DNA of 64,000 nucleotides from Cellulomonas fengjieae. GTDB lineage: Bacteria > Actinomycetota > Actinomycetes > Actinomycetales > Cellulomonadaceae. The translations under genes and the position numbers were made by a program. Of this stretch, positions 1-64,000 are shown piece after piece; position 1 is the first letter of the stretch, and each line of letters starts with the position of its first letter. The stretch is from NCBI RefSeq assembly GCF_018388465.1, contig NZ_CP074404.1, positions 2,046,001 to 2,110,000 on the forward strand, given 5' to 3'. The notes below the pieces were generated by a model. That model did no database searches. It was not told the DNA's origin and was given only the letters and a program-made list of their open reading frames with translations.

Positions 1-722
1 GCGACCACCGTCTCGTCCGAGCCGCTGATCGACGCGAGCTCCAGGCACGCGCGCGCCTGCGCCTCGTCGGCCCCGGCCTCCTCGACCAGCAGCGCGGCGA
101 CGGCGTCGGCGCCGATCTTGTCGAGCTTGTCGATGTTGCGCAGCACGGCGTCGACGTCCGTCAGCCCGAGTCCTCGGTAGAAGCCCTCGGCCACCTTGCG
201 GTTGTTGACGAGGATGCGCACCGGCGGCACGCCGATCTCCCGCAGCGCGCCGAGCGCCTCGGCCATCACCAGGGGCAGCTCGACCTCGTAGTGGTACGGC
301 AGCGCCCCGGCGCCCACCACGTCGATGTCCGCCTGGACGAACTCGCGGAACCGACCGTCCTGGGGACGCTCTCCGCGCCACACCTTCTGGATCTGGTAGC
401 GCCGGAACGGGAACGCCAGGTGACCGGCGTTCTCGAGTACGTAGCGCGCGAACGGCACCGTGAGGTCGAAGTGCAGCCCCAGGGTCCCCGCGCGGTCCGG
501 ATCGACGCCGGCGTCCTCCTGCAGGCGGCGCAGCACGTAGACCTCCTTGGAGGTCTCGCCCTTGCGCAGCAGCTGGTCGAGGGGCTCGACCGCCCGAGTC
601 TCGATGCCGGCGAAGCCGTGCAGCTCGAAGGTGCGGCGCAGCACGTCGAGGACGTGCTGCTCGACGAGGCGCCCGTCGGGCAGCCACTCGGGAAATCCGG
701 ACAGAGGGGTGGGTCGCGCCAT
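1..722 (-). CDS. hisS: Histidyl-tRNA synthetase, N-terminal part (partial)
   Basis: Class II aminoacyl-tRNA synthetase that charges tRNA-His in the cytosol. About 240 N-terminal residues are visible and the gene runs off the left edge. The sequence opens MARPTPLSGFPEWLPDGRLV, keeps the histidine-enzyme block FDLTVPFARYV (~residues 84-94), and has class II motif 2 as VWRGERPQDGRFREF (~114-128). The ATG at 722 has AAGGA about ten bases upstream. It lies 42 bases after a metallo-beta-lactamase-fold gene on the same strand, so the two are probably cotranscribed, an order common in actinobacteria. The family assignment is firm; completeness of the C-terminal anticodon-binding domain cannot be judged. 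Confidence 0.96.
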   Translation of the reverse strand, partial: MARPTPLSGFPEWLPDGRLVEQHVLDVLRRTFELHGFAGIETRAVEPLDQLLRKGETSKEVYVLRRLQEDAGVDPDRAGTLGLHFDLTVPFARYVLENAGHLAFPFRRYQIQKVWRGERPQDGRFREFVQADIDVVGAGALPYHYEVELPLVMAEALGALREIGVPPVRILVNNRKVAEGFYRGLGLTDVDAVLRNIDKLDKIGADAVAALLVEEAGADEAQARACLELASISGSDETVV

Positions 723-764
723 GGGGCCCGATCCTTCCAGACCCTCGGGGCGCTCGAGGACCGG

Positions 765-1490
765 CTAGAGACGCTGCAGGTACGGGTTGTGCGCCAGCTC
801 GCTCGAGATCTCGCTCGTCGGGCCGTGCCCGGGGACGACGACGGTCCCGGGCGGGAGCGTCGCGACGACCTCCCGCAGCGTCCGCTGCATCGTGGCCTGG
901 TCACCGCCGGGCAGGTCGGTGCGTCCCACGGAGCCGGCGAACAGGACGTCACCGGTGAACGCGAGGTCCTCGACGAGGTACAGGGTCGACCCCTCGGTGT
1001 GGCCCGGTGCGTGCCGGGCGACGATCCGCAGCCCGCCGAGCTCGAGCACCGAGTCGGCGGAGCGGACGTCGTCGACGCCCCCGAACGGCTCCACCCGATC
1101 CGGCGCCGCGTAGCGCGCCGGGTCGACACCCGTCGCCACCAGGGCCTGCGCCAGCGGGCCGGACGGATCGTGCGTCGGCGACCCCGACGAGCCGAGCAGG
1201 CCCAGCGTGCCGAACGGGTCGGCGAGCCGGTAGGCGTCGGCGGCGTGCAGCAGCACCGGGACGTCGAGCGCCGCCGACAGGGGTCCGGCGTCCCACGTGT
1301 GGTCGACGTGGCCGTGGGTGGCCAGGACAGCGGCCGGGCGCAGGCCCCGCGCCCGGACCAGGCTCAGCACCTCCTGCATGACGCCCGCGCCGGCGTCGAT
1401 GACGACGCACGACCCGTCGTCGTCGACGAGCACGCTGCACCGGGCGCCGAAGACGGCGGACACGAGGGTGATCACCTGCATGGCAGGCAC
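765..1490 (-). CDS. Metallo-beta-lactamase-fold (glyoxalase II-like) hydrolase
   Basis: Predicted cytosolic dinuclear-zinc hydrolase of 241 residues. The zinc ligands are visible: THGHVDH (58-64), His164 in APGHTEG, Asp181 in FTGDVLF and His222 in PGHGP. This pattern fits the glyoxalase II-like branch, which cleaves thioesters such as S-lactoylglutathione; actinobacteria lack glutathione, so the substrate is unknown. A stretch at ~95-145 between the second and third ligand blocks is longer than in minimal family members. The GTG at 1490 is chosen because AGGAGG lies six bases upstream; an ATG at 1481 is the alternative. It precedes hisS by 42 bases and is divergent from the cyclophilin gene. 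Confidence 0.88.
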   Translation of the reverse strand: MPAMQVITLVSAVFGARCSVLVDDDGSCVVIDAGAGVMQEVLSLVRARGLRPAAVLATHGHVDHTWDAGPLSAALDVPVLLHAADAYRLADPFGTLGLLGSSGSPTHDPSGPLAQALVATGVDPARYAAPDRVEPFGGVDDVRSADSVLELGGLRIVARHAPGHTEGSTLYLVEDLAFTGDVLFAGSVGRTDLPGGDQATMQRTLREVVATLPPGTVVVPGHGPTSEISSELAHNPYLQRL

Positions 1491-1644
1491 GGTAGTCCTC
1501 CTGCGTGTCCGAACTCTGACGTCACCCGCGCCGCCGCTGGTGGTCGGTCTCCCAGGCTTGCCTAGACTGTCCCGGGTCCCCTACATGCAGTGCGGCTGGC
1601 GGACGACCGGAGCCGCACACCGCGACGACGCAAGGAGCGTGTGC

Positions 1645-2409
1645 GTGTCCACCAAGAGCGAGCGTGAGTACGAGCGCCGCCGGTACGAGAAGTGGCAGGA
1701 GCGCCAGGCCAAGGCCCGCGCCCGTCGCCATCGTCAGCGCGTCATCGCCGGCAGCATCGTCGGCGCCCTCGTGCTCGCCACCGGTGTCGTCGCGGCACTC
1801 GCGCTCACGAACGACGACACGCCCGCCGCCGCACCGACGCAGTCAGCGCCCGCGCCGGACGCCGGGCAGGTCCCGGACCCGTCGCTGGCCGAGGGCCGCA
1901 CGTGGACCGGCACCCTCGCGCTGTCCCAGGGTGAGATCGGCATCGAGCTCGACGGCGCCGCCGCGCCCCAGGCGGTGGCCAACTTCGTCAGCCTCGCCGG
2001 GGACGGGTTCTTCGCGAGCACGAAGTGCCACCGTCTCACCGAGGAGGGCATCTTCGTCCTCCAGTGCGGTGACCCGACAGCGCTCGGCACCGCGGACCCC
2101 ACCACGGGCGGCACCGGCGGACCCGGCTACAGCTGGGGACCGATCGAGAACGCACCGACGGACGACGTCTACCCGGCGGGAACCATCGCCATGGCGCGCA
2201 CCGGCGACGACGGCAGCTCCATGGGCAGCCAGTTCTTCCTGGTGTACAAGGACTCACCGATTCCCGCAGATGCTGCGGGTGGCTACACCGTGTTCGGCCA
2301 GATCACGTCCGGCATGGACGTGCTGCAGGCCATCGCCGACGCGGGCACCGTCGAAGGGACCACGGTCCCGGTGTCCGACGTCATCATCGAGGGAGTGAAC
2401 ATCCAGTGA
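1645..2409 (+). CDS. Membrane-anchored cyclophilin-type peptidyl-prolyl isomerase
   Basis: Predicted peptidyl-prolyl cis-trans isomerase of 254 residues assisting folding of exported proteins. A basic cytosolic N-terminus (~1-32, rich in Arg/Lys) precedes one membrane segment (~33-55), an Ala/Pro-rich linker, and a cyclophilin domain (~86-252) with NFVSLAGDGFF, GSQFFLVYKD and TVFGQITSGMDVL blocks. The canonical catalytic FHR motif reads KCHRL, a common variant in actinobacterial membrane cyclophilins. GTG at 1645 is chosen because AAGGAG (1632-1637) sits seven bases upstream; the in-frame GTG at 1639 is too close. Its stop overlaps the next gene's start (GTGA), so translation is probably coupled to the DUF349 gene. 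Confidence 0.9.
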   Translation: MSTKSEREYERRRYEKWQERQAKARARRHRQRVIAGSIVGALVLATGVVAALALTNDDTPAAAPTQSAPAPDAGQVPDPSLAEGRTWTGTLALSQGEIGIELDGAAAPQAVANFVSLAGDGFFASTKCHRLTEEGIFVLQCGDPTALGTADPTTGGTGGPGYSWGPIENAPTDDVYPAGTIAMARTGDDGSSMGSQFFLVYKDSPIPADAAGGYTVFGQITSGMDVLQAIADAGTVEGTTVPVSDVIIEGVNIQ

Positions 2410-4301
2410 CGCAGACCCCGACGTCCGGACCCGTGCCCGAGCAGCCCGAGGCACCCGCCGTGCCCGACGAGCGCGACGCTGCGGCTCCCGACACGGTCGC
2501 ACCGGACGCTCCCCCGGTCGACACACCCGGCGAGGTGGCCGGCGCGCCCGAGGCAGCCGCCGAGGACACCTCCGAGCCGGAGGCAACCCCCGAGGAGACC
2601 ACCGAGCCGTCGGCAACCCCCGAGGAGACCACCGAGCCGTCGGCAACCACCGAGGAGGCCACCGAGCCGGAGGCGACTCCCGACGAGGCCGGCGAGTCCG
2701 TGGCGCCCGCCGACGACGCCACCGACGCCGGGGCCGCTGTCGAGGTTTCCACCGAGACCGAGGCGGCTGCCGAGGCGACCACCGAGGCCGAGCCGCAGAC
2801 GGATGCGTCCGGCGCCGCGGAGCCCGCGGAGCCCGCGGAGGAGCCCGCCCCCGCGGAGACCGCACCGCAGACCGAGTCGGCCACGGAGTCGCCGGTCGAC
2901 GCACCGGCTCCTGCGGCGCCCCCCTCGGGCGCACGGCCCGTCCCGCGTCCCCGCCCGGTTCCGCACCCGCCCGCCCACCCGGCCCCCACGGCCGCGGCGA
3001 GCGTCCCGGCCGCGCCGGTCGCCCCGCCGCAGGACGCCGCCGAGGCAGCCCACGCCGCCACGTTCGGCAGCGTCGACGAGGAGGGCAACGTCTCCGTGCG
3101 CGAGGCGTCGGGCGAGCGCGTGGTCGGGCAGTACCCCGGCGCGAGCACGCAGGAGGCTCTCGCGCTCTACGTGCGCCGCTTCCTGGACCTGCAGGCGAAG
3201 GTCACGCTGTTCGAGGCACGCCTGACCGCTGCGGACCTGTCGGTCAAGGAGATCGACCAGACGCTGGCCAAGCTCACCGAGGAGGTGGCGGAGCCGGCGG
3301 CCGTGGGCGACCTCGACGGGCTGCGCAGCCGCCTGGAGGCGCTGCGGGTCACCGCGGCATCGCGCCGGGCCGCCGCCGAGGCGGAGCGTGCCGCGGCACG
3401 GGAGGCCGCGGTCGCGGCTCGCACGCAGATCGTGGAGCAGGCCGAGAAGATCGCGTCCACGGATCCGGCGCGTATCCAGTGGCGCCCCGCGGGCGAGCAG
3501 CTGCGTCTCCTGCTGGACCAGTGGAAGGAGGCCCAGCGCACCGGTCCGCGTCTGGACCGACCCACGGAGGAGTCGCTCTGGAAGCGGTTCAGCCACGCGC
3601 GCACCACGTTCGACCGCGAGCGTCGGCACTTCTTCGCCGAGCTCGAGCTGCGCAACGCGTCCGCCAAGCAGGTCAAGGAGAACCTCGTCGCCGAGGCCGA
3701 GCGCCTGCAGTCGAGCACCGACTGGGGTGCCACGGCGGGGGTGTTCCGCGACCTCATGACGCAGTGGAAGGCCGCGGGACGTGCCAGCCGCGCCGACGAC
3801 GACGCCCTGTGGGCCCGCTTCCGGGCGGCGCAGGACGCCTTCTTCGCCGCCCGGGACGCCCAGTCGGCCGCGACGGATGAGGAGTTCCGCGCCAACCTCC
3901 AGGTCAAGGAGGCGCTGCTCGCCGAGGCCGAGGCGCTCGTGCCCGTGACCGACCTGGCCGCGGCGAAGGCCGCCCTGCACCGGATCCAGGACCGGTGGGA
4001 GGCCGCGGGCAAGGTGCCGCGTGCCGACGTCCAGCGGGTCGAGGGCCGCCTGCGCGCCGTCGAGACCGCCATCCGGGACACCGACCAGGCCCAGTGGCGG
4101 CGGACCAACCCCGAGACCCGTGCGCGGGCCGAGGGCGCGGCGGCGCAGCTCGAGCAGGCCATCGCCGGGCTCGAGGCCGACCTCGAGCGCGCGAAGGCGG
4201 TCGGCGACGCACGCAAGATCGCCGACGCGCAGGCCGCACTCGACGCCCGCCGTGCGTGGCTGGAGCAGGTCCAGCGCGCCGCGCAGGACGCACGGGGCTG
4301 A
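2406..4301 (+). CDS. DUF349 repeat protein with long acidic N-terminal tail
   Basis: 631-residue protein with no established enzymatic role. Residues ~1-200 are disordered and Pro/Glu/Thr/Ala-rich, with a ten-residue acidic unit repeated (EETTEPSATP-like). From ~residue 265 onward there are three DUF349 units marked by W-K/R-x-A-G motifs: QWKEAQRTG, QWKAAGRAS and RWEAAGKVP. These are helical and probably form coiled coil; the C-terminal ~60 residues are also coiled-coil-like and Ala/Glu/Arg-rich. GTG at 2406 overlaps the cyclophilin stop by four bases, so the two genes form an operon. A strong terminator follows. DUF349 proteins are widespread in actinobacteria but I know of no agreed function. 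Confidence 0.9.
   Translation: MTQTPTSGPVPEQPEAPAVPDERDAAAPDTVAPDAPPVDTPGEVAGAPEAAAEDTSEPEATPEETTEPSATPEETTEPSATTEEATEPEATPDEAGESVAPADDATDAGAAVEVSTETEAAAEATTEAEPQTDASGAAEPAEPAEEPAPAETAPQTESATESPVDAPAPAAPPSGARPVPRPRPVPHPPAHPAPTAAASVPAAPVAPPQDAAEAAHAATFGSVDEEGNVSVREASGERVVGQYPGASTQEALALYVRRFLDLQAKVTLFEARLTAADLSVKEIDQTLAKLTEEVAEPAAVGDLDGLRSRLEALRVTAASRRAAAEAERAAAREAAVAARTQIVEQAEKIASTDPARIQWRPAGEQLRLLLDQWKEAQRTGPRLDRPTEESLWKRFSHARTTFDRERRHFFAELELRNASAKQVKENLVAEAERLQSSTDWGATAGVFRDLMTQWKAAGRASRADDDALWARFRAAQDAFFAARDAQSAATDEEFRANLQVKEALLAEAEALVPVTDLAAAKAALHRIQDRWEAAGKVPRADVQRVEGRLRAVETAIRDTDQAQWRRTNPETRARAEGAAAQLEQAIAGLEADLERAKAVGDARKIADAQAALDARRAWLEQVQRAAQDARG
2580..2699 (+). repeat. 30-bp tandem repeat coding the acidic PEETTEPSAT unit
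   Basis: Four head-to-tail copies of a 30-base unit inside the DUF349 gene encode variants of a ten-residue acidic block. The first two copies are essentially identical and the later two diverge. In-frame units of this kind can expand or contract without breaking the reading frame. Confidence 0.8.
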
Positions 4302-4325
4302 CGGGCTGACCTCACCCCCAGCGGT

Positions 4326-4364
4326 CGGACCAGGCCCTCGCCCACCGGGCGGGGGCCTGGTCCG
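4326..4364 (+). terminator. Rho-independent-like terminator after DUF349 gene
   Basis: An 18-bp stem (4326-4343 with 4347-4364, one G-U pair) closes a three-base loop, 25 bases after the DUF349 stop. There is no U tail, which is usual for high-GC actinobacterial terminators. Confidence 0.8.
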
Positions 4365-4420
4365 TCCACAGATCCCCGACGAAGGCGCTGTCGGCACCGA
4401 CGAGCGGCCATGCTGGCCCG

Positions 4421-4981
4421 GTGAGCACCCGCCTCGACGCGTACCGCGCGGTGCCACCGGTGCTGCCACGCACGGTGACCCGCGACGACGTCGGCGCAGC
4501 GGCGTGGTTCGGGCTCCTGCGCGACGGGGTCGTGCGGGTGGTGTGGGGCGACGTCGCCATCGCGGCCGACCTGCCCGACACCCCGGAGCTGCGGACGCTC
4601 GCCCTCGCGCCGCTGGTGCCCGCCCGCGGCGTCATCGGCCGGCGCACGGCGGCGTGGGTGCACACGGGGCTGTTCCCGCCGGTGCGCGTCGAGGTCCTGG
4701 TCCGCACGGGCGGGCGCCGGACGGACCCGCACCCGGAGCGGGTCGCGGCTGAGGCGACCCTCGCGCCGGAGGACGTCGTGCGGGTCGGTGGGCACCAGGT
4801 GACGTCCGTGCAGCGCACCGGCCTCGACCTGGCCCGGATGCTGCCGTACCCGGAGGCCGTCCCGCTTCTGCGGGCGCTTCAGGGCGTCGGGCTGGACCCG
4901 ACACGCGCCCTCGCGTCGCTCGACGCGTTCCGCGGTCAGCGCGGGGTCCGCCGGGCGCAGAGCACCCTGCGCGGCCTCTGA
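4421..4981 (+). CDS. AbiEi-like (type IV antitoxin family) protein, no toxin partner
   Basis: 186-residue protein resembling AbiEi-family antitoxin/transcription-regulator proteins. Visible cues are the RRTAAWVHTGLF block (~72-83), where the family has an A-A-x-x-H-G-L signature, the VTSVQRTGLDLARMLP block (~126-141), which matches the conserved V-T-x-x-x-R-T-x-x-D-L-A region, and the C-terminal RGQRGVRRA stretch. No AbiEii-type nucleotidyltransferase toxin gene flanks it, so if it is an antitoxin it is an orphan; it may act as a stand-alone regulator. It converges with relA, with only two bases between the stops. GTG at 4421 is the first plausible start. Moderate certainty on family, low on role. 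Confidence 0.72.
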   Translation: MSTRLDAYRAVPPVLPRTVTRDDVGAAAWFGLLRDGVVRVVWGDVAIAADLPDTPELRTLALAPLVPARGVIGRRTAAWVHTGLFPPVRVEVLVRTGGRRTDPHPERVAAEATLAPEDVVRVGGHQVTSVQRTGLDLARMLPYPEAVPLLRALQGVGLDPTRALASLDAFRGQRGVRRAQSTLRGL

Positions 4982-4983
4982 GG

Positions 4984-7308
4984 TCAGGCGCGGATCGCCG
5001 GCTCCTCGGCGGCCTTGGCCCCCGTGATGCGGTAGACGTCGAAGACGCCCTCGACCTTGCGCACGGCGGCCAGCACGGAGGCGAGATGGGAGGGCTCGGC
5101 CATCTCGAACACGAACCGCGACAGCGCCACCCGGTCGCGCGACGTCGAGACGGATGCCGACAGGATGTTCACGTGCGAGTCGGACAGCACGCGCGTCACG
5201 TCCGAGAGCAGGCGGCTGCGGTCGAGGGCCTCGACCTGGATCTGCACCAGGAACATGGACGAGCTGTTGTGGCTCCAGTCGACCTCGACCATGCGCTCGG
5301 GCTGCTCGCGCAGGCTGGCGACGTTGATGCAGTCGCTGCGGTGCACGCTGACGCCGGAGCCCCTCGTCACGAAGCCGACGATCTCGTCGCCGGGCACCGG
5401 GGTGCAGCACTTGGCGAGCTTGACCCAGATGTCGTCGACGCCCTTGACCACCACCCCGGGGTCGCCCGTGCGCACCCGGCGCTGCGTCTGGCCGGGCCGA
5501 GCGACCTCGGCGAGGTCCTCCTCCGCCGCGGGCTCCCCACCCATGGACTGGACGAGCCGCTGCACGACCGTCCCGGCGGACACCTGGCCCTCGCCGATCG
5601 CCGCGTACAGCGCCGAGACGTCCGCGTAGCGCATCTCGTTGGCGAGTGCGACGAGCGACTCGTGCGAGAGCAGGCGCTGGATCGGCAGGTTCTGCTTGCG
5701 CATCGCCTTGGCGATGGCGTCCTTGCCGTGCTCGATCGCCTCCTCGCGGCGCTCCTTGGAGAACCACTGGCGGATCTTGTTGCGCGCGCGGGGGCTCTTG
5801 ACGAAGCCGAGCCAGTCACGCGACGGGCCGGCCGTCTCCGACTTCGACGTGAACACGTCGACCACGTCGCCGTTCTCCAGCGACGAGTCCAGCGGCACGA
5901 GCCGCCCGTTGACGCGCGCACCCATGGTCCGGTGGCCCACCTCGGTGTGCACGGCATAGGCGAAGTCGACCGGCGTGGAACCGGACGGCAGCCCGATCAC
6001 GTCGCCCTTGGGGGTGAAGACGTAGACCTCGGACCCGGCGATCTCGAACCGCAGGGAGTCGAGGAACTCGCTCGGGTCGGCCGTCTCCTTCTGCCAGTCG
6101 ACCAGCTGCCGGAGCCACTGCATGTCGTTGCCGGAGGCGTCCTTGTCGGACTTCTCGGAGCTCTTCGCGCTCTCCTTGTACTTCCAGTGCGCCGCGACGC
6201 CGTACTCCGCGCGCCGGTGCATGTCGTGCGTCCGGATCTGGATCTCCACCGGCTTGCCGCCGGGGCCGATCACGGTGGTGTGCAGCGACTGGTACAGGTT
6301 GAACTTCGGCATGGCGATGTAGTCCTTGAACCGCCCCGGCACCGGGTTCCACCGCGCGTGCAGCGCGCCGAGCGCCGCGTAGCAGTCCCGCACCGAGTCG
6401 ACCAGGACGCGCACCCCGACCAGGTCGTAGATGTCCGCGAAGTCGCGACCGCGGACGATCATCTTCTGGTAGATCGAGTAGTAGTGCTTGGGCCGGCCGG
6501 TCACGGTCGCGCGGATCTTCGCCTTGCTGAGGTCCGCACCGACCTGCTCGCGGACGGTCGCCAGGTACTCCTCGCGCGCCGGTGCGCGCTCGGCCACCAG
6601 GTGCACGATCTCGTCGTAGACCTTCGGGTACAGCGTCGCGAACGACAGGTCCTCGAGCTCCCACTTGATCGTGTTCATGCCGAGCCGGTGGGCCAGCGGC
6701 GCGTAGATCTCGAGCGTCTCGCGGGCCTTCTTCTCCGCCGACGCCGCGGCGACGAACTTCCAGGTCCGGGCGTTGTGCAGCCGGTCCGCCAGCTTGATGA
6801 CGAGCACCCGGATGTCACGCGACATCGCGACGACCATCTTGCGGACCGTCTCGGCCTGCGCCGCGTCGCCGTAGGTGACCTTGTCCAGCTTGGTCACGCC
6901 GTCGACCAGCATGGCGATCTCGGGTCCGAACTCGCGACGCAGCTGGTCCAGCGAGTAGTCGGTGTCCTCCACGGTGTCGTGCAGGAGTGCCGCCGCGAGC
7001 GTCGAGGGCGTCATCCCGAGCTCGGCCAGGATCGTGGCGACCGCGACCGGGTGGGTGATGTACGGGTCACCGCTCTTGCGCAGCTGGCCGCGGTGCGCCT
7101 TCTCGGCCACCACGTACGCCTGCTCGACCACGGCCAGGTCGGCCTTGGGGTGGTTGGTTCGCGCCGCCTGCAGCACCGGCTCGATTGCCGGGAAGGCGGC
7201 GCCGCTGCGGGCGCCGAAGCGGCCCAGGCGCGACCGCATGCGGCTCGACGGGGAGTCGCCGGGTGTCGACGGGACCCCGGACTCGGGCGTGCGGACGTCC
7301 TCGCTCAT
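4984..7308 (-). CDS. relA: Bifunctional (p)ppGpp synthetase/hydrolase (Rel)
   Basis: Long RelA/SpoT homologue of 774 residues making and degrading the alarmone (p)ppGpp at the ribosome in response to amino-acid starvation. Domain order: HD hydrolase with intact HDTVED motif (~residue 110), synthetase domain with the [15 protein letters not shown] and [10 protein letters not shown] blocks (~330-370), TGS domain ([20 protein letters not shown], ~435), zinc-finger region with [10 protein letters not shown], and C-terminal ACT domain. Both catalytic halves look intact, as expected for an actinobacterial Rel. ATG at 7308 is preferred because GGGAGGGGG lies just upstream; a GTG 15 bases earlier is less likely. 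It lies 101 bases downstream of apt on the same strand, the usual secDF-apt-rel order. Confidence 0.97.
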
Positions 7309-7409
7309 CACACCCCCTCCCACGGTCGAGGCGACAGTCTACGACCGCGCGCGAGCTGGGACGTCCACGGGACGGCAGGGCACCGCGCACGGCGTCGTGC
7401 CGAGTGTCG

Positions 7410-7988
7410 TCAGGGAACGGCGACCAGGACGTCGACGGGGTGCCCCGCGAGTCGCTCGCGACCGCCCAGGGCCTCGAGCTCGACCAGGAACGAGAGGCCG
7501 ACGACGTGCGCACCGCACCGCTCGAGCAGCGCGACCGTGGCGGCCGCGGTACCACCGGTCGCCAGCACGTCGTCGATGACCAGGACGCGGGCGCCGGCGG
7601 GGACCGTCGCGGGGTGGATCTCGATCGTGGCCGTGCCGTACTCGAGGTCGTAGGACTCCGCGGCCGTCGGCCCGGGCAGCTTGCCGGCCTTGCGCACCGG
7701 GAGCACCCCAGCGCCGAGCGCGACCGCGACGGGCGCAGCGATCAGGAACCCGCGCGCCTCCATGCCGGCGACCAGGTCCACCGGCCCGTCCACGCGGGCG
7801 GCGATCTCGGCGATCACGGCCGCGAACGCCGCGGCGTCCGCCAGCAGGGGCGTGATGTCCCGGAACATGACGCCCGGCTTCGGGTAGTCGGGAACCAGGC
7901 GCACCAGCTCGTCGATCCGGCGCAGCACGTCGGCCCGCGAGACGGGTGCGCCGACCGGCGCCACCGTCACGCGCTGTGCCTCGGTCAT
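7410..7988 (-). CDS. apt: Adenine phosphoribosyltransferase
   Basis: Purine salvage enzyme converting adenine and PRPP to AMP in the cytosol; 192 residues. The PRPP-binding loop VLVIDDVLATGGT is intact (~129-141), and the family blocks PDYPKPGVMFRDITPLL (~33-49) and AGMEARGFL (~73-81) are present. Its ATG at 7988 overlaps the secF stop by four bases (ATGA), so it is translationally coupled to the Sec accessory genes. The secD-secF-apt-rel arrangement is conserved in actinobacteria; the functional reason is unclear, but apt and Rel both touch the purine nucleotide pool. Assignment is firm. Confidence 0.97.
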   Translation of the reverse strand: MTEAQRVTVAPVGAPVSRADVLRRIDELVRLVPDYPKPGVMFRDITPLLADAAAFAAVIAEIAARVDGPVDLVAGMEARGFLIAAPVAVALGAGVLPVRKAGKLPGPTAAESYDLEYGTATIEIHPATVPAGARVLVIDDVLATGGTAAATVALLERCGAHVVGLSFLVELEALGGRERLAGHPVDVLVAVP

Positions 7989-9079
7989 CGCTTGCGCTTG
8001 GGCTGCGCGGCGAAGCCCTGGTGCGCACCGGGCTTCAGGGCACCGACCGCCACGCGGACCTGACCGGCGGGCTCGAGCTCGTCCTGGCCGCCGGCGGCGC
8101 GTGCGGCGCGAGCCGCCAGGACCTTCGCGGTGTGCTCCCGGATCGCCGGCTCACGCTCGCGCAGGGCGACCTCGACGGGCGTCGCGATGAAGACCGACGA
8201 GAACGTGCCGATCAGCATCCCGACGAAGAGGGCCAGTGCGATGTCCCGCAGCGTCCCCGCGCCGAGGATGAAGGCGCCCACGAACAGGATGGCGCTGACC
8301 GGCAGCAGGGCGACGACCGACGTGTTGATCGAGCGCACCAGCGTCTGGTTGACCGCCAGGTTGGCCTTCTCGCTGTACGTGTAGCGCGACTGCTGCAGCG
8401 TGTCCGCGGTGTTCTCCCGGACCTTGTCGAACACGACGACCGTGTCGTAGATCGAGTACCCGAGGATCGTCAGGAACCCGATGACCGTCGCCGGGGTGAC
8501 CTCCCAGCCGACACCCGCGTAGACCCCGACCGTGATGATCAGGTCGTGGAACAGCGCGATGAGCGCGGCAGCGGCCATCCGCCAGTTGCGGAAGTAGAGG
8601 GTCATCACGACCGCCGCGAGCAGCAGGAACACCACGATGCCGGTGATGGCCTTCTGCGAGATGTCCTTGCCCCACGACGGGCCGATGAACGAGCTCGTGA
8701 CGTTCGTGGCCTCCTCCACGTCGTACGCCGCGGCGAGGGCGTTCTTGACCTCCGTCACCTCGTCGTTGGTGAGGGTGGAGGTCTGGACCCGCAGCGCGCT
8801 GTCACCGACGGTCGTGACCTTCGGCTGCTCGTCGGGCGAGACGGCGAGGACCGTGTCGATGGCGAGCTGCTGGTCCGTGTCCGAGACGCCGGAGACCACG
8901 AACTCGGAACCGCCGCGGAACTCGATCCCCGGGTTCAGGCCCGGGCGGACCAGCAGGACCGCGGAGATCAGGACGAGGACCGCCGAGATCGCGAACCAGA
9001 TCTTCCGGCGGCCGACGATGTCGTACGACCGACGGCCGGTGTAGAGGTCGTTGCCCCACTGGGCGAAGCCGGAGGCCAT
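7985..9079 (-). CDS. secF: Protein-export membrane protein SecF
   Basis: 364-residue inner subunit of the SecDF complex, which uses the proton motive force to help complete Sec-dependent export. There is a first transmembrane segment at ~28-46, the SecF signature GIEFRGGSEF (~51-60), then an extracytoplasmic P1-like region. Five further membrane segments follow between ~150 and 310, including GYSIYDTVVVFDKVREN, the conserved block containing the proton-path Asp. The C-terminal tail is basic. ATG at 9079 shares one base with the secD stop (TGATG) and the stop overlaps apt by four bases. Together with yajC and secD upstream it forms the Sec accessory operon. Confidence 0.97.
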   Translation of the reverse strand: MASGFAQWGNDLYTGRRSYDIVGRRKIWFAISAVLVLISAVLLVRPGLNPGIEFRGGSEFVVSGVSDTDQQLAIDTVLAVSPDEQPKVTTVGDSALRVQTSTLTNDEVTEVKNALAAAYDVEEATNVTSSFIGPSWGKDISQKAITGIVVFLLLAAVVMTLYFRNWRMAAAALIALFHDLIITVGVYAGVGWEVTPATVIGFLTILGYSIYDTVVVFDKVRENTADTLQQSRYTYSEKANLAVNQTLVRSINTSVVALLPVSAILFVGAFILGAGTLRDIALALFVGMLIGTFSSVFIATPVEVALREREPAIREHTAKVLAARAARAAGGQDELEPAGQVRVAVGALKPGAHQGFAAQPKRKR

Positions 9080-10974
9080 CAGTGCTCGTTCCCCTCGGTG
9101 CGCCCGGACTCGGGCTCGGACTGCTGGCTGGCGTCGACCGGCGCGTCCGCGGCGGCCTTCTGCTCGGCGGCGCGTGCCGCGGCCCGGCGCTCGGCGATCG
9201 TCAGACCGCCCCCGCCACCGCCCCCGGCGCCGACTGCGACCGGGACACGGGTCGTCGTCTCGGACTCCAGGGCCGCGTCCTCGACGGGCGCGTCCTCGGG
9301 CGTCGCCGAGCCGGAGACCACGCGTCCGCGGCCCACGTAACGGGTTCCCGGTGCTCCCAGCCGCCGCGGGTCCAGGCCGGAGAGCCGGTGCCCCTGGCCG
9401 AAGAACTTGGTCCGGGCGATGAGCTGCATGATCGGGTGCGTGAACATGAAGACCACGATCACGTCGATCAGGGTGGTCAGACCGAGGGTGAACGCGAAGC
9501 CGCGGACGCTGCCCACGGCGAGCACGTAGAGCACGATCGCGGCCAGGAAGTTCACCGCGTCGGACGCCAGGATGGTGCGGCGGGCCCGCTCCCAGCCGCG
9601 GTCGACCGCCGCCACGAGCGTGCGGCCCTCGCGCAGCTCGTCACGGATCCGTTCGAAGTACACGATGAACGAGTCCGCGGTGATGCCGATGGCGACGATC
9701 AGGCCGGCCACACCGGGCAGCGAGAGCCGGTAGCCCTGCGTCCAGGACAGCAGGGTGATGACCCCGTAGGTGAGCAGCCCTGCGACGACCAGGGAGGCCA
9801 CGGTCACCAGACCGAGCGCCCGGTACTGCAGCAGCGAGTAGATGACGACCAGGCCGAGCCCGATCAGACCGGCGAGCAGGCCCTTCTCGAGCTGCTCGGA
9901 ACCGAGCGTCGCCGAGATCTGCTCCTCGCTCTCCACCGTGAACGTCAGCGGAAGCGAACCGAAGTTGAGCTGGTTGGCCAGGCTGGCCGCCGTCTCACGC
10001 GTGAACGTGCCGGAGATCTCCGCCTTGCCGTCCGAGATGATCACGCCGGTGTCCAGGCTCGGGGCCGAGATCACGAGGCCGTCGAGCACCATCGCGAACT
10101 GGTTCTGCGGCGGCGTGCCGGCCAGGCTCTGCAGACGCGTCGTGACGTCGGTGAACTGCGTGGTGCCCTTCGAGTCGAACGCGATGTTGACGACCCACTG
10201 GTTGGTCGTCGCACCGGTGGACGTCACTCCCAGGCCCGAGCTCGCGCTGGAGATGCGCGCACCCTCGATCTCGACCGGACCAAGGATGTACTTCGCGCTG
10301 CCGTCCTGGCTGCACGTGACGAAGGCCTTGTCCGGGTCGCCGTTGACGCCACCGGTCAGGTTGGCGGCGTCGGTGCAGTCCAGGGCGTCGAACTGGGCCT
10401 GGACCGCCGGGGTGATGTAGTACGCCGCGTCGCTCGGGGTGTCGGGCGCCGCCTTCGCCGGCTCGTCCGAGGGCTCCTCGGCTGCGGCGGTCGGCTCGGG
10501 CGTGGCGGCCGGCGCCGCCGGGTCCGTACCCGCCACGGACTCGGTGGGCTCCGGCGTCGGGGTGGTGTCCGTCGGCGTCGGGTTCCCGATGGCCAGCACC
10601 GGGCGGAAGGCCATCTGCGCCGACGTGCGGACCAGCTCGAGCGTCTCCTCGCTGGGGTTGCCCGGCAGCGCGACGACGATCTTGCCGCCGCTCTGGCTCG
10701 TGATCTCCGCCTCCGCCACGCCGGACGAGTCGACGCGCTGGCGGATGACGTCGATCGCCTGCGTGATCGACGCCGAGGTGACATCCTCGCCGCTGTCCGC
10801 GACCGGGGTCAGCACGATCTGCGTCCCGCCCTCGAGGTCGAGCGCGAGGTTCGGCGTCAACGACGCGGTGGACCACTTGGTCCCCGCGGCGATGCTGCCG
10901 AGGAGCGCGAACACGAGGACGGCGAGCACGACGAGCGTGCGGACGGGCCTCTGGCGGCGTGTAGGAGGAGCCAA
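9079..10974 (-). CDS. secD: Protein translocase subunit SecD
   Basis: 631-residue large subunit of SecDF. It has an N-terminal membrane segment (~13-30), the P1 head region beginning LDLEGGTQIVLTP (~44-56), and a long Pro/Thr/Ala insertion (~150-190) in the extracytoplasmic region that is an actinobacterial embellishment. A block of five membrane segments (~365-530) contains GIVDSFIVYFERI-like sequence (here TADSFIVYFERIRDEL). The C-terminus is long, acidic and Gly-rich. The start is TTG at 10974; the upstream Shine-Dalgarno is weak, so the start is less certain than the family. The stop overlaps the secF ATG by one base. yajC lies 84 bases upstream. Confidence 0.96.
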   Translation of the reverse strand: MAPPTRRQRPVRTLVVLAVLVFALLGSIAAGTKWSTASLTPNLALDLEGGTQIVLTPVADSGEDVTSASITQAIDVIRQRVDSSGVAEAEITSQSGGKIVVALPGNPSEETLELVRTSAQMAFRPVLAIGNPTPTDTTPTPEPTESVAGTDPAAPAATPEPTAAAEEPSDEPAKAAPDTPSDAAYYITPAVQAQFDALDCTDAANLTGGVNGDPDKAFVTCSQDGSAKYILGPVEIEGARISSASSGLGVTSTGATTNQWVVNIAFDSKGTTQFTDVTTRLQSLAGTPPQNQFAMVLDGLVISAPSLDTGVIISDGKAEISGTFTRETAASLANQLNFGSLPLTFTVESEEQISATLGSEQLEKGLLAGLIGLGLVVIYSLLQYRALGLVTVASLVVAGLLTYGVITLLSWTQGYRLSLPGVAGLIVAIGITADSFIVYFERIRDELREGRTLVAAVDRGWERARRTILASDAVNFLAAIVLYVLAVGSVRGFAFTLGLTTLIDVIVVFMFTHPIMQLIARTKFFGQGHRLSGLDPRRLGAPGTRYVGRGRVVSGSATPEDAPVEDAALESETTTRVPVAVGAGGGGGGGLTIAERRAAARAAEQKAAADAPVDASQQSEPESGRTEGNEH

Positions 10975-11058
10975 CGGAGTTCTTCTCTCGTGCGCGCACC
11001 GGCCGCGCGGGCGGCCGGTGGGGTCGAGGTCCGGGCGTCGTCACCCGGACCGAACGGT

Positions 11059-11478
11059 CTACTTGGTGTCCGGCTCCCCGTCCTTGCGGACCGGAGGCAG
11101 CGTGGACAGGTCGTCCGGGACGTCGATCACGTCGTCGTTCGCGCGGCTGATGCGGTCGGCATCGGTCACCACGGTGTCCTCGTCAGCGAGCTCGTCGACC
11201 TCGTCCGTCTCGTCGTCGATCTCCTCGACCGGCGGCTCGATCTTCTTCGCGATCGCGGCCCGGATCCAGCGGGTGTGGGCGCCGGGGCTCGACTCGAGCG
11301 TGATGACGTCGTCCTCGACCGCCACGACGGTGCCGAGCAGACCGGAGGCCGTCATGACCTCGTCTCCGGGGACCAGGTTGTTCCGGAACTCCTGCGCCAT
11401 CTTCTGCTGCTTGCGGGTACGGCTCGACATGAGCCAGAGGGCGCCCAGGGCGATGGCCATGATGATGATGAGTTCCAC
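11059..11478 (-). CDS. yajC: Preprotein translocase subunit YajC
   Basis: 139-residue small membrane protein accessory to SecDF. An N-terminal hydrophobic segment (MELIIIMAIALGALWLM, 1-17) is followed by the YajC signature RTRKQQKMAQEF and the beta-rich LVPGDEVMTASGLLGTV block (~35-51). The C-terminal ~55 residues form an acidic tail rich in Asp/Glu that is longer than in proteobacterial YajC. GTG at 11478 is chosen because it begins right at the membrane segment and GGAG lies ten bases upstream. Position directly before secD and after ruvB matches the conserved ruvCAB-yajC-secDF order. Confidence 0.94.
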   Translation of the reverse strand: MELIIIMAIALGALWLMSSRTRKQQKMAQEFRNNLVPGDEVMTASGLLGTVVAVEDDVITLESSPGAHTRWIRAAIAKKIEPPVEEIDDETDEVDELADEDTVVTDADRISRANDDVIDVPDDLSTLPPVRKDGEPDTK

Positions 11479-11584
11479 TGCAGTACAGCTCCGATCGGGG
11501 TGGTGTGTCCGCCGCAGTCTAGGCGCAGCGGCTCGCCGCTCCAACGCATGGAGCCGCCCGAGGGTTCCGCGATCGGGCCGCGGG

Positions 11585-12643
11585 TCAGCCGAAGAGCGTG
11601 CCGGAAGCGGCGGGCACCTGGAGCCCGAGGTGCGCCCAGGCGGCCGGCAGGGCGACCCGACCACGGGGGGTGCGGCCGATCAGGCCCTCGCGCACGAGGA
11701 ACGGCTCAGCCACCGTCTCGACGGTCTCGGGCTCCTCACCGACCGCGACGGCGAGCGTGGTCAGACCCACCGGTCCCCCGCCGAACCGCGTGCACAGTGC
11801 CGTGAGCACCGCGCGGTCTAGCCGGTCCAGCCCGAGGTCGTCGACCTCGTAGACCTCGAGCGCCGCGCGCGCTGCAACGAGGCTCAGCGTGCCGTCCCCG
11901 CGCACCTCCGCCCAGTCGCGCACGCGCCTGAGCAGGCGGTTCGCGATCCGAGGCGTGCCGCGCGAGCGCGCCGCGAGCTCGGCCGCGGCGGTGTGGTCCA
12001 GCGGGACACCGAGCAGCCCGGCCGACCGCACGAGCACGCGCTCGAGGTCGTCCGCCGAGTAGAAGTCGAGGTGCGCGGTGAAGCCGAACCGGTCGCGCAG
12101 CGGTGCGGGGAGCAGCCCGGCGCGCGTGGTCGCACCGACGACCGTGAACGGTGGGAGGGTCAGCGGGATCGCGCTGGCGCCGGCTCCCTTGCCGACGATC
12201 ACGTCGACCCGGAAGTCCTCCATCGCCATGTACAGCAGCTCCTCGGCGGGCCGAGCGAGCCGGTGGATCTCGTCGATGAACAGGACCTCGCCCTCCTCGA
12301 GCGAGGACAGGACGGCCGCGAGATCGCCCGCATGCTGGATGGCCGGGCCGCTGGTGACCCGCAGAGGCGCCCCCATCTCCGCCGCGATGATCATCGCGAG
12401 CGTCGTCTTGCCGAGCCCGGGAGGCCCCGAGAGCAGCACGTGGTCGGGCGCCTTGCCACGACCGCGGGCCGCGTCGAGCACGAGCGAGAGCTGGTCGCGC
12501 ACCACGCGCTGCCCGACGAACTCGTCGAGCCGGCGCGGACGCAGGGCCGCCTCGGCCGCACGCTCCAGGTCGTCGGCACCCGCCTGCACGAGCGACTCGG
12601 CGGCGAAGCGTTCGGTCACCAGCTCCTCGCGCTCCTCAGCCAT
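11585..12643 (-). CDS. ruvB: Holliday junction branch-migration ATPase RuvB
   Basis: AAA+ helicase motor that drives branch migration of Holliday junctions with RuvA; 352 residues from the chosen start. The Walker A motif reads [11 protein letters not shown] (~57-67), Walker B reads LFIDEIHRL (~103-111), and sensor 1 lies in [10 protein letters not shown]. The C-terminal winged-helix domain carries the usual RTPRGR block. ATG at 12643 is chosen ([13 protein letters not shown]); an upstream ATG at 12673 would extend into ruvA. The start overlaps the ruvA stop by eight bases, so translation is coupled. A LexA-type box upstream of ruvA suggests SOS induction of ruvAB. Confidence 0.97.
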
Positions 12644-13247
12644 GCCCGCCCCCGAGCGTCCGCAGCGCCGCACGCAGCACGCCGGCCACCTCGTCGGCCG
12701 CGACCGGGCCCTCGGTGCCCTCGAGCACCGTCGCCACGGCGTCGCCGGCCGCGCGCGCGTTCCAGCCGAGTCCGACCAGCGCCTCGACCACCTGGTCGCG
12801 CCGGTCGCCGCCGAAGACCGCGGCCGCCGGGGCCGAGGTGCTCGCCGGGACGCCGATGCGGTCCTTCAGCTCGAGGACGATGCGCTGCGCGCCCTTGAGG
12901 CCGATCCCGGGCACGCGCTGGAGCGCCTTGAGGTCCTCGTCGACGACCGCTCGGCGCAGCCCGTCCGGGGTGTGCACCGCGAGCATCGCCAGGGCCAGGC
13001 GCGGGCCGACGCCGCTGACGGTCTGCACGACCTCGAAGACCTCGCGCTCGTCGCCGTCCGCGAACCCGAAGAGGGTCAACGCGTCCTCGCGGACCACCAG
13101 GGACGTCTCGAGCTGCGCGGTGGATCCCACCCGCAGTCCCGCGAGGGTGGCCGGCGTGGCGTGCAGCAGCAGGCCTACTCCCCCGACCTCGACCACCGCG
13201 GCGTCGAGCCGCACCGCCTGCACCGTGCCGTGGACCGACGCGATCAC
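12636..13247 (-). CDS. ruvA: Holliday junction DNA-binding protein RuvA
   Basis: 203-residue DNA-binding subunit that recognises four-way junctions and recruits RuvB. The N-terminal OB domain starts [20 protein letters not shown]. Two helix-hairpin-helix motifs are visible as [16 protein letters not shown] (~76-91) and [19 protein letters not shown] (~111-129). The flexible domain III lies at ~150-200. ATG at 13247 is clear. The gene follows ruvC with an 82-base gap that contains a LexA-type box (13304-13319), so ruvAB can probably be induced separately from ruvC. The eight-base overlap with ruvB indicates tight coupling. Confidence 0.96.
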
Positions 13248-13303
13248 CGGCCACCTCCATCGCCTCGAGAGTCAGTCTGCTGCGCACACTCTGACACACG
13301 CAG

Positions 13304-13319
13304 ACGAACAGGTGTACGA
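13304..13319 (-). promoter_or_regulatory. LexA SOS box upstream of ruvAB
   Basis: Plus-strand sequence ACGAACAGGTGTACGA closely matches the Gram-positive/actinobacterial LexA operator CGAAC-N4-GTTCG; the right half has GTAC instead of GTTC. It lies about 57 bases upstream of the ruvA start and downstream of ruvC, where a DNA-damage-inducible ruvAB promoter would be expected. Confidence 0.75.
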
Positions 13320-13329
13320 AGACACGCGG

Positions 13330-13896
13330 TCACCCGCGGCGCCGGGCCGCCTGCTCCGCGGTCGCCCACGCGCGCTGCGCGGCGGTCAGCGAGCCGGGAG
13401 CCCGCTGTGGTGCGCCCAGGGCTCCCGCCGGCCGCCACAGGTGACAGACCGCGAGGGCGAGAGCGTCCGCGGCATCGGCCGGGCGGGGCAGCTCCTCGAG
13501 CCGCAGGAGCCGCTGCACCATGGTCTGGACCTGGGCCTTGTCGGCCCGACCGTTCCCGGTGACCGCGGCCTTGACCTCGCTCGGGGTGTGCAGTGCGACG
13601 GGGATGCGGCGTCGCGCCGCGGCGAGCATCGCGATGCCCGCGACCTGAGCGGTGCCCATCACCGTGCGCAGGTTCTGCTGGGCGAAGACCCGCTCGACCG
13701 CGACGGCGTCGGGCGCGTGCTCCTCCAGCCACTCCTCGAGCTGCCGCTCGATGGCCAGCAGGCGCTGGTCGACGTCCCAGAGCGCGTCCGAGGTGGCGAC
13801 ACCCACCGCCACCATCGACAGCCGCCGCGACGAGTGGCCGTCGACGACGCCAAGACCGCACCGGGTCAGGCCGGGGTCGACTCCGAGGACGCGCAC
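13330..13896 (-). CDS. ruvC: Crossover junction endodeoxyribonuclease RuvC
   Basis: 188-residue Holliday junction resolvase with an RNase H-like fold. The first catalytic Asp is in [12 protein letters not shown] (Asp7), the second acidic residue is the Glu of [16 protein letters not shown] (~residue 70), and the C-terminal pair lies in [13 protein letters not shown] (~142-150). GTG at 13896 gives [10 protein letters not shown], the standard N-terminus; no strong Shine-Dalgarno is visible. yebC lies 95 bases upstream and ruvA 82 bases downstream, both on the minus strand, the canonical actinobacterial order. The C-terminal ~30 residues are Arg/Ala-rich and not conserved. Confidence 0.96.
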
Positions 13897-13991
13897 GGCA
13901 CATGGTCCCAGGCGTCCCCGGCCGATCCGGGGAGGCCGCGCCGGACGTCGACGTGACCTGGCCGACGCGCGGCCGGGATCACGCCCGCGCC

Positions 13992-14747
13992 TCAGTCGTT
14001 CTCGAGCTCCGCCATGACCTCGTCGGACGCGTCGAAGTTCGCGTAGACGTTCTGCACGTCGTCCGAGTCCTCGAGCGCGTCGATGAGACGCAGGATCTTG
14101 CGGGCGCCCTCCGCGTCCACCTCGATCTGGGTGGCGGGCCAGAACACGACGTCCGCCGAGTCGTACTCGATGCCCGCGTCCTGCAGCGCCGTGCGCACGG
14201 GCACCAGGTCGGTCGCCTCGGAGAGCACCTCGAAGGCCTCGCCGATGTCGTTGACGTCCTCGCCCCCGGCGTCCAGCACGGCCTCCATCACGGCCTCCTC
14301 GCTGGTCCCCTCCTTGGGCACGATGACGACGCCCTTGCGCGAGAACAGGTAGGACACCGAGCCGGGGTCGGCCATCTGGCCGCCGTTGCGGGTGAACGCG
14401 ACGCGCACGTCCGAGGCCGCCCGGTTGCGGTTGTCGGTCAGGCACTCGACCAGGACCGCGACCCCGCCGGCGCCGTAGCCCTCGTACATGATCGTCGAGT
14501 AGTCGGCGCCGCCGGCCTCCTGGCCGGAGCCGCGCTTCACCGCCCGGTTGATGTTGTCGATCGGGACGGAGTTCTTCTTGGCCTTCTGGACCGCGTCGAA
14601 CAGCGTGGGGTTGCCCGCGAGGTCACCGCCGCCCGTGCGGGCGGCCACCTCGATGTTCTTGATCAGCTTCGCGAACAGCTTGCTCCGCTTGGCGTCGACC
14701 ACGGCCTTCTTGTGCTTGGTGGTGGCCCACTTGGAGTGACCCGACAT
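13992..14747 (-). CDS. yebC: YebC/PmpR family protein
   Basis: 251-residue member of the YebC/PmpR family. Members were described as DNA-binding regulators, and some have more recently been linked to translation of proline-rich stretches; which applies here is unknown. The N-terminus [14 protein letters not shown] is the family hallmark, followed by [13 protein letters not shown] and [11 protein letters not shown], and the acidic central and C-terminal domains are intact. The usual length is about 240-255 residues, so it is full length. ATG at 14747 is unambiguous. It sits between pdxT and ruvC, the conserved actinobacterial position. Confidence 0.96.
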
Positions 14748-14814
14748 CGCTTCAGCTACCCCTTCGTCTCCTGTGCATGCCCGGGTGCCCCGGCCTCGGC
14801 TGCTGCGCCGACGG

Positions 14815-15426
14815 TCACAGGCTGTCGCGGACGATCTCTACGAACAGTTGGTGCACCCGGGTGTCTCCGGTGACCTCCGGGTGGAACGAGGTCACGAGCA
14901 ACGGGCCCTGGCGGACGGCCACGATCCTACCGGCGGCGGGGCCCGACTCCACGCGCGCCAGCACGGTGGCGTCGGGACCGACCTCCTCGACCCACGGCGC
15001 GCGGATGAAGACGGCGTGCAGCGGTTGCTCGGCGGCGGCCTGGAGCCCGTCGATGACCAGGTCGGTCTCGAACGACTCCACCTGCCGGCCGAACGCGTTG
15101 CGCCGGACCGTCACGTCGACGCCGCCGAGCGTCTGCTGGCCCTCGATGCCGCCGAGCACCCGGTCCGCGAGCAGGATCATCCCCGCGCACGAGCCGTACG
15201 CGGGCATCCCGTCGCGCAGGCGGGCGCGCACGGGCTCGAACAGGTCGAAGGCGCGCAGGAGCTTGTCCATCGTCGTCGACTCACCGCCGGGGATGACCAG
15301 CGCGTCGACGGTGTCGAGCTCGCGCTCACGGCGCACCGGGACGGCGGTCACGCCGGTCGAGGCCAGGGCGTGCACGTGCTCACGCACGTCTCCCTGCAGG
15401 GCGAGGACTCCGACGGTCACGGTCAC
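14815..15426 (-). CDS. pdxT: Pyridoxal 5'-phosphate synthase glutaminase subunit PdxT
   Basis: Class I glutamine amidotransferase (203 residues) that releases ammonia from glutamine for PdxS in the deoxyxylulose-independent vitamin B6 pathway. The N-terminal [13 protein letters not shown] block, the [12 protein letters not shown] loop (~48-59), the nucleophile Cys in YGSCAGMI (~82) and the His/Glu pair in [10 protein letters not shown] (~178) are all present. The start is GTG at 15426 or 15420; neither has a strong ribosome-binding site. Unusually for a pdxST pair, a Nudix hydrolase gene separates it from pdxS, with 88 bases between the Nudix stop and this start. Confidence 0.95.
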
Positions 15427-15514
15427 GACGGGAAATTCTAGGCGGTGCCCGGGCACCGACGGGTCCGCCGACCCCGCCGTCGCGGCGACGGCGGGCCCCA
15501 GTCGACGGACCGGT

Positions 15515-16144
15515 CTACTCGCGGACCAGGCCGAGGTGACGCGTGTGACCGTCCCAGGTGGGCAGCAGGCCGCGGACCAGGTCGACGAGACCGTCCGGGA
15601 ACACCTCGATGTCGACGCGGTCGAGGTCGTCGAGCGACCACCAGCGCAGCTCGTCGATGACGTCGAGCTCGAGGTCGGTCCAGCCCGCGCGGTCGGCGCT
15701 GTCGAACGCGGACGCCGGCACGCGTGCGAGGTAGAGGATCTCGTCCTGGCGGCAGTGCTCGGCGAAGAAGTCGAAGATCGCCGACCGCGTGAACACCGGT
15801 CCGACCACGGCCTCCGGGTCGAGCACGATCCCCGTCTCCTCGCGGACCTCACGCACCGCGGCCGACAGGGCGTCCTCCCCGTCGTCGATGCCGCCACCGA
15901 CCGTGAACCACCAGCTGCGGTCGGGCTGGTCGACGTCGTGCCCGCGGATCAGCAGCACCCGGTCGTCCTCGTCGAGCAGGATCACCCGCGCGGCCTCGCG
16001 GAACAGCAGGCCGTCGTCGTCGCGGCGCCACTCCGGCCCCAGCCCGTGCACCGGACCGCCGCCGTGCGCGCTCGAGCGCGGGGGGACGGCGAAGGCCGCG
16101 GACTCGTCGCCCGCGGCCTCCGGCGTGACAGGGTCCTGCGTCAC
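15515..16144 (-). CDS. Nudix hydrolase coupled to pdxS
   Basis: 209-residue Nudix hydrolase expected to cleave a nucleoside diphosphate linked to another moiety; substrate unknown. The Nudix box G-x5-E-x7-REVREETGI is intact at ~85-108, starting [11 protein letters not shown]. About 35 disordered residues precede the domain. The start is GTG at 16144, which overlaps the pdxS stop by four bases (GTGA), so translation is coupled. The placement between pdxS and pdxT suggests a housekeeping or B6-related job, such as sanitising a phosphorylated metabolite, but that is inference. Mycobacteria have a thioesterase gene at the equivalent position. Confidence 0.9.
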
Positions 16145-17064
16145 CAGCCGCGCTCGGCGAGGCGGTGCGGCTCCGGGACGTCCTCGACGTTGATGCCGAC
16201 CATGGCCTCGCCCAGCCCGCGCGAGACCTTGGCGATGACGTCCGGGTCGTCGAAGAACGTCGTCGCCTTCACGATGGCCGCGGCCCGCTCGGCCGGGTTG
16301 CCCGACTTGAAGATGCCGGAGCCGACGAACACGCCCTCGGCGCCCAGCTGCATCATCATCGCGGCGTCGGAGGGGGTGGCGATGCCGCCCGCGGTGAACA
16401 GCACGACGGGGAGCTTGCCCGCCTGCGCGACCTCCTTGACCAGGTCGTACGGCGCCTGCAGCTCCTTGGCGGCGACGAACAGCTCGTCCTCCGGCAGCGA
16501 GGTCAGGCGGCGGATCTGGTCGCGCAGCGTGCGCATGTGCGTCGTCGCGTTCGACACGTCACCGGTGCCCGCCTCGCCCTTGGAGCGGATCATGGCCGCG
16601 CCCTCGGTGATGCGGCGCAGGGCCTCGCCCAGGTTGGTGGCGCCGCAGACGAACGGGACCGTGAAGGCCCACTTGTCGATGTGGTGCGCGTAGTCGGCGG
16701 GCGTGAGCACCTCGGACTCGTCGATGTAGTCGACACCGAGCGACTGCAGCACCTGCGCCTCGACGAAGTGGCCGATGCGGGCCTTGGCCATCACGGGGAT
16801 GGAGACGGCCTCGATGATGCCGTCGATCAGGTCGGGGTCGCTCATCCGGGCGACACCCCCCTGGGAGCGGATGTCGGCGGGGACGCGCTCGAGGGCCATC
16901 ACGGCGACCGCTCCGGCATCCTCGGCGATCTTGGCCTGCTCCGCGTTGACGACGTCCATGATGACGCCGCCCTTGAGCATCTCCGCCATCCCCCGCTTCA
17001 CGCGGGCGGTGCCGATGACGCCGGCGTGCGTCGCGCTGGTGGACTGGCTGTTCTCGCTGGTCAC
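16141..17064 (-). CDS. pdxS: Pyridoxal 5'-phosphate synthase lyase subunit PdxS
   Basis: Synthase subunit that builds pyridoxal phosphate from ribose 5-phosphate, glyceraldehyde 3-phosphate and ammonia supplied by PdxT. The (beta/alpha)8 barrel is complete: [17 protein letters not shown] with the first Lys, [14 protein letters not shown] containing the catalytic Lys, and [19 protein letters not shown] near the phosphate site. GTG at 17064 is preferred because GTGAGG lies six bases upstream; GTG at 17076 adds four residues. The protein is 307 residues from this start, typical for the family. The stop overlaps the Nudix GTG. Confidence 0.96.
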
Positions 17065-17161
17065 GTCAAGCCTCACAGATCGTGTGCGGGATTCGGACGG
17101 CCGCGGCGGCGGCCGGATCGGTCAATCGTAGTCCTCGGGCCGTCGATCGCCCGGCCCCGTC

Positions 17162-17818
17162 TCAGCGGGACGACGGGCTCTGCTCGGTGCCGCTGCGGGC
17201 GCCGGGACGGCCCAGGTTCTCGGGCCAGGCGTCGTCCAGCTCCAGGCCCACGGGCTCCGGTGCGTGACCCGCCAGGCGCAGCAGGCGGACCATCGGTCCG
17301 CTGCGTGCCCGCGCCGTCTGGGCGACCGCCTCGTTGTGGAACCGACGGGCCAGCTGCACCCGGTACCAGGACGAGGCCAGCAGCTCGACCAGCTCGTTGC
17401 CCGCGGGGTCCGCGCGCAGCGCGGCGACCTCGTCGGGATCGTCCAGCGCCTCGCGCAGGGTCGCGGACAGCTCGCTCTCGATCCCGCCGCGGTCCACGGG
17501 GACGGTCGTCGTCGTGCCCTCGGGGTGCTCGTCCGGGCCGACGAGCGCCAGGAGGTCCGCCGGCAGCTCGCTCGCCTGGGTGGAGAGCGCGGCCCAGGCC
17601 GCCTCACCGACGAGCACCGAGCTCACCGGGTCCAGCAGCCCGGAGGTCGCCAGCTCGGCGGCCACCGTGGCGCGGCGCACCAGCTGCGCGTCGAGCACGG
17701 CACGCGACGTCCCGACCTTGCGGTGCAGCCGGTCCAGCCGGGAGGCAGCGACCCACACCCACCACAGCACGAGCGCCAGGACGAGCGTCACGTAGACCGT
17801 GATCTCCGACCACATCAT
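17162..17818 (-). CDS. LemA-like membrane protein
   Basis: 218-residue protein with one N-terminal membrane segment (~7-25) and a helical cytosolic or extracellular domain. It resembles LemA-type proteins: LDRLHRKVGTSRAVLDAQL (~28-46) and RFHNEAVAQTARAR (~158-171) correspond to the two conserved helices of that family, but the fit is loose and the function is unknown. A Thr-rich insertion lies at ~100-105 and the C-terminus is disordered. ATG at 17818 overlaps the pimA stop by four bases, so it is probably translated with the phosphatidylinositol mannoside genes and may serve envelope biogenesis. Confidence 0.8.
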   Translation of the reverse strand: MMWSEITVYVTLVLALVLWWVWVAASRLDRLHRKVGTSRAVLDAQLVRRATVAAELATSGLLDPVSSVLVGEAAWAALSTQASELPADLLALVGPDEHPEGTTTTVPVDRGGIESELSATLREALDDPDEVAALRADPAGNELVELLASSWYRVQLARRFHNEAVAQTARARSGPMVRLLRLAGHAPEPVGLELDDAWPENLGRPGARSGTEQSPSSR

Positions 17819-19038
17819 CGGACGTCACCCCGGGCACGGCGCATCTCGAGCAGACGCGCGCCGCGCACGGACGACGGGTCCTCGCGCACCGGGGTCTCCT
17901 GGCCGGCCACGACCATCTCGTACACGGCGAGCACCTGGCCGGTGACGGTCGACCAGTCGTACTGGCGCACCACCTCCAAGGCGTGCGCGGACACGCGTGC
18001 CCGCAGCTCGGCGTCGCCCAGGACCCGCACGAGGGTCCCGGCCAGGTCCTCGCTGTCACCCGTCCGGAACAGGACCCCGGCGGCGCCGTCGTCCAGGACA
18101 CGGGAGAACGCCCCCAGGTCGCTCGCGACGACGGTCGCGCCCGCGCTCATCGCCTCCACCAGGACGATGCCGAAGCTCTCTCCACCGGTCTGCGGGCCGC
18201 AGTACACGTCGACCGAGGCCAGCAGGTTCGCCTTGTCGTCGTCCGAGATGCCGCCGAGGAACTCGACGCTCGCCGCCGCCTCGTCACCGAGGAGCTCGCG
18301 CACCTCGTCGGGGCCCGTCTCGCCGCGCCCCGCCACGAGGAACCTGGCGCCGGGGATCTCGGCCAGCACGCGCGGCACCGCCTCGAGCAGGACCGGCAGG
18401 CCCTTGCGCGCCTCGTCCAGCCGGCCGAGGAAGGCGATGGTCGGTCGCTCGGGCGTGCCGGTCCAGCGCGCGTCGGGCTGCGCGACGGTGAACGCGTCGA
18501 CGTAGACCCCGTTGGGGATGACCACCGCGTCCCCGCCCATGTGCTCGACGAGCGTGCGCCGGGCGTCCTCCGAGACGGCGATCCGGGCACCGATCTTCTC
18601 CAGCGACTGCCGCACCAGCGGATAGGCCATCTGGAGCGGCCGCGACCGGATGAGCGCCGTGTGGAACGTGGCGACGATGGGGCCGTCCGCGATCCAGAGC
18701 GCGAGCATGCCGAGGCTCGGGGTGACCGGCTCGTGCAGGTGCAGCACGTCGAACTCCCCCGCCGCGAGCCACTTGCGCACGCGCGCCGCGGTCACCGGCC
18801 CGAAGGTCATCCGCGCGACCGCGCCGTTGTACCGCACGGGGATCGCCCGCCCGGCCGCGGTCATGTAGGAGGGGATGGGGGTGTCGTCGTCGGCGGGCGC
18901 GAGGACGGACACCGTGTGCCCGCGGGCGATCAGCGCCTCGGCCAGGTCCCGCACGTGGAACTGGACGCCGCCGGGGACGTCGTAGGAGTACGGGCACACG
19001 ATCCCGATCCGCAGCGGGCGCGCTCCGTCCGGGCTCAT
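17815..19038 (-). CDS. pimA: Phosphatidyl-myo-inositol mannosyltransferase PimA
   Basis: GT4-family, GT-B-fold enzyme (407 residues) that transfers mannose from GDP-mannose to phosphatidylinositol on the inner face of the membrane, the first step of phosphatidylinositol mannoside synthesis. The N-terminus RIGIVCPYSYDVPGGVQFHV has the Gly-rich acceptor loop. A His is seen in HLHEPVTPSLGM, and the GT4 E-x7-E element lies in GESFGIVLVEAMSAG (~296-310). GGAGGGGG lies just upstream of the ATG at 19038. Its start overlaps the acyltransferase stop by four bases, and the pgsA - acyltransferase - pimA order matches mycobacteria. Confidence 0.95.
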   Translation of the reverse strand: MSPDGARPLRIGIVCPYSYDVPGGVQFHVRDLAEALIARGHTVSVLAPADDDTPIPSYMTAAGRAIPVRYNGAVARMTFGPVTAARVRKWLAAGEFDVLHLHEPVTPSLGMLALWIADGPIVATFHTALIRSRPLQMAYPLVRQSLEKIGARIAVSEDARRTLVEHMGGDAVVIPNGVYVDAFTVAQPDARWTGTPERPTIAFLGRLDEARKGLPVLLEAVPRVLAEIPGARFLVAGRGETGPDEVRELLGDEAAASVEFLGGISDDDKANLLASVDVYCGPQTGGESFGIVLVEAMSAGATVVASDLGAFSRVLDDGAAGVLFRTGDSEDLAGTLVRVLGDAELRARVSAHALEVVRQYDWSTVTGQVLAVYEMVVAGQETPVREDPSSVRGARLLEMRRARGDVR

Positions 19039-19997
19039 GCGGCCCCCTCCTGTGCGGCGACCGTCGCGGCGTAGCGCACGGGGTCGAGATCCTCGACGAA
19101 CACCTTCTGCAGCATGTGCCAGTCCTGCGGGTGCTGCCGCACGCCCGCGGCGAACTCGTCGACCCAGGCCTGCGTCAGGACCCGCACGCGGTCGGCGCGC
19201 GGCACGTCCGCGGGCAGCTCGACCGGCGTGCTGAACTGGACGACGATGCCCCACGGCGAGCCCGCCGCCCGGCGGCGCGCCCCCGTGAGCCGCTCGTAGT
19301 AGATGGTCGTGCTCAGCAGCGGGGCGCCCGTCGTGATGGCCAGCGCCGCGGGACCCGCGGCGACCCGGGCGCGCTCCCCGAGCAGGTCCACCTCGACGCC
19401 CCGGGACGTCAGGTCGCGGTCCGCCAGCAGCGGGAGCAGGACCGGACCACCCCGCGCCGCGCGCACGAGCCCGCGGAAGACGTCGCCACCGCCCGTGAGC
19501 GGCAGGATCGTGATGCCGATGCTCTCCCGGAAGCCGAGGAACTCCTGGAAGAGCTCCTCGGGCTTGAGCCGCTCGGCCACGGTGGTGACCGGAGCGATCT
19601 CCCGCGTGCAGTAGGCGCCCGCCAGGTCCCAGTTGCCGGTGTGGCCCAGCGCGAGGACGACCGGCTGCCCCTGGTCGGTGAACGCCCGGAGGTTCTCCTC
19701 CCCCTCGATGCGCACCCGTGCCTCGATCTGGTCCCTCGACATCGTCGCGAGGGCGAACACCTCACCGAAGTACCGCATGTACGAGCGCATGCCCGCGCGG
19801 CTCAGCCGGCGCAGTGCCCGTGGGTCCAGATCGGGCCGCACGCGCGCGAGGTTCTTCTCCAGCTGAGGCACACCGCCGCCCCGCCGCAGCCATGTGGCGT
19901 CCGCCGCGAGGTCGCAGAGCGCGCGCAGCAGCGGTCCCGGGATCCGCCCGGCCAGCCTCCACCCCAGGGCGTACGCCCGCGCCACGTCGACCTTCAC
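19035..19997 (-). CDS. Phosphatidylinositol mannoside acyltransferase (LpxL/HtrB family)
   Basis: 320-residue lysophospholipid-type acyltransferase expected to acylate the mannose of phosphatidylinositol mannosides at the cytosolic membrane face, as the mycobacterial Rv2611c/PatA product does. The H-x4-D catalytic motif is visible as GHTGNWDLAGAY (~118-129), with a downstream LLADRDLTSRG block. An amphipathic N-terminal stretch (~3-40) may bind membrane. GTG at 19997 overlaps the pgsA stop by four bases (GTGA) and the stop overlaps pimA (ATGA). Context between pgsA and pimA makes the assignment strong. Confidence 0.92.
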   Translation of the reverse strand: MKVDVARAYALGWRLAGRIPGPLLRALCDLAADATWLRRGGGVPQLEKNLARVRPDLDPRALRRLSRAGMRSYMRYFGEVFALATMSRDQIEARVRIEGEENLRAFTDQGQPVVLALGHTGNWDLAGAYCTREIAPVTTVAERLKPEELFQEFLGFRESIGITILPLTGGGDVFRGLVRAARGGPVLLPLLADRDLTSRGVEVDLLGERARVAAGPAALAITTGAPLLSTTIYYERLTGARRRAAGSPWGIVVQFSTPVELPADVPRADRVRVLTQAWVDEFAAGVRQHPQDWHMLQKVFVEDLDPVRYAATVAAQEGAA

Positions 19998-20608
19998 TCG
20001 GACACCCGCAGGGCGGCCTGGCGGTAGACCTTGCTCATCCGCTGGACGATCGTGACCGCGGACGCGAGGGCCAGCAGCGCCAGCGTGACCGTGAGCACCA
20101 CGTCGGGCGCACCAACCCCGACCGCGGCCGTGGCCACCAGGACCAGCGCCAGCCGGTCGGCGCGCTCCGCGATACCACCGGACGCCGTCATGCCGAGGCC
20201 CTCCGCGCGGGCGCGGGCGTAGGGCACGATCGAGCCGAGCACCAGGCAGGCGAGCGCGAGGACCGCGGTCAGGCGGTCGTCGCCCCCCGCGGTGAACCAC
20301 AGGACGAGCCCCGCGAAGATCGCACCGTCCCCGAAACGGTCGAGCGTGGAGTCGAGGAACGCGCCCCACGGCCCGGACCGTCCGGCCTGCCGCGCCATCA
20401 CGCCGTCGAGCGAGTCGGTGAGCACGAACACCGCGATGACCAGGGTCCCGACCAGCAGGCGCCCGGTCGGGAACGCCCACAGCGCCGTCACGACCACGAC
20501 GAGCGTCCCCGTGACGGTCACGGCGTCGGGCGAGACCCCCAGGCGCAGCAGAGCCTTTGCCACGGGCGTGAAGAAGCGCGTCATGGCGCCGCGCAGTCCG
20601 TTCAGCAC
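19994..20608 (-). CDS. pgsA: Phosphatidylinositol phosphate synthase (CDP-alcohol phosphatidyltransferase)
   Basis: 204-residue integral membrane enzyme joining CDP-diacylglycerol to inositol 1-phosphate, giving phosphatidylinositol phosphate, the precursor of PIMs. The CDP-alcohol motif D-x2-D-G-x2-A-R-x8-G-x3-D-x3-D is intact, from DSLDGVMAR to GAFLDSTLD (~66-87). About five or six membrane helices are visible. The start is GTG at 20608, seven bases after the HIT gene stop. Position next to the acyltransferase and pimA supports the inositol substrate over glycerol phosphate. The stop overlaps the downstream gene by four bases. Confidence 0.94.
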   Translation of the reverse strand: MLNGLRGAMTRFFTPVAKALLRLGVSPDAVTVTGTLVVVVTALWAFPTGRLLVGTLVIAVFVLTDSLDGVMARQAGRSGPWGAFLDSTLDRFGDGAIFAGLVLWFTAGGDDRLTAVLALACLVLGSIVPYARARAEGLGMTASGGIAERADRLALVLVATAAVGVGAPDVVLTVTLALLALASAVTIVQRMSKVYRQAALRVSE

Positions 20609-20615
20609 GTACCGA

Positions 20616-21167
20616 TCATCCCTTCGGTGCGGTCGGCCAGGCGGCCGCCAGGCGCGTCCGCGTGTCGCTCAGCAGCTCGGGCAGCGCGCGGGTGCGGGCG
20701 ACGATGGGCAGGAAGTTCGAGTCGCCCGCCCACCGCGGCACGACGTGCTGGTGCAGGTGCGCAGCGATCCCGGCGCCGGCCACGTCGCCCTGGTTCATGC
20801 CGAGGTTGAAGCCCTGCGGCGACGTCACCTCGCGGGTCACCCGCATCGCGGTCCGGGTGAGCGCCGCGACCTCGGCGACCTCGGGCTCGGTCAGGTCCGT
20901 GTAGTCGGCGACGTGGCGGTACGGGCAGACCAGCAGGTGACCCGAGTTGTACGGGTAGAGGTTGAGCACGACGAAGGCGACCTCGCCGCGCGCCACGATC
21001 AGGCCGTCCTCGTCGCTCGCCTGCGGGGCGCGGCAGAACGCGCAGCCGTCACCGGCCTCCCCGTCGACCGGCTTGTCCTGGCCGCCGATGTACGCCATGC
21101 GGTGCGGCGTCCAGAGGCGCTGGAACCCGTCCGGCACGCCTGCGAAGTGGTCCGCCGGCTCGCTCAC
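20616..21167 (-). CDS. HIT-domain nucleotide hydrolase/phosphorylase
   Basis: 183-residue histidine-triad protein, probably acting on diadenosine polyphosphates or other nucleotide conjugates (the Rv2613c-type Ap4A phosphorylase sits at the same locus in mycobacteria). The triad reads HLHQHVVPRW (~140-149). A CxxC pair, CAFC, at ~42-45 may bind zinc, and LNLYPYNSGHLLVCPYRHV forms the nucleotide-binding strand region. GTG at 21167 begins MSEPADHF, three bases after the thrS stop, so it is cotranscribed with thrS. Assignment to the HIT family is firm; substrate is inferred from synteny. Confidence 0.92.
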   Translation of the reverse strand: MSEPADHFAGVPDGFQRLWTPHRMAYIGGQDKPVDGEAGDGCAFCRAPQASDEDGLIVARGEVAFVVLNLYPYNSGHLLVCPYRHVADYTDLTEPEVAEVAALTRTAMRVTREVTSPQGFNLGMNQGDVAGAGIAAHLHQHVVPRWAGDSNFLPIVARTRALPELLSDTRTRLAAAWPTAPKG

Positions 21168-21169
21168 GC

Positions 21170-23182
21170 TCAGACCTGCACGCGGTCGCGCACCGCCGAC
21201 ACGATGCGCTCGATCGCCTCGGCGACGGGCACACCGTTGTCCTGACGTCCGTCCCGGTAGCGGAACGAGACGGCCCCGGCCTCGGCGTCCTCGCCACCGG
21301 CGATGAGCACGAACGGGATCTTCTGCGTGCTGGCGTTGCGGATCTTCTTGCCGAACCGGTCGTCCGACCGGTCCACCTCGGCGCGGATCCCCTGGGCGCG
21401 CAGCTGCTGCACGACCTCGTCGAGGTAGCCCTCGAACGGCTCCGCGACGGGCACGGCGAGCACCTGCACCGGCGCCAGCCACGCGGGGAACGCCCCGGCG
21501 TAGTGCTCCGTGAGCACGGCGAAGAACCGCTCGATGGAGCCGAAGAGGGCGCGGTGGATCATCACCGGCCGCTGACGGGTGCCGTCGGGGGCGGTGTACT
21601 CGAGCTCGAACCGCTCGGGCAGGTTGAAGTCGAGCTGGATCGTCGACATCTGCCAGGTGCGACCGAGCGCGTCCTTGGCCTGCACGGAGATCTTCGGGCC
21701 GTAGAACGCGGCGCCGCCGGGGTCGGGCACCAGGTCGAGCCCGGACGCCTCGGCCACCTGCCGCAGCGTCTCGGTCGCCTCGTCCCAGACGGCGTCGGAC
21801 CCCACGAACTTCTCCGGGTTCTTGGTCGACAGCTCCAGGTAGAAGTCGTCGAGCCCGTAGTCCTTGAGCAGGTCGAGCACGAACGTCAGCAGGCTGGTCA
21901 GCTCCTCCTGCATCTGCTCACGGGTGCAGTAGATGTGCGCGTCGTCCTGGGTGAACCCGCGCGCGCGGGTCATGCCGTGCACGACGCCCGACTTCTCGTA
22001 CCGGTACACGGTGCCGAACTCGAACAACCGGAGCGGCAGCTCGCGGTACGAGCGTCCCCGCGCCGCGAAGATCAGGTTGTGCATCGGGCAGTTCATCGGC
22101 TTGAGGTAGTAGTTCTGCCCCTGCTTGCGGATGTTGCCCTCGGCGTCGCGTTCCTCGTCCAGGACCATCGGCGGGTACATGCCGTCGGCGTACCAGTCGA
22201 GGTGCCCCGAGATCTGGAACAGCTGCTCCTTGGTGATGTGCGGGGTGTTGACGAACGAGTACCCCGCCTCCACGTGCCGCCGGCGCGAGTAGTGCTCCAT
22301 CTCCATGCGGATGATGCCGCCCTTGGGGTGGAACACCGCCAGCCCCGAGCCGATCTCCTCCGGGAAGGAGAACAGGTCGAGCTCGTTGCCCAGCTTGCGG
22401 TGATCGCGACGCTCGGCCTCGGCGATGCGCTCGAGGTACGCGCGCAGCTCGTCCTTGGTGGGCCAGGCGGTGCCGTAGACGCGCTGCAGCTGCGGGTTCT
22501 TCTCCGAGCCGCGCCAGTAGGCGGCAGCCGAACGGGTCAGCTGGAAGCCGTTGCCCAGCAGGCGGGTCGTGGGGATGTGCGGACCGCGGCACAGGTCCTG
22601 CCACACGACCGCCTCGGACTCGCGGCCCGCACCGCGCACGTTCTGGTAGATGCTCAGCCCGCCCAGGCCGACCTCGACGGACGCCCCGTCGGCAGCCGTC
22701 GGGTCGCCCTTGAGCCCGATGAGCTCGAGCTTGTACGGCTCCTCGCGCAGCTGCGCCCGGGCCTCGTCCTCGGTGACGTCCCAGCGACGGAACGTCTGAC
22801 CCTCCTTGACGATCCGGCCCATGACCTTCTCGATCGCCTTGAGGTCCTCGGGGGTGAAGGGGGTGTCGACGTCGAAGTCGTAGTAGAAGCCGTCGGTGAT
22901 CGGCGGGCCGATCCCGAGCTTGGCCTTCGGGTTGACCTCCTGCACGGCCTGGGCCAGCACGTGCGCCGCCGAGTGCCGCAGGACGGCCAGGCCGTCGGGG
23001 TCCTCGATGGTCACGGCCTCCACGACCGCGCCGTCGGGCAGCGGGAGGTGCAGGTCGCGCAGCTCGCCGTCCACGCGGACGACGACGACGTCGCGCCGGG
23101 AGGAGTACAGGTCCGTACCCGTCGTCCCCGGCTCCACCGTGGTCGCGATCCCGTCGACGGTCAGGGTGATGAGCTCGGTCAC
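21170..23182 (-). CDS. thrS: Threonyl-tRNA synthetase
   Basis: Class II synthetase of 670 residues charging tRNA-Thr. Domain order: N-terminal TGS domain (~1-60), the second-additional (editing) domain with [12 protein letters not shown] (~72-83) and its HxxxH metal site, the class II catalytic core with motif 2 around [20 protein letters not shown] (~360-379), and the zinc-binding Cys in [10 protein letters not shown]. The C-terminal anticodon-binding domain ends the protein. GTG at 23182 is chosen because AAGGAGG lies eight bases upstream. It heads the HIT-pgsA-acyltransferase-pimA operon. The leader holds a small hairpin. Confidence 0.97.
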
Positions 23183-23204
23183 CGGTACAGCCTCCTTCAT
23201 GGCC

Positions 23205-23223
23205 GCTCGCCCTCGCGGCGAGC
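23205..23223 (-). promoter_or_regulatory. Hairpin in thrS leader
   Basis: A 7-bp stem (GCTCGCC/GGCGAGC) with a five-base loop sits just upstream of the thrS Shine-Dalgarno. An AT-rich TATATA (23264-23269), rare in this GC context, about 80 bases upstream of the start may be the thrS -10 region. The role of the hairpin is unproven; it is much too short for a T-box. Confidence 0.35.
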
Positions 23224-23272
23224 CCCTCGATGCTACCGGCGGGCCTGCCGCGCGCCGGACCTCTATATACGG

Positions 23273-23307
23273 CAGAAGGGGCCGGCCCGCTGGGCCGACC
23301 CCTTCTG
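23273..23307 (-). terminator. Terminator after tRNA-Val(CAC)
   Basis: A 16-bp stem with a single mismatch and a three-base loop lies seven bases after the tRNA-Val 3' end and before the thrS promoter region, so it most likely ends the tRNA transcript. Confidence 0.7.
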
Positions 23308-23313
23308 GTCCTG

Positions 23314-23386
23314 TGGGCGATACCGGACTCGAACCGATGACCTCCTCGGTGTGAACGAGGCGCTCTACCAACTGAGCCAATCGCCC
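23314..23386 (-). tRNA. tRNA-Val (anticodon CAC)
   Basis: A 73-base cloverleaf on the minus strand: acceptor GGGCGAT pairs with ATCGCCC, the anticodon stem CCTCG/CGAGG encloses loop TTCACAC giving CAC, and the T loop contains GGTTCGAATCC. The discriminator is A and CCA is not encoded. It reads GTG, the most used valine codon at this GC content. Confidence 0.96.
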
Positions 23387-23674
23387 GTCGTCCGCCGGTC
23401 GGGTCGTCCGCGACACGCCGTGTGCCGGGACGACGACCACCCGCGGGTGACGTCGAGGAGGATGCTACCCGGCGCAGGACGAGAACCGGAAACCGAAGCC
23501 GCGCAGGTCACGGCGGCCACGCCCCGAGCGTCGCCGTCATCAGGACGGGTGGCGCCGCCGCAGGCCGTGAACGCGCCGCAGGTCCCTCCGGGTGAACTCG
23601 ACCTCCGTACCGGGCCATTCCGGCACGTGGCCTGCCATGATGAGACTTCCAGCCGTTGTGAACAGGAGGACCCG

Positions 23675-24103
23675 ATGCCGAGCTCGTCATATGACGTCGT
23701 CGAGGTCGTCGCCATGCAGCTCATCGGGTCCGACGCGAGCGTCCTGCCGGTGAGCACCGAGTTCTCCTTCAGGACTACGGACCCCTACACGGTGCGCGCG
23801 GTCTTCACCGGCCCGCACACCATGTCGACCTGGCTCGTCGGCCGCGAGCTGCTCTCCCTCGGGATGCACGCGACAGCCGACGCTCCCGCCGGGACCGGCG
23901 ACGTGCAGGTGTGGCGCGACGAAGACCCGGACTACACGCTCCTGTCACTGAGCGGTGTGGAGGGAAGCGCGCTCCTCGCCGCTCCCGCCGAGCCCATCGA
24001 GCGCTTCCTCGCCGCGACGGAGGCCCTCGTGCCCCTCGGCGCCGAGAGCGACCGCATGGAAGGCGAGATCACCGCGCTGATCGCCGCTCTGCTTACTGCC
24101 TGA
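23675..24103 (+). CDS. SsgA/SsgB-like cell-division regulator
   Basis: 142-residue SsgA-like (SALP) protein. In streptomycetes these proteins guide septum placement, SsgB by recruiting FtsZ; non-sporulating actinobacteria usually keep one SsgB-like member. Family features seen here: an N-terminal strand region VPVSTEFSFRTTDPY-like (LPVSTEFSFRTTDPYTVRAVF), the central TWLVGRELLSLGMHA block, and the C-terminal GSALLAAPAEPIERFLAATE helix region. AGGAGGA (23664-23670) lies four bases upstream of the ATG. It is monocistronic between a tRNA and a strong bidirectional terminator. Confidence 0.88.
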   Translation: MPSSSYDVVEVVAMQLIGSDASVLPVSTEFSFRTTDPYTVRAVFTGPHTMSTWLVGRELLSLGMHATADAPAGTGDVQVWRDEDPDYTLLSLSGVEGSALLAAPAEPIERFLAATEALVPLGAESDRMEGEITALIAALLTA

Positions 24104-24131
24104 GCGCTGACCGCCTGACCCGCTGTTCACC

Positions 24132-24160
24132 GACCGGCCCCGCCTGAGGCGGGGCCGGTC
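24132..24160. terminator. Bidirectional terminator
   Basis: A perfect 13-bp stem (GACCGGCCCCGCC with GGCGGGGCCGGTC) and a TGA loop lie between the convergent SsgA-like gene and the pabC-like gene, and could serve both. Confidence 0.85.
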
Positions 24161-24168
24161 GTCGCACG

Positions 24169-25032
24169 TCACGGGTCGAGGTCGTCGGCCAGCCTCGCCT
24201 GGAACAGCCGCTGCGCCTCGACGCAGAGCGGGCCGGCCTCCACCTCCGAGCCGTCGAGGCTCACCACGGGCGACACGTTGCGGATCGATCCGCTCATCGC
24301 CAGGTGGGCCGACCCCTCGACCACCTCGTCGAGCACGTCGTAGCGCAGCTCACCCGGCGCCGCCTCGCGGACGGGAAGCCCGACCGCGGCCGACCACTCC
24401 AGCAGCAGCTCACGGGTGATGCCCGCCAGGCAGCCGCTGGACAGGGGCGGGGTGAGCAGCTCGCCCTCACGCTCCAGGAAGACGTTGGACGCGGTCCCCT
24501 CGCACAGCTCCCCCACGGTGTTGGCCAGGACCGCCTCGTCGGCGCCGAGCCGGTACGCCTCGGAGACCGCCACCACGTTCTCGGCGTAGGACGTGGTCTT
24601 CAGACCGGCGACCGCCGACCGCTCGTTGCGCACCCACGGGACGCGGATGACGCGCGACACGTCGGACGGTGCACCGGAACCGGCGAGCACGAACAGGCTC
24701 TGGCGCTGGTCCGCGGGCGCGAACCGTGGGGAGCCGAGCGGTCCGGGCCCCCCCGTGAGCGTGATGCGCAGCCGGCCGACGTCGGGGCCCGAGGCCGCGA
24801 TCACCGCGGCGACGCCCTCGCGGACGGCGCCCTCGTCCGGTGCCGTCAGGCCCAGGCCCAGCGCGGACCGCGCCAGCCGGCGCAGGTGGCGGGTCAGCGC
24901 GAACGCCGTGCCGTCGTACACGGCGCACGTCTCGAACACGCCGTCGCCCACCGTAAGGCCGTGGTCGATCCCGGGCGCCAGGGGCTCCTCGGGACCGTAG
25001 AGACGGCCGTTCGACCAGATCACGACACCCAT
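24169..25032 (-). CDS. pabC: Class IV aminotransferase, probable 4-amino-4-deoxychorismate lyase
   Basis: 287-residue PLP enzyme of fold type IV. Beside a pabB-like gene it most likely releases pyruvate from aminodeoxychorismate to give p-aminobenzoate for folate synthesis. The N-terminal DHGLTVGDGVFETCAVYDG block (~23-41) and the PLP-binding Lys in AGLKTTSYAENV (~143-154) are present. The cofactor-binding Glu lies in ELCEGTASNVFL (~175-186). Branched-chain or D-amino-acid aminotransferase activity cannot be excluded from sequence alone. ATG at 25032 lies four bases after the pabB stop. Confidence 0.88.
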   Translation of the reverse strand: MGVVIWSNGRLYGPEEPLAPGIDHGLTVGDGVFETCAVYDGTAFALTRHLRRLARSALGLGLTAPDEGAVREGVAAVIAASGPDVGRLRITLTGGPGPLGSPRFAPADQRQSLFVLAGSGAPSDVSRVIRVPWVRNERSAVAGLKTTSYAENVVAVSEAYRLGADEAVLANTVGELCEGTASNVFLEREGELLTPPLSSGCLAGITRELLLEWSAAVGLPVREAAPGELRYDVLDEVVEGSAHLAMSGSIRNVSPVVSLDGSEVEAGPLCVEAQRLFQARLADDLDP

Positions 25033-25036
25033 CGCG

Positions 25037-26110
25037 TCAGTCTGTCACCAGCCCGGCGTCGCCGCCGGACGCCAGAGCGACCAGCCGCGCGGCCTTGAGC
25101 TCGGTCTCGGCCCACTCGGACTGGGCGTCGCTCCCCCACGTGATCCCGGCTCCCGTCCCGAACCGCAGGACGTCGTCCGCCCACCAGAACGTGCGGATGC
25201 CGACCGCGAGCTCGGCGCGCACCGAGCCGTCCACGGCGACCTCGACCCACCCGACCGCGCCGCAGTAGGGACCGCGGGGCACCGGTTCGAGCGCGTCGAT
25301 GACGTCCAGCGCCGACGACTTCGGCGCACCGGAGACCGAGCCCGGGGGGTAGGTGGCGTCGAGCAGCCGCGCCCACAGGTCCGGGGCCGACGCGACGTCC
25401 TCGGCGAGCGCCCCCTGCACGGTGCTCACCAGGTGCACCAGGCCCGGGTGGTGCTCCTCGCCGAGCAGCGTCGTCACCTCCACCGTGCCGGGCGCACAGA
25501 CCCGCTGCAGGTCGTTGCGCACCAGGTCGGTGATCATGATGTTCTCCGCGCGGTCCTTGTCGGTCATCGCCTCGGCAGTGGCGGCCGTCCCCTTGATGGG
25601 GCCGCTGGTCACGATCCCGTCCGCGATCCGCAGGTACAGCTCCGGGGACGCGCTGACCACCCACGCCTCCCCCGGTACGTGCACCCCGCCCGAGTACGGC
25701 GCGGGGTTGCCCGCGTCCAGCACGGCTCCCAGCGCCCGGGCGTCCGGCTCCCCCGCCAGCGGCGCGCTCAGCATGCGGCAGATGTTGGCCTGGTAGACGT
25801 CGCCCTCCTCGATGTGCGCCCGCACCCGCTCGACGGCCTCGACGTACTGCGCACGGTCGAGCGACGACGTCCAGGCCTCCGGTGAGGGGCCGACCCAGGG
25901 GCCTGGGGCCGCGGGCGCGGACGCGGCGACGTCGGCGAACCGCCAGGCGCGCACGCGGCCCTCGAAGTCCCCCACGACGGCCCACCACCCGGGCGTGACC
26001 AGGCGCTCCGGCTGGAGCCGTACGTCGACGACCTCGAGGACGCCGGACGCCTCGACGCCGGCGAACCACGCCACACCACGTCGACTGCCGGTCTGCTCGG
26101 GCACGCCCAC
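25037..26110 (-). CDS. pabB: Aminodeoxychorismate synthase component I (chorismate-binding)
   Basis: 357-residue chorismate-binding enzyme that aminates chorismate in p-aminobenzoate synthesis. The conserved core is present: SSLDRAQYVEAVERVRAHI (~82-100), ASPELYLR, the PIKGTAATAEAM motif with the Lys that defines the ADC synthase branch (~170-181), TDLVRNDLQRVC, and PPGSVSGAPK. The N-terminal subdomain is short compared with full TrpE/PabB (usually 450 or more residues), as in many actinobacterial versions. GTG at 26110 is the likely start. It runs into the pabC gene with a four-base gap. No glutaminase subunit is visible nearby. Confidence 0.92.
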   Translation of the reverse strand: MGVPEQTGSRRGVAWFAGVEASGVLEVVDVRLQPERLVTPGWWAVVGDFEGRVRAWRFADVAASAPAAPGPWVGPSPEAWTSSLDRAQYVEAVERVRAHIEEGDVYQANICRMLSAPLAGEPDARALGAVLDAGNPAPYSGGVHVPGEAWVVSASPELYLRIADGIVTSGPIKGTAATAEAMTDKDRAENIMITDLVRNDLQRVCAPGTVEVTTLLGEEHHPGLVHLVSTVQGALAEDVASAPDLWARLLDATYPPGSVSGAPKSSALDVIDALEPVPRGPYCGAVGWVEVAVDGSVRAELAVGIRTFWWADDVLRFGTGAGITWGSDAQSEWAETELKAARLVALASGGDAGLVTD

Positions 26111-26172
26111 ACCCTACGGAGCGGGCGCCGGAGCCGTGCGATCCGCACGATCACCCGGGTGCGCGGAGCCAG

Positions 26173-26203
26173 TTGGACTCTCGCCGAGATCGTCGGTTAG
26201 AGT
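26173..26203 (+). promoter_or_regulatory. Candidate promoter of the tRNA cluster
   Basis: TTGGAC (26173-26178) and TTAGAG (26197-26202) are spaced by 18 bases and lie about 48 bases before the first tRNA. They fit loosely the vegetative consensus; no other good candidate is seen before the cluster. Confidence 0.5.
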
Positions 26204-26249
26204 TCGGGACACACACGGAGCACCGGTGAAAACCGGGAGGACGTGCTGT

Positions 26250-26321
26250 GCGGACGTGGCTCAGTGGTAGAGCATCACCTTGCCAAGGTGAGGGTCGCGG
26301 GTTCGAATCCCGTCGTCCGCT
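26250..26321 (+). tRNA. tRNA-Gly (anticodon GCC)
   Basis: Acceptor GCGGACG pairs with CGTCCGC; the anticodon stem TCACC/GGTGA encloses TTGCCAA, giving GCC; the T arm contains GGGTTCGAATCCC. Discriminator T; CCA not encoded. First of three clustered tRNAs. Confidence 0.96.
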
Positions 26322-26376
26322 CGGAGGCAGACACTCCTGATCGGCTGGCTGCAGCCGCTGAGGACTGCGGTCTCAG

Positions 26377-26447
26377 GGTGGAGTGGCCGAGTGGCGAGGC
26401 AGCGGCCTGCAAAGCCGTATACGTGGGTTCGAATCCCATCTCCACCT
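26377..26447 (+). tRNA. tRNA-Cys (anticodon GCA)
   Basis: Acceptor GGTGGAG pairs with CTCCACC; the anticodon loop CTGCAAA gives GCA; the T arm is GGGTTCGAATCCC. CCA not encoded. It lies 55 bases after tRNA-Gly in the same orientation. Confidence 0.95.
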
Positions 26448-26477
26448 CGTAGCAACCTGCTTTAACGGATTCACTCC

Positions 26478-26552
26478 GGGCGATTGGCGCAGCGGTAGCG
26501 CGCTTCCCTGACACGGAAGAGGTCACTGGTTCGATCCCAGTATCGCCCACCA
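26478..26552 (+). tRNA. tRNA-Val (anticodon GAC), CCA encoded
   Basis: Acceptor GGGCGAT pairs with ATCGCCC; the anticodon stem CTTCC/GGAAG encloses CTGACAC, giving GAC. Unlike the other tRNAs here, the 3' CCA is encoded (26550-26552). Its 3' end directly precedes the signalling island, so it is a candidate integration site, though no integrase is seen. Confidence 0.96.
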
Positions 26553-26559
26553 GCATCAC

Positions 26560-26610
26560 TGCACGTCAGAGGGTCGTCACCGAGTCATCGGGGCGGCCCT
26601 CCGTCGTGCA
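26560..26610 (+). terminator. Probable terminator after tRNA cluster
   Basis: A long imperfect stem (26560-26576 with 26594-26610: outer TGCACG/CGTGCA, inner AGGGTCG/CGGCCCT-type pairing) starts eight bases after the tRNA-Val 3' end. The remaining bases up to 26,762 hold the leader of the STAS gene; a TTGACA occurs at 26644-26649 but no convincing -10 follows. Confidence 0.5.
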
Positions 26611-26762
26611 TGAGCCACCGGCCCCTGGCATCACGCTGTCGACTTGACACCGGGGCCCATGCTGGAGGTGTCGTTGGCTCACTGAGCCTACTCACCTTGG
26701 GTGGACCGTCTGCGATGCACAGCACGTAGAACCCGGACCGTCATTGGTCCTCAGGGGTCCCT

Positions 26763-27110
26763 GTGAACACGCGCCTACCCTCGATGATCCGTACCCCCTT
26801 CGCCCAGATACGCGTGACCACCTCCGCAGACAGCGTCCTGATCGCGTTCTCGGGAGAGCTCGACCACTCCCTGACAGAGGAGTTCACACCCATCCCCGCC
26901 GCCCTGAAGGCTTCCGGGCTCCCCGTGCGGGTGGACCTGAGCGAGGTCACCTTCTTCGGTGCATGGGCGGTGCGCGCACTGCTCGCACTTCGCGCGGCCG
27001 CCCCGGGCGGAGTGTTCACCGTGCTGGCGGACAGCGACGCGGTTCGCAGAACTGTGGTCGCCTCTGGCGTCACCGACTTGGTTCCCCTTGTCGGATCCAC
27101 AGCCCTGTGA
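26763..27110 (+). CDS. STAS-domain protein (anti-sigma antagonist-like) without phospho-Ser
   Basis: 115-residue single STAS domain, the fold of anti-sigma-factor antagonists in partner-switching systems. Strand FSGELDHSLTEEF (~29-41) and the VDLSEVTFFGAWAVRALLAL stretch (~57-76) mark the fold. In classical antagonists the motif after the DLS strand contains Asp-Ser, and the Ser is phosphorylated by the HATPase kinase; here that position reads Gly-Ala (FFGAWAV), so control by phosphorylation looks lost. GTG at 26763 is the annotated start; ATG at 26784 is possible. It is the first gene of the signalling island and reads toward a GAF-ANTAR gene 154 bases downstream. Confidence 0.78.
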   Translation: MNTRLPSMIRTPFAQIRVTTSADSVLIAFSGELDHSLTEEFTPIPAALKASGLPVRVDLSEVTFFGAWAVRALLALRAAAPGGVFTVLADSDAVRRTVVASGVTDLVPLVGSTAL

Positions 27111-27264
27111 CGGCTTGCCGGCCACGGCGGGGACATCGCATTGCTACCTCCGCATCGCAGGTCGCCCTGGGCTGCACCGGCGGACCCAGACCTCGTCGGC
27201 GCGCCGAGCAGAGCACCCCCGGTCCAGAAGAGGCCGCCCCCACCTCGCGCACGGAGGCCCTCGT

Positions 27265-27975
27265 GTGACGGACCGCATGTCTGTGCTGGCCTGGCTCGCG
27301 CGCGTGATCGCCGACGGCTCAGGTGACCGACCGCTCGCGCAGCGGTTGTGCGTGGCGTGCGTCGAGATCCTGGACGCGCACGGTGTGGCGATCACATTGG
27401 CGTCGTCGCGCCCCGAACGGCTCACGGTGTGGGCCACCGACGGGACCTCCGCGCGGTTGGAGGACTTGCAGGACGTCTTGGGAGAGGGCCCAGGCCAGGA
27501 AGCCTTCGACACCAACGCCGTCGTGATCACCCACATCGACGGTGAGACCCACGGGCGGTATCCGCTCTTCACCGAGCTGGCGGGGGCAGCCGCGGGCGCC
27601 GCGACGATCTGGGCACTGCCGATGCGCATCTCAGGGGGCCGCGCGGTCGGCGTCGTGACGCTGTACCGCCGGGGCGGACGGCTCGCGGGCACCCTCGAGG
27701 ACGCGCAGCTCCTTGCCGACGCTGTCGGCGCCGTGGTGATCAACGACCCCGACGGACCCGTCAACGGCCAGGCCTGGTCCCTCCGGGCGCGCGTCCATCA
27801 GGCCACCGGGATGGTCGTCGCGCAGCTACGGATGCACCCGGACGACGCGCTCGCCCTGCTGCGCGCGCACGCGTTCGCCGACAGCTCCTCTGTCGACGCC
27901 GTCGCTGAGGCCGTCATCACTCGGGAGCTCACCTTCGCGCAGGCGGAAGACAGCACAGAGAGCGGTACGCCCTGA
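27265..27975 (+). CDS. GAF-ANTAR regulator (copy A of a paralogous pair)
   Basis: 236-residue cytosolic regulator with an N-terminal GAF sensor (~15-150) and a C-terminal ANTAR domain (~172-228; ARVHQATGMVVAQL, then DDALALLRAHAF). ANTAR domains bind paired RNA hairpins and prevent transcription termination, so this is probably a ligand- or redox-responsive antiterminator; the ligand is unknown. It shares the block LEDLQDVLGEGPG and the general layout with the protein encoded at 28779-29519, showing duplication. GTG at 27265 is chosen because GGAGG lies seven bases upstream. It converges with the minus-strand GAF-ANTAR gene at 28084. Confidence 0.85.
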   Translation: MTDRMSVLAWLARVIADGSGDRPLAQRLCVACVEILDAHGVAITLASSRPERLTVWATDGTSARLEDLQDVLGEGPGQEAFDTNAVVITHIDGETHGRYPLFTELAGAAAGAATIWALPMRISGGRAVGVVTLYRRGGRLAGTLEDAQLLADAVGAVVINDPDGPVNGQAWSLRARVHQATGMVVAQLRMHPDDALALLRAHAFADSSSVDAVAEAVITRELTFAQAEDSTESGTP

Positions 27976-28083
27976 ACGAGGTCGCGCACCGCGTTCGCGA
28001 GTAGGAGCTGTGATGGCGAGGCGCAGAAGGGCCGAGTCTCGCCCCTCCGCCCATGGCGCCTCTCTCGGTCCCTCCAGGAGAGC

Positions 28084-28782
28084 TCAGCGCTGGTGGGCGG
28101 CGTGCACCACGTCCTGAGCGACCCGTGCGAGCGTCGACCCGGTGGACCTGGTGCGCGTGATGAGCTCGTCGTACGCCTCCGCCATGCCCAGCCCCAGCTG
28201 CTGCGCCAGCACGCCCTTGGCCTGCTCGACGACGATGCGTCCCTCCAGTGCGAGCGACACGTGACGGGTCAGCTCGTCGTCGGCCATCACCGCCGGCTGC
28301 ACGATGGTCAGCGTCGCCAGGTCAGCCATGCTCTGCGCCAGCACGGCGGCATCGTGGTCGAACTCCTCCGGTCCGGTCGAGAACAGCCCCAGACCCCCGA
28401 GCGCGTGCTCGCGGAACAGCAGTGGGAAGGCGTGCACTGCCTGGAACCCCGCGTCCACGATCTCCCGGCCGACGTCCGGCCAGCGCGCGACGACGGTGTC
28501 CGCGCCCACCGCGAACGTCGCCTCCCCGGCGCGCGAGGCGTCGACGCACGGACCCGACTCGCGTTGGGCCTGGTACAGCTCGAGGTGGGCGACCCCGTGG
28601 GACGTCGCGCTCAGCAGCTCCAGCTCGTCGGCGGCGTTGCGCACCAGGATCGCGGCCGCCGTGACGGGGAGCAGCTCGACGCAGTCGTGCAGGAGCCGTG
28701 CGAGCACTCCGGTGATCTCCTGGTCGTGCACCAGCGCTGCCGCGACCTCAGCGAGGGCTTCTGTCGGTGTGCGTGTTGTCAT
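28084..28782 (-). CDS. GAF-ANTAR regulator
   Basis: 232-residue protein with GAF domain (~20-160; the GPCVDASRAGEATF and HAFPLLFREHALGGLGLF stretches are typical) and a classical ANTAR domain (~170-228; EGRIVVEQAKGVLAQQLGL, then AYDELITRTRSTG). The canonical QAKG-LA signature makes the RNA-binding prediction stronger than for the paralogous pair beside it. ATG at 28782 overlaps the stop of the upstream GAF-ANTAR gene by four bases, so two ANTAR proteins are made from one message in coupled fashion and might heterodimerise. The stop lies about 109 bases from the convergent copy A gene. Confidence 0.88.
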   Translation of the reverse strand: MTTRTPTEALAEVAAALVHDQEITGVLARLLHDCVELLPVTAAAILVRNAADELELLSATSHGVAHLELYQAQRESGPCVDASRAGEATFAVGADTVVARWPDVGREIVDAGFQAVHAFPLLFREHALGGLGLFSTGPEEFDHDAAVLAQSMADLATLTIVQPAVMADDELTRHVSLALEGRIVVEQAKGVLAQQLGLGMAEAYDELITRTRSTGSTLARVAQDVVHAAHQR

Positions 28783-29519
28783 GATCCGTCCATCCCCGTG
28801 CTGTCGTCCGGGAGAGCTTCGTCGACGTCGGAGCCCGACGTGGTGTCCGCGAAGGTGAGGCGTCGCTCGGTGACGGCACGTGCCACCTCATCGAGGGTGG
28901 ACGCCTCCGAGAACGCGTGGGCGCGCAGCAGGGCCAGGGCGTCCTCCGGGGCGACCACGAGCTGCACCACCACCATGCCGGTGGCCTGGTGCACCCGCGC
29001 GCGGTCGGACCAGCCGGCGAACGGTGCCTCCTCGCCGGCCGCGTCGTCGAGCAGCGCAGCACCCACCGCGTCGGCGAGGAACTGCGCGTCTTCGAGGTCC
29101 CCTGCCAAGGGGCCGAGCAACCGGTAGAGGGTGACGACGCCGATGGTGTGACCGCCGGGGTGCATGGGTATGGACCACACAGTCACTGGCCCGGTGATGT
29201 CACGAACAAGCTCATCGAACAGCGGGAATCGTCCATCTCCGGAGCCGTCGACATTCGCGACGACCGCGTGACCATCGCGGTACGCCTCATGCCCAGGCCC
29301 CTCGCCCAGCACGTCCTGCAGGTCCTCCATGCGGGCCGAGTTCCTGTCGGTAGCGCTCACGGTCAGACGCTCCGGCTCGGTCGGAGCCAACGTGATCGAG
29401 CCGCCGTCGGCTCCCAGGATCTCCACGCACGCACGGCACAGCCGTGTCGCGAGAGGCTCGTCAGCGTCGCCGGCCGCCACGGAGGTAGCCAGCCGCCCGA
29501 GCACCACGCTGCGCTTCAT
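28779..29519 (-). CDS. GAF-ANTAR regulator (copy B of a paralogous pair)
   Basis: 246-residue GAF-ANTAR protein, a paralogue of the one at 27265-27975: both carry LATRLCRACVEIL-type helix 1, the MEDLQDVLGEGPG loop and ARVHQATGMVVVQL in the ANTAR domain (~175-228). The C-terminal ~15 residues are acidic and disordered. ATG at 29519 has GGGAGGGAG upstream. Its stop overlaps the start of the next GAF-ANTAR gene by four bases. The ANTAR helix here lacks the usual AKG-x-LM signature, reading ATGMVV, so RNA-binding specificity may differ from that of its partner. Confidence 0.86.
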   Translation of the reverse strand: MKRSVVLGRLATSVAAGDADEPLATRLCRACVEILGADGGSITLAPTEPERLTVSATDRNSARMEDLQDVLGEGPGHEAYRDGHAVVANVDGSGDGRFPLFDELVRDITGPVTVWSIPMHPGGHTIGVVTLYRLLGPLAGDLEDAQFLADAVGAALLDDAAGEEAPFAGWSDRARVHQATGMVVVQLVVAPEDALALLRAHAFSEASTLDEVARAVTERRLTFADTTSGSDVDEALPDDSTGMDGS

Positions 29520-29958
29520 CAGCTCTCCCTCCCCGCTCCGCCCGCGTCGACGTGCCGATGCGCTCCCGACCATCTTCGCCCACCGTCGGGTCTCACGACC
29601 CAGGTACGCAGATGTGCACACGCACCGAGCGGTCCTCGAGCGCTGCCCGAGCGATCCGCCGGAGGCCTCCTCGGTGCTCGGTTGCGCGCCATGGTCCATG
29701 TTCGCCTCCATGCCGCCCGAATGCCCACTCCGGGACGGCAGGACGTGTGCCGAGCCGCTGAGATCCCGGGAGGGAGGCGTCCTCGACGACGTCCGCCACG
29801 AGGCGCCGCTCGACGGCCCCACCGGGTTCCGCGCCGCCCCGGCGCCGGTACCCGAGGTGGTCGCCACCGGACTCCTCGGCGGATGCGCACCTTTCGGACG
29901 TGGCACAAGATGGGGTACTCGCGGCAGATCGCCGCATCGAATCCCCGAGAGCCGACCC
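29520..29958. other. Divergent intergenic region in the signalling island (no gene seen)
   Basis: This 439-base stretch separates the divergent GAF-ANTAR pair (minus) from the HATPase-ANTAR gene (plus). Reading frames here are extensions of the neighbouring genes without ribosome-binding support. Near 29,890 there is CTTT followed 18 bases later by GGGTAC, faintly like a SigB-type promoter but with the spacer too long to count. It should hold both promoters and possibly ANTAR-target hairpins. Confidence 0.5.
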
Positions 29959-30558
29959 GTGCGCCTCCGCTTCACCGCCGACCTGTCGACGATCGCCCGT
30001 GCTCGTCATTGGGTCGTCGATCAGGCGCACGCCCACGGCGCTACCCCTCGCGCGGTCCGGACCGTCGAGCTGCTCGCCAACGAGGCCGTCACCAACGCGG
30101 TCGTCCACGGCCCCGCAGCGGGCGGTGTCGAGGTGAGCATCCGCAGGCGCGGACACCACCTACGCATCAGTGTTCGCGACGAGAGCGACGCCCCGCCGAT
30201 TCTGCGCGACCCCCGCCTCACCGCGCCGGGGGGACGAGGCATCCTGCTCATCGACCGCCTCTCCAGCGCCTGGGGTGTGCAGCCACACCCTGCCGGCGGG
30301 AAGACCGTCTGGTTCGAGCTCCACGACCGCGACCCTGGGACCCCGCAGCCATCAGACGGTGAGGCGCTGCTCGGCCGGCCAGTGGAGGCCGCGCTCGAGG
30401 GGGGAGTCACAGCCGAGCGCGCTAAAGGGGTCCTCGCACAGACCCAGCACATCGACATGGTCGCCGCGGACGACATGCTGCGCCAGATCGCGAACGCGCA
30501 GGACATCACCGACTCGGACGCGGCCGAGAACGTGGTCCGCAGCGCACAGGACCGATAG
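29959..30558 (+). CDS. HATPase (anti-sigma kinase-like) - ANTAR fusion
   Basis: 199-residue protein joining two domains rarely seen together. Residues ~1-125 are an RsbW-type HATPase: N box ELLANEAVTNAVVHGP (~37-52), G1 region ISVRDESDAPP and G2 region GGRGILLIDRLSSAWGV (~91-107). Residues ~138-199 look like an ANTAR RNA-binding domain (EGGVTAERAKGVLAQTQ, followed by the helical repeat region). A partner-switch kinase would thus be tethered to an RNA antiterminator. GTG at 29959 gives MRLRFTADLST, the usual start of such HATPases; the ribosome-binding site is weak. The next gene, 247 bases on, is another GAF-ANTAR. Confidence 0.8.
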   Translation: MRLRFTADLSTIARARHWVVDQAHAHGATPRAVRTVELLANEAVTNAVVHGPAAGGVEVSIRRRGHHLRISVRDESDAPPILRDPRLTAPGGRGILLIDRLSSAWGVQPHPAGGKTVWFELHDRDPGTPQPSDGEALLGRPVEAALEGGVTAERAKGVLAQTQHIDMVAADDMLRQIANAQDITDSDAAENVVRSAQDR

Positions 30559-30650
30559 CCGGTTCACGTGCGGGATGCGGGTGGGCCGGACCTCGCATCA
30601 TCAGCGCGCCTCCCGTGATGCGGTCCGCAGCCTCTCCGTGCTGTACCGGA

Positions 30651-30684
30651 CACTGTGCGGGTAGTGTGCGTAGTGCGCACAGTG
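30651..30684 (+). promoter_or_regulatory. 9-bp inverted repeat upstream of GAF-ANTAR gene
   Basis: CACTGTGCG (30651-30659) and its exact complement CGCACAGTG (30676-30684) flank a 16-base spacer that itself repeats related words (AGTGTGCG). A further GACACTTTGCG follows at about 30,698. It could be an operator, or an RNA hairpin in the leader of the ANTAR gene starting at 30806. Confidence 0.5.
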
Positions 30685-30805
30685 AGCAGACACTTTGCGT
30701 CAGTGGCTCCGACCGGAGCCGGTGTCAGCTTCTGCCCGAGTTCTCGGGTATGGGCGCAGGCAGCTCGGCCACGGGCCGAGTGCCGACCGAATCGGGGTTC
30801 CCCAG

Positions 30806-31543
30806 GTGTCTGCGAGCCTTCCTGAGCGTGATCTGCCACTGGCCGAAGAGCTGGCCACGGTCTTCACGCAGATGTCCGGTCTGCTGCTGTCGCAGGAGAC
30901 GGTCGAGACGGCTCTGCACACGATCGCGACATTGGCGCAGACGACTTTGCCGGGCACGGTTGCAGCTGGCCTGACGTTGGTCGACGTGCACGGGCGCCGG
31001 ACCACAGCCGGCGCGTCGGACCGTGTCACGCAGCGGGCTGACGCGCTGCAGTACGAGCTCGATGAGGGGCCGTGCCTGACCGCGTGCGCACAGCGCACCC
31101 TCGTCCGCGTGGACGACGTCGCGCATGACGAACGCTGGCCGCGGTGGGCTCGAGCGGTGCGGCCGCTCGGGGTGTACTCGACCCTCAGCGCACCCCTGGT
31201 CGCCGGTGACACCACCCTCGGCGCGATCAAGGTCTACGGGCAGCACCCGGGGATCTACGACGCCCATGCCGAACACGTCATGACGTTGTTCGCCGCACAG
31301 GCCGCGGTGCTGGTCGCCAACGTCCAGACGGTGGAGAACGCCCGCAGTCTCAGTACTCAGCTGCGGGATGCGCTGCGCAACCGGGACGTGATCAGCACCG
31401 CCAAGGGAGTGCTGATGGCCCGCGAGGGCGTCGACGAAGACACCGCCTTCGCCCGCCTCGTCGCGATGTCGCAACGCGACGGGCGCAAGCTGCGCGATGT
31501 CGCCGAGACGCTGGTACGCGCCGCATCCCAGCGTCGACGCTGA
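30806..31543 (+). CDS. GAF-ANTAR regulator
   Basis: 245-residue protein with an N-terminal GAF domain (~20-165; the DEGPCLTACAQRTLVRVDDV and STLSAPLVAGDTTLGAIKVY blocks are typical) and a C-terminal classical ANTAR domain (~178-240; RDVISTAKGVLMAREGV). The length and layout match common actinobacterial GAF-ANTAR proteins. GTG at 30806 is chosen because the conserved region begins just after it; an ATG at 30695 would add ~37 unconserved residues and pass through an inverted-repeat region. It ends 12 bases before the GAF-SpoIIE phosphatase gene, so the two probably form an operon. Confidence 0.87.
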   Translation: MSASLPERDLPLAEELATVFTQMSGLLLSQETVETALHTIATLAQTTLPGTVAAGLTLVDVHGRRTTAGASDRVTQRADALQYELDEGPCLTACAQRTLVRVDDVAHDERWPRWARAVRPLGVYSTLSAPLVAGDTTLGAIKVYGQHPGIYDAHAEHVMTLFAAQAAVLVANVQTVENARSLSTQLRDALRNRDVISTAKGVLMAREGVDEDTAFARLVAMSQRDGRKLRDVAETLVRAASQRRR

Positions 31544-31555
31544 GCGCAGGTTCGC

Positions 31556-33067
31556 ATGAGCATGCGTGCCGCCACCGCCGACGAGCAGCGCCACGCCCTG
31601 GACATCGCGTATCGCCGAGCGCACCTGAGCCTCGACGACCTCTGGCTGGCCTACTTCACCCTCGGCGGAGAAGCGGGACCGATGGAGGTCGAGGCGTACC
31701 TGCATGGCCTGATGCCGCTACCCCGCGGGCAGCGCGACATGCTGGCCCACGCGGTCAACGAACGCCTCGACGACCTCACCACGCGACTTCGGGTGCCCTA
31801 CACCCGAACCCTTCGCGACCCGACCCCGATCACCGGGCCCCTTGCCGCACTGGCCGGCCTCCTGGACGGTACCCTCCAGGCCGCGCCGGAAGAGCTCGTT
31901 CGACTCCTCCCCCTTGCCGCCGACGCCCTGGGCGTGCGAGCCGTCCTGCACGTCATCGACTACGCGCAACGCCAGCTGGTCCCCGTGCACCTGGACCCCG
32001 CCGGTCGGGGCCGCATCGTCGGCGGTGAGCCCCTGGGAGTGGACTCCACGCTGGCCGGCCAGGCGTTCCAGCGCGGCCACGCCATCTCCAGCCCTGCCGA
32101 TGACCGGCACCGGATGTGGGTGCCCGTGATCGACGGAGTCGAGCGCCTAGGCGTCCTGGAGATCACCCCGGGCGACGACGAAGACCTCGACGACCCACAG
32201 CTGCGCCGCGACTGCCTCTGGGTGGCCAACCTCGTCGGTCATCTCATCAGTGCCGGCGGTGCGTACGGCGACGCGTTCGACGCAGTACGCCGGACCAAGC
32301 CACGCTCCGCTTCCGGTGAGCTGATCTGGAACCTCATACCGCCCCTGACCGCCGGGACGGACCGCTTCGTGATCGCCGGCCAGTTCGAGCCCTGCGACGA
32401 CGTCGGGGGTGACGCCTTCGACTACGCACTGTCCCAGGAGACCGCCAGGCTCGCGATCTTCGACGCGACGGGCCATTCACTGGCCTCCGGGCTCGCCGCC
32501 GCTGCCGCGCTGGCCGCCTCCCGCAACAGCCGACGCTCCGGCGCGGGACTCGTGGAGCAGGCGTCGGCCATCGACGATGTCATCGCCACGCACTTTGCCG
32601 ACCGCATGATGTACGTCTCGGGGATCCTGGCCGAGATCGACCTGACGACAGGCCGGCTGCGATTCATCGTGGCCGGGCATCCGGCCCCGCTCCTTCTTCG
32701 CGACGGCAAGATCGTCAAATCCTTGGCCGGCGACGGACGAGGCATGTTCGGCCTGCAGATGCGGGCCATGTCCGTGGGCGAGGAAACTCTCGAGCCGGGC
32801 GACCGCCTGCTGCTCTACACCGACGGCATCACGGAGGCTCGCGACCGTGACGGGCAGTTCTTCGGTTCCGACCGACTGGAGAACTTCCTCCAGCGCGCCG
32901 ACGCCGCGGGCTATCCACCGCCGGAGACCGTCCGCCGGCTGACCCGCGCAGTCATGGAACACCAGCACGGCCGCCTGCAGGACGACGCCACCGTTCTGCT
33001 CGCCTCATGGTTGCCGACACCGTCGGAGCACCCGGCACCCGGCACCCCTCGCCGAGCGCTGACCTGA
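31556..33067 (+). CDS. GAF-SpoIIE PP2C-type phosphatase
   Basis: 503-residue serine phosphatase of the partner-switching (RsbU/SpoIIE) type. An N-terminal helical region (~1-85) is followed by a GAF-like domain (~100-235) and the SpoIIE catalytic domain (~262-490). Metal-binding acidic motifs are visible as DDVGGDAFDY (~281-290), FDATGHSLASGLAA (~302-315) and YTDGITEARDRDG (~420-432). Such enzymes dephosphorylate STAS antagonists. The only free STAS protein nearby lacks the phosphorylatable Ser, so the true substrate may lie elsewhere. ATG at 31556, 12 bases after the GAF-ANTAR gene; the ribosome-binding site is weak. Confidence 0.9.
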   Translation: MSMRAATADEQRHALDIAYRRAHLSLDDLWLAYFTLGGEAGPMEVEAYLHGLMPLPRGQRDMLAHAVNERLDDLTTRLRVPYTRTLRDPTPITGPLAALAGLLDGTLQAAPEELVRLLPLAADALGVRAVLHVIDYAQRQLVPVHLDPAGRGRIVGGEPLGVDSTLAGQAFQRGHAISSPADDRHRMWVPVIDGVERLGVLEITPGDDEDLDDPQLRRDCLWVANLVGHLISAGGAYGDAFDAVRRTKPRSASGELIWNLIPPLTAGTDRFVIAGQFEPCDDVGGDAFDYALSQETARLAIFDATGHSLASGLAAAAALAASRNSRRSGAGLVEQASAIDDVIATHFADRMMYVSGILAEIDLTTGRLRFIVAGHPAPLLLRDGKIVKSLAGDGRGMFGLQMRAMSVGEETLEPGDRLLLYTDGITEARDRDGQFFGSDRLENFLQRADAAGYPPPETVRRLTRAVMEHQHGRLQDDATVLLASWLPTPSEHPAPGTPRRALT

Positions 33068-33267
33068 CAACACCCCGGCCGACATCAACGCCGGAGCTGA
33101 GCGCGCGAGAGGGCCCGCGTCGCGCACACCACGCTCTCCCACACCCACTAAACTTCTCAGGCGGGTGATCGCCGACCGGCCCCACGCCGTCGCGCGTTCG
33201 GCCTGGCGCCCACACCCCGACCGACGTAGTCCCTTCGAGCGCGCGCGGGTTCGAGGCCGAAGGACCC

Positions 33268-33316
33268 ACGTCGGGCGCCGGCGGATCCGCCAGGGTGGGG
33301 CGCACGCGCCCGACGT
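33268..33316 (+). terminator. Large inverted repeat between phosphatase gene and deoC
   Basis: The 350-base gap 33,068-33,417 has no gene. It holds a perfect 11-bp inverted repeat ACGTCGGGCGC/GCGCCCGACGT (33268-33278, 33306-33316) with a nested 12-bp palindrome GGCGGATCCGCC (33280-33291). Likely a terminator of the signalling operon or part of the deoC leader; which one is open. Confidence 0.5.
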
Positions 33317-33417
33317 CGGCGGACCCCGCACGCACCATCCCCCACACGACGCACGCACACGCCTCACGACCACGTGATCCGGACGGCCGGAGCCGCCCAG
33401 ATCGACAGGAGAGTCCC

Positions 33418-34113
33418 ATGACCACGACCGCCACCACCGGCATCGACCCCGCCGCGCTCGCCCAGTACGTCGACCACACCCTGCTCAAGCCCGAGGCGAC
33501 AGCAGCGGACGTGGCCGCCCTGGTCGCCGAAGGTGCGCAGCTCGGCGTGTACTCGGTGTGCGTCTCGCCGTCGTTCCTGCCGCTGGACCTCACCCAGGCG
33601 CCGAACCTGCGGGTCGCTGTGGTGTGCGGCTTCCCCTCCGGCAAGCACCACAGCAGCATCAAGGCCGCCGAGGCGGCACTGGCCGTGCAGCACGGGGCCG
33701 ACGAGGTCGACATGGTGATCGACGTCGGCGCAGCCAGGTCCGGGGACTTCGCCGCGGTCGAGGCCGACATCGCCGCCGTCCGCGCCGCAGTGCCGGCCCC
33801 CGGGGTCCTGAAGGTCATCGTCGAGTCCGCGGCGCTCGACGACGCGCAGATCGTCGGCACCTGCCGAGCCGCCGTCGCCGCGGGCGCCGACTTCGTGAAG
33901 ACCTCCACGGGCTTCCACCCAGCCGGCGGCGCCACCGTGCACGCCGTCGAGCTGATGCGCGCGACCGTCGGACCCACGATGGGCGTCAAGGCATCGGGCG
34001 GCATCCGCACCGCCGCGGACGCGCTGGCCCTCATCGAGGCGGGCGCCACCCGCCTGGGCCTGTCCGCCACGGGCGCCGTGCTCGCCGGCCTGGACGGCGG
34101 CGCCGGCTACTGA
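33418..34113 (+). CDS. deoC: Deoxyribose-phosphate aldolase
   Basis: 231-residue class I aldolase splitting 2-deoxyribose 5-phosphate into acetaldehyde and glyceraldehyde 3-phosphate in deoxynucleoside catabolism. Family blocks: [16 protein letters not shown] (~17-32), [19 protein letters not shown] (~74-92), the EVDMVIDVG strand (~101-109), and the Schiff-base Lys in [13 protein letters not shown] (~159-171) with a second Lys in [14 protein letters not shown] at 33418 has AGGAGA upstream. It is transcribed alone, toward a convergent aldo/keto reductase gene. An inverted repeat (34150-34159 with 34186-34195) just past the stop could end its transcript. Confidence 0.95.
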
Positions 34114-34174
34114 CCGGCGACTGCGACCGACCGGGCTCCCCCGTCGGAGCGCCACCGGGTCGTGGGCGACCTCG

Positions 34175-35197
34175 TCAGAGCCCACCCCGGTGGCGTTGCG
34201 CCACGCCGGCGGTGCCGTAGGGGTAGTCGTCGACCCTCGGCGCGCTCACCTCGGTCAGCCGCTCGAGCTCGGCGGCCGTGAGCACCAGGTCGGCGGCGCG
34301 CAGGTTGTCGCCGAGCTGCTCGCTCGTGCGGGCTCCGATGATGACCGAGGTGACCCCCGGGCGGGCTGCGAGCCACGCCAGGGCGACCTGGGACATGGTC
34401 ACCTCGCGGGCGTCGGCGACCTCCCGGACGGCGTCGATGACACGCCACGTCCTCTCATCGGCGTTCCGTGCCTCCCACGCCTCCATGCCTCGGGTGGGAT
34501 CCTCGCCCAGCCGGGACGAGCCCTGCGGGAGGACGTCCCGCTCGTACTTCCCGGTGAGCCAGCCGCCGGCCAGCGGTGACCACGGCAACAGCCCGAGGCC
34601 CGCGTCGAGGGCTGCGGGAACGACCTCGTGCTCGATGTCGCGTACGAGCAGGTTGTACTGGGGCTGGAGCGTGACCGGCCGCGACCAGTCATGGGCACGC
34701 GCCGTGTGGACGGCCTTCGTGAGCTGCCACCCGAGGTAGTTGGAGAATCCGTAGTACGAGATCTTGCCCGCGGCGACGGCCTCGTCGAGGAACCCGAGCG
34801 TCTCCTCGACGGGGGTGAGCGCGTCCCAGGCGTGCATCTGGTAGAGGTCGATGTGCTCGACACCCAGGCGACGCAGTGAGGCATCGAGCGCCTCGCGCAG
34901 ATGGCGGCGAGACAGGCCCAGGTCGTTGCGACCGTCTCCCATCGCGAACCGCCCCTTCGTCGCCACGACGAGCTGCCGTGCGTCCGTGGGGTGGGCGGCG
35001 AGCCAGCGTCCGAGAATCTCCTCGGAGCCGCCCTGCGAGTAGACGTCGGCGGTGTCGACGAACGTCCCGCCGTGCTCGACGAACGTCGTCATCATCTCGG
35101 CGGACGCCCGTTCGTCCGCCTCGGCGCCGAACGTCATGGTGCCGAGGCACTGCGCCGAGACGATCGTTCCGCTGGTGCCGAGGGTGCGGTACTGCAT
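34175..35197 (-). CDS. Aldo/keto reductase
   Basis: 340-residue NADPH-dependent aldo/keto reductase of the (beta/alpha)8 class. The catalytic tetrad is traceable: Asp in FVDTADVYSQGGSEE (Asp and Tyr, ~45-59), Lys in VVATKGRFAMGDG (~77-89), and His in YQMHAWDALTPVEE (~118-131). The C-terminal VIIGARTSEQLGDNL block binds the cofactor phosphate. The substrate is unknown. The start ATG at 35197 has GGAGGGG upstream. It is convergent with deoC and divergent from the sulfate-permease remnant. General stress or sugar-aldehyde metabolism is plausible but not shown. Confidence 0.92.
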   Translation of the reverse strand: MQYRTLGTSGTIVSAQCLGTMTFGAEADERASAEMMTTFVEHGGTFVDTADVYSQGGSEEILGRWLAAHPTDARQLVVATKGRFAMGDGRNDLGLSRRHLREALDASLRRLGVEHIDLYQMHAWDALTPVEETLGFLDEAVAAGKISYYGFSNYLGWQLTKAVHTARAHDWSRPVTLQPQYNLLVRDIEHEVVPAALDAGLGLLPWSPLAGGWLTGKYERDVLPQGSSRLGEDPTRGMEAWEARNADERTWRVIDAVREVADAREVTMSQVALAWLAARPGVTSVIIGARTSEQLGDNLRAADLVLTAAELERLTEVSAPRVDDYPYGTAGVAQRHRGGL

Positions 35198-35362
35198 GGT
35201 GTACCCCTCCTGGTTGCCGACTGGATCGAGGACATCACGAGTCTGCGGCGCCCGCCACCGTGCGCGGCGCCCGATCTGCGTCGATGGTGGAGGCACGCCG
35301 GAACGCGCCGCATGACGCGCCGCGGGGACCGGCGACAGGGTGCTGGGCCCCAGCTCGGCGTC

Positions 35363-35901
35363 ATGACGTTCGGCATCCTGCAGGGCGTGTTCATCGGGGT
35401 CGGGCTCTCCATCCTCTGGCTGGTGTCACGCTCCGCCCTGCCCCCCATCCCCGAGCTCGGTCGCAAGCCCGGTACCGACGCGTTCTACGACCTCACTCAG
35501 GGCGACGACTTCGAGACGTATCCCGGGATCCTCGTCCTGCGCTTCGACTGCGGTCTGTTCTTCGTGAACGCCGACGCCCACGGCGACCCGCTGCACCGGA
35601 TCCGCACCGAATCGGGGCAACAGCTCGGCGCCGTCATCCTCAGCATGGAGGGCGTCGACTTCATCGACACCGAGGGCGCCGACGTCCTCAAGAAGCTGGC
35701 CAAGGCTGACGCGGTCCGCGGGATCGACCTGCGACTGGCCCGGGTCAAGCCGAGGGTCGAGCGCGTGCTGGCGCGCGACGGCTTCTTCGACGTGATCGGC
35801 CGCGACCCCTGCACGACACCATCGCGCAGGCGGTCGAGACGCACCTCACGCTGCATCCTGCGCCGCCGGAGCGGAAGCCCGGGGCGCGGTCGCGCTCCTG
35901 A
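35363..35901 (+). pseudogene. SulP-type sulfate permease remnant (C-terminal STAS part, frameshifted)
   Basis: Only the end of a SulP anion transporter survives. The start, GVMTFGILQGVFIGVGLSIL, matches the last membrane helix of SulP proteins, followed by a linker and a STAS domain with FDCGLFFVNAD, ILSMEGVDFIDTEGAD and VKPRVERVLARDGFFDVIGRD. Around 35,806-35,815 the frame breaks: the expected continuation LHDTIAQAVETHLTLHP reads in a different frame and ends at the stop 35899-35901. The upstream ~10 membrane helices are missing, and the DNA before 35,350 (between it and the divergent reductase) shows no permease sequence. So this is a truncated, frameshifted pseudogene, not a free STAS protein. 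Confidence 0.85.
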
Positions 35902-35920
35902 GACCCGCCCCGAGCGTGCG

Positions 35921-36976
35921 TCAGCGGGACAGCAGCACCTTCAGCGCCCGCGTCTGCGCGGCGTCGTCGAACGTGCCGTAGGCCTCCATGATGTCCGCCA
36001 GGGCGAACCGGTGGGTCACGAACGCGTCGACCGGCAGCTTTCCGGCCGCCACCAGGCGCAGGAGCATGGGTACGGTGGTCGCGTTCACCAGGCCCGTCGT
36101 GATCGTGAGGTTCTGGATCCAGAGGTCCTGCAACGCCAGCTCGACCGGCTTGCCGTGCACGCCGAGGTTGGCGAGGTGGCCCCCCGGTCGGACGAGCTGG
36201 GTGCACATGGTGAAGGTCTGCGGGATCCCGACGCACTCGATGGCGACGTCGACCCCGTCGGCGTCGGTGGCCGCGAGCACCTGCTCCCGCCAGTCGGCTG
36301 CCGAGGCGTCGACAGTCACCGTGGCGCCGAGCCCCTTGGCCACCTCGAGGCGGTTCAGGTCCCGGTCGATCGCGACGATCGTGGCCGCCCCGTACAGTCC
36401 CGCGGTCGCGACCGCGGCCAGGCCGACGGGTCCGGCACCGACCACCGCGACGGAGTCGCCGGGCTTCACCTGGCCGTACTGCACGCCGATCTCGAAGCCC
36501 GTGGGCAGGATGTCGGAGAGCAGGACGGCCAGCGGGTCCGGTACCGCGGGTGGCAGCCGGTGCAGGGAGCCGTCGGCGAACGGCACGCGAACGAGCTCCG
36601 CCTGCGTCCCGTCGATGAGGTGCCCGAGGATCCAGCCGATGCCGGGTGCCCCCTCGGGGGCCAGACAGTGCGAGGGCATCTGGCTCCGGCAGTACCGGCA
36701 CACCCCGCACGAGCTGATGCACGAGATGATCACCCGGTCCCCCGGCGCGTGGTTGGTGACGCTCTCGCCCACCGACACGACCGTGCCGACCCCCTCATGA
36801 CCGAGGATGCGGCCCGCCGTGACGGCCGGCACGTCGCCGCGCAGGATGTGCAGGTCCGTCCCGCAGATGGTCGTGGTGTCGACCTGGACGACCGCGTCGG
36901 TCGACTCGACCAGCGCCGCGTCCGGCACGTCCTCCCACGCGATGCTGCCCGGACCATGGAACACGAGCGCCTTCAT
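35921..36976 (-). CDS. Zinc-dependent alcohol dehydrogenase (MDR family)
   Basis: 351-residue medium-chain dehydrogenase. The catalytic zinc Cys and His are in TTICGTDLHILRGD (~35-48) and the GHEGVG motif (~59-64). The structural zinc site is SCISSCGVCRYCRSQMPSHC (~87-106), with the four Cys of the family. The Rossmann nucleotide loop is VAVVGAGPVGLAAVA (~172-186), followed by an Asp (AIDRD) suggesting NAD(H). This resembles the 2,3-butanediol/isopropanol-type branch. ATG at 36976 follows GGGGGG. It is transcribed after the RibD-like gene with a 115-base gap, so independent transcription is possible. Confidence 0.92.
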   Translation of the reverse strand: MKALVFHGPGSIAWEDVPDAALVESTDAVVQVDTTTICGTDLHILRGDVPAVTAGRILGHEGVGTVVSVGESVTNHAPGDRVIISCISSCGVCRYCRSQMPSHCLAPEGAPGIGWILGHLIDGTQAELVRVPFADGSLHRLPPAVPDPLAVLLSDILPTGFEIGVQYGQVKPGDSVAVVGAGPVGLAAVATAGLYGAATIVAIDRDLNRLEVAKGLGATVTVDASAADWREQVLAATDADGVDVAIECVGIPQTFTMCTQLVRPGGHLANLGVHGKPVELALQDLWIQNLTITTGLVNATTVPMLLRLVAAGKLPVDAFVTHRFALADIMEAYGTFDDAAQTRALKVLLSR

Positions 36977-37091
36977 GGTGACCCCCCACCTCGACCCCGC
37001 GGGCACGGTTGCCCGTCGTGCGGTCGGCTTCCCAGCCACGCTACGCGCGAGCACGGTGCGCGGCTCGTCGGCACGGGTGCCCCGTCGTCCG

Positions 37092-37742
37092 CTACGCGAT
37101 GCTCTCCTTCCCGTCCTGCACCGCGTACGACCGGGTCTCGCGACCACCCTGCCGCGCGCCCCGCAGCTCGACCGAGACGACGCCACCCGGGAGCGCCGTC
37201 GCGGTGGGGTGGTCGAAGCCCGTGGGCATCACGCCCTCGTCGAAGAGGCGCTTCCCGCCACCTCCCACGACGACCGGGAACACGAGCAGGCGGTAGACGT
37301 CGACGAGACCGGCGTCGTGCAGGGCGCGCACCAGCTGCCAGCTGCCGTGGACCTGCAGGTCGCCGTCGCCGCGCGCCGTGAGGTCCCGGACCCCCGTGAC
37401 GGGGTCGCCGCGCAGGACGGTCGTGTCGCCCCAGGCGGCGTCCTCGTCGCTGAGCGTGCTGCTCACGACGTACTTGCGCCCGCCGTTGAGCACGGCGGCG
37501 ACCCTGTTGTCCGGATCGGTGACCAGCGGCCAGTACTCGCGCATCATGGCGAAGGTGGTCCGGCCCAGCAGGACGGCCGAGGTGCCGGAGAACCAGGCAT
37601 CGACCACAGGGCCCCAGCCGGCGACGTCGAACGGGACGAGCCAGCCGCCGCCGGTGAACCCGCCGGTGGGGTCCTCCTGCGGACCGCCTGGGCCCTGCAT
37701 GACCCCGTCGAGGCTGACGAAGGCGTTCACGGACAGCTGCAT
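37092..37742 (-). CDS. RibD C-terminal / dihydrofolate-reductase-like protein
   Basis: 216-residue protein of the RibD-C/dihydrofolate reductase-like superfamily, which binds NADPH. The N-terminal NAFVSLDGVMQGPGGPQED stretch (~6-24), LLGRTTFAMMREYWP (~58-72) and the Gly-rich DLQVHGSWQLVRAL (~131-144) and FPVVVGGGGKRLFDEG (~156-171) blocks define the fold. Such stand-alone proteins are common in actinobacteria; the substrate is unknown. ATG at 37742. It lies 30 bases after the MMPL transporter gene on the same strand and is probably the last gene of that operon. Confidence 0.9.
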   Translation of the reverse strand: MQLSVNAFVSLDGVMQGPGGPQEDPTGGFTGGGWLVPFDVAGWGPVVDAWFSGTSAVLLGRTTFAMMREYWPLVTDPDNRVAAVLNGGRKYVVSSTLSDEDAAWGDTTVLRGDPVTGVRDLTARGDGDLQVHGSWQLVRALHDAGLVDVYRLLVFPVVVGGGGKRLFDEGVMPTGFDHPTATALPGGVVSVELRGARQGGRETRSYAVQDGKESIA

Positions 37743-37772
37743 GGTGCGTCTCCTTGTCGGTGCGGCGGTCGG

Positions 37773-39890
37773 TCAGGCCGAGGTGGTGCGCGCGTACTGC
37801 GGGTTCGTGGAGGGGGTGGCCGCCTCCAGAGCCGGGTCCTCCAGGCGGATGGTCGGAAGGATGCGGCCGAGCGGACCGGGCAGCCACCACGCGCGCTCAC
37901 CGAACAGGTGCATCACGGCGGGGACCACGAGGCAGCGGACGACCGCGGCGTCGAGGAGGACCGCGACGGCCAGTCCGAGGCCCATCTGGCCGAGCATCCG
38001 GCTCGGGCTGAGCATGAAGGACCCGAAGACGACGACCATGATCGCCGCGGCGGCCGTGATCACGGTGCCGGTCCCCGCGAGACCCTCGCGGACGGCGTGC
38101 CGGGCGTCACCGCTTCGCCGCCACTCCTCGTGCATCCGGGACATGAGGAACACCTCGTAGTCCATGGAGAGCCCGAAGACGACGGCGAACACGATCACCG
38201 GCAGGAACGCCTCGATCGGCCCGGGCGCCTGGCCGAGCGTGCCTTCGCCATAGACCAGCTGCATGACCCCGAGGGCGGCCCCGATGGACAGCAGGTTGAG
38301 CGCGGCCGCCTTGAGCGGGATGAGCAGCGACCGGAAGACGGTCATCAGCAGGAGCGAGGAGATCCCCACGACGACCGCGACGAACCACGGCATCCGGTCG
38401 GACACGCCCTCGGCGAAGTCGATGGCGGCCGCGGTCGACCCGCCGACGGAGAAGCGGCCCTCGTCGGCGACGGCGGGCAGCACGTCGTCCCGTAGGCGGT
38501 GCACGAGGTCGATCGTGGCATCGTCCGCCGGCCCCGTCTCCGGGAAGACGATTACTGTCGACCCGTCGTCGCCGGGGATGGGTCCGACCACGTCCGCGAC
38601 GCCGGGCGTCTCGCGGATCGCCTCGGCGGCGCCGGCCGCCTCGGCCTCAGGGGCCTCCGCGAGGACGACGAGCGGCCCGTTCGCTCCGGCGCCGAATCCC
38701 TGGGCAAGGAGGTCGTACGCCTCCCGGGTCGTCGATCCCGCGGGGTCGGTGCCGGCGTCGGCGAAGCCGAGGCGCAGGGAGAACATCGGCACGGTGAGGG
38801 CGACGAGGACGAGGACGCCGCCGACCAGGGCCGGCCACGGTCGGCGCGCGATGGCATCGGACAGTGCGCGCCAGCGGTCGGCCTCCCGGCCCCGCCCTCG
38901 TGCGGCGCGTCTGCGGACGGACCGCTCGATGCGACCACCGAACAGCGTCAGCAGCGCCGGCAGGAGCGTCGCCGAGGCGAGCATCGTCATGAGCACGGTC
39001 ACCGCGACCGCGATGGCAAGACCCCTGAGCGCGCCGAGGCCGAGCACAACCAGGCCGAGCAGGGCGATGACGACGGTCGCACCCGCGAACATGACGGACC
39101 GCCCGGCTGTGCGCTGTGCCACGATCGCGGCCTCGGTGCGCGGCCGACCGGCCAGCAGCTCGCTGCGGAACCGGGAGAAGATCAGCAGCGCATAGTCGAT
39201 ACCGACGCCCAGGCCGACGAGCATCATCATCGGCGCCGCGTACGTCGGCACCGCGGTGACGTGCGACACCAGGGCCGCCGCACCGATGCTCGACCCGACC
39301 GCCAGGACCGCGCTCAGGATCGGCAGGGATGCCGCGACGAGGCTGCCGAACAGGAACACCAGGATCACGAGCGCGGCGAGGATCCCGATGCCCTCGGCGG
39401 CGCCGCCCGACTCCTGCGCGCCCCGGACCGAGGCGCCGCTGAGCTCGATCCCGACCTCGTCGGTGGCGTGCTCCTCCGCGACGTCGAGGATGCCCCGGAC
39501 GTCGGCAGGGTCCGTCTCGAGCGGGGTGGTCTCGAGCGTCACGGTGGCATATGCGATGCGGCCGTCGTCGCTGACCGAGTGGGCGTCGACCGCCGGCGCC
39601 TGCACCGACTCCACCCCCGGGAGCTCCTCGATCTCGCCGAGTGCTGCCTCCACCGCGGCGTCCTCGGCGACCGGCGCCGCGCCGTGGAAGACCACCGCGA
39701 CCGTGTCGAGCGTGGGCTCGCCGGACTGCTCCAGGCGGTCCGACACCCGCTGTGACTCGGTGCCCGGCAGCGTGTGGTCGTCGTAGTACGCCGAGCCGAA
39801 GGCAGCCGACGCAGCCTGCAGGGCCACGATGAGCAGGATCCAGAAGGTCACCGCCCACCACGGCCGTCGCATCGCCCAGGTGCTCTTCAT
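37773..39890 (-). CDS. MMPL-family RND-type transporter
   Basis: 705-residue inner-membrane transporter with the two-fold MMPL layout: a first helix at ~12-30, a periplasmic loop (~35-165), a block of five helices, a second periplasmic loop (~395-500) and a second helix block ending near residue 690. The FGLSMDYEVFLMSRMHEE stretch (~585-602) and the GVGIDYALLIFSRFRSELL stretch (~226-244) are the duplicated proton-relay signature. MMPL proteins move lipids, hopanoids or drugs; no partner shows which. ATG at 39890 with GGAGG upstream. It starts 30 bases after the multicopper oxidase stop, so they are probably cotranscribed. Confidence 0.93.
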   Translation of the reverse strand: MKSTWAMRRPWWAVTFWILLIVALQAASAAFGSAYYDDHTLPGTESQRVSDRLEQSGEPTLDTVAVVFHGAAPVAEDAAVEAALGEIEELPGVESVQAPAVDAHSVSDDGRIAYATVTLETTPLETDPADVRGILDVAEEHATDEVGIELSGASVRGAQESGGAAEGIGILAALVILVFLFGSLVAASLPILSAVLAVGSSIGAAALVSHVTAVPTYAAPMMMLVGLGVGIDYALLIFSRFRSELLAGRPRTEAAIVAQRTAGRSVMFAGATVVIALLGLVVLGLGALRGLAIAVAVTVLMTMLASATLLPALLTLFGGRIERSVRRRAARGRGREADRWRALSDAIARRPWPALVGGVLVLVALTVPMFSLRLGFADAGTDPAGSTTREAYDLLAQGFGAGANGPLVVLAEAPEAEAAGAAEAIRETPGVADVVGPIPGDDGSTVIVFPETGPADDATIDLVHRLRDDVLPAVADEGRFSVGGSTAAAIDFAEGVSDRMPWFVAVVVGISSLLLMTVFRSLLIPLKAAALNLLSIGAALGVMQLVYGEGTLGQAPGPIEAFLPVIVFAVVFGLSMDYEVFLMSRMHEEWRRSGDARHAVREGLAGTGTVITAAAAIMVVVFGSFMLSPSRMLGQMGLGLAVAVLLDAAVVRCLVVPAVMHLFGERAWWLPGPLGRILPTIRLEDPALEAATPSTNPQYARTTSA

Positions 39891-39920
39891 CAGGTCCTCC
39901 GTCGGTCTCGATGTGTGTGC

Positions 39921-41426
39921 TCAGTGGTCGTGGTGCGTCGTCGCGACGCGGCCTGCCCGCCCGTCGTCGGTGACGACGAACTGCGCCATCAGCCCCTGGT
40001 CCTCGTGCAGGAGGAGATGGCAGTGGGCCATGTACGGGGTGTCCGGGTCGGCGAAGTCCTCGAACCGCATGGCCAGGCGGTAGGTGCGACGCGGCTCCAG
40101 GTAGACCGTGTCCTTGCGTCCCCCGAGCTCTGGTCCCGGCGGGTCGCCTTCGACGTCGAGGACCTGGAACTGCACGTCGTGGACGTGCCAGTTGTGCGGG
40201 AAGAGGTCGAGGTTCGTGACCTCCCAGATCTCGGTGTCGCCCACGCGGACGGTCTCGTCGATCCGGTCCATGTCCATGGTCCGGCCGTTGATGCTGCGGT
40301 CCTGGATGGCGAACCGCCGCGTGACGGCGGCGTCGTCCGCGTCCACGGTGTCGTCGGCGAGCGGCTCGAACGCCACCGGCACCGGTGCCGCGGCCGCCAG
40401 CTCAGGGGCCGCGCTCAGCCGCAGCACGGGGAACTCGTCGTTGGCGCCGACGGCGAACGGTGCAACGACCCCGCCGAGGTCGGGGGCCCGTGAGACGAGC
40501 ATCGTCTCCGAGCCCGGCGCCAGGGACACGACGATCTCCGCCCGCTCGCCCGGCGAGAGCCGGACGTGGTCCGTCTCGTACGGCGTCGGCAGGAGCCCGC
40601 CATCCGTGCCGACGTGGGTGAACGGACGGTCGTCCTCGAAGGCGAAGTCGTAGACGCGGGCCGTCGATCCGTTGAGCAGGCGGAGCCGCACGAGCTCCGT
40701 CGTGACCTCGTGCACCGCGCCGGCGACGCCGTTGGTCACGATGGTGCTGCCGAGCAGGCCGACCTCGTTCCCGTCGGAGTCGAGGACCAGGCGTCCGTCG
40801 TCGTCGAGGCGCTTGTCCTGCACGATCACGGGGACGTCGTCGACGCCGTAGTCGTCCGGCAGGCCGGAGGCGCGGTCGTCGTCCAGCAGGAACATCCCGG
40901 CGAGACCCCGGTAGACGTGCTCCTCGGTCCGGCCGTGGGGGTGCGGGTGGTACCAGAGGGTGGCCGCCGGCTGGTCGATCTGCCAGGTGGGACGCCAGGT
41001 GTCCCCCGGCTCCACCATCTGGTGCGGTCCCCCGTCCATGTCGGGCGGCAGGTGCATGCCGTGCCAGTGCACCGTCGTGGGCTCGTCGATCGAGTTGGTC
41101 ACCTCGACAGCGACGCGCTCCCCGCGCGTGGCGCGCAGGGTCGGGCCGAGGACGTCGCCGTTGAACCCCCAGGTGGGTGTGCTGACGCCAGGGACGATCT
41201 CGGAGGTTCCCTCCTGCGCCTCGAGGGAGAACACCCGGACGCCGTCGACGACCGTCGAGGGCGCCAGCGGCGGGATCGGCAGCGGGATGTCGAACGACGA
41301 CGGGGACTCCACCGGTGACAACGATCCCCCGCCGCCGACCGGGTTGACCGGCACGCATCCCCCGGCCGTGAGCACGGCGGTGACCGCCACCGCCGCCGCG
41401 GCCAGCCGCCCGCGCACGCGGGTCAT
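39921..41426 (-). CDS. Multicopper oxidase lipoprotein
   Basis: 501-residue extracytoplasmic copper oxidase related to CueO, bilirubin oxidase and bacterial laccases. A lipoprotein signal ends in LTAGGC (~residue 24), so it is probably tethered to the membrane outer face. The four copper-binding motifs are intact: VHWHGMHLP (~118-126), WYHPHPHGRTEEH (~160-172), HNWHVHDVQF (~418-427), and HCHLLLHEDQGLM (~471-483), the last with the type 1 copper Met. The function may be copper tolerance or phenolic oxidation. ATG at 41426 overlaps the upstream membrane-protein stop by four bases. Confidence 0.94.
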   Translation of the reverse strand: MTRVRGRLAAAAVAVTAVLTAGGCVPVNPVGGGGSLSPVESPSSFDIPLPIPPLAPSTVVDGVRVFSLEAQEGTSEIVPGVSTPTWGFNGDVLGPTLRATRGERVAVEVTNSIDEPTTVHWHGMHLPPDMDGGPHQMVEPGDTWRPTWQIDQPAATLWYHPHPHGRTEEHVYRGLAGMFLLDDDRASGLPDDYGVDDVPVIVQDKRLDDDGRLVLDSDGNEVGLLGSTIVTNGVAGAVHEVTTELVRLRLLNGSTARVYDFAFEDDRPFTHVGTDGGLLPTPYETDHVRLSPGERAEIVVSLAPGSETMLVSRAPDLGGVVAPFAVGANDEFPVLRLSAAPELAAAAPVPVAFEPLADDTVDADDAAVTRRFAIQDRSINGRTMDMDRIDETVRVGDTEIWEVTNLDLFPHNWHVHDVQFQVLDVEGDPPGPELGGRKDTVYLEPRRTYRLAMRFEDFADPDTPYMAHCHLLLHEDQGLMAQFVVTDDGRAGRVATTHHDH

Positions 41427-41851
41427 CGTGCGGCCCTCGAGCGCTGGAGGGAACGCGCGAGGAGCCCGGCGAGCGCGCCGAGCCCCGCTGCGCGAGCGAT
41501 CTCGAAGACGGCGACGACCCCGCCGAGGACGCCGCCGATGGACGGTCGGTCGCCGAGCAGCTCCGACATCGCCATGAGGAGGATGCCGTAGACGACGCCG
41601 GCCAGGGTGAGCGTCACCACGGGCTGCGGGACCCGGCCGAAGCCGACCCCCAGCACCCAGGCCGCGCCGACGACCGCGAGGACGAGGAAGGCGGCGGCCG
41701 GTTGGCCGAGCGAGTCTGCCAGGCCGAGCGCGTCGACCAGCGGCCACAGGAGCGCGAGCGAGCCGAAGCCGATGACGAGGGGCCAGCTCAGGCGCTCGGG
41801 GCGCCGCGTGCCGGTCGGGACGGAGTCGGGGTGCGTCGGGTCGTGTGCCAT
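41423..41851 (-). CDS. Small multi-pass membrane protein upstream of multicopper oxidase
   Basis: 142-residue protein of unknown function with four predicted membrane segments (~25-42, 48-70, 76-97, 105-130), a short charged N-terminus (MAHDPTHPDSVPTGTRRPER) and a basic C-terminal tail. No recognisable family motif. ATG at 41851. Its stop overlaps the multicopper oxidase ATG by four bases, so the two are translated together. It may anchor, chaperone or supply copper to the oxidase, but that rests only on position. It is separated by 49 bases from the stop of the FAD monooxygenase gene upstream. Confidence 0.75.
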   Translation of the reverse strand: MAHDPTHPDSVPTGTRRPERLSWPLVIGFGSLALLWPLVDALGLADSLGQPAAAFLVLAVVGAAWVLGVGFGRVPQPVVTLTLAGVVYGILLMAMSELLGDRPSIGGVLGGVVAVFEIARAAGLGALAGLLARSLQRSRAAR

Positions 41852-41900
41852 ACCGCGACGCTAGGAACCGGCGCCCCGGTCGCGGGTCGCCCTCCGGGCG

Positions 41901-42965
41901 TCAGTGCGGGTCGCGCACCGTCGACTCGTCGGTCGCTCGGCGTCGACCCGGCGTGACGGTGAGCAGGCCGCGCAGGGCGAGGTCACGCGGACCGGCGCCA
42001 CCTTCGGCCGTGCTCACCCGGTTGACCACCCGGGCCAGGCGCACGAGCCGGCGGGTCGGCGGGCGCCGGTCCCGGTCGTACCGCCGCAGTCCCTCGTCCA
42101 CGTCCTGGCCCACGGTCAGCGCGTCGGCCAGTGCCACGGCGTCCAGCAGCGTCTCGCACGCTCCGCGGCCGAGGTTCGGCGCCATGGCGTGCGCCGCGTC
42201 GCCGAGCAGCGCGACCCTCCCCCTCACGTAGGTGGCCAGCGGCGGGAGGTCGGAGAGCCGGCGGCGGTCGACACCAGCCGGGTCGACGGCGTCGACGACG
42301 GCTGCCACGCCGTCGTGCCAGCCGTCGAACAGCTCGCGCAGCGCGGCCGCCGTCGTGCCCGGGGAACGGTCGGTGGGCACGCGCTCCGCCCGCACGCAGG
42401 CGAACCAGTTGGTGGCGCCGTCGCCGTTCGGGGTGATGCCGAACAACCGGCCGCGGCCCCACGTCTCGGTGACGGTGGACACCGTGCCGGGGACGGTCCC
42501 GCGGAACGCCACGGTGCCGAGCGGCCGCGGGCCCGCCGGCCGGAACACGGAGTGGATGCCGTCCGCCGCCACGACGAGGTCCGCCTCCGGGACGTCGGCG
42601 GGACCGCGCACCGGGTGCCCCCACCGGATCGCGCCGTCCGGAAGGCTGTCGGCGAGCGTCGCCAGCAGGTCACCGCGCGAGACGAGGTGGACGCTCCCCC
42701 GGCCGCCGACGCGCGCGAGGACCGCGCCGTCAGGGCGCAGGATCTGCCCGCCGCGCTGCGCGGCCGACCGGAGCCGGACGGCATCGCCCAGGTCGAGGCG
42801 GTCGAGGGCCGCCATGGCCTGCGGCCACATGCCCAGCGCGGTGCCGCCCGTGGTCGGCGCGTCGCTGCGCTCCCGGACCTGCACGCGCCAGCCGGCGAGC
42901 AGGAGGGCTCGGGCGGCGGCGAGCCCGCCGATGCCCGCACCGACCACCACAGCAGAACCACGCAC
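41901..42965 (-). CDS. FAD-dependent monooxygenase (PHBH fold)
   Basis: 354-residue flavoprotein hydroxylase. The FAD ADP-binding motif VVVGAGIGGLAAARALLLAG (~6-25) opens the protein, a DLVVAADGIHSVFR block (~129-142) carries the second flavin motif with DG, and RVALLGDAAHAMAPNLGRGACE (~272-293) contains the GD flavin-ribityl motif. Relatives hydroxylate aromatic compounds or inactivate tetracyclines; the substrate here is unknown. GTG at 42965 has AGGAG upstream. It follows a response regulator gene by ten bases, so the two-component system probably drives its expression. Confidence 0.9.
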   Translation of the reverse strand: MRGSAVVVGAGIGGLAAARALLLAGWRVQVRERSDAPTTGGTALGMWPQAMAALDRLDLGDAVRLRSAAQRGGQILRPDGAVLARVGGRGSVHLVSRGDLLATLADSLPDGAIRWGHPVRGPADVPEADLVVAADGIHSVFRPAGPRPLGTVAFRGTVPGTVSTVTETWGRGRLFGITPNGDGATNWFACVRAERVPTDRSPGTTAAALRELFDGWHDGVAAVVDAVDPAGVDRRRLSDLPPLATYVRGRVALLGDAAHAMAPNLGRGACETLLDAVALADALTVGQDVDEGLRRYDRDRRPPTRRLVRLARVVNRVSTAEGGAGPRDLALRGLLTVTPGRRRATDESTVRDPH

Positions 42966-42975
42966 GGGAAACTCC

Positions 42976-43623
42976 TCAGGTCAGGCCGGAGCGGTGCGCG
43001 ATGATCGCGAGCTCCGTGCGGTCGCGGGCGTCCAGCTTGGTCAGGATCCGGCTCACGTAGGTCCGCGCCGTCGCCGGGCTGAGGAAGAGCGCCACGGCGA
43101 TCTCGTCGTTGGTGTCGCCGTGGCCGACCCGCTCGAGCACCTCGAGCTCGCGCTCGCTCAGCGTGCCGAGCCGGGGGTGGGGAGCGGGCGGCGGCGAGCT
43201 CGCGGCCACGAAGTCCATCAGGCGCCGGGTGATCGCCGGGGACAGGAGGCTGCCGCCCGCCGCAGCGGTGTGCACCGCCTGGCGCAACGCGGGTCCGGGG
43301 GTGTCCTTGAGCAGGTAGCCGGCCGCACCGACGCGGATCGCCTCGATCACGTCGTCGTCGTCGTCGAACGTCGTCAGGATGAGGACGCGTGTCTGCGCGA
43401 GCCGCGGATCGGCGCGGATGCGACGGGTCGCCTCGATGCCGTCCGTGCCGGGCATGCGGATGTCCATGAGGACGACGTCGGGGCGGTGGCGCACGGCCAG
43501 CTCGACCGCGCGCTCCCCGTCCGCCGCATCGGCCACCACCGTGATGCCCGGGTCGTTGGTGAGGAGGGCACGCAAACCGGCCCGCACGAGGTCCTGGTCG
43601 TCGACCATCAGGACGGTCGTCAC
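42976..43623 (-). CDS. NarL/LuxR-type response regulator
   Basis: 215-residue response regulator. The receiver domain (~1-120) keeps the acidic pair in MVDDQDLVRAG (~6-16), the phospho-acceptor Asp in DVVLMDIRMPGTDG (~49-62) and the Lys in GYLLKDTPG (~101-109). A LuxR-type helix-turn-helix (~150-210; LSERELEVLERVGHGDTNDE) binds DNA. GTG at 43623 overlaps the histidine kinase stop by four bases (GTGA), so they are a cognate pair. Downstream by ten bases lies the FAD monooxygenase gene, a likely target or cotranscribed output. Confidence 0.95.
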   Translation of the reverse strand: MTTVLMVDDQDLVRAGLRALLTNDPGITVVADAADGERAVELAVRHRPDVVLMDIRMPGTDGIEATRRIRADPRLAQTRVLILTTFDDDDDVIEAIRVGAAGYLLKDTPGPALRQAVHTAAAGGSLLSPAITRRLMDFVAASSPPPAPHPRLGTLSERELEVLERVGHGDTNDEIAVALFLSPATARTYVSRILTKLDARDRTELAIIAHRSGLT

Positions 43624-44774
43624 GGTTCCTCCTCCATCGGCAGTGCCGCGGCGACGACGAAGCCCGTCGGGGTGGGTCCCGCCGTGAGCGACCCGCCCAG
43701 CGCCTCGGCACGCTCACGCATGCCGGTGATGCCGTGCCCGACCGTGCTCGGCCCGACGCCCGCGGGCCCGTCGTCCTCGACGCGCACGCGCAGGATGCCG
43801 TCGTCGGCGCGGACGTCGACCCGCACCCGGCTGGCCCGAGCGTGCCGTACGACGTTGGTGATCGCCTCCTGGACGATCCGGTACGCCACCGCTCCGGCGG
43901 GCCCGGGCGCGGACCCGGCGTCGATGTCGGCCACCACGTCGAGGCCCGCCTGTTGCGCGGGGCGCAGCGCCGTGGCCAGGTCGCCGAGCCCCGGCACGTC
44001 GCGCGCCGCGGGTGCGGCCTGCCGGAGCAGCGCCACCGTGCGGCGCAGGTCCGTCAGGGTCGCGGTCGTCGTGTCCCGGATGACGTCGACCGCGTCCGCC
44101 GCCACCGCCTCGTCCCGCCCGATGGCCTCGCCGGCCACCTGGGCGTGCAGGGCGACCACGGTCAGCGCATGACCGACCGAGTCGTGCACGTCACGGGCCA
44201 TGGTCAGGCGCTCGCGCGTCACCCGCTCCTCCGCCTGGCGGCGGTACCGCTCGGCGAGCAGGGCCGCGACCTCCCGCGCGCGGACGCCCAGCTCGCGGCG
44301 CGATCGGACCCCGTCGCCGAGTGCGACCACGGCGGCGAGCAGGAGGCCGTTCCACACGAGCTCGTACCCGAGGACGAAGCTGGCGGCCTGGCCGACGGCG
44401 AGCCGGTACCCCGTCGCGATGGCGAGGATCGCCACCGAACCCACCACGGCGACCGCGAGCCGCCCCGCCTCCGCCGCGGAGAAGACCGCTGCGGCGACGG
44501 GGACGGCCACGCCGACCGGCGGGTAGCCGGCGGCGTAGTAGCCGAACAGGCCGACGCCCGTGAGTGCGACCACGGCGGCGGGATAGCGGCGGCGCACGAG
44601 CATCAGTGCGCCGAGACCGGCGGCCCAGAGGTAGGCGGACCCCTCGGGTCGGGACTCGTCGACGTCGGCCGCGATCACGAGCGACAGGACCAGCGTGACG
44701 GCGACGGCCAGGACGGCGTCGGCGACCCACGGTGCGGTGGCCGGGTGCGCTGCCTCGGGTTCCGCGGCTGCCAT
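43620..44774 (-). CDS. NarL-family sensor histidine kinase
   Basis: 384-residue sensor kinase. Five or six hydrophobic segments fill ~15-165 with almost no extracytoplasmic domain, so it probably senses a membrane-related cue. The dimerisation/phospho-acceptor domain is HisKA_3 type, TMARDVHDSVGHALTVVAL (~192-210), with His in the DVHDSVGH motif. The ATPase domain has the N box VQEAITNVVRHARAS (~292-306) and the Gly-rich region GHGITGMRERAEALGG (~345-360). ATG at 44774. It pairs with the response regulator through a four-base overlap. Confidence 0.94.
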   Translation of the reverse strand: MAAAEPEAAHPATAPWVADAVLAVAVTLVLSLVIAADVDESRPEGSAYLWAAGLGALMLVRRRYPAAVVALTGVGLFGYYAAGYPPVGVAVPVAAAVFSAAEAGRLAVAVVGSVAILAIATGYRLAVGQAASFVLGYELVWNGLLLAAVVALGDGVRSRRELGVRAREVAALLAERYRRQAEERVTRERLTMARDVHDSVGHALTVVALHAQVAGEAIGRDEAVAADAVDVIRDTTTATLTDLRRTVALLRQAAPAARDVPGLGDLATALRPAQQAGLDVVADIDAGSAPGPAGAVAYRIVQEAITNVVRHARASRVRVDVRADDGILRVRVEDDGPAGVGPSTVGHGITGMRERAEALGGSLTAGPTPTGFVVAAALPMEEEP

Positions 44775-44911
44775 CTCGCCAGGCTAGACAGTTCCGCGGC
44801 TCCGGGGCAGTCGACTCCGGGCGACACCGCGGTCGACTTCTGTCGCACCCCCGCACGCCGGCGTCAGCCGAGCCGTCGTCGTGGCCGGGTGGGCGCACCC
44901 CGCGGCCCGCC

Positions 44912-46738
44912 TCACGAGCGGGACCACTGCATGCTGGTCGCCCCGCTGCACGTCCGCTGCTCCAGCACCGCCCCGGCCGCGGTGGAGCCGTTCACGACGT
45001 TGAGGCACTTTCCGCTGTTGAGGTTGACCAGCTGGGAGTAGCCGTCGCCGGTGGAACGCCAGCTGAACACCTGGTTGGCCCCCTGGTGGCAGGTGTACTG
45101 GATGATCGCAGCGCCGTCCGCCACGGAAGCGTTGCCGACGTCGACGCACCTGCCGCTGTGCACGCTCTGCAGCCGCACGTTGCCGTTGCCGGCATCCAGG
45201 TACCGCCACTGCTGCCACGCCGCACCGCTGCTCGTCCACTGGCCGATGACCGCGAGGTCGTCGACGCTCCCCTGCTGGACGTCAACCACCTGACCGCTGT
45301 TCCGGTTGGTGATCCGGTACGCCGGTGCGGTGCTGCTGCCGCGTGCGAACTGCCACCAGCCGACGTTGAACAGGTTGCCGCTGCCGCCGACGAAGCGCAG
45401 GTAGAGGTCGCGGGTGCCGGTGGCGCCGCTGACGGGACAGGTCGTCGTCGTCCAGCTCTGCCATCCCCCGGTGCCGCCGACGGTGCACGTGCCGACGACC
45501 GGGCCGCTCGTGCTGTCCAGCCGCACCTCGATCCGACCACCCGAGGTCGCGGAGGCGACGCGTGCGGAGAACGAGGCTGCGCCGGTGCCGAAGGCGACGC
45601 CCTTGACCCGCACGTAGTCCGCGTTCTCGATCCAGCCGATGTTCATCCCGCCCTCGCTGGACGGCTCCGTCTCGATGCCGGAGCTCCACGCGATCGTCTC
45701 GGCCTCCTGCCGGACGAACGGGTCGAGCGTGCCCACCTGGGGTGCGCCCGCTGCGGTCATGGTGATGGTCGGGATGGTGCCGTCGGCGTTGTAGCTGAAC
45801 TTCTCGACGGCCACGGAGCGCGTGTACCCGCCACCGCCCGGCAGCGCCCCGTTGTGGTAGAAGAAGTAGGACCCGCCGTTGAAGTCGATGACGCCCGGGT
45901 GGTTGGTGAAGCTGCTGCCCTGCGTGGGCATGATCGTCCCCCGGTACGTCCACGGCCCGGTCGGGCCCGGCGCCGTGGAGTACGCGAGGAACTCCGAGCA
46001 GCACCGGGCCGCGAACACGTTGTAGTAGAGCCCGCCCCGCTTGTAGACCCACGGCCCCTCCTCGTAGAGCGTGGGGCGCTCGGCGTTCCCGCTGCGTGCA
46101 CCGAACCCGGCGGTCGTGAGCGGGATCTGCGTCGGGCTGCCGGAGAACGAGATCATGTCGGCGTTGAGCCGCACGTACCAGAGTCGGGGGTTGCCCCAGT
46201 ACAGGTACGCCTGCCCGTCGTCGTCGACGAGGACGGTCGGGTCGATCTCGCCGTTGCCCACCAGGGGGCGGCCGATCGCGTCACGGAACGGGCCGGTCGG
46301 GCTGTCCGAGACACCGACCCCGATGACCATCTGGCCGGTCGACCGCTGCCGCACGGGGACGTACCAGTAGAACTGCCCGTTGCGTTCCACCACCTGCCCG
46401 GCCCAGGCGTTCACGTCCGCCCAGGAGAAGGTCGCGAGCGACATCGGGGAGCCGTGGTCCGTCCAGTTCACCATGTCGACGGAGGAGAAGACCCGCCACT
46501 CGCGCATGGTGAAGTACGTCGAGGCGTCCTCGTCGTGCCCGGTGTAGAGGTACACCCGGCCGTCGTGCACCAGCGGCGCCGGATCGGCGGTGTAGAGGTG
46601 CTGGACGATCGGGTTGTCCGCCTGGGCGGGGGCGGGCAGGAGGGTGACGGCGCCGACGAGCGCGGCCAGCACCGCGACCGCCGAGCGGAGACGCGGTCGG
46701 GCCCGGCGGACCGGCCCTCGCGACGACGGGCCCGTCAC
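44912..46738 (-). CDS. Secreted GH43-CBM6-ricin-lectin glycosidase
   Basis: 608-residue secreted enzyme, probably an arabinofuranosidase or beta-xylosidase acting on plant xylan or arabinan. The signal peptide ends PAPAQA (~40). The GH43 domain (~41-325) shows the catalytic trio: Asp in TADPAPLVHDG, Asp in GEIDPTVLVDDDG and Glu in YEEGPWVYKRG. A CBM6 (~339-465, beginning RQEAETIAWSSG) and a ricin-type beta-trefoil CBM13 (~471-608) follow, with QxW repeats (WQQWRYL, NQVFSW, SMQWS). GTG at 46738 overlaps the GH27 stop by four bases, so both are made from one message. Confidence 0.93.
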   Translation of the reverse strand: MTGPSSRGPVRRARPRLRSAVAVLAALVGAVTLLPAPAQADNPIVQHLYTADPAPLVHDGRVYLYTGHDEDASTYFTMREWRVFSSVDMVNWTDHGSPMSLATFSWADVNAWAGQVVERNGQFYWYVPVRQRSTGQMVIGVGVSDSPTGPFRDAIGRPLVGNGEIDPTVLVDDDGQAYLYWGNPRLWYVRLNADMISFSGSPTQIPLTTAGFGARSGNAERPTLYEEGPWVYKRGGLYYNVFAARCCSEFLAYSTAPGPTGPWTYRGTIMPTQGSSFTNHPGVIDFNGGSYFFYHNGALPGGGGYTRSVAVEKFSYNADGTIPTITMTAAGAPQVGTLDPFVRQEAETIAWSSGIETEPSSEGGMNIGWIENADYVRVKGVAFGTGAASFSARVASATSGGRIEVRLDSTSGPVVGTCTVGGTGGWQSWTTTTCPVSGATGTRDLYLRFVGGSGNLFNVGWWQFARGSSTAPAYRITNRNSGQVVDVQQGSVDDLAVIGQWTSSGAAWQQWRYLDAGNGNVRLQSVHSGRCVDVGNASVADGAAIIQYTCHQGANQVFSWRSTGDGYSQLVNLNSGKCLNVVNGSTAAGAVLEQRTCSGATSMQWSRS

Positions 46739-48387
46739 GACCTGCTCCAGCGTTGGTTGGCGTTCCCGTGGCAGGACCACAGGATCACGCGCGTGCCGTT
46801 CGCGCTGGCGCCGTTGTCGACGTCGAGGCACAGCGACGGGTGCCGGACGCTGCTCACCGTGCCGTTGCCCTGGAACGTCCACTGCTGGTTCGTCCCACCG
46901 TTGCAGTCCCAGATCTGCACCCGGGTGCCGTTGCCAGCGGTCAAGGGCGCGTCGAGGCACTTGCCCAGGATCCGCAGGCTCTGGCCGCTCTGGGTGATCT
47001 GCTGGTTGGCGTTGCCGTGGCAGTCCCAGATCAGGGCGCCCGTGCCGTTCGCGGTGTTCGAGGCCTCGAGGTCGAGGCACCGACCGGCGGACTCGCTGCG
47101 CAGCCGGAACGTGGTGGGCGTCGACGGGTCGGTGGTGGTGCCTCCGCTGACCCGGTAGACCACCGTGCCGTGGGCGGGGACGCTCGCCGAGATGCTGCCG
47201 GTGGTGGTCGAGGTGGCGTTGGTCCAGGAGTCGCGCAGCGTGAACGAGGTGCCCGTCTTGCCGATCGCCGCGGCCGAGGTGGAGACGGTCGTGGTCGAGC
47301 TTCCCTCGTTGAACAGGGCGACCGCGACGTCGCCGTTCGCCAGTCGCTTGGCCAGCACCCGGCGGGTGCCGTCGTGGGAGACCTGGACCGCCTGCCGGCC
47401 GAGGGGGTCCTGGTTGATCGCGATCAGGTTGCCGTTCTTGAGGATGTCCAGCGTCCCGGCGCCCGCCGAGCGCACGTCGTTGCCCATCATGAGCGGGGCG
47501 GCCAGCACGGCCCACAGGGCGAAGTGGCTGCGCATCTCCGTGTCCGTCATGCCGCCGTTGCCGACCTCGAGCATGTCCGGGTCGTTGAACCCGCCCGGTG
47601 CCGCATACCCGGCCAACGGCACGGTGACGTCCACGATGTTCTGGATGCCCATCGGGTAGCCGTTGGTCTGGCCGGTGTCCCACGCGTTGGTGATGTCCTC
47701 CGTCGTCCGCCACAGGTTGGCGACGTCGCTCCAGTTGCGCTGCGGCCCGGTCTTCTCGTGGATGCTGTTGGAGTTGATGCTGTAGACGATCGGCCGGCCG
47801 GTGGCCGCGAGCGCGTCCCGCATGATGGCGAACCGCGCGACCTGCTCGGAGATGCTGCCGGTGGGTGAGCACCAGTCGTACTTGAGGTAGTCCACCCCCC
47901 AGGCGGCGAACTGCCGGGCGTCCTGGTACTCGTGGCCGAGGCTCCCGGTCGAGCCCGGGTAGCTGTCGAAGTACTGCGCGCAGGTCTGGTCCAGCGGCCC
48001 CTGGTAGATGCCGAACAGCAGGCCACGGGCGTGCAGGTAGTCTCCCAGCGCCTTCATGCCGCTCGGGAATCGTTGGGGGTCGCCCTGGAGGTTGCCCTGC
48101 GCGTCGCGGTTCGGGTTGAACCAGCAGTCGTCGACGACGACGTACTTGTAGCCCAGGTCCCGCAGCCCCTTGCTCACGATCGCGTCGGCCATCTGGCGGA
48201 TGAGCGTCTCGTTGATGTTGCAGCCGAACGTGTTCCACGTGTTCCAGCCCATCGGCGGCGTCCGGGCGACGCCGTTGTCGAGGGCCTGGGCGGGACGGGG
48301 CGCGACGAGCGCGTCGGTCGTCACCGTGGTGAGCGTGAGGGCGAGGACGCTCAGGACAGCCGCGAACCATGTCTTCGGTGTACGCAC
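46735..48387 (-). CDS. Secreted GH27 alpha-galactosidase with ricin-lectin domain
   Basis: 550-residue secreted enzyme removing alpha-galactose side chains. A signal peptide ends PAQA (~36). The GH27 catalytic domain (~37-415) opens ARTPPMGWNTWNTFGC; the nucleophile Asp is in YLKYDWCSP (~172) and the acid/base region includes PGGFNDPDMLEVG. A ricin-type CBM13 (~423-550) has three NQQW-type repeats. The GTG at 48387 is preferred: AAGGAG (48394-48399) directly abuts the ATG at 48393 but lies six bases before this GTG. It leads an operon with the GH43 gene, behind a LacI-type operator at 48608-48621. Confidence 0.92.
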   Translation of the reverse strand: MRTPKTWFAAVLSVLALTLTTVTTDALVAPRPAQALDNGVARTPPMGWNTWNTFGCNINETLIRQMADAIVSKGLRDLGYKYVVVDDCWFNPNRDAQGNLQGDPQRFPSGMKALGDYLHARGLLFGIYQGPLDQTCAQYFDSYPGSTGSLGHEYQDARQFAAWGVDYLKYDWCSPTGSISEQVARFAIMRDALAATGRPIVYSINSNSIHEKTGPQRNWSDVANLWRTTEDITNAWDTGQTNGYPMGIQNIVDVTVPLAGYAAPGGFNDPDMLEVGNGGMTDTEMRSHFALWAVLAAPLMMGNDVRSAGAGTLDILKNGNLIAINQDPLGRQAVQVSHDGTRRVLAKRLANGDVAVALFNEGSSTTTVSTSAAAIGKTGTSFTLRDSWTNATSTTTGSISASVPAHGTVVYRVSGGTTTDPSTPTTFRLRSESAGRCLDLEASNTANGTGALIWDCHGNANQQITQSGQSLRILGKCLDAPLTAGNGTRVQIWDCNGGTNQQWTFQGNGTVSSVRHPSLCLDVDNGASANGTRVILWSCHGNANQRWSRS

Positions 48388-48607
48388 GTGCATCTCCTTC
48401 GTCGGGGAGAACAGCGGTGCCGGTGCTCATCAGCACGGCATGTCCTGCGCGGGTCGACGCCGCGGCGGCCTGGCGCTCCTCGTCGGGCGAGCGGGCGGCT
48501 TCCTCGGGCGAGGATGGCCCCGGCGACGGGGCGCCGGGTCGCGGTCGTCGCCGTCGTCGCGCACCGGTCGTTCGGTCGTGGCGTCATTGCCGGCGCGACG
48601 AGCAGAA

Positions 48608-48621
48608 TGTTATCGCTCACA
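48608..48621 (-). promoter_or_regulatory. LacI-family operator at GH27-GH43 promoter
   Basis: TGTTATCGCTCACA (minus-strand reading TGTGAGCGATAACA) is a classic LacI-family half-palindrome. On the minus strand a -35-like TTGACC (48628-48633) lies just upstream, so bound repressor would block polymerase. It shares TGTGAGCG with the operator at 61203-61218 near the LacI gene. Confidence 0.7.
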
Positions 48622-48681
48622 TTTGCTGGTCAATCGTTTAGGTCGTCATTCTCGGCCCGCACCCGGCCAGTTAATGGTTAC

Positions 48682-48710
48682 TTGCCAGTCAGTAATGCAT
48701 GTCGTTACTC
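48682..48710 (+). promoter_or_regulatory. Candidate promoter of GH16 gene
   Basis: TTGCCA (48682-48687) and TTACTC (48705-48710) with a 17-base spacer lie in an AT-rich stretch about 113 bases before the GH16 start. Confidence 0.45.
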
Positions 48711-48753
48711 TCGCCCCGGACGAACAGGTCGCCCGCACGTGGCGCAGCGTTGG

Positions 48754-48765
48754 TGACACGTGTCA
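48754..48765 (+). promoter_or_regulatory. 12-bp palindrome upstream of GH16 gene
   Basis: TGACACGTGTCA is a perfect palindrome 58 bases before the GH16 ATG and downstream of the candidate promoter. Its position fits a repressor operator; the cognate factor is unknown. Confidence 0.55.
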
Positions 48766-48822
48766 TGCGGGCGACGCCGACCACGGCGCCCGTCCGATCG
48801 CGACCGGTTCCAGGAGGCAACG

Positions 48823-50094
48823 ATGCATCCCGCCCGCCCACGCACCCCCCACCAACCGGCAGGACGACTCACCGCGGCTCTCGGCGCCGCCGCCCTCGTC
48901 GCCGCCGGGCTCGTCGCCTCGGCCGCCGCCCCTGCACAGGCGGCGATCGGCGACGTCATCTGGTCGCAGGAGTTCAACGGTGCCGCGGGCAGCGCGCCGG
49001 ACTCGTCCGTCTGGAGCTACGACACGGGCGCCGGCGGCTGGGGCAACGCCGAGCTGCAGAACTACACGACGTCCCGCAACAACTCGGCGCTCGACGGGCA
49101 GGGCAACCTGGTCATCACCGCGCGGCGCGAGGCCGACGGCTCGTACACGTCGGCGCGGCTGCAGAGCAACAACAAGGTGGAGCTGACGTACGGCCGCGTG
49201 GAGGCCCGCATCCAGATCCCCCGCGGCCAGGGCATCTGGCCGGCGTTCTGGATGCTCGGCGCCGACTTCCCGCAGACCTCGTGGCCGTCGTCGGGCGAGA
49301 TCGACATCATGGAGAACGTCGGCAAGGAGCCGCACCGCACCTACGGCACGGTGCACGGCCCCGGCTACTCGGGCGGTGCCGGCATCACCGGTGCCTACCA
49401 GCACCCGCAGAACTGGGCGTTCGCCGACACGTTCCACACGTTCGCCGTCGACTGGAAGCCCGGCTCCATCACGTGGTCCGTGGACGGCAACGTCTTCCAC
49501 CAGGTCACGCGCGCGAGCGTCGGCGGCAACCCCTGGGTGTTCGACAAGGCGTACTTCCTCATCCTCAACGTCGCCGTCGGCGGCCAGTGGCCGGGCTACC
49601 CCGACGCCACCACCCAGTTCCCGCAGCAGATGAAGGTCGACTACGTCCGCGTCTACGACAACGGCTCGGGCTCGGGTGGCGGTGGCGGCGGTGGTGGCTC
49701 ACTGCCCACGGGCACCGGCACCGTCCGCGTCGCGAACTCGCTGTGCCTCGACGTGCCGTGGGCGCAGACCCACGACGGCAACCCCATCCAGGTGGCGGGC
49801 TGCAACGGCAACGCGGCACAGCAGTGGACCCGCACCGCGGACGGCACGGTGCGCGCCCTCGGCAAGTGCCTCGACGTGAGCGGCAGCGGCACGGCCAACG
49901 GCACGGTCGTGCAGCTGTGGACCTGCAACGGCACCGGCGCCCAGAAGTGGACCTACGACTCCGCGACGCGCACGCTGCGGAACCCCCAGTCGGGCCGCTG
50001 CCTCGACGCCGTCGGCGGGACACCGGTGCACGACGGGCAGCGCGTCCACCTCTGGGACTGCCACGGCGGCGCGAACCAGCAGTGGTTCCTGTGA
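48823..50094 (+). CDS. Secreted GH16 endo-beta-glucanase with ricin-lectin domain
   Basis: 423-residue secreted enzyme of the GH16 laminarinase type, expected to cut beta-1,3- or mixed-linkage glucans of fungal or plant walls. The signal peptide (~1-41) ends APAQA. The catalytic domain (~42-280) contains the E-x-D-x-x-E motif as GEIDIMENVG (~158-167), with AFWMLGADFP before it. A Gly/Ser linker (~281-292) leads to a ricin-type CBM13 (~295-423) with QQW repeats. ATG at 48823 has AGGAGG five bases upstream. Transcribed alone, from a promoter region shared with the divergent GH27 gene. Confidence 0.94.
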   Translation: MHPARPRTPHQPAGRLTAALGAAALVAAGLVASAAAPAQAAIGDVIWSQEFNGAAGSAPDSSVWSYDTGAGGWGNAELQNYTTSRNNSALDGQGNLVITARREADGSYTSARLQSNNKVELTYGRVEARIQIPRGQGIWPAFWMLGADFPQTSWPSSGEIDIMENVGKEPHRTYGTVHGPGYSGGAGITGAYQHPQNWAFADTFHTFAVDWKPGSITWSVDGNVFHQVTRASVGGNPWVFDKAYFLILNVAVGGQWPGYPDATTQFPQQMKVDYVRVYDNGSGSGGGGGGGGSLPTGTGTVRVANSLCLDVPWAQTHDGNPIQVAGCNGNAAQQWTRTADGTVRALGKCLDVSGSGTANGTVVQLWTCNGTGAQKWTYDSATRTLRNPQSGRCLDAVGGTPVHDGQRVHLWDCHGGANQQWFL

Positions 50095-50106
50095 GGCGCT
50101 GACCCT

Positions 50107-50142
50107 CCGTCCGGCAGTCTGGTCGCCCAGGCTGCCGGACGG
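50107..50142. terminator. Bidirectional terminator between GH16 and PAS-ANTAR-STAS genes
   Basis: A 16-bp stem with one G-U pair and a TCGC loop lies in the 53-base gap between these convergent genes. Confidence 0.8.
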
Positions 50143-50147
50143 GCCGG

Positions 50148-51143
50148 TCACCCGCCGGGAGAGGTCGTGGCGGACGCGCGCTGCGTGCCCCGGGGCCGCC
50201 GGTCCTCCTCCGTCGTCCAGGCGCGGCTCGGCGACATCGGCAGATGCGGGCTGGCGAGGATCTGCATGGCGATACCGCGCGCCTCGTTACGGCGCTTGGC
50301 GGTCGCGAGGACGAACCGTGCGGCGGCGCCCACGACGGGCACGCCACGCAGGTCCACGACGACGCCGTCGCGGCCTTCGCCGGCGGCCGTGAGCCTGCTC
50401 AGTGCGCCGGCGAGCTCCCTCAGCGACGCGAGGTCGACCCGCCCGCTCACCCGCAGCGTGGGCGTCGTCGCCGCGAGGTCGACCGACAGACGCACGGGCT
50501 CGGCCGTCGTCCGCTGAACCGGGAGATCGCCGTCCTCGAGCACGGCGACGAAGGTCTCATCCATCCTCGCCCTCAGCTGAGGACCCATACCGCCGAACGA
50601 CCGCACGGCCCCGACCAGCCGCTCGGCCAGCACCCGGAGCCTGACGCTGCGCTGCTGGGAGGCCCATCGCAACATCTGGAACGCCTCCTCCGCGTCTACC
50701 CCGTAGACGAGCATGAGGGCGCCCTTGGCCTGGTCGATGACCGCGTGCGACTCCAGGGCTCGCTGGAGCTCGGCGTTGACGCCCGCGGAGATCGCCTCGC
50801 GCTGGCGCGTCGAGTCGTCGATGAGCACCCCCGACACCGTGGCCGTCAGGTCGTCGGGCCGGGCGGGTGCGAGGGCGATCACGACGTCGCGCGTCTCCCC
50901 GGAGAGGTCGGCCAACCGGTAGTCGCAGCCGGCCGGGACCCGCTCCACCACGCTCGCGTGCAGGGCGTACTCGACCCGCCCGCGGTCCTCGGGATGAACG
51001 TGGCTGAGGAACAGCTCGCGGGTCGGCACGACGTCGCCCGGTTCCATGCCGTGCAACGTGTACATCGCATCCGACCAGAGCCATCGAGGCGCATCGGGCG
51101 AGAACGAGAACTGGCCCAGGGCCATCGACGTCGGGGTAGTCAC
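50148..51143 (-). CDS. PAS-ANTAR-STAS triple-domain regulator
   Basis: 331-residue protein combining a PAS sensor (~10-115; WLWSDAMYTLHGMEPGD and HPEDRGRV are PAS-fold blocks), a classical ANTAR domain (~124-182; LESHAVIDQAKGALML) and a C-terminal STAS domain (~221-305). PAS-ANTAR proteins are common in actinobacteria, but a trailing STAS is unusual and links RNA antitermination with partner-switch chemistry. The STAS motif reads VVDLRGVPVVGAAARFVLA, so the phospho-Ser position is again replaced by Gly-Ala. GTG at 51143 is chosen because GGAGGA lies five bases upstream. The last ~25 residues are disordered. Confidence 0.85.
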   Translation of the reverse strand: MTTPTSMALGQFSFSPDAPRWLWSDAMYTLHGMEPGDVVPTRELFLSHVHPEDRGRVEYALHASVVERVPAGCDYRLADLSGETRDVVIALAPARPDDLTATVSGVLIDDSTRQREAISAGVNAELQRALESHAVIDQAKGALMLVYGVDAEEAFQMLRWASQQRSVRLRVLAERLVGAVRSFGGMGPQLRARMDETFVAVLEDGDLPVQRTTAEPVRLSVDLAATTPTLRVSGRVDLASLRELAGALSRLTAAGEGRDGVVVDLRGVPVVGAAARFVLATAKRRNEARGIAMQILASPHLPMSPSRAWTTEEDRRPRGTQRASATTSPGG

Positions 51144-51384
51144 ATGTCCTCCGGCGCTGCACACGTGGACGGATCCCGATCGCCCGGCTCATTGCCGAAC
51201 CTGGGGGATCCGCCGGGTCGACCGGTGACGGGACCGACCTGTGGGGCTGCGTGCCAGCAGGCTAGGACAGCCCGGCGGCGGCCGCGACCGGGGCGTCCGG
51301 TCGCACGTTCGCGCCGATCTCAGGACAATCGGGACCTCCGGGTGGCGCAGCGAGGCAGCCATCGCGCAGGGAGACGGGTGACAG

Positions 51385-53001
51385 GTGGAGCGAGAGCGCG
51401 GTCCCGGCACCGGGTCGCTCGAGACGTACCGGTCGATGCGCGACTTCAGCCGCACGCCGGAGCCGGCCGGTGCCCGTGCGGGTACCGCTCCGGCGACCGC
51501 GCGCCGGTTCGTCGTGCAGCGCCATCGCGCGCGCCGCCTGCACTACGACCTGCGGTTCGAGATCGACGGCGTCCTGGTCAGCTGGGCGGTCCCTCGCGGC
51601 CCGACGCTCGACCCCGCGGTGCGGCGCATGGCTGTCCACGTCGAGGACCACCCGCTGGAGTACGCCGACTTCGAAGGCGTGATCCCGGCGGGCGAGTACG
51701 GCGGCGGTGACGTCATCGTCTGGGACCGCGGCACGTGGGAGCCCACGAAGACCCAGGACCCCGCCGCCGAGGTGGCCGGCGGCGAGCTGCACGCCGTGCT
51801 GCACGGCTCCAAGCTCCGCGGGCACGTCGTCCTGGTGCGGCGGGACGGGGCCGACGACGGCAGCAAGGAGCAGTGGCTCCTGCTGCACAAGCGCGACGAG
51901 CACGCCGTCCCGGGGTGGGACGCGGAGGATCATCCGCGGTCCGTCCTGAGCGGGCGCACGAACGACGAGGTCCAGGCGGACCCCGACCGGCTGTGGCGCT
52001 CCGACCTGCCCGCGGCGGAGGCTTCCATCGACCTGCACCCCGAGCCCGTCGCGCCGCCCACGGCCGACGAGCTCGCCGCCCTGGACGACCTCGGCCCGGC
52101 CGGCACCTGGGACGTCTTCGGCCGGCGCCTCCGGCTGACGAACCTCGACAAGGTGCTGTTCCCCGCACGCGACCGAGAGGAGCCCGTGACCAAGCGGGAG
52201 CTCGTCCGCTACGCCGCGCTCGTCGCGCCCGTCGCGCTCCCCTACCTGCGCGGCCGCGCCCTCAACATGCACCGCTTCCCGCAGGGCGCGGCCCACAAGG
52301 GGTTCTGGCACAAGCAGCTGCCCGAGCACGCACCGGCGTGGGTGGGGCGCTGGGTGAACCCCGAGGCCGACCCCGGGGAGACGACCACCTACCTGGTGGT
52401 CGACGAACCGGCCGCACTGGTGTGGGCGGCCAACTTCGGCGCCCTCGAGTGGCACGCGTGGACCTCCCGGACGGCCGACCCGCACCTGCCCACGTACGCC
52501 CTGATCGACATCGACCCGGGCACCTCGACGTCCTGGCAGGACGTGCTCCTGCTCGCCCGGCTGCACCGCGACGCGTTCGAGCACCTCGGCGTCCGCGCCC
52601 AGCCCAAGCTGACCGGGCGGCGAGGCATCCAGATCTGGGTCCCCATCGCCACCGGCCCCACCTTCGACGACACCCGAGCCTGGGTGCAGACCCTGTCGCG
52701 CACCGTCGGCAAGGTCGTCCCCGACCTGGTCAGCTGGCGGTGGGAGGTGCGCGAGCGCGGTGGACAGGCGCGCCTGGACTACACCCAGAACGCGATCAAC
52801 AAGACGCTCGTCGCCCCGTACAGCCCGCGGGCGGCGGCCGGTGCGCCGGTCTCCGCACCCATCGCCTGGGACGAGCTCGACGAGCCGTGGCTCCGGCCCG
52901 ACGCGTTCACCCTGCGCACGGTCCCGGACCGGATCGCACAGCGAGGGGACCTGTTCGCGACCGTGCTCACGGCCGACCAGGCTCTCCCGAGGATCCGGTA
53001 G
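51385..53001 (+). CDS. LigD-type phosphoesterase-polymerase without ligase domain
   Basis: 538-residue two-domain DNA-repair protein. Residues ~40-180 are the LigD 3'-phosphoesterase: RFVVQRHRARRLHYDLRFE (~41-59) with the metal His and Arg/Asp residues, SWAVPRGPTLD and YGGGDVIVWDRGTWE. Residues ~250-530 are the LigD archaeo-eukaryotic primase-type polymerase, with the catalytic pair in ALIDIDPG (~370-377) and GRRGIQIWVPI (~410). The usual ATP-dependent ligase domain is absent and the gene ends cleanly, so a separate ligase and Ku must act with it elsewhere. GTG at 51385; divergent from the PAS-ANTAR-STAS gene. Confidence 0.9.
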   Translation: MERERGPGTGSLETYRSMRDFSRTPEPAGARAGTAPATARRFVVQRHRARRLHYDLRFEIDGVLVSWAVPRGPTLDPAVRRMAVHVEDHPLEYADFEGVIPAGEYGGGDVIVWDRGTWEPTKTQDPAAEVAGGELHAVLHGSKLRGHVVLVRRDGADDGSKEQWLLLHKRDEHAVPGWDAEDHPRSVLSGRTNDEVQADPDRLWRSDLPAAEASIDLHPEPVAPPTADELAALDDLGPAGTWDVFGRRLRLTNLDKVLFPARDREEPVTKRELVRYAALVAPVALPYLRGRALNMHRFPQGAAHKGFWHKQLPEHAPAWVGRWVNPEADPGETTTYLVVDEPAALVWAANFGALEWHAWTSRTADPHLPTYALIDIDPGTSTSWQDVLLLARLHRDAFEHLGVRAQPKLTGRRGIQIWVPIATGPTFDDTRAWVQTLSRTVGKVVPDLVSWRWEVRERGGQARLDYTQNAINKTLVAPYSPRAAAGAPVSAPIAWDELDEPWLRPDAFTLRTVPDRIAQRGDLFATVLTADQALPRIR

Positions 53002-53008
53002 GCCCCCG

Positions 53009-53641
53009 GTGCTGTCCCGGTCCCTGGGCGCGTTCCTCGGTGTGCTCGTCGGCGCGGCGGCACGGCTGCGCCGTGGCGGCCGGCCGTTGCACCCGCGCGG
53101 CACGGTGCTGCGGGGGACGCTGCGGATCGACGCCGACCCGGATGCTCCGGGCGCACGGCCGGCGTACGTGGGCCCCGCGCTCGTCCGGGTGTCACGCGCC
53201 GCCGGCCTGCCACCCCCGTGGCCGGACGTGCACGGGCTGGCGTTCCGCTGGCAGGAGGACGGCCGCCTCAGCGACGTGCTCCTGTCCTCCACGGGCAACG
53301 GGCGGCTCGGCCGGTTCGTGCTGTCGCCTCGGCGGGGCGCCTGGTCGGGCTGGTTCACCTCCGTCATGCCGTTCCGCACCGGCGAGGGGCCAGTGCTGCT
53401 CGCGGCGTGCCCGACCGCCGCGGCACGCGGAGGTGACGCCCCGGTCGTCGACGTGGTGCTGCTGTCCGCACGCGCGGGGGGCCCGTGGCACCGGTGGGGC
53501 CGGCTCACCGCGTCGGCCGTGGACCCGGAGGGGATCCGGTTCGACCCGGTGCTGCACGCCCCGGCCGGCCTGGGCACCTACCCGTGGGCAGCGGCCCTGC
53601 GGCTGCCCGCCTACCGGAGGGCGCGCCGCCCACTGAGGTGA
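53009..53641 (+). CDS. Conserved-type hypothetical protein downstream of LigD-like gene
   Basis: 210-residue protein I do not recognise. It opens with a hydrophobic stretch (~3-18) followed by Arg-rich sequence and PLHPRGTVLRGTL (~26-38). The rest is beta-rich, with YVGPALVRVSRAAGLP and ASAVDPEGIRFDPVL blocks, and the HPRG motif near the N-terminus is reminiscent of catalase-related folds, though no heme ligand is evident. GTG at 53009 begins seven bases after the LigD-like stop, so the genes are probably cotranscribed, which suggests a repair- or stress-linked role, unproven. Confidence 0.7.
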   Translation: MLSRSLGAFLGVLVGAAARLRRGGRPLHPRGTVLRGTLRIDADPDAPGARPAYVGPALVRVSRAAGLPPPWPDVHGLAFRWQEDGRLSDVLLSSTGNGRLGRFVLSPRRGAWSGWFTSVMPFRTGEGPVLLAACPTAAARGGDAPVVDVVLLSARAGGPWHRWGRLTASAVDPEGIRFDPVLHAPAGLGTYPWAAALRLPAYRRARRPLR

Positions 53642-53755
53642 CCGCGCCCGGTCACGGCCCCGGCGACCGGTCCCCCGCCCTGCCCGGCAGCTGGCTGACC
53701 GGCCGGTCCTGGCGGCCGTCGGGGAGGCGTGCGATCCTGGAACCGGCTTGAGCAC

Positions 53756-54073
53756 GTGGCCGTGGCAAGAACCGAACGGACGCCTGCTGTGACCAAGGAC
53801 ATCGTCAGCCGGACCGACTGTGCCGCCGCCCCGCCGTACGTGGTGTGGCGCGCACTGCTCGCCGCCGCACAGTTCGGCCTGCGCGGCAGGGCACGCTGGG
53901 CGGACATCACGTACCGCGCCACGGCGCACCTGATCCCGCACCGGGACAGCACCCGGCTGGTCCTCACCGGCGCGCCTGACCGCGTGCCCGCCTGCGCGTC
54001 GAGCCTCCGGCAGCTCCACGCCCGGCGGCAGGCCAAGCGGGACCTGCACCACCTCGCACAGGCCGCGTCGTGA
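53756..54073 (+). CDS. Small hypothetical protein
   Basis: 105-residue protein of unknown function. It is Arg/Ala-rich and mostly helical, with RTDCAAAPPYVVWRALLAAAQ near the N-terminal third and an Arg/Lys/His-rich C-terminus. GTG at 53756 gives MAVARTERTPAV; GTG at 53729 (too close to its GGGGAGG) and GTG at 53789 are alternatives. No motif supports a function. It lies between the LigD-associated gene and a glycosyltransferase. It could be a real small gene or a spurious frame in GC-rich DNA. Confidence 0.45.
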   Translation: MAVARTERTPAVTKDIVSRTDCAAAPPYVVWRALLAAAQFGLRGRARWADITYRATAHLIPHRDSTRLVLTGAPDRVPACASSLRQLHARRQAKRDLHHLAQAAS

Positions 54074-54115
54074 GGGATCGCCTCGGGTCGGACCGGTCCC
54101 ACGTCGAGCCTCGGC

Positions 54116-55102
54116 ATGCAGATGGCCGTTGAGACCGCAGCGGACGGCCTGCGAGCGCAGTACGTGCTTCCGCTGCGCTGGGAACACGACGACGAGCTCG
54201 ACGAGCTGACCGACTACCTGGTGATGATCGCCCGCCATCTGCCGGTCGTCGTGGTCGACGGGTCGCCGGACGGCCTGTTCCAGGAGCACGCCCGGCGGTG
54301 GTCGGAGGCGGTGCAGCACGTGCGACCAGCGCCCTGGCCCGGACGCAACGGCAAGGTCGCCGGGGTCATGACCGGCCTTCGGCTCGCCCGCGAGGAGGCG
54401 GTCGTGATCGCCGACGACGACGTCCGCTGGCGGCCCGACCAGCTGCGCGCGGCCGTCGCACTCCTCGAGCACGGTGAGGTCGTGCGCGTGCAGAACGTCT
54501 TCGAGCCCATGCCGTGGCACGCGCGCTGGGACACGGCACGGTCGCTGGTCAACCGCGGGCTCGGCGCCGACTTTCCCGGCACGCTCCTCGTCCGACGGTC
54601 CGCGGTGCTGCGTGCGGGCGGGTACGACGGTGACGTGCTCTTCGAGAACCTGGAGCTGCTGCGGACGGTTCGGGCGGGTGGCGGCCGCGAGATCCGCGCG
54701 GACGACCTCTGGGTCCGGCGACGCCCACCGACCGTGCGGCACTTCTGGTCGCAACGCGTGCGGCAGGCCTACGACAGCCTCGCTCAGCCGGCCCGGCTGT
54801 GCGCCGAGGCGGCCGTCCTGCCGACCCTCGTGTGGGCGTTGCTGCGCCGTCGTCCCGGCCCCGTGGTGGCCCTCGTCGCGGGTGTGTCCGCGATCGCCTG
54901 GCGCGGTCGCCGGCGCGACAGGGGGTCGGACGTCGTCCCCGCCTCCTCGGTCGGTTGGGCCCCGGTCTGGCTCGCGGAGCGGGCGGTCTGCATCTGGGTC
55001 GCCCTCGCGCTCCGTGCCACCGGGGGCGTGCCGTACCGGCGGCAGAGGATGCTCCGGGCCGCCTCGCCGACGTCGTCGTTGCGCCGCCGGACGACCCTGT
55101 GA
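54116..55102 (+). CDS. Family 2 glycosyltransferase
   Basis: 328-residue GT-A-fold glycosyltransferase. After a short N-terminus the VVVVDGSPDGLFQEHARRW block (~45-63) binds the nucleotide-sugar, the DDDVRW motif (~98-103) supplies the metal site, and GADFPGTLLVRRSAVLRAGGYDG (~144-166) lies near the acceptor region. Hydrophobic segments at ~235-260 and ~280-300 suggest membrane association. The sugar and acceptor are unknown; the relatives are enzymes that decorate surface polysaccharides or lipids. ATG at 54116. No neighbouring wall-polymer genes help narrow the role. Confidence 0.85.
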   Translation: MQMAVETAADGLRAQYVLPLRWEHDDELDELTDYLVMIARHLPVVVVDGSPDGLFQEHARRWSEAVQHVRPAPWPGRNGKVAGVMTGLRLAREEAVVIADDDVRWRPDQLRAAVALLEHGEVVRVQNVFEPMPWHARWDTARSLVNRGLGADFPGTLLVRRSAVLRAGGYDGDVLFENLELLRTVRAGGGREIRADDLWVRRRPPTVRHFWSQRVRQAYDSLAQPARLCAEAAVLPTLVWALLRRRPGPVVALVAGVSAIAWRGRRRDRGSDVVPASSVGWAPVWLAERAVCIWVALALRATGGVPYRRQRMLRAASPTSSLRRRTTL

Positions 55103-55311
55103 GCGGGACCCGCGGAGGTCGGGCACACCCGTGCGCCGTCGGCCGCGCACCCCTACGCTCGGGCCGTGGCCCAGCACCGTGCACGCCGCGCCGTCGCCAC
55201 AGTGGGCGTCGCACCGGTACCCGCCGCTACCGGGGCTGATCCGGTGCCCCGGGCCGCGCAGCGGCCCCGGCGCTGAGCATCCGGCCCGCACGCCATTCTC
55301 AAGGAGGAGAG

Positions 55312-57567
55312 ATGGACGCTCGGCAGGACAGCACACCGCTCGTGCAGGACCCCACCCTTCCCCCGGTCGCCGTCGACCCCGCCGTGCAGGCCGCGGAGGA
55401 ACGGCACTGGACACCCGCGAAGATCGCGGTCTGGGTGGCCATCGCCCTGCTGGGCGGGGTCAGCTGGGTCATCATCGCGATCATCCGCGGCGAGACGATC
55501 AACGCCATCTGGTTCGTGTTCGCGGCGGTGTGCTCGTACCTGATCGCCTTCCGCTTCTACTCCAGGTACATCGAGAGACACCTGGTGCGGCCCGACGACC
55601 GCCGCGCCACCCCGGCCGAGTACAAGGCCGACGGGCGTGACTACGTCGCGACCGACCGGCGGGTGCTCTTCGGGCACCACTTCGCCGCGATCGCCGGCGC
55701 CGGACCGCTGGTCGGCCCTGTGCTCGCCGCCCAGATGGGCTACCTGCCCGGCACGATCTGGATCATCGTGGGCGTGATCCTGGCGGGTGCGGTCCAGGAC
55801 TACCTGGTCATGTTCTTCTCGATGCGACGCGGCGGACGCTCGCTGGGTCAGATGGCCCGCGACGAGCTGGGGGTCGTCGGCGGGACTGCGGCCCAGCTCG
55901 CCACCCTCGTCATCATGGTCATCATCATCGCGATCCTGGCGCTGGTCGTCGTGAACGCCCTGGCCGAGAGCCCGTGGGGCGTGTTCTCCGTGTCGATGAC
56001 GATCCCGATCGCCCTCCTCATGGGGTGCTACCTGCGCTTCCTGCGTCCGGGGAAGGTCACCGAGGTCTCGATCATGGGCTTCGTGCTGCTGATCGCCGCG
56101 ATCGTCGGCGGCGGCGTGATCGCCGACACCGCCTGGGGCTCGGAGCTCTTCCTGCTCGACAAGGTCACGATCGCGTGGGGCATCATCATCTACGGCTTCA
56201 TCGCCGCGGTCCTGCCGGTGTGGCTCCTGCTCGCCCCGCGCGACTACCTGTCGACGTTCATGAAGATCGGCACGATCGTCATGCTCGCGGTCGCGATCGT
56301 CATCGTCCGCCCGGAGATCGACGTGCCCGCGGTCAGCGAGTTCGCGTCCTCGGGCACCGGCCCCGTCGTCGCGGGGACCCTGTTCCCGTTCCTGTTCGTC
56401 ACGATCGCGTGCGGTGCGCTGTCGGGCTTCCACGCGCTCATCGCCTCGGGGACCACGCCCAAGCTGCTGGAGAAGGAGCGCCAGACCCGGTTCATCGGCT
56501 ACGGCGGCATGCTCATGGAGTCGTTCGTCGCGATCATGGCGCTCGTCGCGGCGCTCTCCATCGACCGCGGCATCTACTTCGCGATGAACTCCTCCGCGGC
56601 GCTCACCGGCGGCACGGTCGAGGGTGCGGTCGCGTTCGTCAACGGACTCGGCCTGCAGGGTGTGAACCTCACGCCCGACATGCTCACCACCACCGCGGAG
56701 AACGTCGGCGAGGAGTCGATCGTGTCCCGCACAGGTGGGGCCCCGACGCTCTCCGTCGGGCTCGCGAACATCATGTCCGGGTTCATCGGCGGTACCTCGA
56801 TGATGTCGTTCTGGTACCACTTCGCGATCATGTTCGAGGCGCTGTTCATCCTCACGGCTGTCGACGCCGGCACCCGCGTGGCCCGGTTCATGCTGCAGGA
56901 CAGCATCGGCAACCTGGTCCCGCGGTTCAAGGCGACGTCGTGGCGTCCGGGGGCCTGGATCGCGACGGCGATCATGGTGGGCGCCTGGGGTGCGGTCCTC
57001 CTGATGGGCGTCACCGACCCCCTCGGCGGCATCAACACGCTGTTCCCGCTGTTCGGCATCGCGAACCAGCTCCTCGCGGCGATCGCGCTCGCCGTCTGTC
57101 TGGCCATCGTCGCCAAGCAGGGCACGTTCCGGTACCTGTGGATCGTCGCGCTGCCGCTCGCCTTCGCGTCGGCGGTCACGATCACGGCGTCGATGTACAA
57201 GATCTTCTCGTCGGTCCCGTCCATCGGGTACTTCGCTCAGAACAGGGCCTTCTCCGACGCTCTCGCAGCCGGAGAGACGCAGTTCGGCACCGCCACCAGC
57301 GTCGCGGCGATGGAGGCGGTGGTCCGCAACACGATGATCCAGGGCGTCCTGTCCATCGTGTTCGTCTCGCTGGCGATCATCGTGATCCTCACCGCGCTGT
57401 GGGCCACCGTGAAGTCCTTCCGTGCCGGCGGCGGCCCGAGCAGCGAGGATCCCGCTGTGCCGTCGCGGACCTTCGCACCGTCCGGCTGGATCGCCACGCC
57501 TGCCGAGAAGGAGCTCGAACGGCAGTGGGCGGACCTGCCCGGCAGGGTCCCGGCGGGGCACCACTGA
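55312..57567 (+). CDS. cstA: Carbon starvation protein CstA (peptide/pyruvate transporter)
   Basis: 751-residue membrane protein with about 16-18 predicted helices from ~35 to 705. Members of this family take up pyruvate or peptides during carbon limitation in enterobacteria. The N-terminal block GHHFAAIAGAGPLVGPVLAA (~117-136) is the CstA family hallmark, and WYHFAIMFEALFILTAVDAG (~502-521) is also conserved. The C-terminal tail is cytosolic. ATG at 55312 has AAGGAGGAGAG directly upstream. Its stop overlaps the ybdD ATG (TGATG), the usual cstA-ybdD pairing. Confidence 0.95.
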   Translation: MDARQDSTPLVQDPTLPPVAVDPAVQAAEERHWTPAKIAVWVAIALLGGVSWVIIAIIRGETINAIWFVFAAVCSYLIAFRFYSRYIERHLVRPDDRRATPAEYKADGRDYVATDRRVLFGHHFAAIAGAGPLVGPVLAAQMGYLPGTIWIIVGVILAGAVQDYLVMFFSMRRGGRSLGQMARDELGVVGGTAAQLATLVIMVIIIAILALVVVNALAESPWGVFSVSMTIPIALLMGCYLRFLRPGKVTEVSIMGFVLLIAAIVGGGVIADTAWGSELFLLDKVTIAWGIIIYGFIAAVLPVWLLLAPRDYLSTFMKIGTIVMLAVAIVIVRPEIDVPAVSEFASSGTGPVVAGTLFPFLFVTIACGALSGFHALIASGTTPKLLEKERQTRFIGYGGMLMESFVAIMALVAALSIDRGIYFAMNSSAALTGGTVEGAVAFVNGLGLQGVNLTPDMLTTTAENVGEESIVSRTGGAPTLSVGLANIMSGFIGGTSMMSFWYHFAIMFEALFILTAVDAGTRVARFMLQDSIGNLVPRFKATSWRPGAWIATAIMVGAWGAVLLMGVTDPLGGINTLFPLFGIANQLLAAIALAVCLAIVAKQGTFRYLWIVALPLAFASAVTITASMYKIFSSVPSIGYFAQNRAFSDALAAGETQFGTATSVAAMEAVVRNTMIQGVLSIVFVSLAIIVILTALWATVKSFRAGGGPSSEDPAVPSRTFAPSGWIATPAEKELERQWADLPGRVPAGHH

Positions 57568-57773
57568 TGCGCGCGCTCGAGGGCGCGCGCCGGGCGGGGC
57601 ACCGGCTCGCCTGGTACGTCCACGGTCTGGTCGGCCAGGACGCGTACGACAAGTACGTCGCGCACATGAGGGCGACCCACCCCGACGACCCGCGGCCGGT
57701 GATGACGGAGCGGGCGTTCTGGCGCGACCGGGCGGACCGCCAGGACGCGAACCCGCAGGGCCGCTGCTGCTGA
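57567..57773 (+). CDS. ybdD: YbdD/YjiX (DUF466) small protein paired with CstA
   Basis: 68-residue cytosolic protein of the YbdD/YjiX family. It contains the conserved VGQDAYDKYVAHMRATHPDD stretch (~23-42) and ERAFWRDR (~48-55). In enterobacteria it accompanies BtsT/CstA pyruvate transporters. ATG at 57567 shares its first base with the cstA stop (TGATG), so the two are translated together. The C-terminal RCC ending is common in the family. It is followed by a strong terminator. Confidence 0.93.
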   Translation: MRALEGARRAGHRLAWYVHGLVGQDAYDKYVAHMRATHPDDPRPVMTERAFWRDRADRQDANPQGRCC

Positions 57774-57779
57774 CGCGAC

Positions 57780-57813
57780 AGCGGGCGCGGCACCGACCGG
57801 TGCCGCGCCCGCT
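57780..57813. terminator. Bidirectional terminator after cstA-ybdD and GH10
   Basis: A perfect 15-bp stem with a GACC loop lies between the ybdD stop (57773) and the convergent GH10 stop (57845). Confidence 0.88.
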
Positions 57814-57844
57814 GCGCGTCGTGTGCGACGACCCGAGGTCCGGG

Positions 57845-59323
<1,479 letters not shown>

Positions 59324-59347
59324 TCAAGAGCAGATCCCGACGCGAAG

Positions 59348-59369
59348 GTTTCGATAGTTTTTCCGAAAC
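59348..59369 (-). promoter_or_regulatory. GTTTCG/CGAAAC inverted repeat upstream of GH10 gene
   Basis: GTTTCG (59348-59353) and CGAAAC (59364-59369) form a 6-bp inverted repeat with a ten-base spacer, in an AT-rich stretch about 95 bases upstream of the GH10 start. A matching GTTTCG half-site occurs in the other GH10 promoter (61167-61172). Confidence 0.55.
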
Positions 59370-59375
59370 GGTTTA

Positions 59376-59391
59376 TCACCCGGACGGGTGA
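59376..59391. promoter_or_regulatory. TCACCC-N4-GGGTGA inverted repeat
   Basis: TCACCCGGACGGGTGA has perfect 6-bp arms. It lies between the GTTTCG repeat and the shared palindrome in the GH10 promoter region and has no counterpart at the second GH10 gene, so it may be specific to this gene. Confidence 0.4.
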
Positions 59392-59393
59392 AG

Positions 59394-59405
59394 TACACCG
59401 GTGTA
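59394..59405. promoter_or_regulatory. Shared palindrome TACACCGGTGTA (copy 1)
   Basis: A perfect 12-bp palindrome 140-150 bases upstream of the minus-strand GH10 start. An identical copy sits upstream of the second GH10 gene at 61151-61162. Likely a regulator-binding site for the xylan locus. Confidence 0.65.
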
Positions 59406-59513
59406 GAAGGCCGCCATCTGGGCGATGAGGGAGCAGACGGCGGCCCGGATCGGGGCACGCCTGTTCGGCGTCTCGCAACTATCGGGGCGCGGCGTACCGA
59501 CCGCGGAGGGCCG

Positions 59514-59984
59514 TCAGGGCGCCGCGCTCAGCCGGTGGATCTCGATGCGGACCCGGCCCTCGTCCAGCCGCGGTGTGAGCAGGCCCAGGAAGGCGCCTGT
59601 GCGCAGGTAGACCGGGCCGTCGGCGCCGACGTCGAACCGCGGTGTCGTGAGGATGGGAGCCGGCGCGTCGGGCGCGTGCACCGCGGCGTTGGTGACGGAG
59701 ACGACCGCGCCGTCGGCGAGCCGGATCTCGTACCGGGCCCACAGCTCGGTGGAGCCGTCGGCGCGCTCGAGATTCCAGTCCGCGCCGCCCGGGAGCACGG
59801 TCCCCTGCAGACCGTCGGACACCGTCCCGCCGACGACGGGGATCACCCGGCGGTGTCCGGTGGGGGTCTGTCCCACGTCCACGACCGGTCCCAGGAGCGC
59901 GTCGATCGTGAAGAGGTGCGTGCTGCGTACCGACCTGCCTCGTGGGCCGACCTTCGCCGCGTCCGGCCCCGTGTCCTCGGTCAC
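59514..59984 (-). CDS. DUF3237 family protein next to LacI regulator
   Basis: 156-residue protein resembling DUF3237 members, small beta-barrel-like proteins of unknown function. The TVLPGGADWNLERADGSTEL-like stretch (~71-90), the YEIRLADGAVVSVTNAA block and VYLRTGAFLGLLTPRLDEG near the C-terminus fit the family. GTG at 59984 (MTEDTGPDA) is the most likely start but has no strong Shine-Dalgarno. It starts 41 bases after the LacI regulator stop and is probably the second gene of that operon, so it may take part in xylan or aromatic-ester catabolism; unproven. Confidence 0.75.
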   Translation of the reverse strand: MTEDTGPDAAKVGPRGRSVRSTHLFTIDALLGPVVDVGQTPTGHRRVIPVVGGTVSDGLQGTVLPGGADWNLERADGSTELWARYEIRLADGAVVSVTNAAVHAPDAPAPILTTPRFDVGADGPVYLRTGAFLGLLTPRLDEGRVRIEIHRLSAAP

Positions 59985-60025
59985 GGAGGGTGACAGTACG
60001 CCTGCCCGCAGGGACCACGGTGAAG

Positions 60026-61063
60026 TCACGCCCCGGCGCGGCGCGTCGGCGTGCTCTCCCGCTGGACCAGGCGCATACCCGCGCGGTGCAGCACGGGAGG
60101 CTGCGGCCTCCCCGGGCCGAGACGTTCCTGCACCCGACGGTGCAGGATCTCGACGGCGACCTCCGCGATCTCGCGGCGGCCGGGGTCGATCGTGGTGAGC
60201 GTCGGCACGCAGAAGCGGGAGTCCTCGATGTCGTCGAAGCCGACGACTGCGACGTCCTGCGGGATGGCCAGCCCACGCGTCTGGAGCTCGTGCATGGCCC
60301 CGATGGCGAGTGCGTCGTTGAAGGCGACCACGCCGTCGACGGGGGCGCCGGAGTCGAGCACCTGGGCCATGGCGCGGGCGCCGTTGGCGCGGTGCCAGCC
60401 GTCGTCCGCCCAGCCGAGGTGCCGGCTGTCGACGTCTATCCCCCGAGCCGCCAGTGCGTCGCGGTAGCCGGAGAAGCGCAAGGACGCCGACCCGGCGGTC
60501 CGGGCATGGAGCATGCCGAGGACGGCGATCCGGTGTCGCCCCGCGTCCAGGAGCAGGTCCGTCGCCGCCCGCGCCCCCTCGACGTTGTGCATGCTCACGT
60601 GGTCCACGCTCGACGAGAACAGCTGCTCGCCCAGCAGCACGAGTGGGTAGCCGAGTCCCTCCAGGAGATGCGCGTCGCTCTGGACGAGGGCGGCGGGGCT
60701 GAAGATCAGCCCGTCGAGCAGGCCGCGCCGGGGCACCCGCAGCGCCGCCAGCTCGCCGTCCCGGGTGAACCCCGTCGGTTCGATGAGCACCTGGAGCCCG
60801 TGCCGACGCGCGGCCTCGAGGACCTCGTCGGCGAGCTCGCCGAAGTACGGCTGCCCCACCTCGGGGACGGCCAGACCGACCACCCCGCTGCGGCCGGAGC
60901 GGAAGATCCTGGCCGTCACGTTGATCTCGTAGCCGAGCGCGTCGACGGCGGCGAGCACGCGCTCCCTCGTCGCGTCCCGGATGTGCGGGTACCCGCTGAG
61001 GACGTTCGAGACGGTCTTCACCGACACCCCGGCGTGCCGTGCGACGTCCGCCATCGTCGTCAC
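60026..61063 (-). CDS. LacI-family transcriptional repressor of the xylan locus
   Basis: 345-residue LacI/GalR regulator. The helix-turn-helix MADVARHAGVSVKTVSNVLSG (~4-24) and hinge region with YEINVTARIFRSGRSGVVGL precede the periplasmic-binding-like sensor domain (~62-335), which binds a sugar effector, likely xylo-oligosaccharides. Key blocks are VVAFNDALAIGAMHEL (~228-243) and VAVVGFDDIEDSRFCVPTLT (~254-273). GTG at 61063 has GGAGGAGGGG just upstream. It is divergent from the GH10-GH62 gene and autoregulation via the 61203-61218 operator is likely; the two GH10 genes flank it. Confidence 0.92.
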   Translation of the reverse strand: MTTMADVARHAGVSVKTVSNVLSGYPHIRDATRERVLAAVDALGYEINVTARIFRSGRSGVVGLAVPEVGQPYFGELADEVLEAARRHGLQVLIEPTGFTRDGELAALRVPRRGLLDGLIFSPAALVQSDAHLLEGLGYPLVLLGEQLFSSSVDHVSMHNVEGARAATDLLLDAGRHRIAVLGMLHARTAGSASLRFSGYRDALAARGIDVDSRHLGWADDGWHRANGARAMAQVLDSGAPVDGVVAFNDALAIGAMHELQTRGLAIPQDVAVVGFDDIEDSRFCVPTLTTIDPGRREIAEVAVEILHRRVQERLGPGRPQPPVLHRAGMRLVQRESTPTRRAGA

Positions 61064-61150
61064 GGCCCCTCCTCCACCCTCGCCGCCCGCTGCACCGGGG
61101 CGCCTCGCGCCACGTGCCGACGCCGAGAGTGCTCGCTCCCGGCTCCGCGG

Positions 61151-61162
61151 TACACCGGTGTA
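61151..61162. promoter_or_regulatory. Shared palindrome TACACCGGTGTA (copy 2)
   Basis: Identical to the site at 59394-59405. It lies between the divergent LacI gene and the GH10-GH62 gene, 131 bases upstream of the latter's ATG, followed by CGTTTCGG (61166-61173), which also follows copy 1 on its strand. Confidence 0.65.
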
Positions 61163-61202
61163 AATCGTTTCGGGACCTGGCCGCCCGGTCCGAGGTCCAC
61201 CA

Positions 61203-63737
<2,535 letters not shown>

Positions 63738-63772
63738 CTCCCCTGCCCCTGCCCGCCGACCTGAGCCGACCC

Positions 63773-64000
63773 TCAGAACCGGTACGCCGTCTGGCCGTGC
63801 CCCCCGCCGAACGCGAGGACCTTGCCGGGCGCGAGCCGGTAGACGGGTGCGGTCTCGTCCGTCGCAGCCGCCTCGCTCGCCTCGACGAACCCCTGGCCGC
63901 GCACCTCGAACCTCCAGTCGTCGCCGTACTTGGCGAACCAGGCGTCGGCCAGCCGTTGCAGCCGGTCCGGGTCGGTCACCCGCGCGACCTCGCCCTCCAT
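63773..64000 (-). CDS. Pyridoxamine 5'-phosphate oxidase-like protein, C-terminal part (partial)
   Basis: C-terminal ~75 residues of a split-barrel flavin-binding protein of the pyridoxamine-phosphate-oxidase-like superfamily; the gene continues past the right edge. The visible stretch VEGEVARVTDPDRLQRLADA-like start, AWFAKYGDDWRFEVRG and the terminal PVYRLAPGKVLAFGGGHGQ block fit stand-alone PPOX-type proteins (F420- or FMN-binding), not the B6 enzyme itself. The start and cofactor-binding N-terminus are not visible. It is convergent with the GH10-GH62 gene, with 35 bases between stops. Confidence 0.7.
   Translation of the reverse strand: MEGEVARVTDPDRLQRLADAWFAKYGDDWRFEVRGQGFVEASEAAATDETAPVYRLAPGKVLAFGGGHGQTAYRF

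Follow-up and report, generated by a model that had tools for sequence, protein, structure and literature searches.

Genes and setting of the island

The stretch of DNA analysed here (the window) comprises 64,000 nucleotides of the Cellulomonas fengjieae genome, and contains a signalling island at positions 26763-33067. A Pfam profile search of the island found a STAS protein, a fusion of a HATPase_c_2 kinase to an ANTAR domain, a SpoIIE phosphatase and four GAF-ANTAR genes, which is the domain set that an earlier, sequence-only reading had claimed. That reading had also seen no sigma factor, and sigma-factor profiles gave zero matches inside the island (Pfam). All of the island's frames are open and coding-like in composition. 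Likely starts, read from the frame together with ribosome-binding-like sequence, are at 27265 (GTG), 29519 (ATG, minus strand), 29959 (GTG), 30806 (GTG) and 31556 (ATG).

The left edge of the island is marked by three tRNA genes (26250-26549, plus strand; Rfam matches), whose naming as tRNA-Gly, tRNA-Cys and tRNA-Val is taken from an identical trio in L287. Positions 26599-33324 are without a counterpart in the close relative G182, where tRNA-Val and deoC are 273 bp apart, compared with 6.7 kb here. No exact repeats of 11 nt or longer were found between the two ends of the island, and an Rfam search of 24000-54000 returned tRNAs and no other RNA family. A six-frame search found 11 ANTAR matches in the 3.99 Mb genome, five of them within the 6.3 kb of the island, and this clustering is therefore not due to chance. 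Across the genus, ANTAR matches range from 1 to 17 per genome, in 80 of 81 genomes. Most simply, the island would be a signalling cassette that has been acquired.

GAF-ANTAR proteins

The four GAF-ANTAR genes lie at 27265-27975 (plus strand; start by reading), 28084-28782 (minus strand), 28779-29519 (minus strand) and 30806-31543 (plus strand). The first and third are of the HQATGM type, the third has a 4-nt overlap with the second, and the fourth is the first gene of a conserved pair. Their ANTAR domains score 30.8, 46.3, 25.2 and 72.1 bits respectively (Pfam, cut-off 27.3), and the GAF domain of the 27265 gene is marginally below its cut-off (28.0 vs 28.6). In the gene-level search four of the island's five ANTARs are over the PF03861 cut-off; the fifth, at 28779-29519, is over it in the six-frame search, at 28.7 bits. 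ANTAR domains had been read from motifs in the fusion and in the copy A and B proteins, and the profiles recover them, that of the 28779 gene in the six-frame search only.

EutV residues R142, K149, E160 and Y164 are G4-reading (PMC8934654). At these positions the ANTAR of the 30806 gene carries R, K, E and F, and that of the 28084 gene R, K, M and Y. The fusion has G, K, M and D, and both HQATGM ANTARs have R, T, P and L, observations which count against reading the island as a cassette that couples a partner switch to ANTAR proteins. In alignment with EutV, at least one key RNA-reading residue is missing from four of the five island ANTARs.

The conserved GAF-ANTAR/SpoIIE pair

The second gene of the pair (31556-33067, plus strand) encodes a SpoIIE-type phosphatase (139 bits, Pfam) with an N-terminal helical domain and an alpha/beta middle part, which we read as GAF-like from its secondary structure. 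Residues D286, D303, D423, D476 and D477, which we take by motif to be the metal-binding aspartates of SpoIIE, are invariant in 20 rows. The phosphatase domain, to which the list of structures is confined, is nearest in fold to Rv1364c and SpoIIE. A degenerate ANTAR was considered for the N-terminal domain and rejected (profile comparison probability 0.4% or less), and no RsbU N-terminal domain was found for it among the matches listed. An XRE/Cro-type helix-turn-helix is a further candidate fold for this domain.

A survey of gene neighbourhoods shows that the pair is conserved: a GAF-ANTAR gene lies directly upstream of 54/59 distinct phosphatases that have the N-terminal helical domain, and of 0/29 that lack it, the paired loci sharing descent and not being independent. 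Five distinct phosphatases with the domain are without the partner (L095, L097, L160, L173 and L198), and six of the 29 controls contain a single ANTAR gene at some place in their 12 kb, both of which count against the cassette reading. Gene neighbourhood supports the view that partner-switch and ANTAR proteins belong together beyond the island too.

The kinase-ANTAR fusion and the STAS protein

The STAS protein (26763-27110, plus strand, 115 aa) is of the anti-sigma-antagonist type, matching STAS_2 at 40.5 bits (Pfam, cut-off 29.2) and TIGR00377 below cut-off. The fusion (29959-30558, plus strand, 199 aa) joins an RsbW/SpoIIAB-type kinase domain (HATPase_c_2, 54.3 bits, cut-off 27.4) to a C-terminal ANTAR (29.3 bits, cut-off 27.3; both Pfam) in a single stop-free frame, and the tail has a coding-like third-position GC of 0.88. 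Among the neighbourhoods compared, the nearest relative of this tail is the ANTAR of the neighbouring 28084 gene (phmmer/BLAST), the similarity between the two being weak. No other example of the fusion was found. ANTAR was present in 0/93 other database matches, no other match listed from 150 family genomes covers the tail, and four genomes with a match extending well past the kinase domain, two of them HATPase-STAS proteins, gave ANTAR in 0/4. The annotated neighbourhoods hold 135 ANTAR frames, and the one with this architecture is the island's own.

In two genomes of the same genus an adjacent STAS-HATPase pair resembles the island's STAS and HATPase, the ANTAR tail being an extra on the island kinase relative to the kinases of those pairs. 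Because of this gene order in two relatives, the island STAS and HATPase-ANTAR are predicted to be a cognate binding pair. The STAS phosphosite column, the position of SpoIIAA Ser58, holds Ala in the island protein (FFGAWA) and the same in L075 and L076 by alignment, and SpoIIE and the kinase would therefore be unable to cycle the STAS there, which counts against the cassette reading.

PAS-ANTAR-STAS proteins

A related PAS-ANTAR-STAS gene had been noted at 50148 (50148-51164, minus strand). PAS_3 and ANTAR are indeed over cut-off, while the STAS part falls under it (25.9 vs 29.2; 20.8 vs 22.6; Pfam), and the phosphosite column is Ala. Elsewhere in the genome, at C1:1906.8-1909.3 kb, a PAS-ANTAR-STAS gene adjoins one for a PAS-SpoIIE-HATPase protein (Pfam), and kinase, phosphatase and a STAS with Ser are all present. 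A phosphorylatable Ser occurs in 19/19 STAS domains linked to PAS-SpoIIE-HATPase, compared with 3/28 others examined. Eight unlinked proteins had suggested a perfect rule of Ser with adjacency, which was dropped when 20 more gave three Ser and one Thr among the 28. The association comes from nearly one lineage (two changes on the tree, one to two independent pairs), and this counts against the cassette reading. The GAF-ANTAR/SpoIIE pairing, the STAS-HATPase resemblance and the Ser association of PAS-ANTAR-STAS proteins are beyond chance. The bare PAS-ANTAR-STAS combination may be among the 17 ANTAR architectures of PMC3369931.

RNA targets and sigma factors

A search for paired hexaloop hairpins near the island genes had been suggested. 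In their strict form there were 0 in the window, and in a relaxed form 10, compared with 6-15 in shuffles; leaders gave 1/54 against a shuffle mean of 1.75, and PAS-ANTAR-STAS leaders 1/19 against 0.57. The lack of an excess in the window or the 54 leaders counts against the cassette reading. The genome has 26 Sigma70_r2 matches, among which the only non-ECF-like proteins, by reading, are SigA, a WhiG and a FliA/WhiG-like protein, and no SigB/SigF-type sigma factor was found. SpoIIE matches number ten, nine of them over cut-off.

Comparison with known systems

SiaABCD is a partner switch with a non-sigma output, SiaD being a diguanylate cyclase. The earlier statement that partner switching normally ends on a sigma factor was therefore too strong; unlike SiaD, the island partners are ANTAR proteins. 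With SpoIIAB-SpoIIAA-SpoIIE, RsbW-RsbV-RsbU and Rv1364c the island shares a HATPase_c_2 kinase, a STAS and a SpoIIE over Pfam cut-offs, but its locus is without a sigma factor, its kinase has an ANTAR tail and its STAS lacks a phosphorylatable residue. The island shares the ANTAR domain with EutV, NasR, AmiR and PdtaR (PDB 6wsh/6ww6, 1s8n), whereas the island ANTARs are joined to GAF or fused to a kinase, and several are without the RNA contact residues. The receiver-ANTAR protein L013 of the same genome aligns over nearly its full length with 1s8n and 6wsh. The kinase domain of the fusion matches NF041045, of the RsbA-type MEDS-HATPases, at 47.3 bits (cut-off 210), but the fusion has no MEDS domain and has the added ANTAR. 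At three Nocardia loci a HATPase gene precedes the GAF-ANTAR/SpoIIE pair, and the one tested (L165, Pfam) is a MEDS-HATPase. The open-access literature yielded nothing on point joining ANTAR to STAS, SpoIIE or partner switching, and a 2012 article says that ANTAR proteins carrying a PAS or GAF domain were as yet uncharacterised (PMC3369931).

Proposed mechanism and alternatives

We tentatively propose, at slightly less than an even chance, that the island is a cassette linking a partner switch to ANTAR proteins, which take the place of a sigma factor. Its core would be the two-gene unit of GAF-ANTAR (30806-31543) followed by SpoIIE phosphatase (31556-33067). The N-terminal helical domain of SpoIIE probably either docks to the GAF-ANTAR partner or comes under that partner's control, as the distribution of the domain between paired and unpaired phosphatases suggests. 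The STAS protein would bind the HATPase-ANTAR as its cognate partner, the ANTAR tail of the kinase most likely permitting a heterodimer with GAF-ANTAR proteins, and STAS binding may either free or capture the ANTAR complex. The locus at C1:1906.8-1909.3 kb would be an intact-phosphosite version of the circuit, with the STAS on the ANTAR protein itself, beside a SpoIIE-kinase. A predicted final effect on RNA would come through the ANTARs in which RNA-reading residues are retained, chiefly the GAF-ANTAR paired with SpoIIE.

The coupling of partner-switch proteins to ANTAR is well supported by the pairing, the cognate STAS/HATPase and the PAS-ANTAR-STAS locus, and to this extent the sequence-only reading holds; its proposal that output goes through antitermination is not supported, given the Ala in the STAS, the lost RNA-contact residues and the hexaloops at chance level. 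An RNA output of the canonical kind, where the switch frees GAF-ANTARs for paired hexaloop hairpins in transcripts elsewhere and so causes antitermination or altered translation, is unlikely, at perhaps one chance in a few. The literature records ANTAR proteins of Actinobacteria together with predicted targets (PMC8164766), and SpoIIE-paired ANTARs retain most G4-reading positions, but these ANTARs are mostly unlike EutV at positions 172-177, of the five island ANTARs four have lost E160, three of these lacking the aromatic 164 as well, and hairpin pairs in the window and in the 54 leaders do not exceed shuffles.

A hidden sigma output, with the kinase and STAS targeting in trans the WhiG or FliA-like sigma factor that the genome encodes and the ANTAR genes mere neighbours in a hotspot for regulators, is improbable. 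The position beside tRNA genes and the patchy phosphatase (32/221 family genomes at E 1e-60, own included) would fit, but a SigB/SigF-type factor was not found, and the kinase-ANTAR fusion, the ANTAR-STAS fusion and the 54/59 pairing are not neighbourhood effects. Just as improbable is a decayed cassette of partly degenerate regulators, with little function left outside the GAF-ANTAR/SpoIIE pair. The loss of phosphosite and RNA contacts, the absence of the island from G182 and the same scarcity of the phosphatase favour decay, but every frame is open with coding-like composition, and the FFGAWA STAS is common to two relatives, where it adjoins a kinase, so that the Ala is not the result of recent decay.

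Significance

It is about evenly balanced whether, more broadly, Actinobacteria control ANTAR RNA-binding proteins by partner switching, with a SpoIIE whose docking domain is undescribed in Pfam working with a GAF-ANTAR, a STAS built into the ANTAR protein at loci with an intact phospho-switch, and a kinase-ANTAR fusion in this strain. For ANTAR proteins without a receiver domain, a link to SpoIIE and an RsbW-type kinase offers a testable route of activation. ANTAR linkage also offers a reason for ten SpoIIE matches in a genome with no SigB/SigF-type sigma factor found. If true, this would give partner switches a post-initiation class of output. Many other actinobacteria have such a phosphatase beside an ANTAR gene, an arrangement pointing to a stress switch whose output is of a new type.

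Gene content of the island and the GAF-ANTAR/SpoIIE pair

Pfam searches bore out the island domains claimed by the sequence-only reading, namely a STAS_2 protein (26763-27110, plus), a GAF-ANTAR gene at 27265-27975 (plus), two more on the minus strand (28084-28782 and 28779-29519), the HATPase_c_2-ANTAR fusion (29959-30558, plus), and a fourth GAF-ANTAR gene (30806-31543, plus) followed by a SpoIIE gene (31556-33067, plus). The ANTAR domain of the 28779 gene fell below the curated Pfam cut-off in one search and above it in another. The genome, a single contig of 3,989,908 bases, has 11 ANTAR matches, five of them inside the island. At 50148-51164, where a PAS-ANTAR-STAS protein had been proposed, PAS_3 and ANTAR exceeded the Pfam cut-off and STAS did not. 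Elsewhere in the window, 34901-35800 holds a STAS domain (56.5 bits) after a single hydrophobic stretch, which by our reading could be the final part of a SulP-type transporter that lacks the remainder.

The first 70-85 residues or so of the SpoIIE protein form a helical domain. We surveyed 19 loci from the family and 80 named loci, the latter found using the N-terminal half of the phosphatase, and annotated them with profiles built from sequences of this analysis. Counting the window, 70 rows have the complete N-terminal domain, and in 65 of these the phosphatase gene is immediately preceded by a GAF-ANTAR gene in the same orientation; removing 11 rows of duplicate DNA leaves 54 of 59 distinct loci. 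The figure for the control loci, whose phosphatases match only from the GAF-like part onward, is 0 of 29. One paired locus with a partial N-terminal domain (L203) was left out of both groups, and the full-domain phosphatases without a partner are those of L095, L097, L160, L173 (Kibdelosporangium) and L198. Titles of paired loci include Cellulomonas, Isoptericola, Georgenia, Oceanitalea, Puerhibacterium, Lentzea, Amycolatopsis, Saccharothrix and Nocardia. Pfam places both GAF and ANTAR above cut-off in eight partner genes from seven genera, and SpoIIE above cut-off in one of the phosphatases. Because of shared descent the paired loci are not independent trials; the weight of the pairing lies in its being kept while the phosphatases have about 41-62% identity to the window protein, and in the domain-less look-alikes never being paired.

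Further genes accompany the pair. In neighbourhoods of up to 12.8 kb, at least one ANTAR gene was present at 50 of 51 named loci (L203 included) versus 6 of the 29 controls, two or more at 25 versus none, a STAS gene at 21 versus one, and a HATPase gene at eight versus two, while our own sigma profiles matched at one named locus versus five controls. Neighbouring STAS and ANTAR genes in the same orientation occur at 12 of the 51, and in the window as well. Three Nocardia loci (L165, L168 and L175, two of them from one species) have a HATPase gene directly before the pair; that of L165, the one run through Pfam, is MEDS-HATPase. Family genome G005 has the order GAF-ANTAR, SpoIIE, GAF, HATPase.

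Probable insertion site of the island

The island is bordered by three tRNA genes on the left (26250-26549) and by deoC on the right. The most similar deoC found in the genus (89%) is that of G182, where a tRNA trio of identical sequence is followed by a short spacer and then deoC. Window positions 26001-26598 align to G182 at 86% and 33325-34127 at 88%; the 6.7 kb in between is represented there by 273 bp. Among 30 deoC loci (own included, 1.5 kb flank) only G182 has the trio beside deoC, so the island-free site is known from one genome, and the stretch may have been lost from G182 rather than gained here. Insertion beside the tRNA genes is the simpler reading since the phosphatase is patchily distributed: of 221 family genomes, 32 including this one have a match at E 1e-60, which in several cases lacks the N-terminal part, and G182 has no such match. 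No integrase was seen among the island reading frames, and the island ends share no exact repeats of 11 nt or more.

STAS and HATPase proteins as probable partners

The best two matches to the fusion among those listed for 150 family genomes, its own apart, are kinases of the same-genus genomes G136 and G083; in the protein database, a fragment (P0002) is closer over the part it covers, and among named relatives of the kinase domain a Cellulomonas protein (P0003) comes closest. In both genomes (loci L075 and L076) the gene directly before the kinase encodes a STAS protein. Among the frames of the window, L012-L014, L075-L100 and L156-L235, these STAS proteins are nearest to the window STAS (57% over 97 and 61% over 74 residues), and their neighbours are nearest to the fusion kinase (61% and 60%). 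By Pfam the L075 STAS is below cut-off (21.7 vs 29.2) and the L076 STAS above. On this sequence evidence, the island STAS and HATPase-ANTAR proteins appear to belong together.

Neither the L075 nor the L076 kinase carries an ANTAR domain. In a phmmer search at E 1e-3 the fusion tail matched just one further sequence, the ANTAR domain of the adjoining 28084 gene (40% over 62 residues, E 6e-6 by BLAST). No second HATPase-ANTAR protein was found among 93 further database hits, the matches listed for the 150 family genomes, or 135 ANTAR frames of annotated neighbourhoods. None of four longer matches examined has ANTAR, and two are kinase-STAS proteins, in which STAS therefore occupies the place of the window protein's ANTAR. 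The long proteins of L316 and L318, with a kinase domain related to that of the fusion, have HATPase then STAS; L316 also has SpoIIE.

At C1:1906.8-1909.3 kb of the same genome, Pfam identifies a PAS-ANTAR-STAS gene followed by a PAS-SpoIIE-HATPase_c_2 gene. We examined 47 family ANTAR-STAS proteins among the matches listed, mostly found with this protein as query and not each confirmed to carry PAS, at the column of SpoIIAA Ser58, which we take to be the phosphosite. Serine occupies it in 19 of 19 proteins with a SpoIIE-HATPase gene directly downstream, and among the 28 without that neighbour the residue is Pro in 12, Ala in 10, Ser in 3, and Thr, Lys and Arg in one each. Most simply, selection would retain serine where a kinase and a phosphatase are close by. 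The linked proteins require only two changes on a tree, so that the linkage is close to one event and a paired test is powerless.

Two further arrangements were observed. A second ANTAR cluster (L012 6353-12449; G000:C1:1777-1783 kb) comprises a GAF-ANTAR gene, a PAS-ANTAR-STAS gene whose phosphosite column is alanine, and another GAF-ANTAR gene, of HQATGM type, resembling the island 28779 gene. At L014 2470-3698, an ECF sigma factor gene and then a putative anti-sigma factor gene lie just past the PAS-ANTAR-STAS/PAS-SpoIIE-HATPase pair described above, on the opposite strand.

Output of the island

Several observations weigh against the proposal that output of the island passes through antitermination. 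The island STAS and the 50148 STAS both have alanine at the Ser58 column. RNA-reading residues of EutV, taken from PMC8934654, were placed on the ANTAR domains via alignment with 6wsh. In the window, the ANTAR paired with SpoIIE retains R142, K149 and E160 and carries F at 164, and the 52 partners of other loci have R142 in 52, E160 in 41, an aromatic 164 in 44 and K149 in 35, with positions 172-177 mostly unlike EutV. Residues 142/149/160/164 are R, K, M, Y in the 28084 protein; G, K, M, D in the fusion; and R, T, P, L in both HQATGM-type proteins (27265 and 28779). Paired hexaloop hairpins (A at 1, G at 4), whose presence near the island genes had been suggested as a check, showed no excess over shuffled sequence, whether in the window, in 54 pair leaders or in 19 PAS-ANTAR-STAS leaders. 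Two near-identical tandem units of ~28 bases on the minus strand (2594-2651) imitate a paired hairpin in a relaxed scan. A step from ANTAR to RNA in the island is unproven; action in the manner of EutV seems unlikely for several of its ANTARs, for which a docking or dimerisation role fits better.

Sigma70_r2 has 26 matches in the genome, 25 above cut-off, and all but three are ECF-like by our reading. The exceptions are SigA and two proteins that both fall short of the SigB/F/G cut-off, one a WhiG that passes its NCBIfam cut-off, the other FliA/WhiG-like and under that cut-off. No obvious candidate for a sigma target stands out among them.

No paper on a link between partner switching and ANTAR was found in the open-access library searched, which includes PMC8934654, PMC8164766, PMC3369931 and PMC12838073. 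The association itself is borne out by gene order, by the fusion and by one locus with an intact phosphosite. Together, these support a coupling of partner-switch and ANTAR proteins that extends beyond the island.
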